Shown in pieces: positions 1-39,737 of a stretch of 39,737 nucleotides of DNA. The notes under the pieces were generated by a model. The model was not told the origin of the DNA. It made no database searches and saw only the letters and a list, made by a program, of their open reading frames with translations. Made by a program: the position numbers and the translations under genes. Numbering within the stretch: the first letter of the stretch is position 1; every line of letters begins with the position of its first letter. Source of the DNA: a virus; IMG/VR virus record IMGVR_UViG_3300037247_001342, positions 1-39,737 of that record; one strand, written 5' to 3'.

Positions 1-166
1 CTTGATCGACCGGAATCCATTTGAGGTTGCGGCTCCAGTCGGGCGGTGGCGCTCCCGCAACCCATACGTTGCGGTGGGGGAAAAATCGGAGAGACCGCAG
101 GCTGTAGCGGAGTTCTTCGTATTCGTCCTGGTGGCCGAGAATGTATCCGAGGTCAATGCCGGACAT
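1..166 (-). CDS. Stealth/glycosyltransferase-like protein, N-terminal fragment
   Basis: The frame opens at an ATG (complement of 164-166) behind a GGGAGG ribosome site and runs off the left edge, so 55 residues are visible. They contain DEYEELRYSLRSLRFFPHRN followed by VWVAGAPPPDW. This resembles the LRYSLRSL...PDW block of Stealth-type phosphosugar transferases and of glycosyltransferase-like proteins often encoded near phage capsid genes. Placement directly after the major capsid gene suggests sugar modification of the virion or of host glycans. The catalytic half lies outside the window, so activity cannot be judged. Function is inferred from one motif; the reading frame itself is secure. 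Confidence 0.6.
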   Translation of the reverse strand, partial: MSGIDLGYILGHQDEYEELRYSLRSLRFFPHRNVWVAGAPPPDWSRNLKWIPVDQ

Positions 167-222
167 TGAGCCTCCCGTAGAGGAGAAGGGGAGCGAGTGG
201 CCCCCCTTCAAACCTCGTTTGG

Positions 223-1437
223 TTATCGGGTCGACAAACCGGAGAGTTCCCCGTGGGACCTCTCGTTGCCGTACATGAGACCCCATTCGCCGTAGAACTG
301 CTCTTCGACTTTGGCCCCGACACGGCCGATCTGTTCGATGACGAAAGCACCGTCGGCACGGCCCAGCCACTTGAGCCGAAGCTCGTCGAGCGAAGCGACA
401 GCAACAGTGTTCGCCGGGATGTAACGGTTCAACATGACGTTGACCCGACCGAAATCGGTGTCGAACGTCTGGAGGTTGACACCGCCAACTGTCCGTTCGT
501 CCTGACGGAACCCTGCGGTGGACACACCGAGGAACTGCTCAGTGAGCTTCCTCTTGTTCCACGAGTTGGCGATGATGACCGCCGTCTCCTGTTCGGAGAT
601 TCCACCGTTGTCCCACACGTCCTGCATCAGATCCAGGACGTGACTGTCTTCCAGGTCGACGACCTCCTCGTAGGTGGCCGCCGAAATGTCGGTGGTGAAG
701 TCGATGGCGGCTCCACCTGACGTTTCTGACAACTGGAACGTGCCGGTCGTCTTGTTGACCACGAAATAGGTCTTGTTCACAACGAGACCCGCACCACCGG
801 TAATGGCGGTGAACTGGATCTTGTCACCGTCGGCAAGCCCGTGAGCCGCCTCCGTCAGCACATCATCAGACGATGATCCGCCGTCGAGAGCCGTCGAACC
901 TGTTGCCAGGTCGGTGGAGTTGGTGGAGATCGCCGCCAACAGACCACGAGTTTTGCGTGCCGTGTTGTTGTCCGACGGTTCGACGAACGCTCCGTTGATG
1001 ACCGCGAACTCCATGTCGCGTTTGATCTCCTTCAACCGGACTTCGATCTGCCAGGCCATCTCGTCGACGACCGGGTTGGCCCCCCCGCCGGACATGACCA
1101 ACGGATGCGCCGAGTCGATGTCACCGAGCTGGCGTGCTGTCGCCTGCTTGGTGTACGAAACGTCGATCGTCTCATGGATGATCTGGAGCACGTTGTTGAC
1201 GTTGTCCCGTGACCGGCCTGACGCCGTCGGAGCGTCGGCACCTTCCAAAGCGGAAGTCTGCGACGCTGACCGAAGATCATGCTCCTGCCAACCGAACACG
1301 GTCGAACCGACAAGATCCCCGCCGAACATTCCGCCGATCGCTGCAAGCAGCGGCGTGTCCTCCGGGGTGATGTTGTATAGCGGGCCTTCAAAGTTTTCAA
1401 CGTTGAAGGTGGTTAGAGCCGCACTAAGGAGTGCCAT
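223..1437 (-). CDS. Major capsid protein, SU10/DUF5309 type
   Basis: 404 residues. The N-terminus has ITPEDTPLLAAIGG, and the body carries an E-loop/P-domain style pattern of alternating helices and strands, with TRGLLAAI near 163-170 and GRVNVML plus WLGRADGAF in the C-terminal half. These match HK97-fold capsids of the SU10/DUF5309 group. Residues about 180-257 (HGLADGDKIQFT ... VNKTTGTFQL) look like a small beta-sandwich inserted in the fold, a plausible surface decoration. An AGGTAG ribosome site lies just upstream, and the scaffold gene precedes it by 22 bp, the usual scaffold-capsid order. A TAA stop at 223-225 ends the gene. I am confident it is the capsid; the insertion's role is inferred. 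Confidence 0.9.
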   Translation of the reverse strand: MALLSAALTTFNVENFEGPLYNITPEDTPLLAAIGGMFGGDLVGSTVFGWQEHDLRSASQTSALEGADAPTASGRSRDNVNNVLQIIHETIDVSYTKQATARQLGDIDSAHPLVMSGGGANPVVDEMAWQIEVRLKEIKRDMEFAVINGAFVEPSDNNTARKTRGLLAAISTNSTDLATGSTALDGGSSSDDVLTEAAHGLADGDKIQFTAITGGAGLVVNKTYFVVNKTTGTFQLSETSGGAAIDFTTDISAATYEEVVDLEDSHVLDLMQDVWDNGGISEQETAVIIANSWNKRKLTEQFLGVSTAGFRQDERTVGGVNLQTFDTDFGRVNVMLNRYIPANTVAVASLDELRLKWLGRADGAFVIEQIGRVGAKVEEQFYGEWGLMYGNERSHGELSGLSTR

Positions 1438-1459
1438 TCTCTACCTCATTTCTTGGGTG

Positions 1460-1951
1460 TCACCCCGACAACATCCGTTCGGCGGCTTGTCTGGTGGTCA
1501 GACGCAACGCTTCGACGTGATTGCCGGCTTTTTCAGCTTCGGCGATCTGGTCGTCGATGTTCGGCGGGGCATCGGAGGTCGCCTCCGTTGAGATCACCTT
1601 GGCTTCGGTGGTCGTCGTCACCTGTTGGCTCTCCGTCGGGGTCAGTGTGGGTGTTGGTTTCCACCCGAACGTGTCCTCGGCGTATTCGACGAGCTTGGCT
1701 GTGTCAGCCTCAACCTCTCCCGCTTTGATGGCAATGGCCAAAGCCTTGCCACGGTCAGAGTCAGGGTCGAACCCGGCGTCCCGCAGCTTCTCCTTGTCAC
1801 GGAGCGGCCGCAGTTCTGCGAGTTCGTCCTTCTGGCTCTTGTTGACCTCTTCGAGCTTGCGGAAGTTCTGAGCGACGTCAGTTTCCTCAGACTCGACGGC
1901 GGGGTCGGTTACTGCTGCTTCGGTGGTCACTGGATTTGGATTCTCCGACAT
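1460..1951 (-). CDS. Capsid scaffolding protein
   Basis: 163 residues, strongly charged and predicted helical, with a coiled-coil-like stretch (VAQNFRKLEEVNKSQKDELA) and low-complexity Thr/Glu segments at the N-terminus and centre. Length, composition and position immediately before the major capsid gene are those of phage scaffolds, which nucleate procapsid assembly and are then lost. I chose the ATG at 1951 (MSENPNPV) because AGGAGA lies 5 bases upstream; the frame stays open farther upstream, but that extension is not protein-like. No protease domain is visible. Confidence 0.82.
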   Translation of the reverse strand: MSENPNPVTTEAAVTDPAVESEETDVAQNFRKLEEVNKSQKDELAELRPLRDKEKLRDAGFDPDSDRGKALAIAIKAGEVEADTAKLVEYAEDTFGWKPTPTLTPTESQQVTTTTEAKVISTEATSDAPPNIDDQIAEAEKAGNHVEALRLTTRQAAERMLSG

Positions 1952-2439
1952 GGTTTCTCCTTGGGCTAACGCCCTCCTGCCAACTACATGCGAGACGGGC
2001 GAATCCCACACGGGGGGACACCACGAACGGAAGGGACGTTCCACGGGGTGGGTGGAGTTTTCTGGTGCCGCTCGGTGGTGTCCAAACACGGCAATGCCAG
2101 AGGATTTGTGGACTACCCGTCCTCGGGGAGCCTTACCCAGATTGGCTCATACACACGGGATACTGGGAGGTCCCGGCGACCGTGACGGCCCTTAGAGCTC
2201 GCGTCACAAGCGGACAACATATACACGTCCGCGTGGTAGTCAAGGATTACGACGACAGTGATGGTGGTCAGGGTGTCCGCTGCCTCTCATACCATCACCT
2301 AATCATCGAGGCATTGGAAGCTAGCTCCCTGACCGGCACACACACTCAAGAGGCAACTTCGCCCGTCTAGCACCAGATAGGTGTGGTTCCGATGCTGCGT
2401 TGCCGGGTGTCGAGGATCACCCTACCGCGGGGGTGGTAC
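1952..2439. other. Intergenic gap inside the virion operon
   Basis: About 490 bp without a convincing gene, conspicuous because the neighbouring virion genes overlap or nearly touch. It contains a small inverted repeat (TGCCTC near 2281 and GAGGCA near 2308, about 20-base loop). A plus-strand frame open from 1936 to 2370 has no ribosome site and an odd composition. The scaffold ribosome site lies at its left end. It could hold a promoter for scaffold and capsid, an antisense RNA or a lost gene; nothing in the sequence decides between these. Confidence 0.5.
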
Positions 2440-2462
2440 ACCGCGCGCTCCTACCGCGCGGT
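2440..2462 (-). terminator. GC-rich hairpin overlapping a stop codon
   Basis: Perfect 8-bp inverted repeat: ACCGCGCG at 2440-2447 and CGCGCGGT at 2455-2462, with a 7-base loop that contains the TAG stop (2451-2453) of the upstream virion gene. No T-tract follows on the minus strand, so it may be a factor-dependent terminator, an RNA-stability element or a transcript-processing site that sets higher expression of scaffold and capsid. The hairpin is seen; the role is inferred. Confidence 0.5.
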
Positions 2463-3695
2463 GATACCCGTCACCGCGAACTCGTCGCTGGTGGCGACCG
2501 CCCCGAACTGGTCGCTGAACAGTGACGACTCCGAGGCGAACAGTCGACGGATACGGCGTCTCTGGGTGGCGTCGCCGAATATGGAAACGTCGGCAAACTC
2601 CTCGATGTCGAAATCGGAGTCGGGGTCGGAGAACCGGCGGGCCAACTCGTTGAGGGTGGGCACCCGGCCTTCGGCGTCGGTGAACAACTGCCGCGCCGCC
2701 AACTGGTCGACTCCGGCGTCGGCGAGACGGCCAGCGAAAGCGTCGGTGACATCGAAGCCACGCGCCAACCCCTCACCACCGACCTGTGCTATCGAGATGC
2801 TTCGATCGAGGATGGCGGCGGAAATATCAGGGTCGAGGAAGGAGGCGAATATGGCGGCGTCGGTCATTTCAAGTCCGAACATGCGAGCGTAGAACTCTTT
2901 GACCTGAGGGATGTTGGTGATGATCCGCTCATAGGCACCGCCGAGACGCCCCGCCAACTCGGTGGGGGACACCTCACCCTCCATCAGTTCTTGGAAACGC
3001 CCCTCGAACAGGTCAGGGTTGAGGCCGAATTCGATGAACAGTCGGCGGTAGGCCTCCCGAGTGGAGAACCACTCGGCTTCGCTCATCCGCAGCGAACCGT
3101 CATCTCGCCTGTTCCCAGGGAAAAACTGGTCGTAGAGAGGGTCTGCCCGCATCCGGGCAAGCGCCTGCTCCTGGTCGCCGGTCTCCGCCCAAGCGTCGGC
3201 GAAAACCTTGACCAACTCCGGTGGTAGCCACGGGTACAACTCGGCGACCCGCCGCTCAAAGTCGATCGGCTCCGGTTCTGGATCCTCAGGAATCTCGGGA
3301 ATCTCGGGTTCCTCGGGCGGCGGCGGCTCCGGCGGCTCGATGACCGGCGGCGGGACTATCGGTGTCTGATCGTTGAGGTCGATCCCACCCTCGTTGCCGC
3401 CGAGGATCAGCTGCTCGAATTCGGCCTGGCTGAGACCGTAAACGTCGCGGGCACCCTCGAAACGGATGACATACCGGACAATGTCGTCTCGGATCTGGTC
3501 GGCGTTGCGGTCGTTTGGACCACCAGTTCCAGCAGTTACACGGTCAACCTCATCGACCCAGCCTTGGACACGAGCCTCCTGGTTGACAAACCCGGCATAC
3601 TTGTCGGGGAAATCCCGTCTCAGGATTCGCAGAGTGAAACGGAGTTCGTCGTATTCAGGGCCAGCAGGGATCAGAGAAAGTGGATCAGCAGCCAT
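2451..3695 (-). CDS. Virion-type protein of unknown function with Pro/Glu hinge
   Basis: 414 residues, not recognised. An N-terminal helical part (1-110) is followed by a Pro/Glu/Ile hinge of short repeats (PEIPEIPEDPEPEP) near residues 113-146. Then comes an alpha-helical C-terminal part (150-414) in which ARRFSDPDSDFDIEEFADVS resembles helical packing segments of internal virion proteins. It sits 14 bp after the preceding virion gene and is the last before the gap that precedes scaffold and capsid. Acidic composition and a two-domain hinge suggest a structural or ejected protein. No enzyme motif is seen. Confidence 0.7.
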   Translation of the reverse strand: MAADPLSLIPAGPEYDELRFTLRILRRDFPDKYAGFVNQEARVQGWVDEVDRVTAGTGGPNDRNADQIRDDIVRYVIRFEGARDVYGLSQAEFEQLILGGNEGGIDLNDQTPIVPPPVIEPPEPPPPEEPEIPEIPEDPEPEPIDFERRVAELYPWLPPELVKVFADAWAETGDQEQALARMRADPLYDQFFPGNRRDDGSLRMSEAEWFSTREAYRRLFIEFGLNPDLFEGRFQELMEGEVSPTELAGRLGGAYERIITNIPQVKEFYARMFGLEMTDAAIFASFLDPDISAAILDRSISIAQVGGEGLARGFDVTDAFAGRLADAGVDQLAARQLFTDAEGRVPTLNELARRFSDPDSDFDIEEFADVSIFGDATQRRRIRRLFASESSLFSDQFGAVATSDEFAVTGITAR

Positions 3696-3709
3696 ACCAG
3701 TTCACCTCC

Positions 3710-4828
3710 TCATCGGATTGCGGGATCGGCGCGACGGACACTCCCACCAAATGCTTGGCCAACGGCACCCACCGCATTGTTAACAACCGTGCCGATACCC
3801 TGCTCCAAACCTTCCTGGCGGAGCAGTTTCGTCGCCGCCGCCAAGTCGTTGAGTCGGACGATCTGAGTAAACAGGGGGTCGGTCTCATCGGGTTGCTGCC
3901 CCCACACCTGGTTCCACACTCCCCGCCACGGGGCGGCGATGTCCTCGTAGCTGAGGTTGGCGTTCTCATAGTCGGGGAAGAGGGCGAGCCGATGACGTTT
4001 CAGGATGTCTTCCAGTTCGAGTTTGGCGTCGGGGTCTTCGCGGAGTCGTGACGCCCATACTTCGATGTTGTCCTGAGTCCAATTCTCCCCGTAGGCAGGC
4101 CCCAGCCAGTTCGAGATCATGTCGCGGACCACATCCTCGTTCTCGCGGGTGGAATCGAGACCGTCCCGAAAGTCTGAGAGGAGCGGGTCGAGGGTTCCGG
4201 TGAGGAGGGGGTCGGCAAGCAACCGGATCTGGTTAGTGGCGTGAACCTGTGTCCACACTCCTGACGTCCAACTGTCGGCGACGAGGTTTATCAGGTCGAG
4301 CGAAGCGTTGTCGACCCCCGCCTGTTGGAACAGGTCGGCGATCCGCAGCCGGTTGTCGGCGATGAGATTATCCGCCGTCTTCGGGTCGGAGGCGTTGAGA
4401 GAGAGCCATTGCCGCTCGGTGGCGCTGTGGGTCCTCCACCATTGCGTCCCCTGCATCTCGGCGGCGGTGATCGAACGGCCTTCGAGGGCGGCACCGACCC
4501 ACAGCGCCATCATCTCGCCGTCAGCGAGCCACGGTTTGACCCGAACCTCGGTGTCGTAGTTCGACTGGATTACCTTCACCGGGTCGTCGGTGGTGTTCAA
4601 CAGTTCACGGGAGTCGCCCATCGGCAACGCCCCCGACCTGGCGAACGTCGCCGCGCTGAGGGTTCGGGTGGGACGGCCTATCCCCAAGGCTTTGACGTCG
4701 GCGGCGGACACCTTCCACACCAGGGGGATCGGCGGTTGGGTGTTGAAGACGAACCGGACCAGATAGAAGGTGTTGCCCACCTTCCACACCTCATCCATTG
4801 GAGGCACCTGGTTGAGTTGGACGGTCAT
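3710..4828 (-). CDS. Virion-type protein of unknown function
   Basis: 372 residues, not recognised. The N-terminal 50 residues look like beta strands (WKVGNTFYLVRFVF); the rest is helical, with many Trp, Asp and Leu. The ATG overlaps the stop of the M15-like gene in an ATGA, so it is translationally coupled to it. The C-terminus is Gly/Ala rich (VGAVGQAFGGSVRRADPAIR). Position among large virion genes points to a minor virion component, perhaps one that travels with the adjacent peptidase. No catalytic motif is seen. Confidence 0.7.
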   Translation of the reverse strand: MTVQLNQVPPMDEVWKVGNTFYLVRFVFNTQPPIPLVWKVSAADVKALGIGRPTRTLSAATFARSGALPMGDSRELLNTTDDPVKVIQSNYDTEVRVKPWLADGEMMALWVGAALEGRSITAAEMQGTQWWRTHSATERQWLSLNASDPKTADNLIADNRLRIADLFQQAGVDNASLDLINLVADSWTSGVWTQVHATNQIRLLADPLLTGTLDPLLSDFRDGLDSTRENEDVVRDMISNWLGPAYGENWTQDNIEVWASRLREDPDAKLELEDILKRHRLALFPDYENANLSYEDIAAPWRGVWNQVWGQQPDETDPLFTQIVRLNDLAAATKLLRQEGLEQGIGTVVNNAVGAVGQAFGGSVRRADPAIR

Positions 4829-5694
4829 CGCGGTCCCCCTGTCACTGGTTCCACAACCTCGGGTTCGGGAGGCTTAGACGACGTCTGTGGTGGCTCTCCC
4901 GTGAGGCTGCCCGCCTCGACCGACGGCGGAGGGGCGACGGTCAACGGGGGAAGGGAGGTGCCGGAGAAATAGTTGTTCGCCACCCACGCGATGTCGATGG
5001 AAAGGTGGAGATGCTTCTCATGGGATTCGCTCTGATAGCGGACGAACGCGGTGAAGGGCTGTTCGATCAGCCAATTGCGGAGAGCGGTCAACTCTTGAGG
5101 GGTCCCGTATAGGTCGAGGGCACCCGCCGAGTAATGATCCGAGTTGACGGCTTTGCCTCCGGGCACGGCGTCCGACGCCGACGGCGGGCGATAGTAGTTG
5201 ACACCTCCGGCGGAAACCCCGAACAGGTCTTCGAGTTGGGGGGCGAGCGCAACGATGAAATCCTTGCGGGATATGTAGAGGGGGTTGTTGCGGTTGGTGA
5301 AATTGTTGGGAGCCTGCCCAGAACCGAACCAGTCGAGGCCGGTCCCTGACGCTCCCGGCCCCGTCCTCTGGGTGATGGCGGTGAGGTCGATTTCGGAGAC
5401 GTCGCCGGGGGCGGCTCCCGCCCACACTGTCGGGTCAAACCAATCGAAGCTGGATACGAACGGTAGAAACTCGTCGGGGATGAGCCCTTCGAGGGGGTCG
5501 TCGGCTCCGGGCATCAGCATCTCGATGTCCTCACGTTGGCCGGTGGGGGTCAACTGGTGGGAGAGGACGTCGAAAATCCCGGTGAGGAAATCACCGAGCG
5601 GACGGTCCGTGCCGGAGTCGTCGTCCGTGGTGGTGTCGGGCACCCGGTTCAACGGTGGTGTCCCCTCTGGAAGTACGGGGGCACGGGAGGTCAT
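4825..5694 (-). CDS. Virion-associated M15-like peptidase
   Basis: 289 residues. The centre holds SDHYSAGALD (185-194), matching the S-x-H-x4-A-x-D zinc-ligand signature of M15/DD-carboxypeptidase folds. It is followed by HEKHLHLS (225-232), which supplies the general base region and third zinc ligand. The catalytic part thus spans about 130-240. The N-terminal 100 residues are acidic and linker-like, and the tail (245-289) is a Pro-rich linker. It overlaps both neighbours by ATGA and lies in the virion operon rather than in a lysis cassette, so it probably cuts cross-wall peptides during infection. A lysis role is possible, since I see no other endolysin. Confidence 0.68.
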   Translation of the reverse strand: MTSRAPVLPEGTPPLNRVPDTTTDDDSGTDRPLGDFLTGIFDVLSHQLTPTGQREDIEMLMPGADDPLEGLIPDEFLPFVSSFDWFDPTVWAGAAPGDVSEIDLTAITQRTGPGASGTGLDWFGSGQAPNNFTNRNNPLYISRKDFIVALAPQLEDLFGVSAGGVNYYRPPSASDAVPGGKAVNSDHYSAGALDLYGTPQELTALRNWLIEQPFTAFVRYQSESHEKHLHLSIDIAWVANNYFSGTSLPPLTVAPPPSVEAGSLTGEPPQTSSKPPEPEVVEPVTGGPR

Positions 5695-6974
5695 TGGCCA
5701 CCTCCTATTAGCGATGTCATGGTCCGCAGCGACTCGTACACGTTGTTGACGTTGGCTCGCCTCTCGCTGAGTCCTTGGAGCCGGTCGGTCTCTGGTTTGA
5801 GACGCCGGTCGAACGCCTCCCGGAACCGTGCCACCGGGTCGACCCCCTGGAAGGTCCCTCCACCACCACCGGGTACGACGGGAGCCTCGATGCTTCTGGT
5901 GAGACGACCCGCTTCGGTGGACGCTGACACTCCCAGTGTCGGGTCGTTCTCAGCGTTGAAAGCGGCTCGTAACGCTCCTACCTCAGCCTCGAAGTCGGCG
6001 CGATAGGCCGATGACATTGCCGCGGAGAATTCGGCCATCTCCCCGGCGGTGGGGTCCCGGCCCACCTCCTGCCGGAAATAGCGTTTCACGTCTTGGGCGA
6101 GGGTCGCCATGTCCGGTTTGATGTACGGAGGCTCCTGGAACACTTTGAGTTGCTTCGCTCGAGCACGGGCGTCTTTGACCGACTGGGGGAGGGTGGCGAT
6201 CAGCCGGTCCATTGATTTGGTGGCGTCGATCCCGTTCTGGTTGGCGAACCCGAGGACACCTTTGTAGGCGGCGATGGTGAGGTCGTCCCAAGCACCGACG
6301 TAGAACGTGTCGTCGTCGAGAAGGCCCGCCGCCACCAGGCGTCTTTGAAGACGGGCGATGACCGCGGGATCCAAAGTGGCGGGAGCCAACTCGTCGCCGT
6401 CGAAATACTGGGGTGCGATGGCCCGAGTGGTGGGGAACACACCGGCACCGGCAAGGAGGGAAATGGGGGAAGGGTCTTCTATCTGTCGTGCCGCCACGAA
6501 GTCGACTGGCACTCCGATCGGTCTCGGCGCAGGTCCCTCCACTTCGGGTATGGGAGGCAGCGGAGGAAACTCGAATTCGTCGATCTCACTGGGGTCCTCG
6601 CCCGCGGCTGCCGCGGCTGCCCGTGTTTGTTCATTGACGAACGTTGCCAACGACTGAGAGAGGTCGACCTCAACATCACCGAAAAGGGCCCCTCCGCCTC
6701 CGCCACGCGCCAGTCGCCGGGCCAAGCCGCCGGTCTGAGGAGGACCAGGCAACACCGGTTCGCCTTGGCTGACCACTCCAAGCAGCGAGGCGAGGGTTTT
6801 GGCCGCTCCGAGACTCCGCGCCAGCGGGTCGTCACTGTTGAGGTCAGTACCTTGCTCCGAGGCGGCTTCATTGAGGATCTCGATGGCCTGACGTAGCAAC
6901 GCTTTGTCGATCGCACTGAGAGCAACCTGGGTCATGTCTCTAATGAATTTCATCGCCTCAGCAACAGTTTTCAT
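5691..6974 (-). CDS. Virion-type protein with peptidoglycan-binding-like domain
   Basis: 427 residues. Residues about 200-250 (DPAVIARLQRRLVAAGLL ... WDDLTIAAYKGVLGFANQNG) follow the PG_binding_1 pattern: a LQ..L helix, a turn with a D..T helix, and a second helix. The following segment (289-325) resembles helical repeats seen next to such domains in phage wall-degrading virion proteins. A Gly/Pro-rich region (70-100) and an acidic linker (125-150) precede it. ATGA overlaps on both sides couple it to the 1497-residue protein and to the M15-like peptidase. The three probably form a wall-crossing or ejection apparatus. The domain call is by pattern only. Confidence 0.62.
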   Translation of the reverse strand: MKTVAEAMKFIRDMTQVALSAIDKALLRQAIEILNEAASEQGTDLNSDDPLARSLGAAKTLASLLGVVSQGEPVLPGPPQTGGLARRLARGGGGGALFGDVEVDLSQSLATFVNEQTRAAAAAAGEDPSEIDEFEFPPLPPIPEVEGPAPRPIGVPVDFVAARQIEDPSPISLLAGAGVFPTTRAIAPQYFDGDELAPATLDPAVIARLQRRLVAAGLLDDDTFYVGAWDDLTIAAYKGVLGFANQNGIDATKSMDRLIATLPQSVKDARARAKQLKVFQEPPYIKPDMATLAQDVKRYFRQEVGRDPTAGEMAEFSAAMSSAYRADFEAEVGALRAAFNAENDPTLGVSASTEAGRLTRSIEAPVVPGGGGGTFQGVDPVARFREAFDRRLKPETDRLQGLSERRANVNNVYESLRTMTSLIGGGQ

Positions 6975-9900
6975 GCGGACACCACCTCCTCACTCGGTAC
7001 GTCGTCGGCGAGTTCCCGTTCAAACGTCATCGTCCACACCCGCGCGAAGTCGGGGTGGATTATTTTGATCTGTTCGGCCACCGAACGAAGCCAATCCCGA
7101 ATGTGCTCCGCGGATTTGGCTTGCTGATAGTGACGGACAGAGCCTCCCAGACGGACCACCATCTGCTCGGCCATCACCAACGCCGACAGGTAGAGGATGG
7201 TCCCTTTCCCGGCGTCGGTGGCGGCGATCTCAGGGTCAGCAACCGCGACCCGTAGTTCGGCGATCATCTCCTCGGGTTTGGGTCGTTTCTCCCATATCGC
7301 CCGCGCCACCCAACCGTCGAAACCGGGATACTGGTCGTGGATGAGTTCACGGACTTCAGCGAGCCAGGTGGAAGTTATCGGTCCCGGTCTGGTAGCGGCG
7401 ATGTTCTTGGCCTGCTCCCATTGGACCCGGCCCAGAAAGTCGCTGGCCAAGTCGATCTGCTCGGCCGGGGAGAGGGTCTCTCGTGCCCCGGTCTCGAAGG
7501 CTCGCAGGTAGGAGGCGTAGTCGAAGTCACCTACCGCCGGTTCCGGGGCGAACAACCCGACGGTCATCGGGAAGTCGCGTTCCTGTTGGGCGTGGTCCCG
7601 AAGCCAGGCGTCACCCTTTTCGGTGACGGGCCGGTCGACGATCGCCGTCGACTTCCCAATGGTGGCCAACACGTTGTCGACGCCGTAACGTCGCACCCAT
7701 TCGAGGAAGGCTGCCGATCGGTCCCCCCCGTATTCTTCGGTCAGGGTCCGTAGGTCGTCGGAGAGGACTTTGACCGCCACCGACGTACCCGACAGGTCGG
7801 TGGTCGACCATTGCAACGACGGGCCGGTGGGCACCCCGAACTGGGCCGAGCCGCGGATGACGTAGAGCAGCCGAGCTTTGAACACGGCGTCGTCGAACAA
7901 CTTTTGTTGCCCTTCGATCGTGTCGATGTCGTAGTTGCCTCCCCGCATCAGCGCCCGTTGCACGTCGGCGACGGTGTTGGCGAAAAGCCGGTCCTGTTCT
8001 GGGTCGGGATCACCGAAAACGAGACGCAGCTTGTCCAACCATGCCGGGGTGAACGAGTCGGCAATCCCCTCCGCCTCGCCGAACGGGAGGATGAGCTTGC
8101 GGATGTCGTCCCATTTGGGAGTGTTGGGCAACAGTTTCGACACGGGGTATTGGACGACCGGCCCGAAACCGGGGATGACCGTCGCCGAGGCGATGTTGAG
8201 CCCGGCGGCTCGACCGACGAATTCGACTCCTGCTTTGTCGGTGCCCAACAACAGTTTCGACACCCAGGCTCCACCCGGATAGGTGAACACCTCTTCGCCG
8301 GTTTGTGGGTCGGGGTGGAAAAACCCTTCTCCACTACCCGGTGTCGTCTCCACCTCGCCAAACACTGACGGTTGGCGCAGCGCGCCGAGGATCTGTTGGG
8401 AACGTCGAATCACCTGAGGGTTCTGACGGACGATCCGAGTCCACGCGGTGACGATCTCCTTCCACGCCTCACCAAAGGGGAACACCACTCGCATCATGTC
8501 GAAAAACTGGTTGCGCTTCTGCAAGTCGTAGAGCAGCTTCTTGGTCTCATCGAGGGCGAACGCCCTGGCGATCGTGTCGACGTCTTTGAACTTGTCGAGT
8601 CTCGTACCGGCACCGTGTTTGACGACCTGGGACGCCATCCGAGTTTCGATCTTGGTTCCGACATTGGCGGCGCGAGCGTCTCTAATCATCAACGCCTGCA
8701 CGTCGCTGGTCGCCGATCCGAGAAGTTCCTCTACCCGTTTCCAATACGCCTGACGGAAGGTGGGGGACCGCGACAGGTAGTTGGTGGGACGCGACATCAA
8801 CCCCTCGAAGGCGCGTTCGGTGGCCCGGTCGAGCCGACCCAGAACACGGCCACCCGCCGTCGACCCTCGAATCGACTCCGGCGTTTTCACAAACTGTGGG
8901 GCGGCCTCGCCGTAGGACGCTTCCAGAACCTTGGACAGTTTCCGCTCCTGGTGGAACCCTCTCAGGTTGAGACCGGCGAGCGCCCCCTCGTCGACCCGAC
9001 CCCGAGCGACCAGTTCAACTAGTTCAGAGTTCCCTCCGGTCGTCCTCTCCAAACGGTCGAAGTAGTTTTGACGGAGGTAGGCGTCGGCGGCTCCCTTGTC
9101 GGTGAGGAGCGCCGAGCGGCCTTCCATGTTGCCGAGTTTGACCCGCCACGTCTTACCCGAACCCGACCACCACCATTGGGCGACGTCGTCGAAAGTCGAC
9201 TGCGACGCCGCTCCTCCGAACGATCGGAAGTCCCCTTCTTTGAGTCCTCCGGCGACACGACGCATGACCGGATCGTTGGCCTGGTGGGACAGTTCGGTCG
9301 CCCACCCGTCGTTGAATCCAGGGTCGCCGCGACGAGCCTTGACGTAACGGCCAGTGACTACTTCTCCGGGGAGTCCCCGCCAACCCGCTGACCCCCGGTT
9401 AAGGGCAGCGCTGTGTTCGACAATGTTATCCCAAAGACGGGCGTCCATCGTGATTTGAAGTGGTTGGGTTCCTTTGGGAGCGATCGGGATTTTGGCGGCT
9501 TTGGCGAGTCGGATACCGAGACTGGATTTGGGGTCGATCGATAGTGACCAGGCGATCGCCGAGATCGGGTTGGAGAACAACGAGTCGTAACCGGAGGCTC
9601 CCATCCGGAGTTGCTCCTCACCAATCACTCTCGTCGGATAGGCCAAGCGGAGTAGCTGCATTGGTTTCCACACGATCGACATTGATGTGTCGAGGACGTC
9701 GATCGTGCTGGTCCACAACCCCGAGTCAAACCATTTCTGGGACTTTCTCATCGTGGGTGTCAGCCGTCGGATCGTCCTGGCGTCGGGGAGAGGGATGATC
9801 TCGTGGAGCAACTCTGAGACCATGCCCGGCATGGGACGCACGTCGACAACAGCCCCTTCGACTTGGAGTCGGAGCGGGGCGAGAACATCGACGTTGCGCC

Positions 9901-11464
9901 CGAGGGCGTCAAGGTCGTAGGTCCGCAGGTCGTCGCTCAGGTTCTCGAAGATCGAGGTGACACGTTTGGCTCGCTCCGGGGAGACCCCCCACTCGTTTAT
10001 CAGCATCCCCTCGGTGTCGTCCATGATGGTCGTCACCGTTTTCAACATCCCCACCTCGTCACCCTCTTTGACGAGGGCGAGCTCCGCCATCCTCCGCCGC
10101 CGGAACGCGGTGGGGGTGTTGGCGTTACGCATCCACAGGTCGAGTTGGCGCATGGCGTCATTGCCGTCGTTGATGTTGATTGACCGTTGCGGCATGTCAT
10201 CACCGAGACGACCGAGACGACCCAACCTGCCCATCGTCGAGTTGTCGATGGCCCGGCGCACCCGTGCTCCTCCACCGAAGAGAGCGCCGTACTCGTTGCC
10301 GCCGAGACCACCGATCTGTCTCGACACGAACCCGGCGGTCGGCTTCTCACGGATCACGGTTCCCAACACGTCGCTCAACACCTTGAAAGTGTGGGCCTCG
10401 TCGGTGGTGCGGGAGAGATTCAACGCCGTCTCCCGATCGGGGAAAAAGCGCCACGCCGTCTCAAACTGGGTGTTCTCGGTCATCACACGTACCAATTTCT
10501 GACCGAGAGGCGACGTCAAATAGTGTTCGACGGCTCGTTCGGGAGCCACCGTTTTGCGGAGACCGGCGACCACGCCGGTCGCTCGGAACGTGTTGGCCGC
10601 TTTCGCCGCTTTACTCAGTTTGAACAGCCCGATGTTGACCGGGTCGGCAACGTTGAGAACGAAGTCGTAGCCTCCGCTGACCATCTGCCAGGCCATCGTC
10701 CCCGGTTCGGTCATTTGGCGGGCGATGAGCCGTCCCGGAGTGGCGAACTGGTCGTCGATGCGGAGCCGCTGTTTCGCCCTTTCCCGCTCCTCGAAGATCG
10801 CGCCGGCGGGTAGGAACCCCTCCCCGATGTCGACTCGTTTCCCTGCAAGCAGGTCGCCGAGCGCCAGCAGACCACCGGAGCGAGCCGCTTTCTCCGTGTA
10901 GTTGGTCCAGAAGTCCGACACCAGCTGACCGACGTCAGCAACGTCGGAAACGAGCGTCCCGAGGTTACGGAGTATGAACTCGATTTCTCCAAGAACCGGA
11001 GCGCCTTTGAATATCTGCTCCGGCCCGGCCGGGTCGGTCTCGTCGAAGACAGCAACACCCGCCGAGGAGAGCAACGCTTGTACCTCTTGGAGAGGTGTCG
11101 CCAGTATCAGGAACCCGGCGCGGACGTACCGTTTGGTTGGGCCGAGCACGATGTCGGTCAGGGTTCCGAGCCACCCGTCGGGGACGTCTTCGGCTTGAGG
11201 ATCAAGCGAACCGTCTTCGGCGGCTTGACGAGCGGCGAGAGAACCGGCGAACTGGGCTTCCGGCTGGTCGGCGGGTACTCCCGCCTGAACGAGCGACTGG
11301 ATGGCGGAGGCGTCCATCCACGGGTAGGCGTCGGCGTAGGACGCCGCCAGTAACGCGGTCTGGGGGAGCACCGCGCGACGTTGCGCCGAGAGACGCTGCC
11401 GACGTTGGGTTACCTCGTCGAGCAGAGCCGACTCGAGATCGACGCTAAGGAACGGGCGTGCCAT
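6971..11464 (-). CDS. Giant internal-virion-type protein
   Basis: 1497 residues, the largest gene here. Mostly alpha-helical, with no long coiled coil or phenylalanine-periodic tape-measure region. The segment from about 1000 (FFDMMRVVFPFGEAWKEI ... NPQVIRRSQQ) resembles large ejected or internal proteins of short-tailed phages. No lytic transglycosylase catalytic motif is evident. A strong GAGGAGG site precedes the ATG, and the start overlaps the upstream gene by 20 bp. It is coupled by ATGA to the peptidoglycan-binding-like gene. With no tail tube or sheath seen, I infer a DNA-ejection role; a tape-measure equivalent remains possible. Confidence 0.68.
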   Translation of the reverse strand: MARPFLSVDLESALLDEVTQRRQRLSAQRRAVLPQTALLAASYADAYPWMDASAIQSLVQAGVPADQPEAQFAGSLAARQAAEDGSLDPQAEDVPDGWLGTLTDIVLGPTKRYVRAGFLILATPLQEVQALLSSAGVAVFDETDPAGPEQIFKGAPVLGEIEFILRNLGTLVSDVADVGQLVSDFWTNYTEKAARSGGLLALGDLLAGKRVDIGEGFLPAGAIFEERERAKQRLRIDDQFATPGRLIARQMTEPGTMAWQMVSGGYDFVLNVADPVNIGLFKLSKAAKAANTFRATGVVAGLRKTVAPERAVEHYLTSPLGQKLVRVMTENTQFETAWRFFPDRETALNLSRTTDEAHTFKVLSDVLGTVIREKPTAGFVSRQIGGLGGNEYGALFGGGARVRRAIDNSTMGRLGRLGRLGDDMPQRSININDGNDAMRQLDLWMRNANTPTAFRRRRMAELALVKEGDEVGMLKTVTTIMDDTEGMLINEWGVSPERAKRVTSIFENLSDDLRTYDLDALGRNVDVLAPLRLQVEGAVVDVRPMPGMVSELLHEIIPLPDARTIRRLTPTMRKSQKWFDSGLWTSTIDVLDTSMSIVWKPMQLLRLAYPTRVIGEEQLRMGASGYDSLFSNPISAIAWSLSIDPKSSLGIRLAKAAKIPIAPKGTQPLQITMDARLWDNIVEHSAALNRGSAGWRGLPGEVVTGRYVKARRGDPGFNDGWATELSHQANDPVMRRVAGGLKEGDFRSFGGAASQSTFDDVAQWWWSGSGKTWRVKLGNMEGRSALLTDKGAADAYLRQNYFDRLERTTGGNSELVELVARGRVDEGALAGLNLRGFHQERKLSKVLEASYGEAAPQFVKTPESIRGSTAGGRVLGRLDRATERAFEGLMSRPTNYLSRSPTFRQAYWKRVEELLGSATSDVQALMIRDARAANVGTKIETRMASQVVKHGAGTRLDKFKDVDTIARAFALDETKKLLYDLQKRNQFFDMMRVVFPFGEAWKEIVTAWTRIVRQNPQVIRRSQQILGALRQPSVFGEVETTPGSGEGFFHPDPQTGEEVFTYPGGAWVSKLLLGTDKAGVEFVGRAAGLNIASATVIPGFGPVVQYPVSKLLPNTPKWDDIRKLILPFGEAEGIADSFTPAWLDKLRLVFGDPDPEQDRLFANTVADVQRALMRGGNYDIDTIEGQQKLFDDAVFKARLLYVIRGSAQFGVPTGPSLQWSTTDLSGTSVAVKVLSDDLRTLTEEYGGDRSAAFLEWVRRYGVDNVLATIGKSTAIVDRPVTEKGDAWLRDHAQQERDFPMTVGLFAPEPAVGDFDYASYLRAFETGARETLSPAEQIDLASDFLGRVQWEQAKNIAATRPGPITSTWLAEVRELIHDQYPGFDGWVARAIWEKRPKPEEMIAELRVAVADPEIAATDAGKGTILYLSALVMAEQMVVRLGGSVRHYQQAKSAEHIRDWLRSVAEQIKIIHPDFARVWTMTFERELADDVPSEEVVSA

Positions 11465-11861
11465 CCGTCACCTCCTCTTCCGGTCCGACACCATTGGCGG
11501 TTTGGGCGTCGGCGAAGGCGATGAGACGACGGAGACCCGGCGACGGATACTGGATTTGGATGGCCCGCAAGGTTTGCATGTTGTCGGGGGGGAGCATCCC
11601 GATCTGGCCGGGGCCCGGTCCGGCGGGTGCCCCCGCGGTCAACGGCTCGCCTGGTCGTTGGGTTGCTCCGAACACGTCGAGCCGGTTCACGGGGATGATC
11701 GGGTTGTTGCCGCCCGGTGACGATGGTGGACCGCCGGGAGAGCCTCCACGTCGCTCCGGGAGCGGTATTGCGCCTTGTGCGTCCTCCAACTCCTGTGCCT
11801 GTCCGAACGGTCCGCCTGAGGGGACTCTGACTGGCTGGTCGCTTTTCTTGATTCGAGGCAT
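11445..11861 (-). CDS. Gly/Pro-rich protein next to the portal
   Basis: 138 residues. A basic N-terminus (MPRIKKSDQPVRVP) leads into a disordered Gly/Pro-rich middle (25-85), then a more ordered C-terminus (MQTLRAIQIQYPSPGLRRL). GAGGGGG lies 7 bases before the ATG. It lies between the portal region and the giant virion gene. I do not recognise the family. A small head or connector component is plausible from position; no domain supports more than that. Confidence 0.65.
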   Translation of the reverse strand: MPRIKKSDQPVRVPSGGPFGQAQELEDAQGAIPLPERRGGSPGGPPSSPGGNNPIIPVNRLDVFGATQRPGEPLTAGAPAGPGPGQIGMLPPDNMQTLRAIQIQYPSPGLRRLIAFADAQTANGVGPEEEVTDGTPVP

Positions 11862-11899
11862 CTGAATACCCCCTCATGTATATGGGTAGGGTTGTCGAC

Positions 11900-12031
11900 A
11901 TGGATTGGCTCATTCTCGGTTTGTTGGCCTGGTTGTTCCTCTACCACGTTTGGCAGAGGATCCGCTATGACAGGTGGGAAAAGGGCAAGACACGCGGCCC
12001 TCGACCTCCGTTCCACCCGCCGCGCAGCTAA
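11900..12031 (+). CDS. Possible single-pass membrane microprotein
   Basis: Plus-strand frame of 43 residues facing against the virion operon. It begins MDWLILGLLAWLFLYHVW, one hydrophobic segment, followed by a basic tail (RIRYDRWEKGK) and a Pro-rich end. That is a typical N-out/C-in microprotein layout, and GGTAGGG lies 9 bases before the ATG. An in-frame ATG at 11882 could extend it by six residues. It occupies an otherwise empty 160-bp gap. A holin-like or superinfection role is conceivable but unproven. No plus-strand promoter is obvious. Confidence 0.45.
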   Translation: MDWLILGLLAWLFLYHVWQRIRYDRWEKGKTRGPRPPFHPPRS

Positions 12032-12216
12032 ACCCGCTGCTTGGTGGGGACACCCCTAATCCGTCCGAAGTCGAGGGGAGCGTGGAGGTAACAGAGGGTC
12101 GGGTTCGGGTTGTATTTGTTCAACCCGGTTCCGCACTCCTCGCAGCAACGACCCACCTCGAACGTCGGTGAACGTCGACCCGACTGACGGTGGAGGCGAC
12201 GTCCCCTAACCGACAC
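12028..12216 (-). CDS. Small zinc-knuckle protein
   Basis: 62 residues from a GTG at 12216 that overlaps the portal stop; a GTG at 12156 is an alternative, giving 42 residues. The C-terminal half has CEECGTGLNKYNP followed by TLCYLH, a C-x2-C...C-x2-H pattern like the small treble-clef or knuckle proteins common in actinobacterial phages and like the N-terminus of the terminase here. It sits directly after the portal gene. Nucleic-acid or protein binding is likely; the exact job is unknown. The start is uncertain. Confidence 0.5.
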   Translation of the reverse strand: MSVRGRRLHRQSGRRSPTFEVGRCCEECGTGLNKYNPNPTLCYLHAPLDFGRIRGVPTKQRV

Positions 12217-13993
12217 GAGCCACCGTCTGTGATCCGCCACGAACCCCGCCGCCCGCTTCGATGCCACCAAGGACGGTGGTGACGTCGGGGGGTAGCCCGT
12301 TGGCTCCGGCAAGAGCGTCGAGACCCTGCGGCCCGGAGATGAACTCCTCCTCCTCGGCGGAAAGGTCGGGTTCGCCGGGAGTGAAGAACTTTTTGAAAGT
12401 CTCCTTCTGGTCGCCTTCGGGGAGCATCTCGATCAGACTCATAATCGCCTTCGGATCGCCGTTCTGAGCGGCGAACACCAACCCGTCCCGAAGCGCGGTC
12501 GCCGCCTCCTTGTAAGCGATCCGCTCGTTGATCTCGGTCAGGTGTTCGAGTCCGTCGATGTTCTCTTGGAAAGTGAGGACGTCGATGACGTTGGCTCCGA
12601 GCAGTTGGAGACCACCGACGATCTTGGCGCTGTCATCCCACGCTGCCATCGCCCCGTAGGACCGTCGGGTCCGGTAGTCGCCTTTGATGTGGGTGCGCGG
12701 GCGGTACATCTCCCGGAAGGGGACTCCCGCACGAACTCCGACGAGGGTTTTGGACCGATCCGGGGAGACCTCCTCGTCCCACTCCAACAGTTTCGAGTCG
12801 ATGTCTTGGAGACCGAACCGGAGAACCTTGTGGTATTCGACGACCTCGTTGGTGATCGACGTTCTCAACTCACCCAACCCGGCTCCGGTGGCGGCAAGGT
12901 TGGCGGGGGACTGGGCGTCGTCTTGAACGGTGTACCCCGAGACGATGCGGAATTGGTGTTCGATCCGGTTGATCTGCTCGAACAACTGGTAGGGAAGGTT
13001 CGACTGTGGTTTGGAGATGATCGTCCCCGGCGGGAAACGGTTGGTCTTGCCTCGACCCACCTGATACTGCCCACCACCGACGATGTCGCCGCCGACGATG
13101 TTGGTCTCGGTGTAGACGGCGTCTTTCATCGCCATGATCGAGAGGACGTTGATCTTGGCCATCGCCGCCATCAGTCCGATCGAATGGTCGTACTGTCCGA
13201 TCAGGGCGTCGAAGGCGAACCGTTTGACCACCACGAAAGAAGGTCCCGACAGGAGCGGGTTGGGAGTGAAACGCACCCGTTTTTCGATGTCGGGGAGGAG
13301 GATGTGGAGTCCGGCAGCGTCGTAGAACTCGACGATGGAGAGACCCCGGCCATGCGGGTTCTCCCATTGGCCTCTACCCAACACCACCCCTCCGCTCGAA
13401 CGGGGTCGACCCGACTTCTCGTCGATCAACGAGGCGTACTCGGGGTATAGCTCTTTGGCGGCGGCGGGTGGGATCCGACGCCAGATCGCCAACTCGTCGG
13501 GTTGCTGGTCGACTCCCCACGCGCTCGGGTAACAGTCGTAGGGGTCACGCAGTTCGGCGTGAGGGTAAGGGACCCCCTCGGGGGAGAGTCGGGCGCCGAT
13601 GGTCCACACCGCGAACCCGTAGCCGGGAAGCCAACGCCCCACTTGGGGGAGTTGGAGTTCGCGGCGGTCGGCGAGGTCGAAGGATTCGACGATCCGCTCC
13701 CGTTTCTCCGCTCGTTTCCGGGGGCGGTCGTCTTCGGTTTGGGTGGGAGGGTCGACTCGGATGTTGGGTCGTCCCCCGATCTTCTGGGCGATCCTGGTGA
13801 GTCCGGTCAGCATCAGGTTGGGCCACGGCAGGTCCTCGTCGGTGACGTGAGGACCTAAGAGGGCTTGGATGGCTCCGACGCCGCCGTTGAGGATGGCTCG
13901 CACCCTGGTCCGGCTCCGCGACGACTGTTCGTGGTCACGTTTCAGTTGGTGTGCCCGCCGAAGGATCGCCTCTTGGTCTCTAGGAGCAACCAT
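12206..13993 (-). CDS. Portal protein
   Basis: 595 residues. The size, the gene order (terminase, small virion genes, portal) and the sequence pattern fit portals. There is an N-terminal helical wing (AILRRAHQLKRDHEQS), a beta-rich clip and stem region around 160-330, long amphipathic helices after INRIEHQFRIVSGYTVQDD, and an acidic C-terminal tail. The ATG (13991-13993) overlaps the preceding TGA as TGATG, which decides the start. The protein forms the dodecameric DNA channel at one capsid vertex. I assign it mainly by architecture and context. Confidence 0.78.
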   Translation of the reverse strand: MVAPRDQEAILRRAHQLKRDHEQSSRSRTRVRAILNGGVGAIQALLGPHVTDEDLPWPNLMLTGLTRIAQKIGGRPNIRVDPPTQTEDDRPRKRAEKRERIVESFDLADRRELQLPQVGRWLPGYGFAVWTIGARLSPEGVPYPHAELRDPYDCYPSAWGVDQQPDELAIWRRIPPAAAKELYPEYASLIDEKSGRPRSSGGVVLGRGQWENPHGRGLSIVEFYDAAGLHILLPDIEKRVRFTPNPLLSGPSFVVVKRFAFDALIGQYDHSIGLMAAMAKINVLSIMAMKDAVYTETNIVGGDIVGGGQYQVGRGKTNRFPPGTIISKPQSNLPYQLFEQINRIEHQFRIVSGYTVQDDAQSPANLAATGAGLGELRTSITNEVVEYHKVLRFGLQDIDSKLLEWDEEVSPDRSKTLVGVRAGVPFREMYRPRTHIKGDYRTRRSYGAMAAWDDSAKIVGGLQLLGANVIDVLTFQENIDGLEHLTEINERIAYKEAATALRDGLVFAAQNGDPKAIMSLIEMLPEGDQKETFKKFFTPGEPDLSAEEEEFISGPQGLDALAGANGLPPDVTTVLGGIEAGGGVRGGSQTVARVG

Positions 13994-14343
13994 CACGCCA
14001 ACTCCGCGTTGAAACGGATCTCGTTGAAGCCTGGCGTCGGGAAGGTCTGAATGGTGCCATCGGTATAAGTGACCTCCCATTCGGCCTTGTATACGCCCTC
14101 AGTGTCAACATCAGCCGGGTCCCAGTCGTAGGAGACCTTGCCTTTGGATCCGTCGGAACCGTCACCCACCTGGTCGTTGTTGGCCGCGGCGTTGACCTTG
14201 AGTTCGTTGGCAGCGTCGGTCATGTGGAATTTGACGGTGGCGCCTTGAATGTCGACCGCCACCTTCTTGGGTCTGCCCGATTTGAGGGTCCCCTGCGCCG
14301 ACGGAGCGGTGTCGTTTACGGTCATCTGCATCGAATTGGCCAT
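13993..14343 (-). CDS. Ig-like / BppU-N-type beta protein
   Basis: 116 residues, all-beta in appearance. VKFHMTDAANELKVNAAA ... VSYDWDPADVDTEG and YKAEWEVTYTDG followed by TFP fit the pattern of BppU N-terminal / Ig-like modules used in phage baseplates, necks or capsid decorations. It has the strongest ribosome site in this half of the window (AAGGAGGTTGTC before ATG), suggesting high-level expression, and it is coupled to the portal by TGATG. A decoration or appendage subunit is the best guess. Confidence 0.65.
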   Translation of the reverse strand: MANSMQMTVNDTAPSAQGTLKSGRPKKVAVDIQGATVKFHMTDAANELKVNAAANNDQVGDGSDGSKGKVSYDWDPADVDTEGVYKAEWEVTYTDGTIQTFPTPGFNEIRFNAELA

Positions 14344-14355
14344 GACAACCTCCTT

Positions 14356-15957
14356 CTAAGCGGACGTCTTGGTTTCATCGAGATCGGCGACAGAGCCGGT
14401 GCCGACGAGGTCGGCGACGCTGAACCCTCGTTCGGTCAACTCGGCGAGAGCGGGTGCCGACACCAGGACGGCGAAGAGGGGGGCGTCGGGGTGAATCTGG
14501 ACCAGACCACCAATCACCACAATGGCAACCAGAACGTCGAGTTCGACCAAGGTCCCGATCCCGGCAATCTTCCGCGGCTGGATCGCGAGCAGCGACTCCA
14601 GTTCGGCGATCATCCCCACCTGAACAATCTTGACTCCGCTGACCGGGAGTAGAGCATCAATTTCGGCGAGCGTGCCAACCGTTTGCACGATCGGCTTTTC
14701 AGCGAGAATCGTCAGTAGCGAGTCGAGTTCGGCGATCATCCCCACGTCGGCAATCTTGCGCGCCTGGATTGGGTTGAGCACATCAGTTTCAGTCAGCACT
14801 CCGACCCCGGCGACCTTCCGAGCTTGGGTCGGTATCAGGGCTTCGATCTCAGCGAGGGTCGTCACCGCAATAATCTGTTCTCCCGGCTGCACCACTTCAA
14901 CCGGGATCAGACTCTCGGTCTCCCCGAGGGTTCCGATTTGGGCGGTCTTGATCCCGGCGATTGCGAGTAGAGCTTCGACCTCGACCAGAGTGCCGATGTT
15001 GGCGATCTTTCTCGCCTGGACCGGGTTCAGAGTGTCCGACTCTCCGAGCGCTCCGACCTCCTTGATGATCGGTTTCACCGCTTCGACGGGGATCAGCGAA
15101 TCGACTTCTCCGAGTACCCCGATGTCGGCTAGTTTCCTTGCCTGGACTGGAAGGAGAGAGTCGACCTCGGCGAGGACCCCGACTGGCGCAACCTTCCTCG
15201 CCTGAGTCGAGATAAGCGAATCCGTTTCGGCGAGGGTGCCGACTCCGACGATGATCGGCTTGACCGGGACGACCGGGATCAGGGCGTCGGTTTCGGGAAG
15301 GGTTCCGACAGCGATCGTCTGACCACCGACCGCCGCCGGATGCCTGAGAATGGTGAGAGCACCCCACTCTTCAGAGTCGGCAACGGTGAAAGTGCCGGGA
15401 TTCTGGTCGGCTCCGGTGGTGAGCGCCCGAGAAGCGACCGCCATCCCAATCCCGATGGAACCTCCCCCGCTGACCTCGTTTTGTGACAGGTCGTAGTCGG
15501 TCGGATAGCCGGTAGTGGCCGGTGCCGACGAGATACCATGAAAGGCGGTGAACAGGTAGTCTTTGCTGTCACCTACGGTGATCTGATCGGGGTCGGGATT
15601 GGTGTTGGCTCCGGTGGCTCCCAATGAGGCTTCAGGGGCGGTGTCTCCGCTTTCGCCTGAAAGCCGTTGCAGGATCGCCCCGGCTTTCTTGGTCGATCCG
15701 AGAGTGACCGTGATAGTGCCGGATTCGGAGCCGGTGGCCCGATGGTAGGCGTAGACGCAAGTGACATCCGTTGCCGCCTCATACTGGAATAGTTCGGTCC
15801 AACCGGCAGGCCAGGCGACCGTAAACCCACTGTCCTTTACAACGAAGAACGCCTCGACAAAGCTGCCGTCAACAATCCCCGAAGGGAGGGGTAGGGCGTG
15901 GGTCGATCCATTGGCTACGGCATACTCGGCTACGGCTTCAATGGTTGGGGAGGCCAT
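14356..15957 (-). CDS. Appendage-type protein with 13 tandem repeats
   Basis: 533 residues in three parts. Residues 1-210 look like a jelly-roll or galactose-binding-type beta domain of the kind found in phage receptor-binding and tail-appendage proteins. Residues 214-487 are 13 diverged tandem repeats of 20-24 residues built on V/IG-x-L-x-E-x-D/E-x-L followed by P/A-V/I-x-A-x-K. Residues 488-533 form a short distinct C-terminus. The repeats are rich in beta-forming residues and likely make a regular solenoid or fibre shaft. The gene directly follows a 94-residue virion gene with no gap. A fibre or host-attachment role is inferred; no known fibre family is recognised. Confidence 0.65.
   Translation of the reverse strand: MASPTIEAVAEYAVANGSTHALPLPSGIVDGSFVEAFFVVKDSGFTVAWPAGWTELFQYEAATDVTCVYAYHRATGSESGTITVTLGSTKKAGAILQRLSGESGDTAPEASLGATGANTNPDPDQITVGDSKDYLFTAFHGISSAPATTGYPTDYDLSQNEVSGGGSIGIGMAVASRALTTGADQNPGTFTVADSEEWGALTILRHPAAVGGQTIAVGTLPETDALIPVVPVKPIIVGVGTLAETDSLISTQARKVAPVGVLAEVDSLLPVQARKLADIGVLGEVDSLIPVEAVKPIIKEVGALGESDTLNPVQARKIANIGTLVEVEALLAIAGIKTAQIGTLGETESLIPVEVVQPGEQIIAVTTLAEIEALIPTQARKVAGVGVLTETDVLNPIQARKIADVGMIAELDSLLTILAEKPIVQTVGTLAEIDALLPVSGVKIVQVGMIAELESLLAIQPRKIAGIGTLVELDVLVAIVVIGGLVQIHPDAPLFAVLVSAPALAELTERGFSVADLVGTGSVADLDETKTSA
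14497..15318 (-). repeat. Coding tandem repeat region, 13 units of 60-72 bp
   Basis: The units share an amino-acid pattern (GTLAETDSLI, GVLAEVDSLL, GTLVEVEALL and others) but differ at many third positions. They are therefore old duplications maintained by selection rather than a recent slippage array. Several units end in QARK, giving alternating long and short spacing. Confidence 0.8.
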
Positions 15958-16242
15958 CTAAGCCGTTCCCATCCAACCCCGACGGATGTCTTTCACCGTT
16001 TTCACCGGCCCGCCAGCGTCGAACGTGTAAGACCCCGGGGTGACGGTCAACGTCCTCCACGGGTTGGGGCTGCCCCCCCGCCAGATTTCCCCGATCAGAT
16101 CAACCTCGGCGACCAGGTCGAAGCGGATCAGGTCGCAGGGGTCGATGTCTATTTCGGGGTCGGGGTCCCGTTTGGTGTCGTCGTAGACCATCGTCAACGA
16201 CGTGCCGCCGATCCGCATGATGACATCGCTGATGATTGCCAT
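15958..16242 (-). CDS. Small beta-rich virion protein
   Basis: 94 residues, probably beta-rich (PCDLIRFDLVAEVDLIGEIW and LTVTPGSYTFD). AGAGGGG precedes the ATG and the stop directly abuts the next gene's start. The sequence resembles a compact Ig-like or bacterial-Ig appendage module but I cannot assign a family. Its place between the 149-residue protein and the repeat protein suggests one attachment or appendage complex. Confidence 0.62.
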   Translation of the reverse strand: MAIISDVIMRIGGTSLTMVYDDTKRDPDPEIDIDPCDLIRFDLVAEVDLIGEIWRGGSPNPWRTLTVTPGSYTFDAGGPVKTVKDIRRGWMGTA

Positions 16243-16260
16243 CAGACCCCTCTTGTCGGT

Positions 16261-16710
16261 CTAGGCGGCCGTCCAGATCCCGTTGGTCTGGTCGTAGTTG
16301 GCGGTCACGTCGTTGCCGTCGGTGGTGACGATGAACTCCCACTTCCCGATGACCTCACGAACCGCATCCGACGCCCCGTCGACACAGATCAACACCGACA
16401 CGGTGTTGTTTCCGGTGAGGACCGCCGTCCAAGTGTCGTCGGCGTCGAGAATCACCCGCCACAGGTCGTTGGTGTCGTCCACAACGTTGGTGATGGCGGC
16501 GTTCAAGTGAACCTTGCGGACCCACGTCGAGCCGGTCTGTTCCGTGTTACCGGCGGCTCCGAGAACCGTGTCGAGGAAGAAGTCGGCGTAGCCGTCCTCG
16601 AACGTGCCGTCGGCGTCGTCGGCTGACATCGGGACGACGATCAGGTCGGCACCGTCGGCGATGACCTCAGCCAACCTCCCTTTGAAATCGTTGAGGGCCG
16701 TGTCAGCCAT
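16261..16710 (-). CDS. Beta-rich virion protein of unknown function
   Basis: 149 residues with alternating strands (WVRKVHLNAAITNVV, TWTAVLTGNNTVSVLICVDG, KWEFIVTTDGNDVTANYDQ). AGGGGGTGAAC lies before the ATG, which overlaps the upstream stop by 8 bp. Composition and position resemble small neck, decoration or fibre-base proteins. Not recognised by family. Confidence 0.62.
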   Translation of the reverse strand: MADTALNDFKGRLAEVIADGADLIVVPMSADDADGTFEDGYADFFLDTVLGAAGNTEQTGSTWVRKVHLNAAITNVVDDTNDLWRVILDADDTWTAVLTGNNTVSVLICVDGASDAVREVIGKWEFIVTTDGNDVTANYDQTNGIWTAA

Positions 16711-16993
16711 CAGTGTTCACCCCCTGAGGTTGGTTGCCCTCGTTGAGGGTCCCCACGTCGACCACCTGAGCGACCGCATCCGACCTCACTTCGTTGAGAC
16801 CATCCTGGAGGGCTTGGTTGGCTGCCTGAACGTCGGCCTCGACCTGGATCTGCTCAGCTCGAGTGGCCTCGTTGTACTCCCTGAACCCCCGTTTGCTCAT
16901 CGAATCCCGGTTGGCCCTACGGGTGACCAACAGCTCCGCCTTGGCGGTCTCTGCGGCAACGCAGGCATCTTGGAGGTCGCTTATGTCTGCCAT
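16703..16993 (-). CDS. Small helical protein downstream of terminase
   Basis: 96 residues, largely one helical segment rich in Ala, Glu and Arg (LQDACVAAETAKAELLVTRR; VEADVQAANQALQDGLNEV) with heptad-like spacing, so a coiled coil is likely. AGGGGTG precedes the ATG. It is the first gene after the large terminase. A head-completion or packaging accessory role is possible, but it lacks a DNA-binding motif that would make it a small terminase. Confidence 0.6.
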   Translation of the reverse strand: MADISDLQDACVAAETAKAELLVTRRANRDSMSKRGFREYNEATRAEQIQVEADVQAANQALQDGLNEVRSDAVAQVVDVGTLNEGNQPQGVNTDG

Positions 16994-17080
16994 AAATTCA
17001 CACCCCTAGGTCGTGTCGGTGGTCTTCGGAGGTTCGGTTGCTCGATCGGGCACCCTAACCCTGTGGTGTTATTGGGTGAC

Positions 17081-19249
17081 TCAAACCAGAACGTCGTCTT
17101 TCCAGGGGACGTCGTCCCAGTCGTAGGTGGAGAACATCGCCTCCTCCGCCTTGGTGTCATAGGTGATCGCGATGTCGGAGATGAACTCGGATTGGGCGAG
17201 CCGGATGACTCCCATCGGGAACCACGACGCCATCACCAGATCCGACTTGTACCCGCCTCGGGTGTTGCGGTTACGGGGGGCGTTGGAAAAGTTGACCAGT
17301 TGCCGTTGATACAGGTCGGACTTCGACACCGATTCGACGTCGCCGTAGGGGAGGATGATCTTTTTGTCGGCGAAGAGAGGTTTCAGGGTCGACACCCCCA
17401 GGTAGGGGTCCCACTTGTTGTGCCCCGTGTGGTGGGGCTCCATCAGGATCGACAGCGATTGACGCAGTTCGATCAGCTTCTCGTCGGCGAGGATCCCCCC
17501 GTGGTACAGGTTCTCCTCCACCACCCAGTGGGAGACCCCGTGGAGGGTGTGCCAGCCTTCGATCGTCTTCCGGGCTTGGGCGATGCCGCCACCCTCATGG
17601 TTCTCGATGTCGACCATCCACATGCGTAGTTCGGGTTTCACCTGGTACGCCCACAGGAACGCCGCTTGATACCCCGACCCGGCCGGGTCGAGGCCAGCGA
17701 CCAATCGAACCCCTCCTATATCCTCGGGTTTGAGGTTCTCCATGCCCTCGGGTTTGACCGGTTCGGGAATCTGGCCGATCTTGTAGTGGCGGCTCTTCGA
17801 CTCGGCGATCTCGACGGCGTCGAAGACCACCATCCCCAACCCCGTCACCCGGTTCAGGTAGACCATCTCGAAAGTGTCGCGACCTCCCAACGTCTCGTTG
17901 AGAATCCGCATTTCAGAAAGCCACTCAAAGTCGTTCAACTCGGCCCACAACATGCACGACTCGTGGTCGTGATACCGCGACGGGTCGTTTTGGGGTATCT
18001 CACAGTTTTCGTCGTGGGCCGTTTCGACGATCGTCTCGAACATCTCGTTGTCCAAAAAGTGTTGCCACAGGTCGTCGGGATGTTGTCTGGACCCGATCAC
18101 CGCGATCGCGGTCTTCTTGGTCTTCCGGGAGAACAACTGGGTCGACGCCCAGGTTCGGGTCTTCTCACGGGTGCCCGGTTGGGAGACCGTCTTGTCCTGT
18201 TCGATGTCGTCGGCGATTATCACGTCGGCGTCGCGGGACACCAGGGTCCCTCCCCGGCCTTGGAACCGGACGGTCGGCGATTTGATCCCGAACACGGTCC
18301 GGGTCGACACCGTCATCTCCGACTTGACCCACGCCCGCCCCTTCCCCTTGGGTTTGAACGATCCACCGGGGCCGACGAAGGTTTCGATCAGGTCGGTGTT
18401 ACTGGTGAGGTGGTCCAACACTTCCTGACCGGGCAGTTCGGCGATCTCGTCGGACGGTCCCACCCAGATGATCCGAACGTTGGGGAAGCGGGCGATCAGC
18501 CACAACACCAGATGAGCCAACAACTCGGTTTTCCCGTGCCGGGGAGGGGAGAGGATCATGCACCGGCCCCGAGTGACGAACGTGCGGATCAGTAGTTCGA
18601 TCCACACCTCATGGAAGTCGGCGATGAGAAAGGGCTCCTCGTCCTCGGTCTCACAGAACCGGGCTCGGAACCAGACGAAGTCGGCGATCAGAGCCGGGAC
18701 GTGGGAAGCTCGGAGGTCCCGCCACTTCTCCGGGAAGTCTCGAGGTGGGGGTGCCCAGTCGTCGCGGGCAGCGGCGAACACCTTTTGTTGCCGCACCCAG
18801 GCGTACCAGCGGACCGAGGTGGTCCGGTCGACACCGAACCGGGCGGCGACCGCGTCGTGGTCGGGGTGCTCGGCGTAGCGGTCCCAACCCTCATCGAAGA
18901 AGGCTTGGGGGGGTCGGATCATTCGGGCAGCGACCGTGGTGATCCCCGCTTCGAGGTCCTTGCGCTCCCTGATCTCACGGGCGCGGGCGATACCCCCGTG
19001 GCTGTCGGAGCACCATTTGGTGCGACGGTTGGTGAGACGGTTGTTGCAGCCGTCGAGGGCGCACGTCTTCCGACCCGTGACCATCGCCCGGCCCCCCTTA
19101 GCAACCAGACGTTGATGCTCCTCACGCCGGTCGGGGTCGTGAACCAGACACCATTCGGAGTCGTTGCCCATGAACGGCGACTTGCAAGGTTCGCCTTCGG
19201 CGGTCGTCCCCCGACATTTGGGTTTGGTGGCCACCACCGTCTCATCCAT
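17081..19249 (-). CDS. terL: Terminase large subunit with N-terminal zinc fingers
   Basis: 722 residues from the ATG at 19249, chosen because AAGGGGG lies 9 bases upstream. Two zinc-binding modules open the protein: C12, C22, C34, H37 and C63, C68, C80, H84. A helix-turn-helix-like segment follows near 130-152 (DAVAARFGVDRTTSVRWYAW). The ATPase has Walker A SPPRHGKTE (234-242) and Walker B DVIIADD (342-348). The RNase H-like nuclease begins at GLDPAGSG (519-526). It pumps DNA into the capsid through the portal and cuts concatemers. No separate small terminase is seen nearby, so the N-terminal part may do that job. Confidence 0.92.
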   Translation of the reverse strand: MDETVVATKPKCRGTTAEGEPCKSPFMGNDSEWCLVHDPDRREEHQRLVAKGGRAMVTGRKTCALDGCNNRLTNRRTKWCSDSHGGIARAREIRERKDLEAGITTVAARMIRPPQAFFDEGWDRYAEHPDHDAVAARFGVDRTTSVRWYAWVRQQKVFAAARDDWAPPPRDFPEKWRDLRASHVPALIADFVWFRARFCETEDEEPFLIADFHEVWIELLIRTFVTRGRCMILSPPRHGKTELLAHLVLWLIARFPNVRIIWVGPSDEIAELPGQEVLDHLTSNTDLIETFVGPGGSFKPKGKGRAWVKSEMTVSTRTVFGIKSPTVRFQGRGGTLVSRDADVIIADDIEQDKTVSQPGTREKTRTWASTQLFSRKTKKTAIAVIGSRQHPDDLWQHFLDNEMFETIVETAHDENCEIPQNDPSRYHDHESCMLWAELNDFEWLSEMRILNETLGGRDTFEMVYLNRVTGLGMVVFDAVEIAESKSRHYKIGQIPEPVKPEGMENLKPEDIGGVRLVAGLDPAGSGYQAAFLWAYQVKPELRMWMVDIENHEGGGIAQARKTIEGWHTLHGVSHWVVEENLYHGGILADEKLIELRQSLSILMEPHHTGHNKWDPYLGVSTLKPLFADKKIILPYGDVESVSKSDLYQRQLVNFSNAPRNRNTRGGYKSDLVMASWFPMGVIRLAQSEFISDIAITYDTKAEEAMFSTYDWDDVPWKDDVLV

Positions 19250-19318
19250 GATGATGTACCCCCTTCTTCTTAGACTGGATCTCTCGCTACCCCTATCCCC
19301 TAACAAGGAGGGAAAACC

Positions 19319-19720
19319 ATGGGTATCAGACAGAGCGAATCGCTCGTCAAGTCAGAGTTCACGACCGATGAGGTCGGGAACCCCACAGGCGGGACCACCG
19401 TCCTAGCCGTCCCATCCGCTGACGCTCACGGCTATGACGCCATCGAGATCCACTGGCAAGACGGGATTGTTGGTGACAACGGTCAGACCGGAGCGTTCGT
19501 CGAGGACGTTCTCGAAGCTGCCCGCCAGCGGCTCCTGTTCTTCAACTCCACCAAGTTCCGGTGCCGGGAGAACTCCATTGCGATCACCAAGATCGAGGAG
19601 GCTCTGCAATGGCTCGACTGGCGAACCCGTCAACGGCTCCAACAGGACGTGGAAAACACCTACGAGAAGCACTCCGACGATGCCCTGAGGTTCCCAAGTC
19701 CTGAGATTCCCAATGGGTAG
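19319..19720 (+). CDS. Acb2/Tad1-like candidate cyclic-nucleotide sponge
   Basis: 133 residues behind a perfect AAGGAGG site, transcribed away from the terminase. The C-terminal half has WQDGIVGDNGQTGAFVEDVL, AARQRLLFFN and FRCRENSIAITKIEEALQWL, then RTRQRLQQDVENTYEKH. This follows the two-helix hairpin pattern of the Acb2/Tad1 family (G-N-G, C-R-E-N-x-x-A-I-x-K-I-E-E-A-L-x-W, R-T-x-x-R). Characterised members bind cyclic nucleotides or gcADPR and block CBASS or Thoeris immunity. The N-terminal 45 residues are specific to this protein. The family call is by eye; which ligand it binds cannot be told. Confidence 0.7.
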   Translation: MGIRQSESLVKSEFTTDEVGNPTGGTTVLAVPSADAHGYDAIEIHWQDGIVGDNGQTGAFVEDVLEAARQRLLFFNSTKFRCRENSIAITKIEEALQWLDWRTRQRLQQDVENTYEKHSDDALRFPSPEIPNG

Positions 19721-19738
19721 CGGCTAACGTCGCTTCTC

Positions 19739-20140
19739 ATGCACGTCGAATTTGAGGTCAGTTGGTGGTCCACAAGGCTGTGGCTGCGTCGCCGATGGCA
19801 TCGGACTCTGATCCGACTCCACCTCGCCAAACCCTACGACGGACCCTCGGTCATGCAGATGTTCGGTCCCATCAAACTGAGCAAGGAGAGATTGCACGGC
19901 AAGCTGTACGGACCGATCATGTCGGTTTTCGGTTCCATCGAAGTCACCAACAACCCATACGAGGTCCCCGAACCATACGAGGTCCCCGAACCATTCAAGG
20001 TCTACGACTTCTACGCCCTCCTCGACGAACGGCTCGACGCGCAGATCCGCGACGGTGAGACCACTCTCAACCCCAGACTCCGCGATGACCCGGTGATGGA
20101 CGAGTGGATGGACGACCTAGACTCCGACCCGGTGGTCTAG
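19739..20140 (+). CDS. Hypothetical protein with internal PYEVPE repeat
   Basis: 133 residues. Basic, Trp/Arg-rich N-terminus (WWSTRLWLRRRWHRTLIRL), then PYEVPEPYEVPEPFKV around residues 73-88, then an acidic C-terminus ending DEWMDDLDSDPVV. It follows the Acb2-like gene by 18 bp on the same strand, so the two are likely cotranscribed, although its ribosome site is weak. No known domain. The amphipathic N-terminus could bind membrane or nucleic acid. Small charged proteins beside anti-defence genes are often themselves counter-defence factors, but that is speculation here. Confidence 0.6.
   Translation: MHVEFEVSWWSTRLWLRRRWHRTLIRLHLAKPYDGPSVMQMFGPIKLSKERLHGKLYGPIMSVFGSIEVTNNPYEVPEPYEVPEPFKVYDFYALLDERLDAQIRDGETTLNPRLRDDPVMDEWMDDLDSDPVV
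19955..20004 (+). repeat. Tandem 18-bp coding repeat
   Basis: Two perfect 18-bp units (CCATACGAGGTCCCCGAA, 19955-19972 and 19973-19990) and a degenerate third copy to about 20004, encoding PYEVPE twice and PFKV. Identity at the DNA level indicates recent slippage. Confidence 0.9.
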
Positions 20141-20271
20141 AGCGTTTGCGAGGAGTGAGTCGATTGCAGACCTACCAAGGCCAGGGACCCACCAAAGATC
20201 GTACCGCCAGAACAAACCCACGACGCAGCGGTCGCCAAGCATTCCAGAACGGAAACAACCATCTCAACATG

Positions 20272-20354
20272 AGGAAGGCGGAGGAGTCGAACCCCTAGCT
20301 GTCACACCACTCTGGTATTCGACACCAGTCGCCACCCACGCAGCAGCACCTTCC
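20272..20354 (-). tRNA. tRNA-Ser-like (CGA), divergent
   Basis: Acceptor GGAAGGT (20348-20354) pairs with GCCTTCC (20273-20279). The anticodon arm is CTGGT / GTCGAAT / ACCAG, giving T33 and anticodon CGA, which reads UCG serine codons. A 15-base variable region fits a class II tRNA. The T arm has GGGG-TTCGACT-CCTC with one mismatch. The D arm is short (TGC/GCG). The discriminator is T rather than the G usual for serine tRNA, and no CCA is encoded. It could be a working phage tRNA or a decaying one. Confidence 0.62.
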
Positions 20355-20366
20355 ATGAAAGGCTGA

Positions 20367-20471
20367 TACCGGGGATCGGATTTGAACCGATGACCTCCAC
20401 CTACACGGCGATCACCTGCGACAAACAAGTACTCCGAACGGTGGCGCTCTACCAGACTGAGCTAACCCGGT
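20367..20471 (-). tRNA. tRNA-like gene with 38-nt anticodon loop
   Basis: All arms but one are canonical. The acceptor is ACCGGGT (20465-20471) with CCCCGGT, one mismatch. The D arm is GCTC-AGTCTGGTA-GAGC, the variable loop AGGTC, the T arm ATCGG-TTCAAAT-CCGAT, and the discriminator A. The anticodon stem CCACC (20440-20444) pairs perfectly with GGTGG (20397-20401), but the loop between them is 38 bases (20402-20439) instead of 7. Inside that loop ACTTG / TTTGTCG / CAGGT (20414-20430) forms a second 5-bp stem with a 7-base loop. The anticodon therefore cannot be assigned. It may carry a small insertion, be a recombinant of two tRNAs, or be a pseudogene. Confidence 0.6.
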
Positions 20472-20490
20472 CAGCCCTTCACAACCAACC

Positions 20491-20931
20491 CTAGACGGCG
20501 CGCGGCGGGGTCGAGGCGATCCGCTTCTGCAGCTCGGCCCAAATCCCGGGGCCGTAAACCGCCTCGATGCACTCGCCGTAGTCCGAGCCTTCGGGGAGTG
20601 TGGGGCACTCGTGGCGGGTCCCGTCGAGATCAGTCCAGTGTCCGTCGAAGGGGTAAGGGCCATAGACCGAGTTGGTGTGGCTGTGATGGTGCATCTCTCC
20701 CCCAGGACCTGTGACGGTCTCCGACCAGTCGCCATGATCCCCGAGAGTCAGAGTCCTCGTGACCCGACCGCCAAAGGTGTGATCGGTCAGGTACTCCTCA
20801 GCCGTCACCCCCGGCAAAACCTCATCAGACTTCAAAGCGTACTGGTCGACCCCCGTCGCGAATTCCTCGTCGCGCACCGCCGCGGCGATCCTGCGCTGGA
20901 CCGCCTCAGGCGTCTCAACCTCATCACTCAT
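20491..20931 (-). CDS. Hypothetical protein
   Basis: 146 residues from the ATG at 20931 (MSDEVETPEAVQ), chosen over an in-frame ATG 33 bases upstream because GGAG lies 8 bases before it and the extension looks untranslated. The middle has a His-rich turn (GGEMHHHSHTNSVYGPYPFDG) and two Cys (HECPTLP, YGECIEAVYG). The family is not recognised. It lies next to the two tRNA-like genes, with no close partner. The His cluster could bind metal. Confidence 0.6.
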   Translation of the reverse strand: MSDEVETPEAVQRRIAAAVRDEEFATGVDQYALKSDEVLPGVTAEEYLTDHTFGGRVTRTLTLGDHGDWSETVTGPGGEMHHHSHTNSVYGPYPFDGHWTDLDGTRHECPTLPEGSDYGECIEAVYGPGIWAELQKRIASTPPRAV

Positions 20932-21561
20932 CACACCACTCCAATCCCAACCTGGCAATGCCACACTACTTTATGGGTCTCACATACCCCTCAGCCCCCC
21001 GCCATCTTGGGCTTACCCCATAGCGCCTCAGCCGCCCGGATCGCACAGGGACCCGCTCAGATAATCGCCCGGGATGAGCCGCACGCCGCCCATAACCGCA
21101 TCGGCCCTGGTCACGGGCCTATCGCATGACCCATAATGGACGTTATGTAAAGCTAGGCCGGTCCCGGTTGGTTCCCAACGGGTCGACGTCCCCGCGTAAC
21201 AGAAATGGTACGTTTCCCGCGTTGCCCGGTCGGGAACGGTAAGACGAGAAGCGGAGGACCCTATCGGATGAGGACCGGGAGAGGAACCGGGAGCCCTCCC
21301 GACGGAGGTCCCAGACGGGTCGACGAGGACCGGGGAAGAGCCGGGAATCGGGTCGGGTCGAATCGGAAAAAAGGCTTTTCGGGTGCGCGGGCGAATCCAC
21401 GCGGGCACGCTCACCCGCGAGGATGGCCACGGGTCGGAGGTCCCAGAGGACCCGGACACAGAGGACCCACCCTGGACCGATGCTGCGAGCTTTTCTAAGC
21501 CGGAATGGGTAATGGTGCCGACGGCTCGAGGACCCGTTCCCTGCCACACTCCCCGACCGTC
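20932..21561. other. Probable non-coding region with repeats and hairpins
   Basis: About 630 bp with no convincing gene. Long open frames exist on both strands, but their Ser/Pro/Gly/Arg-rich translations and lack of ribosome sites look like high-GC shadows. It contains a hairpin CCCGGTTGG-TTC-CCAACGGG (21163-21182, one bulge), an inverted repeat CATAA..TTATG (21131-21146) and most of a GAGGWCC repeat cluster. It may be a regulatory or replication-origin region. Confidence 0.5.
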
Positions 21562-21589
21562 TCACGACTCCGCGAGCTCGGCGAGGTCC
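21254..21589. repeat. GAGGWCC heptamer cluster
   Basis: GAGGACC occurs at 21254, 21270, 21325, 21446, 21461 and 21528, and GAGGTCC at 21306, 21439 and 21583, nine copies in 336 bp at irregular spacing. Single copies also lie elsewhere in the window, for example at 21856 and 2167. The density in a non-coding stretch suggests protein-binding iterons or an unusual composition bias. Confidence 0.55.
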
Positions 21590-21729
21590 CGGAACGCCAC
21601 ACATTCAGTCCTCGGCGTTCGATCCAGGATGGCAGCGGCCTTCCAGCCGCCCTACGAGTCGAGTATCCGCCGGACTGTCTCCACGTCCGGGAATGAATCA
21701 ACGACGGCCACAGGGTCAACCGTGGCCAC
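21562..21729 (-). pseudogene. Short ORF interrupted by an in-frame amber codon
   Basis: From a GTG at 21729 the frame encodes MATVDPVAVVDSFPDVETVR and RILDS, then TAG (21652-21654). It continues GGWKAAAILDRTPRTECVAF plus RDLAELAES to TGA. Both halves have protein-like composition and high third-position GC, so I read them as one 54-residue gene broken by a point mutation. TAG ends several genes elsewhere in the window, so genome-wide recoding is unlikely. The alternative is two tiny genes. No family recognised. Confidence 0.35.
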
Positions 21730-21730
21730 C

Positions 21731-21811
21731 TTAGGACCGGGAACCTACCCCAACCCGGCTGTTACGCACCGATCCCCCAACCAGCCACAGGTCGCCGGAC
21801 GCCGTCGGCAT
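21731..21811 (-). CDS. Possible microprotein
   Basis: 26 residues (MPTASGDLWLVGGSVRNSRV ...) behind a very strong GGGAGGGG site. Its TAA is one base before the GTG of the amber-interrupted ORF. Support comes only from the ribosome site and spacing; no family is recognised. Confidence 0.3.
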   Translation of the reverse strand: MPTASGDLWLVGGSVRNSRVGVGSRS

Positions 21812-21887
21812 GGCCCCCCTCCCAGGACGCGACAGGACCCCCGGCCACCGACGACAGCCGGAGGTCCCCTAGTCGCGGTGGGTTCAG

Positions 21888-22181
21888 TTAGACACCCCTC
21901 GTCGCCGGACCCGATTGGAGCCACAGCCCCGCCGGAAACGCAGCCCCGGCCAGTATCCCGCCGTCAATCGACGCCTGAGCCAGTACCCGCCCCTGGTCAA
22001 TGTTGAGACGATGATGAGTCACCGACAACCGCGGCGAATCCTCGTCCCGCCAGCCGGGAACCAACACCTCCCACAACTCGACCAACCCATGCTCAGGATC
22101 ATTCCGCAGGTAGTCGACGAGATCGGCCACCACGTCGGCCCGGAGGACGTGGTCCCGCACCGTCGGACGTTCCCCGCCCAT
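21888..22181 (-). CDS. Hypothetical protein, last gene of a five-gene operon
   Basis: 97 residues. The N-terminal half is helical (RADVVADLVDYLRNDPEHGL), followed by strands (RLSVTHHRLNIDQGRVLAQA) and a hydrophobic C-terminus. The ATG overlaps the upstream stop as TGATG, so it is translationally coupled. No motif is recognised. It probably acts with the four genes upstream of it. Confidence 0.62.
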   Translation of the reverse strand: MGGERPTVRDHVLRADVVADLVDYLRNDPEHGLVELWEVLVPGWRDEDSPRLSVTHHRLNIDQGRVLAQASIDGGILAGAAFPAGLWLQSGPATRGV

Positions 22182-22738
22182 CAGAACGGTTCCACGTCAG
22201 GCATAGCGTCACGAGCAGCAGCAGCCGCCGCAGCAGCCGCCACAGCAGCCGCCTTATCCGCCTCAGACTCCGCCCGGTCCGACTCACACCGCCGGTTGAC
22301 GCACAAGCCGCCCTCGTCGCCCTCGAGGACGACACCGACCGAACACGCCGGACACCGCCGCCCCTCCCACGAATCAGCACGAACCACCCGGAGAACGTCC
22401 TTAGGTGTCACCTCCCCATAATCGATGTATTCGACGTCCCGGACGAGGATCAACGAACGGACCCCCCGCTTATCACACGCCACGATCCACCCCGGACCCC
22501 CGAGGTCCCCGAGCGTATAGCGCACCATTCCCGACCCGCGGTGAGGCGACCCAGTCAGGAACTCCCGCGCGTAGGCAAAATCCCGGTCGGCTTTCCCCGT
22601 CGGACGCGCCACCCAACACCCCTTCCGCCAGTCGTTAGCGAACGGATACGGGAAAGACCGGCCCGCCGGCACCTCGTCGGCCAGCTCGCCGGTTTTCAAA
22701 AGGTCGACAATCCCGACCGCCTTGATTGTTTCACTCAT
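22181..22738 (-). CDS. Zinc-ribbon protein with polyalanine tract
   Basis: 185 residues from the ATG at 22738 (MSETIKAVGIVD), which has GGAAGGTG upstream and overlaps the previous stop by 8 bp. The N-terminal 120 residues are a mixed domain (WVARPTGKADRDFAYAREFL; GWIVACDKRGVRSLILVRDV). Then CPACSVGVVLEGDEGGLC and NRRC form a zinc ribbon (C-x2-C...C-x4-C). The C-terminus has a helical Ala-rich run (KAAAVAAAAAAAAARDA) coded by mixed GCN codons. Function unknown; the zinc ribbon suggests nucleic-acid or protein contact. Confidence 0.65.
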   Translation of the reverse strand: MSETIKAVGIVDLLKTGELADEVPAGRSFPYPFANDWRKGCWVARPTGKADRDFAYAREFLTGSPHRGSGMVRYTLGDLGGPGWIVACDKRGVRSLILVRDVEYIDYGEVTPKDVLRVVRADSWEGRRCPACSVGVVLEGDEGGLCVNRRCESDRAESEADKAAAVAAAAAAAAARDAMPDVEPF

Positions 22739-23000
22739 TGTTTTCACCTTCCAAATTGTTATGACCCGGCCGAACGTCACCCGGCCACACGCCCGGAACG
22801 TCCGAGCTGAACCCGACGAACACAAACCCGCCGGACTCGAGACGATCGACCAGGACCGAACACGACTCGTCGCGGTCCGCCGCCCCCTCCCGGATCGCGT
22901 CCCGCACCCGACACGCCCCGAAGAAGTCACCGAAAAACAGAGGATGATAAAACGTCCCATCCTCCGCGGTGACAATCCCCGAAACCCGATACACGCTCAC
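22731..23000 (-). CDS. Hypothetical protein
   Basis: 89 residues from a GTG at 23000 that shares a GTGA overlap with the previous stop. The pattern of strands and a central helix (FYHPLFFGDFFGACRVRDAI ... SVLVDRLESGGFVFVGF) resembles a small alpha/beta domain. No known family. Coupled upstream and downstream within the five-gene operon. Confidence 0.6.
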   Translation of the reverse strand: MSVYRVSGIVTAEDGTFYHPLFFGDFFGACRVRDAIREGAADRDESCSVLVDRLESGGFVFVGFSSDVPGVWPGDVRPGHNNLEGENNE

Positions 23001-23647
23001 GACCGTCTCCGCCCGATCATCGACATAAGCGAAACCGCCTCACCGCGGCCCGGAACGAAACGCATAGACCACGCCCCGCCCGGATCCTCAGCCTTGACCA
23101 CTTCCAGCGTGCCTTCTATCTCCGACAGGTCCGAAATGGTCCACGCACACGCCCCGGTCAGGTCGATTAGTCGACCCGCCACCAGCGCCTTAAGCGCCTC
23201 ACAGAACGCGTACGCAATCGACCATCGCCAGTCGCGATGCTCACACGCTTGATACTCAAACCCCCGAATCAGCCCGAGCAACCCGAGCGGGTCGACGTCG
23301 ACCACCCGCGCCCCCGGTCCGTATTCGTAGGCCACCGCCTCCAATTCGGAGAAGTCGCCAGGACCCGGGACCACTCCACCTTCGAGAGTGTCAGGGTATC
23401 GGGCATGAATGGACCGCAAATTCTCGGTCCATAGTTCCCGTCCTATCGTCTCCGGATTGAAGGTCTCCGGTGCCTCGTCCGGTGCCGCATAGGGCGAAAA
23501 CCGATGGTACGAATACCCGCCCGTATCCCGCGAGGTCTCCCGAAACAACCGAGCGAACCCGAACGACGGTTCAGGAGTCCGCCCGTATTGGATGGCCCCG
23601 GCCACGATCCCATCGATAGCCGCAGCATCGACCACATAGGCACTCAC
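22997..23647 (-). CDS. Hypothetical protein
   Basis: 216 residues. I place the start at the GTG 23645-23647 because it forms a GTGA overlap with the stop of the upstream microprotein gene; a GTG nine bases earlier is also possible. The protein has a helical N-terminus, a segment FARLFRETSRDTGGYSYHRF, and a C-terminal part WSIAYAFCEALKALVAGRLI followed by strands. Cys residues (ACEH, FCEA, GACAW) are scattered and do not make a clear zinc site. No family recognised. Confidence 0.62.
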   Translation of the reverse strand: MSAYVVDAAAIDGIVAGAIQYGRTPEPSFGFARLFRETSRDTGGYSYHRFSPYAAPDEAPETFNPETIGRELWTENLRSIHARYPDTLEGGVVPGPGDFSELEAVAYEYGPGARVVDVDPLGLLGLIRGFEYQACEHRDWRWSIAYAFCEALKALVAGRLIDLTGACAWTISDLSEIEGTLEVVKAEDPGGAWSMRFVPGRGEAVSLMSMIGRRRS

Positions 23648-23739
23648 AACGGCCACCCATCAACACACGCCCCCGCAATGGGTAGCGCCACGAACGCGGC
23701 CAGCACACCGGCCACGTTCCGAATGTTTCGCAATCTCAC
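23644..23739 (-). CDS. Membrane or lipoprotein-like microprotein
   Basis: 31 residues from a GTG at 23739 with GAGGAGG nine bases upstream: a basic start (RLRNIRN), a hydrophobic stretch (VAGVLAAFVALPIAGAC) and a short polar end. The hydrophobic run ending in AGAC resembles a weak lipobox signal peptide, so it may be lipid-anchored after cleavage, or it may be a plain membrane peptide. Its TGA overlaps the next gene's GTG as GTGA, which supports translation. It heads the five-gene operon. Confidence 0.55.
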   Translation of the reverse strand: MRLRNIRNVAGVLAAFVALPIAGACVDGWPL

Positions 23740-24029
23740 GATCACGCACCTCCTCAGGTCTCACCGGCGGCCTTACTCCACCGGGCGAGCACGTCACCCG
23801 CACCCGCACACATACAGGACCCGCCGCCGCTTGCATAGACCCAAATCCCGATACCTTTTTCGACCCCCGCCGGACCCCCTAGAAACATCCCGGAACGAGG
23901 GAATCGGCCAATGGCCGACTCAGGTTTCTGGTCGAGGTCGCCGGAGGTCCGGGGCCGGGGCCCGTCACCCGCGAAGTGCCCTGAGTCAAGTAGGCCCCCT
24001 GAACCATTCGACTGATCTACGACGGAGCG
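23740..24029. other. Intergenic region upstream of the five-gene operon
   Basis: About 290 bp with no convincing gene on either strand. The ribosome site of the microprotein operon lies at its left end, and a promoter for that operon should lie within it on the minus strand. I see TATG-containing hexamers but no -35/-10 pair I would defend. Confidence 0.45.
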
Positions 24030-24061
24030 AACCCCCTCCCCGAGATTTCGGAAAGGGGGTT
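24030..24061 (-). terminator. Hairpin downstream of the long early operon
   Basis: AACCCCCT (24030-24037) and AGGGGGTT (24054-24061) are perfect complements. Inside them CCGA (24040-24043) and TCGG (24048-24051) extend the stem around a four-base loop. It lies about 105 bp past the last gene of the 39-gene chain, where a terminator is expected. There is no long T-tract, so termination may be weak, bidirectional or factor-dependent. Confidence 0.6.
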
Positions 24062-24166
24062 GTACGAGAGAGGGTCAGGGGTGCGGGGTAAGACACGGGA
24101 GGGGCCGTCAGAGACACGCACGAGTGCGCAGACCTGAGGAGTGGCCGCACTCCCGAACCCGCACCC
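24062..24166. other. Short spacer between terminator hairpin and cassette array
   Basis: About 105 bp, purine-rich on the plus strand. I see no gene; it is probably the 3' untranslated end of the early transcript. Confidence 0.4.
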
Positions 24167-24439
24167 CTAATTGGATGCTAAACGCTGCTCGCTCACGGTG
24201 GCCTCCGTGATGACGAAAGCAGCGAATACAGGAATGACATACCCCTGCTTTGTGTCAGGCCATGCCTCCTTCTCGTCGGAGTAGCAGAACCGTTTGCTCG
24301 CTGGATCGAACCAGCCGATTTGTTCCAGGTTGGCGTACTTCCTCGCCGCCTCCACAATTGCATCGCTCTCCCGTCTGGTGAGTAGTGGCTCAGACGCATG
24401 ATCCCAGGTGATGAGTGCCTGCTGTAGTTCAGTCGGCAT
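24167..24439 (-). CDS. Cassette-array paralog, last gene
   Basis: 90 residues. N-terminus MPTELQQAL is dictated by the junction element. The centre has AIVEAARKYANLEQIGWFD, the core motif shared with other genes in this array. The C-terminal VITEAT (codons at about 24199-24213) is a junction relic, but here the frame reads on through VSEQRLASN, so the array ends with a read-through junction. The start overlaps the previous stop by 11 bp, with GGAGGAC as ribosome site. Function unknown. Confidence 0.72.
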   Translation of the reverse strand: MPTELQQALITWDHASEPLLTRRESDAIVEAARKYANLEQIGWFDPASKRFCYSDEKEAWPDTKQGYVIPVFAAFVITEATVSEQRLASN

Positions 24440-24899
24440 CGGTGTCCTCCGGGATACCCAACCAACCAAGAAGCCCACTCAGACCTGTTGCCAGATAGTC
24501 CACCATGCGGTACATCAACTCCGGTTTAAACCCCTCATCCCTGAGGAGAATGGCCGTCCGTTTTCCCTGTCCGACAGCCCATCCGAGTTCGAGATGAGCC
24601 GACCGACCGCAGGGCATAATCAGGACGAACGTGTCGGCCCACTCCATCGCCGCCAGATCCTTCTTGAAACCATCGACGGCTACCGGATGGTCAATCAGTT
24701 CGGCGTACCGTTGAGCCGACCAACCTTCCCAGTTCGGGTCGATCTCAGACCAGTGGAATCCGTTGTCACCGTCCTCGGGATTACGGAAGTCGTAGACATC
24801 AAACCCGGCGAGACGCAGACGGCCAACGACAGCCGGTTGAAGCCTGTTGCGCCATGAGGACGCCACATAGATTCGTCGGGTGTCAAGCTCAGTCGGCAT
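24429..24899 (-). CDS. Nucleoside 2-deoxyribosyltransferase-like protein
   Basis: 156 residues. RRIYVASSWRN near the start and ADTFVLIMPCGRSAHLELGW plus AVGQGKRTAILL (89-119) match the Rossmann-like nucleoside 2-deoxyribosyltransferase superfamily, in which the Glu of the H-L-E-L-G-W segment (E104) sits at the active site. Members cleave or exchange bases on nucleosides or nucleotides; in phages they may adjust nucleotide pools. It is the only enzyme-like cargo in the cassette array, flanked by two nearly identical junction elements; its C-terminal GIPEDTDAD belongs to the junction. Substrate unknown. Confidence 0.72.
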   Translation of the reverse strand: MPTELDTRRIYVASSWRNRLQPAVVGRLRLAGFDVYDFRNPEDGDNGFHWSEIDPNWEGWSAQRYAELIDHPVAVDGFKKDLAAMEWADTFVLIMPCGRSAHLELGWAVGQGKRTAILLRDEGFKPELMYRMVDYLATGLSGLLGWLGIPEDTDAD

Positions 24900-25065
24900 C
24901 GGTGTCCTCCGTGATACCAGCACTACGCCCCGCTTCGATAGCATTGGCAAACCATCCGAGCAGGGTCCCCTCGTCCGGCACTTCATCACCGAAGCGGTCC
25001 ATGTATTCGTCTACCCATTTCGATGCATCTGTTCCCATTTCAGCAAGTAGGTCTATATCGCTCAT
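24889..25065 (-). CDS. Cassette-array small acidic protein
   Basis: 58 residues (MSDIDLLAEMGTDASKWVDE ...), acidic and helical, ending in the junction-encoded AGITEDTDAD. The ATG overlaps the preceding stop as ATGA with GGAGGAC upstream; its own stop overlaps the next start by 11 bp. No family recognised. Confidence 0.65.
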   Translation of the reverse strand: MSDIDLLAEMGTDASKWVDEYMDRFGDEVPDEGTLLGWFANAIEAGRSAGITEDTDAD

Positions 25066-25121
25066 TCGTCCTCCGTAATGCAGGGATAACTAATTGTCGT
25101 GACGTATTCGGAATGGCTCAT
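25062..25121 (-). CDS. Cassette-array mini-ORF
   Basis: 19 residues (MSHSEYVTTISYPCITEDE) between two short-type junctions, with ATGA overlaps on both sides and GGAGGAC before its ATG. It may be a translated leader, the remnant of a deleted cassette or a real micropeptide. Nothing but the ITEDE end is shared with other genes. Confidence 0.5.
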   Translation of the reverse strand: MSHSEYVTTISYPCITEDE

Positions 25122-25267
25122 TCGTCCTCCGTTAAACGGTCAAGCACAAGACCAGCCTCGAAAACCTGAACGTCTTTATCGTGATCTTGAAAGTTCTCAT
25201 CCCACGCCGACAACACAGCGATTATGAATTGGATCAACCAGACTCGTACATAGTTAGGGTCGCTCAT
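25118..25267 (-). CDS. Cassette-array small protein
   Basis: 49 residues (MSDPNYVRVWLIQFIIAVLS ...). Residues 7-20 are hydrophobic enough for a short membrane or core helix, followed by an acidic stretch. It ends LTEDE, a junction variant. ATGA overlaps on both sides and a GGAGGAC ribosome site support translation. Unknown function. Confidence 0.62.
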   Translation of the reverse strand: MSDPNYVRVWLIQFIIAVLSAWDENFQDHDKDVQVFEAGLVLDRLTEDE

Positions 25268-25428
25268 TCGTCCTCCGTGATACCCGCCGTGAAAACTTGG
25301 AGATAAGCGTTCAGTAGGTCGATTTCTCGAGCTTGTGGATACAACACCGCCAAACGCTCAATGGACTGCCTAGCCAAATCTCTCATTTGAGCTTCTACTT
25401 GTTCCGAAATTACTTTGAGTTCTTTCAT
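25264..25428 (-). CDS. Cassette-array small helical protein
   Basis: 54 residues (MKELKVISEQVEAQMRDLAR ...), amphipathic helical with a possible coiled coil, ending in junction-encoded TAGITEDE. Its ATG overlaps the preceding TAA as TAATG, with GGAGGCC upstream. No family recognised. Confidence 0.65.
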   Translation of the reverse strand: MKELKVISEQVEAQMRDLARQSIERLAVLYPQAREIDLLNAYLQVFTAGITEDE

Positions 25429-25679
25429 TAGGTGGCCTCCGTGATACCGAGAGCAGCGTTGACAATCTGCGTAACGTCTTCTCGACCTGTGGTGATGTAG
25501 TTGAAACGTGCTTCGATGGCTGCGTCAATGTCCAGAGGTGGTCTACTTGTCGCCGCCTTCACGATGACTTTGAGCATGTCCACTCCACACTGGCCTAGGT
25601 ACTCGTCAAGGGCGTTGTCCCTGATGTCCTGTTCCATTGCTGGCACCCATTCGAGGGCATCTTGTAGTTCAGTCGACAT
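25428..25679 (-). CDS. Cassette-array paralog
   Basis: 83 residues. MSTELQDAL at the start, a diverged core motif VIVKAATSRPPLDIDAAIEA in the middle, and the junction C-terminus NAALGITEAT. The spacing of these three parts matches the paralogs starting at 26733 and 28182. The start overlaps the preceding stop by 11 bp. Function unknown; helical prediction suggests a small protein-binding module. Confidence 0.7.
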   Translation of the reverse strand: MSTELQDALEWVPAMEQDIRDNALDEYLGQCGVDMLKVIVKAATSRPPLDIDAAIEARFNYITTGREDVTQIVNAALGITEAT

Positions 25680-25815
25680 TGGTGTCCTCCGTGATACCCG
25701 ACTCGTCCTCATCCTCTGGTCCTTCGACAGTTGGTTGAGCCTGCATCCACCGCTTTGTTGCCATGTGTCGTTCCCACCGTTCACGGTCGATCTGATCTTG
25801 TAACTCAGTTCCCAT
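25669..25815 (-). CDS. Cassette-array small protein
   Basis: 48 residues (MGTELQDQIDRERWERHMAT ...). A charged helix is followed by an acidic tail (EGPEDEDESG) and the junction end ITEDTNVD. It overlaps both neighbours by 11 bp. It shares the MxTELQD start with its neighbours but lacks the central VEAARKYA motif. Unknown function. Confidence 0.65.
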   Translation of the reverse strand: MGTELQDQIDRERWERHMATKRWMQAQPTVEGPEDEDESGITEDTNVD

Positions 25816-26101
25816 TGGGGTTGCCCTCCGTGATACCGAGAGCCATAGCAGCGCCTTGGTGCATGACGTTTCGCACCATTATCGGGTTCTCTCCCCACAG
25901 TTCGGCGTACCTATCAGCAGCTTGACTAATTGCGTCGAAGTCGGGGTTGGCTACTCGTCTCGCCGTCTCCACGACTCTTGTTGTCGCTTCACGAATCTCT
26001 TTGATCGGCGAGTTGAGTTGTCCTACTAGGCGAATGTCATCTTGTAGCTTGGGCATTCGGCTTCCTCCGTGATACCAAAGTTCTGTGGCTGACTTATCCA
26101 T
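25805..26101 (-). CDS. Cassette-array paralog with fused N-terminal relic
   Basis: 98 residues from the ATG at 26101, which overlaps the previous stop by 8 bp with AAGGA upstream. Residues 16-98 (MPKLQDDIRL ... RVVETARRVANPDFDAISQA ... AMALGITEGNPNGN) are a standard array paralog, and an internal ATG at 26056 with its own GGAGGAAG site could equally be the start (83 residues). The first 15 residues (MDKSATELWYHGGSR) are translated from a junction element read in a shifted frame. They look like a collapsed cassette fused in frame to this gene. Confidence 0.68.
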   Translation of the reverse strand: MDKSATELWYHGGSRMPKLQDDIRLVGQLNSPIKEIREATTRVVETARRVANPDFDAISQAADRYAELWGENPIMVRNVMHQGAAMALGITEGNPNGN

Positions 26102-26459
26102 TGGTGTCCTTCTCCGTGATACCGAGAGCCCCGTAAGTCTTCGTCAGTTCCTCAATTGCTCTGGCAGCCTGATGGGACTCCCAGTGAAATTCCCAATAGT
26201 CACCTTCTGGTCCGTGGTGGACATGTTGTATACGCTGGAACCAAGTCACATCAGGCCATCGCTCTTTGTGTGGTCCTTCCTTGATCCACAGAGTGCCATC
26301 ACCTTCTTGGAAGTGTCCCGCACAAGACTGGTAGGTGGTAAAACCTAGAGACCTCAAGGCATCGACCAGTGGGACCATTGCTCGATCAGGTAGTCCGTCT
26401 GGGGCATCGGTGGCTTTGTCTCGTGTTGCATCCCACACGGCGTATGAGTCAGTCGGCAT
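26094..26459 (-). CDS. SCxGH-motif protein in the cassette array
   Basis: 121 residues. LVDALRSLGFTTYQSCAGHF matches a motif (helix, GxxTxxSCxGH) seen in small uncharacterised phage and bacterial proteins; the Cys and His may bind metal. A Trp-rich segment follows (WPDVTWFQRIQHVHHGPEGD). The end GALGITEKDTNG and the start MPTD are junction-encoded, so this is a cargo gene unrelated to the paralog family. The start overlaps the previous stop by 11 bp. Confidence 0.68.
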   Translation of the reverse strand: MPTDSYAVWDATRDKATDAPDGLPDRAMVPLVDALRSLGFTTYQSCAGHFQEGDGTLWIKEGPHKERWPDVTWFQRIQHVHHGPEGDYWEFHWESHQAARAIEELTKTYGALGITEKDTNG

Positions 26460-26733
26460 GGGTGTCCTCCGTGATCCCGAGAGCAGCATTGACTTCTCGA
26501 GTGGCTGATTTCAGAAAGCCCCTGCGAGTCGTCTTGAACTCATCATCGTTTTGGTTGTCAGGGTGATCCCAACTCCCTTCACCAAAGAAGTTATCCCAGC
26601 GAGACTTTGCGGCGGCTTCGTAGTCGGGGTTGTCGTACTTCCTCGCCGCCTCCACGATGTTTGCGAGCGGTGAACCGGGATCGGGTGCGTAGTCTCCCGA
26701 GAACAGGTCGAGGTCGGCTTGTAGGTCGGTCAT
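26449..26733 (-). CDS. Cassette-array paralog
   Basis: 94 residues, one of the two best-preserved paralogs. It has MTDLQADLDL, then NIVEAARKYDNPDYEAAAKS, a variable Asp/Asn/Trp-rich loop, and TREVNAALGITEDTHAD. The ATG overlaps the HNH gene's stop as ATGA, and its own stop overlaps the next start by 11 bp. No outside family is recognised. It probably binds a protein or nucleic acid; catalysis is unlikely. Confidence 0.72.
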   Translation of the reverse strand: MTDLQADLDLFSGDYAPDPGSPLANIVEAARKYDNPDYEAAAKSRWDNFFGEGSWDHPDNQNDDEFKTTRRGFLKSATREVNAALGITEDTHAD

Positions 26734-26999
26734 GCGATCACCGTTCGTAGCATCTCGTTCAACTCCCAACGCAACGTGCCGAGCCCGGTGCGCCCGTCGA
26801 GACAATCATGATGTCTGGAGCAGAGCGCCGAGCAGTTCGATGGTGTGTTCCGAATCTTGGACCCGCCCATTCCTCGATGGGTGAGATGGGCCAGTTCGGT
26901 AGCCGGATCCGAACACCCGGGCCACTCACAGCGGCCGTGTGCCCGCTCCCACACCTCGGCGCGTAGTAAAACCATTTCGGTGGGGGTGGATCTAGACAT
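26730..26999 (-). CDS. HNH endonuclease-like protein
   Basis: 89 residues. CEWPGC (24-29), ELAHLTHRGMGG (35-46) and CSRHHDCLDG (60-69) give the Cys pair, the AH...H core and the C-x2-HH end of a compact HNH/treble-clef nuclease with a structural zinc. It is half the length of free-standing phage HNH enzymes that serve packaging or homing. It lies directly upstream of the cassette array, so a role in cassette movement is imaginable but unproven. The start overlaps the preceding stop by 8 bp, with AGGGAAAAGG upstream. Confidence 0.78.
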   Translation of the reverse strand: MSRSTPTEMVLLRAEVWERAHGRCEWPGCSDPATELAHLTHRGMGGSKIRNTPSNCSALCSRHHDCLDGRTGLGTLRWELNEMLRTVIA

Positions 27000-27540
27000 G
27001 GACCTTTTCCCTCATGTCCCGACCACAGAACCCACACAGTTTGATCCCGACGGGCTGACGCACGTTTTTCCCGTCGCACGCCCGCACCCCACACCGCGGC
27101 CGGTCGTCCCGCCGGGGAGGTGACTTGGGGTCGACGATCCGGTCGACCTGCTCGCCACAAACTTTCACCGCGGCCAACGCCGCGCCCAACCGACCCTCAT
27201 CCTTCTTGGTGCTCACCGCGTAACCGGGGGTGACAACGTGTTTCCCCAAAGTCACGATCCCGTCCGACAGGTTGTGTCCCCGTGAACGGCTGACCGCTTC
27301 GATCCCGCCACCTTTCATCGGGTGGGCCCGGTCGGCGAGCAACGCCAAATTCTCGATGAGACGACGAGCGTGGTCGAACCGGCGGAGCAGTTGGGTGAGA
27401 CCGTCGCCTTGAGTGTTCTGCAGCCGGACGATCTCGGCTTGGAGAGCAGCAACATGGATATGGTCGGAGCAGACCAGGACCCCCGGTTTGGCCACCGTTC
27501 GGCAGCCGCCAACAACGCAGGTCTGTTTCCTAACGGCCAC
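26992..27540 (-). CDS. Hypothetical protein with two zinc-binding ends
   Basis: 182 residues. The N-terminal CVVGGCRTVAKPGVLVCSDH is a C-x4-C...C-x2-H knuckle. A helical middle (30-75) and a basic stretch follow, and the C-terminal CGVRACDGKNVRQPVGIKLC plus GFCG is a second Cys4-type ribbon. Such paired zinc modules suggest nucleic-acid binding. It overlaps both neighbours by 8-11 bp. Family not recognised. Confidence 0.65.
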   Translation of the reverse strand: MAVRKQTCVVGGCRTVAKPGVLVCSDHIHVAALQAEIVRLQNTQGDGLTQLLRRFDHARRLIENLALLADRAHPMKGGGIEAVSRSRGHNLSDGIVTLGKHVVTPGYAVSTKKDEGRLGAALAAVKVCGEQVDRIVDPKSPPRRDDRPRCGVRACDGKNVRQPVGIKLCGFCGRDMREKVHV

Positions 27541-27892
27541 GGGACAACTCGTCGGATTTTCGTATCATCGCTTCGCTAGAGGTGAGCGTCTCGCCGTTGT
27601 AATAGCGTTTCAAGAATTCTGCCCAAGGGTATTTTTCGGTGGTCTCGGGTAGGGCAGGAGTCGGCTGTTGACGTATCCGGGCGCGGGTTCCTGCGATCAG
27701 TTCCGCCGGGCGCGGAGGCCACTTCGCCTTCTCCTCGTCGCCGGTCAACCGTTGCAACAGGATCTCCCACACCAGGTCGGCGGGAAGCGAATCGAAGTCG
27801 TCGACAAGACGGTGGGCGTTGGCCCACGAGTCGACGGTCCCCCAACGATCCTCGATGTACTCGACCAGTTCGGCGTACTCCTCCCGTGTCAC
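27530..27892 (-). CDS. Hypothetical helical protein, possible replication accessory
   Basis: 120 residues from a GTG at 27892 that shares a TAGTG overlap with the previous stop; the frame is open further upstream but that part runs through the neighbouring gene. LVEYIEDRWGTVDSWANAHR and LVWEILLQRLTGDEEKAKWP then RPAELIAGTRARIRQ resemble helical N-terminal segments of phage helicase-loader or replisome accessory proteins. That resemblance is weak. It overlaps the next gene by 11 bp. Confidence 0.58.
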   Translation of the reverse strand: MTREEYAELVEYIEDRWGTVDSWANAHRLVDDFDSLPADLVWEILLQRLTGDEEKAKWPPRPAELIAGTRARIRQQPTPALPETTEKYPWAEFLKRYYNGETLTSSEAMIRKSDELSRGR

Positions 27893-28182
27893 TACTCCCC
27901 CGCCTTCTCCGTGATACCGAGAGCAGCATTGACGGCACCCGTCGACACTCTGAGAAAATCGGCTTGCTCTGATTCGTACATCGCCTCCCACGTCAGCTTT
28001 GATCCGCTGCGACGGCCAACCTCATCGGAGTAATGCCGGGCGGCGGCCTCGTAGTCGGGGTCGGCGTACTTCTCCGCCGCCTCCACCACCTTGACGTTGA
28101 CGACACGCTCCCATTCAGGGTTGAATTCATAGAGGAACACTTCCTCATCCAGCAATTCGCGGAGTTCTTGCAGGTCGGTCAC
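27892..28182 (-). CDS. Cassette-type paralog outside the main array
   Basis: 96 residues. MTDLQELREL, then VVEAAEKYADPDYEAAARHY, a variable segment (SKLTWEAMYESEQADFLR) and GAVNAALGITEKAGE. It is clearly homologous to the paralog starting at 26733 yet separated from it by three unrelated genes, so family and junction moved or duplicated together. ATGA overlap upstream, TAGTG downstream. Unknown function. Confidence 0.72.
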   Translation of the reverse strand: MTDLQELRELLDEEVFLYEFNPEWERVVNVKVVEAAEKYADPDYEAAARHYSDEVGRRSGSKLTWEAMYESEQADFLRVSTGAVNAALGITEKAGE

Positions 28183-28478
28183 TCCTCCTCCTCCCCGGCG
28201 ATGAGGGCGGCATCAATAATGTCTCGCTGAACCTGGCGAACGTCCTCCTTCTCGTGTGTACCCAGAGATACAAAGTCGCTGCTGTAGATGTCTTCTGCCA
28301 TGAGGTCATCGCTCGCTTCGTAGTCGATGGTCACTTCCTCACGGGAACCACCAGGACAATCACCAGGGAAGTAGTCGCCAGAGAGTCCCCGGTCACCAGC
28401 TTCTAACGGTTTACTTGTCGTCCACGGATGCGGTTCAAACAGACCGTGCTTACAGAGGGTCTCTCGGTAGAAGCTCAC
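28179..28478 (-). CDS. Hypothetical acidic protein
   Basis: 99 residues. The N-terminus has Cys and His (LCKHGLFEPHPW, GDCPGGSREE), and the rest is acidic (SDDLMAEDIYSSDFVSL). It ends in IDAALIAGEEEE, whose GAG codons act as the ribosome site for the next gene. ATGA overlaps on both sides. Not recognised. Confidence 0.62.
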   Translation of the reverse strand: MSFYRETLCKHGLFEPHPWTTSKPLEAGDRGLSGDYFPGDCPGGSREEVTIDYEASDDLMAEDIYSSDFVSLGTHEKEDVRQVQRDIIDAALIAGEEEE

Positions 28479-29002
28479 TCCTCCTCCTCACGAAAAACGG
28501 TTGTGCTGCCGTCTGCACGCGCTTGAAGATTGCGTGCCAGCGACAACATGAAGTCGTAACCCGGTGGCGGCGTAGGGCTATACGACGCTCGACGAATGAT
28601 CGTCAACCTCGCCGGAGGAGCGGCGTCGTTCAGCAGGGTCGGTGGTTCTGTTGGACCGAAAGTCATCACGCCCCACGCTGCGGGGAAGGAGTCCATGATG
28701 CCACCCGACAGCACGGCGGGCGGTGCCACTAGGTAAAACTGGTTGGACAGGTCGATCGCAGCTTTGGCTTTCTCCGGTTTGTCGAGCTCCCGTTTCAAGT
28801 CGGATCGGGAGGCTTTCACTTCGTACGCCACGCGCAGTTGGTTCTTCGACGGCCACAGGTGGAGAGCGAACGCGTCGATGCTCTGTTGATAGAACCCGCC
28901 TGCCACTCGCACCTCCTCGACATAAACCCATGTTCTGCTATTGCCGTTGCCCAAGCCACTGTGCCGTTCTCGGAGAGCCTCGAGGATGGCTCGGGTCGTC
29001 AT
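28475..29002 (-). CDS. MmcB-like PD-(D/E)XK nuclease
   Basis: 175 residues. SIDAFALHLW (D43) followed by LRVAYEVKASRSDLKREL (E61, K63) and AAIDLSNQFYLVAP match the restriction-endonuclease-fold MmcB/DUF2161-type repair nucleases; the D...E-x-K triad is intact. Such proteins act on damaged or branched DNA or may attack foreign DNA. The C-terminus REEEE doubles as a ribosome site. Coupled to neighbours by ATGA. The family call is by motif; substrate unknown. Confidence 0.68.
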   Translation of the reverse strand: MTTRAILEALRERHSGLGNGNSRTWVYVEEVRVAGGFYQQSIDAFALHLWPSKNQLRVAYEVKASRSDLKRELDKPEKAKAAIDLSNQFYLVAPPAVLSGGIMDSFPAAWGVMTFGPTEPPTLLNDAAPPARLTIIRRASYSPTPPPGYDFMLSLARNLQARADGSTTVFREEEE

Positions 29003-29355
29003 TCTTCCTCCTCACCGTCGATGAGTGCAGCGACCAGACCCGTCCTGGTCCGCTCACTCGGGTTGAGGGCGTAGACCCGGATGTCGTGAAGCGTCTGGTG
29101 GTCGACGGCGCAGCACAACGGTCCGAGTTCTTGCATCGCCGCTGGAATCCGGTCGACCTTGCCGACTTCGCCGCCGTCGCGGGTGAACACCATGACATCG
29201 TCGAGCCGGACGAACGCTTGGAACACCAGCGACGTGAACGTGGCGACACCTTGCGGCCAGTGACGTTTGAAATAGTGGAGGTGCCGGTGGCAGAAGTCAC
29301 GACGGAAATGGATCTGAATGGGGTTGGCGGCACCGCCCGCCGGGGTCATCGTCAT
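28999..29355 (-). CDS. Hypothetical protein
   Basis: 118 residues from the ATG at 29355, which overlaps the previous stop as ATGA. His/Arg-rich start (IHFRRDFCHRHLHYFKRHWP) then a mixed part (FVRLDDVMVFTRDGGEVGKV; LCCAVDHQTLHDIRVYALNP). It ends LIDGEEEE, the purine-rich junction of the second type. His and Cys spacing does not form a standard metal site. Unknown function. Confidence 0.62.
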   Translation of the reverse strand: MTMTPAGGAANPIQIHFRRDFCHRHLHYFKRHWPQGVATFTSLVFQAFVRLDDVMVFTRDGGEVGKVDRIPAAMQELGPLCCAVDHQTLHDIRVYALNPSERTRTGLVAALIDGEEEE

Positions 29356-29786
29356 GGTGTCTCCCCCCAGTCGGGCAGGGGCAGGTGTTCCGCCCACGCT
29401 CCGGCCATTTCGTCGATCATCAACTCGAACGTCTGACGGTACGACTCCCACAACAGGGTGTAGGCGCTGTTCGCCAGCTCCATCGGAAGGGCCAACCGGA
29501 AGATGTCACTGGCATCCCGGTACCACAGGTGCAGCAACTCGTGGACGATGGTGTGACGGAGACGTTCGCCACCAGTTTCGACGGCTCGGGTGGCGACTTC
29601 AAGGTCGGCCCGGTACTGAGCGTTGGTCGGTGAGATCGAAGCCAGGTTGGTGTCGCTCTGACCGGGGTATTCGGTAACCAGGATGTTGATGAGCCAACGG
29701 TCGAGCCACATCTTCTCTTTCAGTAGCCAGACGTAGCGTGCCAATTTTTTTTGGAGACGGCCCTTCTCCGCTTGGGTGATGCTCAT
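29352..29786 (-). CDS. HExxH metallopeptidase-like protein
   Basis: 144 residues from the ATG at 29786 (MSITQAEKGRLQ), with an ATGA overlap. HTIVHELLHLW (78-88) has the zincin HExxH motif (H82, E83, H86) in a helix, as in SprT/ImmA-type proteins. A Glu/Asp-rich helix downstream (FELMIDEMAGAW) could give the third ligand. ImmA/IrrE members cleave repressors, so a role in induction is possible, but the N-terminal helix-rich part does not show that family's other signatures. Function open. Confidence 0.65.
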   Translation of the reverse strand: MSITQAEKGRLQKKLARYVWLLKEKMWLDRWLINILVTEYPGQSDTNLASISPTNAQYRADLEVATRAVETGGERLRHTIVHELLHLWYRDASDIFRLALPMELANSAYTLLWESYRQTFELMIDEMAGAWAEHLPLPDWGETP

Positions 29787-30526
29787 AACAGGGTCCCCTC
29801 GACGATCTGTTGACGTCGTCGCATCCGGTCCAACTCGGCGGCGAACTGACGGCGTTGGGAACGTGTCGCCGTGGTCACTTTCGACCCGAGTTGATCCCAC
29901 CGTTTCACCAACGACCCCGGTGTCAGCGGAAAGTCGAACGTGGCGAGGTGGAGCGCCGCTCGCCGCAGAATCTCGTCCGGTTGGTGGTCGCCATCACGAG
30001 CCTTCTTGCCGATGACACCGAGGACACCACTGTCGGAGTTGTCGTGCGGCAGGTCCAACGCCGCGCACGCCGCCTCGTAGTAGAGGTCGCGATGGCGTTC
30101 CACGTCCGATCCACCATCATCGAACAACACCATTTCCGAAGACACGACCGTAGGGAGTGTCTTCTCTTCGGACGGGTCTAGGACGGGAGGGGTATCACCA
30201 GTGATAGGCTTTCCATGCTCAGATGAGAGGCTTTCCCCTTCGGAATGGGTATCAGGATGAGAGGCTTTCGGAGGGGGAACCCGGTACTCGGCTCGCTGCC
30301 CTCGATGACCCTTCCTGACTTGGACGAGGACCTTCAATTCGAGTAGTTCGGCGGTAATTCTCCGCACCGTCGCCGTTGAGTAGCCGGTCATTTTCATCAA
30401 CCGTTCCTCACCGGGAAACGACTTGGTGCCGTCGTGTTCGGCGGCGTCGGCGTAAGCGAGCAAGACCAGTCGATGATTCGGGGCGAGGTCGCTGTCCCAC
30501 ACTTGAGCCATGACCTTGACCGACAT
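29783..30526 (-). CDS. Replication-initiator-type winged-helix protein
   Basis: 247 residues. The N-terminus (NHRLVLLAYADAAEHDGTKS, FPGEERLMKMTGYSTATVRR, ITAELLELKVL) is the helix_turn_helix_36 domain typical of phage and plasmid replication initiators and helicase loaders. A disordered linker (90-135) leads to a helical C-terminal domain (LYYEAACAALDL; PDEILRRAALHLATFDFPLT; RRQFAAELDRMRRR) like DnaD/loader tails. No polymerase or helicase gene is present in the window, so it probably recruits host replisome parts. The stop/start spacing from the upstream gene is one base, the only gap in the chain. Confidence 0.68.
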   Translation of the reverse strand: MSVKVMAQVWDSDLAPNHRLVLLAYADAAEHDGTKSFPGEERLMKMTGYSTATVRRITAELLELKVLVQVRKGHRGQRAEYRVPPPKASHPDTHSEGESLSSEHGKPITGDTPPVLDPSEEKTLPTVVSSEMVLFDDGGSDVERHRDLYYEAACAALDLPHDNSDSGVLGVIGKKARDGDHQPDEILRRAALHLATFDFPLTPGSLVKRWDQLGSKVTTATRSQRRQFAAELDRMRRRQQIVEGTLL

Positions 30527-30527
30527 C

Positions 30528-30971
30528 TCAATCGTCTACCCGCCGGATCACCCAACCAGCCTTCTTCAAATCGTGGAGCAACTTGGGGACCGCGATCATG
30601 AAAGAATCTCCCGTCGTCTCGGCGACGATGAACCAGGATTCCAACCATTCGTTGATGGTGGGCCCCTCCCAAACCTGCTCCCATTCCAAGTCGGCATAGC
30701 AGAGAGACCCATACAGGTAGAGCGCCGGGTCGTACCCCGCCGGGAGAGACCCAGAATCGGCTGTGAGAGCCGCCATCGCTTTGAGAGCTACCTTTACCAC
30801 CTGGATGCGGTACTGGCCGCTGTGAACGCTGTCGGGGAGGACCCGAATCTGGCGGTCGTCGGGGAAGGTGACGAGGTGGGCGGTCTGGTCTCCGTCGCGT
30901 TCGGACTGAATCTTGTAACCACCGATGAGAGTTGTTGCGCCGCTGCGCGTCGAGACCAGTTTCCAACTCAT
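30528..30971 (-). CDS. Hypothetical protein
   Basis: 147 residues from the ATG at 30971 in an ATGA overlap. The N-terminal half is beta-rich (ATTLIGGYKIQSERDGDQTA), the C-terminal half helical with many aromatic and acidic residues (EWEQVWEGPTINEWLESWF). Not recognised. Confidence 0.6.
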   Translation of the reverse strand: MSWKLVSTRSGATTLIGGYKIQSERDGDQTAHLVTFPDDRQIRVLPDSVHSGQYRIQVVKVALKAMAALTADSGSLPAGYDPALYLYGSLCYADLEWEQVWEGPTINEWLESWFIVAETTGDSFMIAVPKLLHDLKKAGWVIRRVDD

Positions 30972-31246
30972 CCGACGGCCTCCTTGGTGAGAGCGGCGAC
31001 CTCGAAGACGCAGAGACGACACAGGTCCCCGGTGAGCGGAGTGACCCCCTTGAGTTGGCGGGGGACCAAGGCGACCCGGTGGTAACAGGTGGTGATCGTG
31101 GGTGGTTTGATCTCGCCGTCCCAGTCAAGGTTGACCCTGATGATTCGTTGGACGACCCGTGTGCCTTGTCGGACACCGACAACGGCGAGAGGCACTTGGT
31201 TGGGGGAGAGGAAATGCTCCGACGGGATCATGACGAACTTGGTCAT
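30968..31246 (-). CDS. Hypothetical small protein
   Basis: 92 residues, mostly strands (VPLAVVGVRQGTRVVQRIIR; ITTCYHRVALVPRQL), ending with a CRLC pair near residue 76. ATGA overlaps on both sides. Family unknown; it lies next to the methyltransferase gene and may be part of the same functional group, but no motif says so. Confidence 0.58.
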   Translation of the reverse strand: MTKFVMIPSEHFLSPNQVPLAVVGVRQGTRVVQRIIRVNLDWDGEIKPPTITTCYHRVALVPRQLKGVTPLTGDLCRLCVFEVAALTKEAVG

Positions 31247-32436
31247 CTCAACACCTCTTGAACAACAAGGAACAGCGGGCCGACCCGGTCTCGAGCCAGT
31301 TCCGCTGACCGTGAGTCGATGTCGATGCCGATGGCGTCCCTACCGTGACCGTGGGCTACGGCCAGAGTCGTTCCCGTTCCGGCGAACGGGTCGAGGACGA
31401 GGCCGGGGCGGTAGTCGTCGTGTCCACAATCCGACCAGCCGAGCGTGACCCGCTCGCTGACTTTGGGCGCAAACGTGGTGGAGGGCAGACCGCGGACGTG
31501 GTCTGGATGTTGGCTCTTGGGAAAGCCAACACCGACCGCGTTGGTAGTTTCGGTGATTCGTCGGCGTGGCTCCCCACACGTCCGACACACCTGGCGGGGA
31601 CACATGGCTTTGATCGGTTTGACACACAGTTCGGACGGCCATACGGCGTAGTGGGCTCCGCTGTATCCTTGGGGGCTGATCTTCCACCAGTCCAACGGCG
31701 GCGCACCCGCATGATTCAGATGACGTTCCATTTGATGATGCATCGACGGTGATTCAGAGTTCTTGGCGCTCGGCTGCAGCCCCTCACTGACTGTCAGAGT
31801 CTTTTCAGCGAACGGTTCGCGTACCGCGTCCAAATCGAAGTACCGGTCTTTGGAAACACACGCCACCACCAGCTCAGAAGTAGCCGGACGGAACTTGTCG
31901 CCTAACGCTCCTACCGGGGGGTTGGGTCGAACCCACCGGACCACGTTGCGTATTCGCCACTGACCGGCGGGTGAGGGTTGCCCGGTGTGGGGGTTGATGC
32001 CGTAGGCCAAAGCGAACCGGTAGGACTCGGGGATAAGAGTAAGGCTTTTAGCCAGCGGCCAACCGTCATTGTCCTTCTTGAATCGTCGGGGTGGTTTGGC
32101 TTCCTCCCAGAGTCGTTCGTGTCTCTCACCGTAGATAGCATCTTCTGGTTGTCCGTACCCTTTGGCCCCCGAATAGGTGTCACCCAGTTCCACGACCAAC
32201 GACCCGTGAGGAGCCAACAGTCGACGCCACTCCGCCGTCAACCTGAGTAGAACGTCGATGTATTCGGCGGGGGTGGCTTCGCTCCCTATCTCTTTGTGTT
32301 TGTCGGGGTGGTCGGCGGGCAGGTAGGAGCGGAGGGCGAGGAACGGCGGCGACGTGAGTATCAGGTCGACCGAGTCGTCCTCTAGTTCGCTCATCCTGTC
32401 GAAGACGTCACCGACGAGGAAGGTTGCCACACTCAT
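31243..32436 (-). CDS. DNA methyltransferase, beta class
   Basis: 397 residues. Motif IV TSPPF (28-32) precedes motif I DPFAGTGTT (349-357), the beta-class order of N4-cytosine and N6-adenine methyltransferases; SPPF favours N4-cytosine. A Cys pair CPRQVCRTCG (279-288) with C337 and H339 probably forms the zinc ribbon seen in this family. It transfers methyl from SAM to DNA bases and may protect phage DNA from host restriction, since no cognate restriction gene is evident. I start at ATG 32436, which overlaps the VRR-NUC stop as ATGA. Confidence 0.88.
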   Translation of the reverse strand: MSVATFLVGDVFDRMSELEDDSVDLILTSPPFLALRSYLPADHPDKHKEIGSEATPAEYIDVLLRLTAEWRRLLAPHGSLVVELGDTYSGAKGYGQPEDAIYGERHERLWEEAKPPRRFKKDNDGWPLAKSLTLIPESYRFALAYGINPHTGQPSPAGQWRIRNVVRWVRPNPPVGALGDKFRPATSELVVACVSKDRYFDLDAVREPFAEKTLTVSEGLQPSAKNSESPSMHHQMERHLNHAGAPPLDWWKISPQGYSGAHYAVWPSELCVKPIKAMCPRQVCRTCGEPRRRITETTNAVGVGFPKSQHPDHVRGLPSTTFAPKVSERVTLGWSDCGHDDYRPGLVLDPFAGTGTTLAVAHGHGRDAIGIDIDSRSAELARDRVGPLFLVVQEVLR

Positions 32437-32804
32437 CGCAACGTCTCCTCGATGAACGCCCAGTCTTCGGGACGCCAAGTGTCGATGAGGATGGTGTGAC
32501 CGTCGTCGGTTGTCGCCTCCCGGCGGGGGGTTCGTCCGCTGCCGTCGCCGGTCAACTCGGCGAGCCAGCGCCGCTGCTGTTCGAGGAGGACACCCTTGGT
32601 TGTCTTCAACTCGACGATGATGACGTCCTGGTCGCGGACGAGGACCAGGTCACAGAAACCGGGGTCCCCTTCGATCGGTGTCACCCACCCTTGACCTTGA
32701 CGGGCGGGCCGGTCGTGGTGAACCATCCACCCGCGGGCGTGGGCCAGGTCGATGACCTTGGTCTTCAACTCGGTCTCGGTGAGAAGGTCGGTGAACCCGG
32801 TCAC
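32433..32804 (-). CDS. VRR-NUC-type nuclease
   Basis: 123 residues from a GTG at 32804 that shares a GTGA with the previous stop; a longer frame upstream is not protein-like. GDPGFCDLVLVRDQDVIIVE and LKTTKGVLLEQQRRWL give the D52, E65-x-K67 catalytic core and the Q..W helix of VRR-NUC (PD-(D/E)XK) enzymes, which cut branched DNA such as Holliday junctions. Probably used in recombination or before packaging. Confidence 0.82.
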   Translation of the reverse strand: MTGFTDLLTETELKTKVIDLAHARGWMVHHDRPARQGQGWVTPIEGDPGFCDLVLVRDQDVIIVELKTTKGVLLEQQRRWLAELTGDGSGRTPRREATTDDGHTILIDTWRPEDWAFIEETLR

Positions 32805-33046
32805 GATGCCGGTCCCGGGATGTGGATGAGACGGCCGCAAGCCTCACAAAGCGGAAGTTCTGGACGATCCATCAGCGGACTTTTGGTCGAGCCACCACTG
32901 TTGCCGCATATCCACGCGGCATGTAGCCGGGGCTTCTCGTTAGGCCAGAACACCACAATCAGTTCCTTGACACGATGTCTGTGGAATCCCCGTTTCGTCG
33001 CCAACACGGACGGAAATCGGGTGGCTTTTAGCCGCACAATGCTCAC
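32801..33046 (-). CDS. Small zinc-binding protein
   Basis: 81 residues from a GTG at 33046 in a GTGA overlap. A basic N-terminus (VRLKATRFPSVLATKRGFHR) is followed by WICGNSGGSTKS and LCEACGRLIHI; the single Cys and the C-x2-C may with His residues make one zinc site. Not recognised. Coupled to a 20-residue ORF upstream and the VRR-NUC gene downstream. Confidence 0.58.
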   Translation of the reverse strand: MSIVRLKATRFPSVLATKRGFHRHRVKELIVVFWPNEKPRLHAAWICGNSGGSTKSPLMDRPELPLCEACGRLIHIPGPAS

Positions 33047-33105
33047 CGTCTAAACCCCTTCGCATAACGACACGATGCAAAGTGCGCGTGAACTCGGTAG
33101 CTCAT
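33043..33105 (-). CDS. Mini-ORF in the coupled chain
   Basis: 20 residues (MSYRVHAHFASCRYAKGFRR), basic. ATGA overlap with the ORF before it and GTGA with the gene after it. No independent sign of function; it may serve only to carry ribosomes to the next start. Confidence 0.45.
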   Translation of the reverse strand: MSYRVHAHFASCRYAKGFRR

Positions 33106-33170
33106 GCGGTGATCCCTTCTGAACCGGGACGACCGGCTTGGAAAGCAGCGATCAGGTCAATGAGGGTCAT
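33102..33170 (-). CDS. Mini-ORF ending in a junction-like EGITA
   Basis: 22 residues (MTLIDLIAAFQAGRPGSEGI then TA). ATGA overlaps on both sides. Its end (GGGATCACCGCATGA) resembles a degenerate form of the array junction 6 kb downstream, which may be a relic or coincidence. Confidence 0.45.
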   Translation of the reverse strand: MTLIDLIAAFQAGRPGSEGITA

Positions 33171-33445
33171 TCGCCGAATTCCCCTCTCAGGTAGGCACGG
33201 TCCGACAGGCTGAACAAGGCGATGACCGAGCCCCAGTCCGGGCCGTAGGAACGTTCGATGCGGTGACGGCGGGCGAGACGCAACGTCGCCACCCGGATCG
33301 TGTTGTCGGTGGCGTCAGGTCTTAGCCTCTGGACCTCCATCACTATCTGCTCGTGGCTGAACTGTTGGCCCGTGTGAGTCTGCAAGATGTCGACAATCAG
33401 CGCGGGCACGCCGGTCTCCATTAGCTGACCCCGCTTGGCGTTCAT
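33167..33445 (-). CDS. Winged-helix DNA-binding protein
   Basis: 92 residues. TGVPALIVDILQTHTGQQFS, HEQIVMEVQRLRPDATDNTI and RVATLRLARRHRIERSYG make a three-helix wHTH with a wing; the second segment fits the recognition helix. Could regulate early genes or act in replication. ATGA overlaps on both sides. Confidence 0.65.
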   Translation of the reverse strand: MNAKRGQLMETGVPALIVDILQTHTGQQFSHEQIVMEVQRLRPDATDNTIRVATLRLARRHRIERSYGPDWGSVIALFSLSDRAYLRGEFGE

Positions 33446-34524
33446 GCTGGTCCGTCCCCGGCGGCGGCGACCGCGGCGCTCACCACCAGTTGCGCCTCAT
33501 CAGCGGTCAGGTTCACCGCGACCGCGGCAAGGTGGTCGTCGGTCAAGTCCTCGGGGTTGGGGTAGTCCTTCTCGCCGAGCGCCACCGCCAGGTCGAGGTT
33601 CTTGTCGACGATGACCTCGAACAGCGCCGTCCGAGCCATTGCCTTCCTGGTGTCCACGTCATCGGTGTTGATGGTCTTGCCGATCTCGTCGAGAACCCAC
33701 TTCCAGTAGTTGCCTCGCTTGCCGACTTCGACGGTGCGGGGACCGGCGTGGCCGCTGTCGTTGAGCCACTCGGCCGACGACTTCTCGAGATCCTTGTGCC
33801 AGCCTGACCACGAGTAGAACTTGCCCTTGTATTCGCGTTTACCGCCACACTTGTCAGCTTCGTTGGAACAACGCCAGAACGGTTTGCTGGTGTGTTCGGA
33901 GACGCCGACGAGTTCCCCGTTGACCGCGAGGCAGGCGGGACAATGCGGGTCGTCAGGTGAGGCCGGTGTGTCGACCGAGGAGCCAGACCCGGAGAACCCG
34001 GCGCCACTCATCTCCTCAGAAGGAGTGGCGGCGAAACCGGCCATCACCATGACGCTTGAAAGGGCTACCCGACACACCTTGGAGACGGCGCGGGTCTCCG
34101 CCATTGAACGGACCGCGTAGGAGTCACTGTTAGCCCAATTGGATTCTGAGGTGCGACATTCCGCTTCGGCGTGGGAGATCGCCACGTTGTCAGAGAGGCG
34201 ACGTAACGCGCAGCGCGCCTCCCAACCGTTGTTCAGAGGCTTGGTCCATTCAATGTCGGGGATCAACCCGAATTGGGAGGCGAGAAACTGCCAGCCCTCA
34301 ACGTTGACGTGAGGTTTACTGCCACCCAAATCCAGAGCCAACCCCTGTTCGGTGACCACCTCGACCAGAATCTTGGCTCGAGCCCTTGCCTCGGCGAGTT
34401 GTTGGGCCGGGTCCTGCGAGGCGTATATGGAGACCTGACCGACCGGAGCCGCCACAGGAACAAGATCAGACGACGCTTCCACCACCTCGTCAACCTCGAC
34501 CACTTCGGCGGGAGCGTCACTCAT
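33442..34524 (-). CDS. Putative single-strand annealing protein (Rad52/Erf-like)
   Basis: 360 residues from the ATG at 34524 (ATGA overlap). Residues 70-175 (PHVNVEGWQFLASQFGLIPD; GWEARCALRRLSDNVAISHA; SDSYAVRSMAETRAVSKVCR) follow the beta-sheet plus helix pattern with the S-M-A-x-T-R-A helix seen in Erf/Rad52-like annealing proteins of actinophages. Then a Ser/Gly linker, a Cys4 zinc ribbon (C195, C198, C219, C226) and a helical C-terminus (260-360). It would anneal complementary single strands in phage recombination, with the nearby nucleases as partners. The fold is inferred by pattern. Confidence 0.6.
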   Translation of the reverse strand: MSDAPAEVVEVDEVVEASSDLVPVAAPVGQVSIYASQDPAQQLAEARARAKILVEVVTEQGLALDLGGSKPHVNVEGWQFLASQFGLIPDIEWTKPLNNGWEARCALRRLSDNVAISHAEAECRTSESNWANSDSYAVRSMAETRAVSKVCRVALSSVMVMAGFAATPSEEMSGAGFSGSGSSVDTPASPDDPHCPACLAVNGELVGVSEHTSKPFWRCSNEADKCGGKREYKGKFYSWSGWHKDLEKSSAEWLNDSGHAGPRTVEVGKRGNYWKWVLDEIGKTINTDDVDTRKAMARTALFEVIVDKNLDLAVALGEKDYPNPEDLTDDHLAAVAVNLTADEAQLVVSAAVAAAGDGPA

Positions 34525-34808
34525 CGCACGTCCTCCGTCACCCGGTATTGCTCTTTCTCCGACTGTGGGATCATTGAAACCACCCACTCGGTGTTGTCTC
34601 CCGTCAGAAAATCCGGTGTTCCTAACAGTTCCCCTACATGCTGTTCACAAGCGTGAGTATCATTGTCCACTCCGTTGTTGAGGTTGCCCACGATGTAGCA
34701 GTCGGCTTCCTTCTCGCACTCCCACTGACAGCAGTACAAACCAGGAAACCGTCGTTTGCCTCTGGCTGTTGCAATCACTTTGTCCATCATCTGCTCCTCA
34801 AAGGTCAT
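34521..34808 (-). CDS. Small zinc-knuckle protein
   Basis: 95 residues. YCCQWECEKEADCYIVGN and HACEQHVGELLG form the Cys...H-x-C-x2-H pattern common in small actinobacterial phage proteins. A basic N-terminal helix precedes it, a mixed C-terminus follows. ATGA overlaps on both sides. Exact function unknown. Confidence 0.62.
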   Translation of the reverse strand: MTFEEQMMDKVIATARGKRRFPGLYCCQWECEKEADCYIVGNLNNGVDNDTHACEQHVGELLGTPDFLTGDNTEWVVSMIPQSEKEQYRVTEDVR

Positions 34809-34972
34809 GCCAACACCTTTTGGAGTCGCTTGCGCTCAGCTCGGAGACGTTTCAGCCGGGTCTCGGCCTCGGTGATGACCCCGCCCAGTTTGCGGAGTCG
34901 GTTCTCAGCGTGAGTGACCTGCGCCGCCTCCTTGCGCTCCGCGTCGGTCCAATCCCTGTGTTGGCGACTCAC
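34805..34972 (-). CDS. Small basic coiled-coil protein
   Basis: 55 residues from a GTG at 34972 (GTGA overlap). Nearly all helical, rich in Arg, Lys and Glu (TDAERKEAAQVTHAENRLRK; TEAETRLKRLRAERKRLQKV), with heptad spacing of Leu. Likely a dimeric coiled coil. Not recognised. Confidence 0.6.
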   Translation of the reverse strand: MSRQHRDWTDAERKEAAQVTHAENRLRKLGGVITEAETRLKRLRAERKRLQKVLA

Positions 34973-35496
34973 GTCTCCCGCTCCTGCTTCAAACGGTTGG
35001 CTTCGAGGACTTCGAGGGGAGCGGACGCCGGAAGCGTCATCGAGTCGGGTTTGACCACCGTCTTCTTCTCAAAGAACTTCTCTCGGACGATGGGTGGCAG
35101 CGACCCGAATTTGACGTTGTTCGGGTTGAGGATGCGGCGGATCTGAGACGGGTTGTCTTCGAGCCAATCGTGGAAGGCTTCGATGTCGGTGCATTTCTCG
35201 GTCGGTGTGCCCTTGGTGGTGAACACCAGTTGTCCGGCCACCTCCACAGAACGACCTTCGCAACGTTCGACGAACCCGGCACCGATGATCTTCTCCACAC
35301 GGTTAGCCGCCGACTTCCACGCCACGGCCAACAGCCAGAGACCGGCCACGATCTCGGCGAGGTCCTCGCTGTCAGTGTCGATGTCAACGATGTCATCGAG
35401 GGTGATCTCCCCGTCCTCGGTGCGGAGGAACATGACGGTTTCGGTGGCGTCCTTCATCACCCCGATGTGAGCGAAGGAGTCGGTCAGGGAGGTCAT
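34969..35496 (-). CDS. Hypothetical protein
   Basis: 175 residues; the ATG at 35496 overlaps the preceding TGA as TGATG. Acidic N-terminal half (LDDIVDIDTDSEDLAEIVAG), then a helical and a basic C-terminal part (PIVREKFFEKKTVVKPDSMT). No motif recognised. Lies between the coiled-coil protein and a small helical protein in the recombination-rich part of the chain. Confidence 0.62.
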   Translation of the reverse strand: MTSLTDSFAHIGVMKDATETVMFLRTEDGEITLDDIVDIDTDSEDLAEIVAGLWLLAVAWKSAANRVEKIIGAGFVERCEGRSVEVAGQLVFTTKGTPTEKCTDIEAFHDWLEDNPSQIRRILNPNNVKFGSLPPIVREKFFEKKTVVKPDSMTLPASAPLEVLEANRLKQERET

Positions 35497-35813
35497 CAAA
35501 CGTTCTCCTCGATGCGCCCTCGAAGGTCCAGGAGGACCTCAGGTGAAGGCCAGACTCCCGCTAGCCGCTCGAATATGACCGCCATGTGGTGCATACGTCG
35601 GATGGCCATGCGTTCCGTCGACGTGAACGGGACCGGCGGCATCTTGTCCTCACGCTCGAACTGGTGCATGGCCGACCAGAACCACGCCAACTTCTGCCGA
35701 TCCAGACCGAACAGAGATTCGGCTTGCTCGGTGCAACGTTCGCAATCGTCGAACAATCGAGCATCTGGCGGGTCGTCTCGCGACGCGTCGGGGTGGTACC
35801 GATGAACAGTCAT
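35496..35813 (-). CDS. Hypothetical protein
   Basis: 105 residues from the ATG at 35813 (ATGA overlap). Helical throughout, with CERC near residue 24-27 and an aromatic-rich stretch (LAWFWSAMHQFERED). No family recognised. Confidence 0.6.
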   Translation of the reverse strand: MTVHRYHPDASRDDPPDARLFDDCERCTEQAESLFGLDRQKLAWFWSAMHQFEREDKMPPVPFTSTERMAIRRMHHMAVIFERLAGVWPSPEVLLDLRGRIEENV

Positions 35814-36130
35814 GGTCGAGGAACCTCCTCGTTCCAGATCAGCCGGTACTCCCACAACCCGCGGAAACGATTGCCCCTAGGTCGCTTCTCAAGGGTGTGG
35901 CTCCCGAACCGAGGCTTGCGAAGATGCCTCAACTGAGCCGAGATTGAAGCCTGAGGATCGCCTGTGACCGTCCCTATCTGTCCGAGGGTCCTCCACTCCC
36001 CGTCGATCATGGCTCGGGCCACCCGGCGGATTTGACCTGTCAGTCGGACGTCGTCGTACTCCGGGTCGTAGGTGAGAACTAGCTGAGGGTCGACCCCTGC
36101 ATCAAAGGAGGGTCGGAGGGGCCACGTCAC
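35810..36130 (-). CDS. Winged-helix DNA-binding protein
   Basis: 106 residues from a GTG at 36130 that forms GTGA with the stop of the membrane microprotein gene. RLTGQIRRVARAMIDGEWRT, LGQIGTVTGDPQASISAQLR and HLRKPRFGSHTLEKRPRG form a wHTH of the type that senses no ligand, with the second helix pair as recognition element and a basic wing. Possible early regulator. Confidence 0.66.
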   Translation of the reverse strand: MTWPLRPSFDAGVDPQLVLTYDPEYDDVRLTGQIRRVARAMIDGEWRTLGQIGTVTGDPQASISAQLRHLRKPRFGSHTLEKRPRGNRFRGLWEYRLIWNEEVPRP

Positions 36131-36237
36131 GGCCGGTCCCCCCACCAGCCGAGGACATAAGCGAGGATGAGCCAGAAGGCAGCAAGGAACCCGACGAGAC
36201 CACCCATGAGGAACCCCGCGAGGTAGGTGGTGGTCAT
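36127..36237 (-). CDS. Membrane microprotein
   Basis: 36 residues, almost all one hydrophobic segment (LAGFLMGGLVGFLAAFWLIL then AYVLGWW) with a short polar end. ATGA with the gene before and GTGA with the gene after support translation. Could be a small holin-like or superinfection-exclusion protein; nothing more specific is visible. Confidence 0.62.
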   Translation of the reverse strand: MTTTYLAGFLMGGLVGFLAAFWLILAYVLGWWGDRP

Positions 36238-36566
36238 CGGATACGAGTCCCTGACTGGACGGCGGGTGATGCCAGTTCCCACGGCTTGTTGAGCAAGGCG
36301 AGAAGGGTGTCTGGCCGGTCTAAACCCCAGTGGACCGACAGGTTGAACACCGCGATGTTGAGGGGCAGACGGTCGTCGTACTGGTGGTTGAGGCGAACCG
36401 CCCAGTCGTACAAACGGACCAGGCCCTCACCCTCCGGGCAGTAGACGCCCTGGTGGGGTCGGCAGTCGCAGGAGGACGCCAATAAGGGATCGCCGATAGT
36501 CGAGTCGGCATTGGGCGGAGTCTTGGCGTCCTCCCGGACATTGTGAGAAGGGGCGAAGCCGGTCAT
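36234..36566 (-). CDS. Hypothetical protein
   Basis: 110 residues. An N-terminal flexible part with CDC and YCPEGE, then a helical part (LYDWAVRLNHQYDDRLPLNI; PDTLLALLNKPWEL). ATGA overlaps on both sides. Not recognised. Confidence 0.58.
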   Translation of the reverse strand: MTGFAPSHNVREDAKTPPNADSTIGDPLLASSCDCRPHQGVYCPEGEGLVRLYDWAVRLNHQYDDRLPLNIAVFNLSVHWGLDRPDTLLALLNKPWELASPAVQSGTRIR

Positions 36567-37477
36567 GTCGTTTCCTCCGCGGAGGGGCCAATCGACATTT
36601 CGCTTTCATTATTCGCTTCGGCCCCTCCGTGAAGACTCTTCCACTCGATCAGCAAATCGCCGTAGAACGCTTTGACGGCGATGATTCGAGAGGTCTTGTG
36701 GTTCTTGCCTCGTTCCTTTGCCTCGTCGTACTTGCTGCGGTAGGGCTCACAGCGATGCATGATGATTTGGTCGGCAAGACCCTTCGGACCGAGGGCAATG
36801 ACTCGAAGAGCCGGTTTCCAGCTGGATTGAACCTCGTGGATGTGGCGGGGTAGGCGCCCTCGAACGACGTGGAGTCCGGCGTAATGCCAGAGCGAGCGGA
36901 CACCGGACCCGAAGCGAGGGGAGAGCATGACCCCCACACAACGAACAACCTTCGTTTCGCTCTCATGTTCAGTTTCGTCCGTTGTGTGGGGGTCTCCGAC
37001 ACCAGGACCATCATCGAACTCACGCGCCACTTCGGTGCCAGAAAACTCGTCACCACCACCATTCGCTTCTTCGCTCTCAGGCTCTCCTTCGATGGCGGTG
37101 ACGAGACATTGAGTACCCGGCTGATAGAACGGAGCAAGAGTGTGACCCATAGAACATTTCTGGCCGGGAAACCGGAGCGGATCACCGATCTCGCCGATAG
37201 CTCGAGCGGTAAGAGGACCGGCGAGCCCTTTCAACGGTTCGAGGAACGGCCACAACTCATAAGTCCTCAACTCATGACCCAGACGATTTTTACAACGCTT
37301 CTCGATGGTGAAGAACCACTCGGCAGCGACATAATCCTTCCGCGACTGCGACGCTTTCCGCATCTTCTGGGCACCCTCGAACGCTTTGGCGTAGGCACTC
37401 AGCCGGGCAGTCGCCTCGTTGATGTACCGGGAAGGCGGACCACTGCTGTCCTCGATCTCAGGAGTGTTATCGGTCAC
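36563..37477 (-). CDS. IS110-transposase-like HhH protein, phage variant
   Basis: 304 residues. LAGPLTARAIGEIGDPLRFP and, 85 residues later, VRSLWHYAGLHVVRGRLPRH plus PALRVIALGPKGLADQIIMH resemble the C-terminal helix-hairpin-helix half of IS110/Transposase_20 enzymes. The N-terminal DEDD nuclease half of those enzymes is not seen. An acidic disordered insert (EPESEEANGGGDEFSGTEVA ...) splits the two parts. No insertion-sequence ends or target duplication are visible, so it is probably a resident phage DNA-binding protein derived from or related to that fold. ATGA on both sides. Confidence 0.58.
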   Translation of the reverse strand: MTDNTPEIEDSSGPPSRYINEATARLSAYAKAFEGAQKMRKASQSRKDYVAAEWFFTIEKRCKNRLGHELRTYELWPFLEPLKGLAGPLTARAIGEIGDPLRFPGQKCSMGHTLAPFYQPGTQCLVTAIEGEPESEEANGGGDEFSGTEVAREFDDGPGVGDPHTTDETEHESETKVVRCVGVMLSPRFGSGVRSLWHYAGLHVVRGRLPRHIHEVQSSWKPALRVIALGPKGLADQIIMHRCEPYRSKYDEAKERGKNHKTSRIIAVKAFYGDLLIEWKSLHGGAEANNESEMSIGPSAEETT

Positions 37478-37989
37478 TTGAATGCCTCCCCGGCACGCTT
37501 ATCGGCCTCCACCAGCACATGCTTGGGCAGATCTCCGACTCGTTTACGGGTGCGAGAAGCGAACTGTGAGTCGAGCCACTCAAAGAACTCGATGCGACGT
37601 TCCAGCCCGTCACGCCCGGCACGTTGGTTGTCCAAAACGTGGGCGATGTCGCCACGTTCAAAGTCGATGACACGACGATTCCCATCATCGACATCGAAAC
37701 GGACACCAAGGTTCGCGTACACAGCGGCGGCGGTAGCCGCGAACTCAGGTCGAAGTTGGAACCTGCCCAGATAGACCCGACGTGACCGGGCGTCGGTGAC
37801 GGGGTGAGCTCTCAAATACTGTACGTCTTTCTGCACAAAAACAATCAGTCCCCTGACGATGACCGATTCGAGCGCATCCGCATCCAGGTCGTCGAACGGA
37901 GCCGCCTTACCGACGGCATCAGCAATCGACAGATCAGCCTCGTGGTAGTAGGCGAGAATGTCGGTCCGGACCTCATCGAGGGATCTCAC
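37474..37989 (-). CDS. Hypothetical protein
   Basis: 171 residues. N-terminal helices (DEVRTDILAYYHEADLSIAD), then strands (VIVRGLIVFVQKDVQYLRAH; RVYLGRFQLRPEFAATAAAV), then a basic helical C-terminus. Second gene of the chain, coupled by ATGA. No family recognised. Confidence 0.62.
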   Translation of the reverse strand: MRSLDEVRTDILAYYHEADLSIADAVGKAAPFDDLDADALESVIVRGLIVFVQKDVQYLRAHPVTDARSRRVYLGRFQLRPEFAATAAAVYANLGVRFDVDDGNRRVIDFERGDIAHVLDNQRAGRDGLERRIEFFEWLDSQFASRTRKRVGDLPKHVLVEADKRAGEAFK

Positions 37990-38177
37990 GACGCGTCCGT
38001 CGGTTTCTTCGCAGGCTCAATGCTCTCGCGGGGTATCCGCCATTGGCCCCCGACACGCTTCGCTGAGATTTCTCCAGACTCAATCAACGAGTAGAGGGTT
38101 TGGCGAGTAATTCGGAGAAGCTTCGCGGCCTCGATTGGAGTGAGGAATGTCGTGTCTGCAATCTGCACGTTTCGCAT
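37986..38177 (-). CDS. Excisionase/MerR-type HTH protein
   Basis: 63 residues. TFLTPIEAAKLLRITRQTLY, SLIESGEISAKRVGGQWRIP and RESIE are the helix_turn_helix_17 / excisionase fold: HTH plus beta wing. First gene of the 39-gene chain, divergent from the repressor and near the integrase, so it may be the excisionase or an early regulator of the repressor-controlled switch. No Shine-Dalgarno sequence precedes the ATG. Confidence 0.75.
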   Translation of the reverse strand: MRNVQIADTTFLTPIEAAKLLRITRQTLYSLIESGEISAKRVGGQWRIPRESIEPAKKPTDAS

Positions 38178-38195
38178 TCAAGCATAGCGACGGGT

Positions 38196-38252
38196 GCACT
38201 TCAAGCACTTTACACGGTTACCATGCAAAAAAGTTTAGGACTAGACAACTTT
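38196..38252. promoter_or_regulatory. Candidate operators in the divergent switch region
   Basis: Direct repeat GCACTT-CAA-GCACTT (38196-38210) and inverted repeat AAAGTT (38230-38235) / AACTTT (38247-38252) with an 11-base spacer. They lie between the excisionase-like gene and the repressor; the inverted repeat covers the -35 area of the repressor promoter. Minus-strand TAAAGT (38207-38212) may be the -10 box of the long operon. Confidence 0.5.
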
Positions 38253-38271
38253 CACTAGGGATCGGTAGACT
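38242..38271 (+). promoter_or_regulatory. Repressor promoter, probably leaderless
   Basis: TAGACA (38242-38247) and TAGACT (38266-38271) separated by 18 bases; the latter fits the actinobacterial TANNNT. Transcription would start about at the ATG (38278), and no Shine-Dalgarno sequence precedes it, as in leaderless phage repressor mRNAs. Confidence 0.5.
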
Positions 38272-38277
38272 GACTGC

Positions 38278-38706
38278 ATGTCGGACAGACAGCAACGCCA
38301 CCGGGAGGCACTCATGCAACAGTCATACTCATTCGACCACCCACTAGCCGACAGGCTCCGTAGAGAGGCGGGCAGCGCCGGACTCAACCACTCGGACATC
38401 GGCAGTCGGATAGGTATGAGCCATACGACTGTCGGCGAATGGCTCAACGGGAAGCGTCGTCCTAGTCGACAACAATGCTTCCTCCTCGAAGACATCCTGG
38501 TCGTCCAAAAGGGAGAGCTGGCGATTCTCGCCGGGTACACACCAGCAGACGATCACCGTATGGAGCGTGACGACGACGGAACTCTCACGCTGGTTTACGA
38601 TGCGGCAGCGTTGGAGGAGCGACTAGCCCCTGTAGCTCTACTGCCGATCGGAGCACTCACTCAGCCCGTCCCGATGGCGTTGCAGCCAGTCGATCTTGCC
38701 GCCTGA
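38278..38706 (+). CDS. Cro/CI-type repressor
   Basis: 142 residues. LADRLRREAGSAGLNHSDIG, SRIGMSHTTVGEWLNGKRRP and SRQQCFLLEDIL are a lambda-type five-helix HTH (residues 22-75). The C-terminal 60 residues are short and hydrophobic and lack a LexA-like Ser/Lys protease site, so induction is probably not by self-cleavage. It is transcribed divergently from the long early operon, from a probable leaderless promoter overlapped by an inverted repeat. Likely maintains lysogeny by repressing the operon that begins at 38177. Confidence 0.82.
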   Translation: MSDRQQRHREALMQQSYSFDHPLADRLRREAGSAGLNHSDIGSRIGMSHTTVGEWLNGKRRPSRQQCFLLEDILVVQKGELAILAGYTPADDHRMERDDDGTLTLVYDAAALEERLAPVALLPIGALTQPVPMALQPVDLAA

Positions 38707-38710
38707 CCCC

Positions 38711-38736
38711 CCACTAGGGTCTTTCGGCCCTAGTGG
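38711..38736 (+). terminator. Strong hairpin between repressor and integrase
   Basis: CCACTAGGG (38711-38719) and CCCTAGTGG (38728-38736) are perfect complements around an 8-base loop, starting five bases after the repressor stop. No T-tract follows. It may terminate or attenuate the repressor transcript before the integrase, or be a protein-binding site. Confidence 0.6.
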
Positions 38737-38776
38737 AACACAGACCCACCGCCGATGCAGTCCGGGAAACCGCTTT

Positions 38777-39583
38777 ATGCGCGCCCCGGACTACGCCGAG
38801 TACCTGATCGGCCAGGGCAAGACGGTCAAGACCGTGCGGGATTACCAGAGGGAGGTGGATTTGGCCTTGCGCTGGTTCGCTGCTCACCGTCTCGATCTCG
38901 CCAGCGCTTCCCCTTCTGACCTGGTTGCCTATTCGGAGACCCGACCCAACACACCCGCTATCCGCGCCCACATGAGATCGGCTCTCCGTCACTACTGGAA
39001 GTGGCAGCGAGTGGACGGATGGCCGGATGCTATCCGGGTTCCGACGCCCGGTCTGATGGTTTGCAAAGCTCTCACACCCGAAGACGCCCGAGCGATGGTC
39101 AAAACAGCGGTCGGATGGTGGCGGGAAGGGACCGCGGTTCTCGCTGGTGCCTACCTGGCGCTGCGAAACGAGGAGATCGCCTCGATGCGATGGGAAGGTT
39201 TCGACTCCAACCTGGATTGGTACACCCTGGTCGGGAAGGGCAACCGGACCCGCACCCTTCCGGTTCACCCCGTCATGGTCGCCGAACTTCGAGGACGCCG
39301 CAACGATTCGCCCTATGTGTTCGAGGGTCGATTCAGTGGCCATGTGACCCACGCGACGATTTGGAATTGGACTGTCATGGTGGCCAAGGAAGCCGGAGTG
39401 ACCGAACACGTGTGGCCTCATCGGCTCAGGCACACCGCTCTGGCCACCGCCAACGACAACACCGGGAACCTTCGTGCTGTCCAGAGCTTCGCGGGTCACT
39501 CCCGTCCAGAGACGACCGCCGGGTACACCCGGACGACGGCGAGGCGGCTGCGTGAGGTTTCCGACAGTCTCGACTACCTCTGA
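38777..39583 (+). CDS. int: Tyrosine-family integrase
   Basis: 268 residues from the ATG at 38777 (MRAPDYAEYLIGQGKTVKTV); an in-frame start 81 bases upstream adds an unlikely Pro-rich leader. SAM-like core-binding domain at 1-90, catalytic domain 95-268. Catalytic residues visible: R130 (LALRNEEI), K154 (VGKGNR), H215-x2-R218 (HRLRHT), H241 (GHSRPET) and Tyr250 (TAGYTR). It integrates the phage by site-specific recombination. About 268 residues is short for phage integrases, since the arm-binding domain is missing, so it may need only simple sites. The attachment site is not identified. Confidence 0.9.
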   Translation: MRAPDYAEYLIGQGKTVKTVRDYQREVDLALRWFAAHRLDLASASPSDLVAYSETRPNTPAIRAHMRSALRHYWKWQRVDGWPDAIRVPTPGLMVCKALTPEDARAMVKTAVGWWREGTAVLAGAYLALRNEEIASMRWEGFDSNLDWYTLVGKGNRTRTLPVHPVMVAELRGRRNDSPYVFEGRFSGHVTHATIWNWTVMVAKEAGVTEHVWPHRLRHTALATANDNTGNLRAVQSFAGHSRPETTAGYTRTTARRLREVSDSLDYL

Positions 39584-39601
39584 TGAGTAGGGTCCGACGA
39601 T

Positions 39602-39737
39602 GTGAGACTCGCCAAAGCCTTCGGTGCTGCCATCCTTGTTCTGGTCGTTCTTGCGTTCTTTGAATGGGGTCAGTACGCGTTCATCCCAACACTGATCGCG
39701 ATTGGAGCCGGTATCTACGCATGGCGGCAGTTGGAGC
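39602..39737 (+). CDS. Small membrane protein, N-terminal fragment
   Basis: From a GTG at 39602 the frame runs off the right edge after 45 residues: a basic start (MRLAKAFGA), one hydrophobic segment (AILVLVVLAFFEW), a short loop and a second (FIPTLIAIGAGIYAW). It follows the integrase by 18 bp and may be cotranscribed. Two-helix membrane proteins beside integrases are often unannotated; a role in lysogeny or exclusion is conjecture. Confidence 0.55.
   Translation, partial: MRLAKAFGAAILVLVVLAFFEWGQYAFIPTLIAIGAGIYAWRQLE

Follow-up and report, generated by a model that had tools for sequence, protein, structure and literature searches.

It has long been asked how single genes can join dense, translationally coupled phage operons and leave them intact; most mosaic joints in phages show no homology. 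The question is raised again by an array of about a dozen tiny genes in IMG/VR record IMGVR_UViG_3300037247_001342, where one gene after another ends in a variant of the same short sequence. The window analyzed was the whole record (39.7 kb; 39,737 nt). A major head protein, a terminase, a repressor-like protein and a tyrosine integrase are encoded, and the source virus is therefore most likely a temperate tailed phage. Gene models gave the order b, c, d, e (HNH), f, g, h, i, j, k, l, m, n, o, p in the 5' to 3' direction (Table 1), with all array genes and gene b on the minus strand. The array stops 3' of gene p, and the next long minus-strand ORF begins ~500 nt beyond. As to an integron-type integrase near the array, only one tyrosine integrase was found in the record, matched by phage integrase families and 12 kb away (38696-39583). 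No recognized annealing recombinase was identified in this genome; ORF 33442-34524, examined in that search, matched no family of known function and had no phage relative.

The repeated element has the form GGTATCACGGAGGACACC(G)ATG...TGA-like, closing one gene and opening the next. Searches of the window with GGTATCACGGAGGACACC (≤3 mismatches) returned 9 matches, every one on the minus strand within 24197-26478, against 0.06 expected from shuffles, and ACGGAGGACRM-N(0,3)-ATG returned 6 exact matches against 0.03 expected. The repetition reported in a preliminary description of this DNA was thus confirmed for GGTATCACGGAGGACACC but not for GATGCCGACTGA alone (5 matches vs 5.45 expected, not significant), which is exact at n/o and o/p only. 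Among short repeats of the minus strand, the junction repeats are the family that dominates across the window. Counted by reading the DNA, the ACGGAG core stands at 13 junction-like places, twelve at 24.2-26.5 kb and one at 27.9 kb; this count includes two shorter variants (l/m and m/n) and two copies that have diverged further (g/h and b/c). True gene/gene boundaries account for 11/13 copies (b/c, f/g, g/h, h/i, i/j, j/k, k/l, l/m, m/n, n/o and o/p); the copies in the g-h remnant (26059) and at the end of gene p (24197) are not boundaries. The latter is a relic, found where the array's 24189 end had been taken for a further boundary.

In its longest form the element is 30 nt (GGTATCACGGAGGACACCGATGCCGACTGA) and comprises ten codons, the upstream gene's stop being the last (GITEDTDAD, then stop), with GGAGG and the next ATG inside. 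Stop and start share an 11-nt overlap (ATGNNNNNTGA) that is identical at five junctions (f/g, h/i, i/j, n/o and o/p), as had been described; at three others (k/l, l/m and m/n) the element ends ACGGAGGACGAATGAGC and the overlap is ATGA (4 nt). Translational coupling of the array genes is plausible because of these stop/start overlaps.

Table 1. Coordinates of genes and junction copies, in window positions.
Feature	Position	Strand	Basis
Gene b, full-length paralog (VTDLQ...VVEAAEKYADPDYEAA...AALGITEKAGE)	27892..28182	minus	gene model, family alignment
Junction copy b/c (GGTATCACGGAGAAGGCG)	27901..27918	minus	
Gene f, full-length paralog, first of array; own start without element	26449..26733	minus	
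Junction f/g, 30 nt, 11-nt overlap	26449..26478	minus	
Gene g, SCxGH protein, no relatives found	26094..26459	minus	
Junction g/h (GGTATCACGGAGAAGGACACCAATGGATAA)	26094..26123	minus	
Junction copy within ~45-nt remnant, g-h interval	26059..26076	minus	
Gene h, diverged paralog	25805..26056	minus	
Junction h/i (GAGGGCAACCCC variant, 11-nt overlap)	25805..25837	minus	
Gene i, 48 aa, truncated, MGTELQ head retained	25669..25815	minus	
Junction i/j, 30 nt, 11-nt overlap	25669..25698	minus	
Gene j, diverged paralog	25428..25679	minus	
Junction j/k (TAATG overlap)	25428..25448	minus	
Gene k, 54 aa, GC 0.45	25264..25428	minus	
Junction k/l, ATGA subtype	25264..25284	minus	
Gene l, 49 aa	25118..25267	minus	
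Junction l/m, ATGA subtype, without GGTATC half	25118..25135	minus	
Gene m, 19 codons, near-empty cassette	25062..25121	minus	
Junction m/n, ATGA subtype	25062..25079	minus	
Gene n, cargo; small domain, relatives encoded near thymidylate synthase in other phages	24889..25065	minus	
Junction n/o, 30 nt (GGTATCACGGAGGACACCGATGCCGACTGA)	24889..24918	minus	
Gene o, cargo; nucleoside deoxyribosyltransferase (phrog_12607); junction-coded head MPTEL, tail GIPEDTDAD	24429..24899	minus	
Junction o/p, 30 nt, 29/30 identical to n/o	24429..24458	minus	
Gene p, paralog, last of array	24167..24439	minus	
Terminal relic of element, without downstream gene	24197..24214	minus	

Mis-joining of short repeats in a metagenomic contig, or an error of annotation, might be suspected in a single IMG/VR record without a relative. 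Such an artefact is highly improbable here: the repeats are variable and no longer than ~45 nt, reading frames are open across nearly all junctions, and the flanking operon continues normally.

Genes b, f, h, j and p were found to be homologous by family alignment, with MxxLQ, an internal VEAARKYANPD block and a C-terminal AALGITE in common. At identical residues, agreement at third codon positions is 95% for AALGITE, 92% for the internal block and 37% elsewhere, and amino-acid identity outside the two blocks is 19%. Two short DNA blocks, not one, have therefore stayed similar in the paralogs while the sequence between them diverged; selection, gene conversion or recombination may be the cause. 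The junction therefore probably originated as the 3' end of a gene of this type. AALGITE is the family's own C-terminus, and much of the array is therefore tandem duplication and decay, a share understated when the genes between junctions were first described as unrelated or highly diverged. An AlphaFold model of f (mean pLDDT 62) was too weak for a fold search.

For genes g, i, k and l no clear outside relatives were obtained in the searches made, and m was too short to search. Since outside relatives were not found, these five genes need not be cargo and could instead be paralogs that have decayed or evolve fast; gene i with its paralog head and m with its 19 codons fit deletion remnants.

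Genes n and o are cargo to which the element has been fused: each lies exactly between junction copies, in frame at both ends, and for these two the description of unrelated bodies stands. Gene o encodes a nucleoside deoxyribosyltransferase (phrog_12607, E 2e-57). Its relatives (50-63% identical; mycobacteriophages, a Rhizobium phage and IMG/VR contigs) show similarity from the equivalent of residues 5-10, and those with readable C-termini (Amochick, Papyrus, RR1-B, L009 and L011) carry other tails, never GI(T/P)EDTDAD. In an AlphaFold model of o, residues 9-146 were mostly well folded, with low confidence for the first four and last ~10 residues; the junction-coded acidic tails are probably disordered. 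Junctions n/o and o/p are identical at 29/30 nt, and gene o is therefore flanked by direct repeats, near-identical at both gene ends and lying over stop and start. Residues ~10-47 of gene n, ending WFANAIEAG, matched small proteins or domains encoded by phages of Streptomyces, Pseudomonas and Microcystis; beyond this shared part the relatives continue differently, and the junction-coded tail is not in common. In the Streptomyces and Pseudomonas phages the relative of n is encoded at thymidylate synthase or close to it, and n and o may therefore form a pair in nucleotide metabolism. Both genes thus occur elsewhere without the repeat, in unrelated phages whose versions have no junction-coded head or tail.

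These two genes weigh against plain tandem duplication and decay, in which all genes would derive from the b/f gene, unequal bodies would reflect fast divergence and indels, n and o would have been inserted once by illegitimate recombination, and the junctions would have had no role in exchange. The five clear paralogs, the MxTELQ head kept in i and the remnant-like appearance of k, l, m and i all agree with that account. It was nevertheless considered unlikely: the outside relatives of n and o are independent, both genes fit in frame exactly between junction copies, and the paralog bodies outside the two blocks have chance-like third-position identity whereas the junctions are near-identical.

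The edge between body and junction was measured by aligning seven junctions on the CGGAG core, with f (one paralog), g, the g-h remnant, i, k, n and o as upstream bodies. Across these seven mutually unrelated bodies, pairwise column identity rose from ~0.24 over 30 upstream columns to 1.00 at the GG of GGTATC. On the downstream side, by reading, the common sequence extends to about TGA and slightly farther in paralogs. Conserved junctions around different cargo are the part of the cassette arrangement first proposed that holds, as seen at n and o and in this sharp edge. The body/tail edges are sharper than random homologous crossovers would give, and selection on a functional element could have produced them.

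Such an element might be an initiation signal read by the ribosome or a phage factor, selected like the start-associated sequences (SAS) of cluster K actinobacteriophages (PMC3203893), also present in cluster EF (PMC7302621), its location in upstream coding sequence being due only to gene overlap. Besides these precedents and the sharp upstream edge, GGAGG lies nearly always at the center of the element, 4-9 nt ahead of a start, and conservation at the DNA level reaches past the Shine-Dalgarno to GGTATC. However, genes a, b, f and others of the same operon start without the element, the GGTATC half is wholly or partly gone at l/m and m/n although both still start genes, and the last copy (24197) serves no gene; these points favor history over a required signal. 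The 13-bp SAS consensus GGGATAGGAGCCC (≤3 mismatches) was not enriched in the window (13 matches vs 14.8 expected), and none of its matches is a junction copy. A conserved RNA fold or integron-type single-strand hairpin was rejected, as the consensus fold of the element reached -0.9 kcal/mol with 3 pairs, none with compensatory changes. A start signal is accordingly a doubtful explanation, and history and signal are not exclusive.

The element was compared with known junction sequences. Like SAS, it recurs in the non-structural half and carries a Shine-Dalgarno core a few nt ahead of where unrelated genes start. SAS are 13 bp, mostly intergenic, unrelated in sequence and conserved across a cluster, whereas the array element codes on both sides and occurs only in one array and at gene b. 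In TM4, 9 SAS sites were found, 7 intergenic and one (29167) inside the upstream gene, which contradicts the earlier statement that no SAS was known to encode an upstream C-terminus. In the cluster O mycobacteriophage Corndog, a 17-bp direct repeat covering stop and start codons lies on each side of gene 14; relatives without the gene carry the repeat once, and recombination between repeats was proposed to remove or add the gene (PMC4351075). Both systems have a direct repeat over junctions that flanks a small gene, but Corndog has one gene, two copies and relatives with one, and the array has 13 serial copies, ~30 nt in length, with a common encoded C-terminal tail. Lambdoid boundary sequences are likewise short and lie at gene junctions, and they have been proposed to supply the homology by which modules are exchanged (Clark et al., 2001, as cited in PMC3029335). 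They are shared between genomes, whereas copies in this array repeat within one genome; the lambda and HK620 nin-region junctions examined were not repeats of each other within a genome. Serial copies, a common encoded tail and identifiable fused cargo set the array apart from these parallels. Papyrus genes 79-81 were also tried as a parallel; their weak two-copy similarity was unconvincing on reading.

Relatives of the array were sought in several collections. An exact 18-mer of the element had no match in an IMG/VR scan. A degenerate element scan returned 67 contigs, all but one with a single match, with some tens expected by chance; the sole contig with two matches (L064) was rejected as a carrier, these belonging to an unrelated ~300-bp tandem repeat. 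A 14-nt repeat was present in L010. No relatives of gene f, the paralog family alignment or the terminase were found in viral contigs, none of gene f in genome contigs, phages or plasmids, and none of gene b in phages. A capsid search returned distant relatives only (≤37% identity), none carrying array genes or junctions. Rarity was assessed in 203 slices of other phage records (2.31 Mb; 3,524 candidate junctions), a convenience sample and not a random one, by comparing the 18 nt before each start overlapping an upstream ORF (≥14/18 matches). Similar overlapping junctions never exceeded 2 per slice in the 203 other slices, and 6 were counted in this window by the same rule.

Repeats, paralogy, fused cargo and sharp edges are observed features of the locus. 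The explanation preferred here, at somewhat better than even confidence, is that tandem duplication created serial in-frame direct repeats at which bodies were then swapped or deleted by recombination, in an accessory part of the leftward operon of a temperate tailed-phage-like genome. The starting point would have been tandem duplication of a gene for a small helical protein (the b, f, h, j, p family); as the Shine-Dalgarno lies within the last ~10 codons of that gene, and these codons overlap the next start, each duplication would have yielded a ~30-nt direct repeat, coding on both sides. The repeats would then have served as homology patches (boundary sequences). Recombination at or beside them would have removed bodies (m, i, the g-h remnant and the terminal relic) and put unrelated ORFs in place of others (n, o and probably g), each new body receiving the in-frame tail GI(T/P)EDTDAD and its neighbor retaining a ready-made ribosome site. 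Annealing proteins of other phages are reported to recombine short or diverged homologies (PMC2327257; PMC3945230). Against this history, no gain, loss or swap event was observed, no relative with other cassette content was found, and the genome has no identified annealing recombinase. Because no relative turned up in the collections searched, we infer the swapping, and likewise recombination as its agent, the order of events, the translational coupling and the functional tolerance of the tails.

That the ~30-nt element evolved as a serial cassette acceptor, a dual-coding linker for uptake and loss of single ORFs with turnover by recombination at the linkers, was judged improbable. If it did, the next gene would always receive a translation start and the last gene a harmless in-frame tail. 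Active cassette exchange is inferred from the repeated junctions. The joint here is repeated and coding on both sides, its cargo is identifiable, and the cargo's relatives are without the fused tail; the array thus suggests, by a concrete route that can be tested, how cassettes could be exchanged in frame and how tiny phage genes could arise.

The 304-aa protein matched NCBIfam NF052498, a TIGR-Tas RNA-guided endonuclease family, over residues 193–262 (E 1.5e-12; 48 bits, below the family cut-off of 100), and the phrog_4285 transposase matched the same region. A tandem guide array was looked for near the gene and none was seen. Phage relatives of the phrog_19042 protein were searched for and not found; we guess that it may be an annealing or single-strand binding protein.

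Features identified by position in the record
Feature	Position	Strand	Basis
tRNA-Ser(cga)	20271-20354	-	ARAGORN
tRNA match	20367-20471	-	Rfam
Internal block GTGGAGGCGGCGAGGAAGTACGCC	24332-24355, 26632-26655, 28063-28086	-	within paralog genes
13-mer GTACGCCGAACTG, encodes YAEL	24696, 25898, 27866	-	exact copies in o, h, c
Protein with SMAETRAVSKVCRVAL motif	33442-34524	-	phrog_19042 (family of unknown function)
304-aa protein	36563-37477	-	partial TIGR-Tas/transposase family matches

Among the paralogs (genes b, f, h, j and p), third-position conservation of the internal block almost equaled that of the ~30-nt junction encoding their C-termini, and the remainder of the genes was not so conserved. 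Genes o (nucleoside deoxyribosyltransferase), h (a diverged paralog) and c (directly downstream of b) are mutually unrelated, and each holds the exact 13-mer.

Upstream in the same operon, three successive genes end in EEEE (28179-29451, minus strand), the codons of which, GAGGAGGAG(GA), form a Shine-Dalgarno sequence overlapping the start of the next gene. These EEEE-encoding junctions are a second dual-coding junction type in the operon of the array, simpler than the ~30-nt element.
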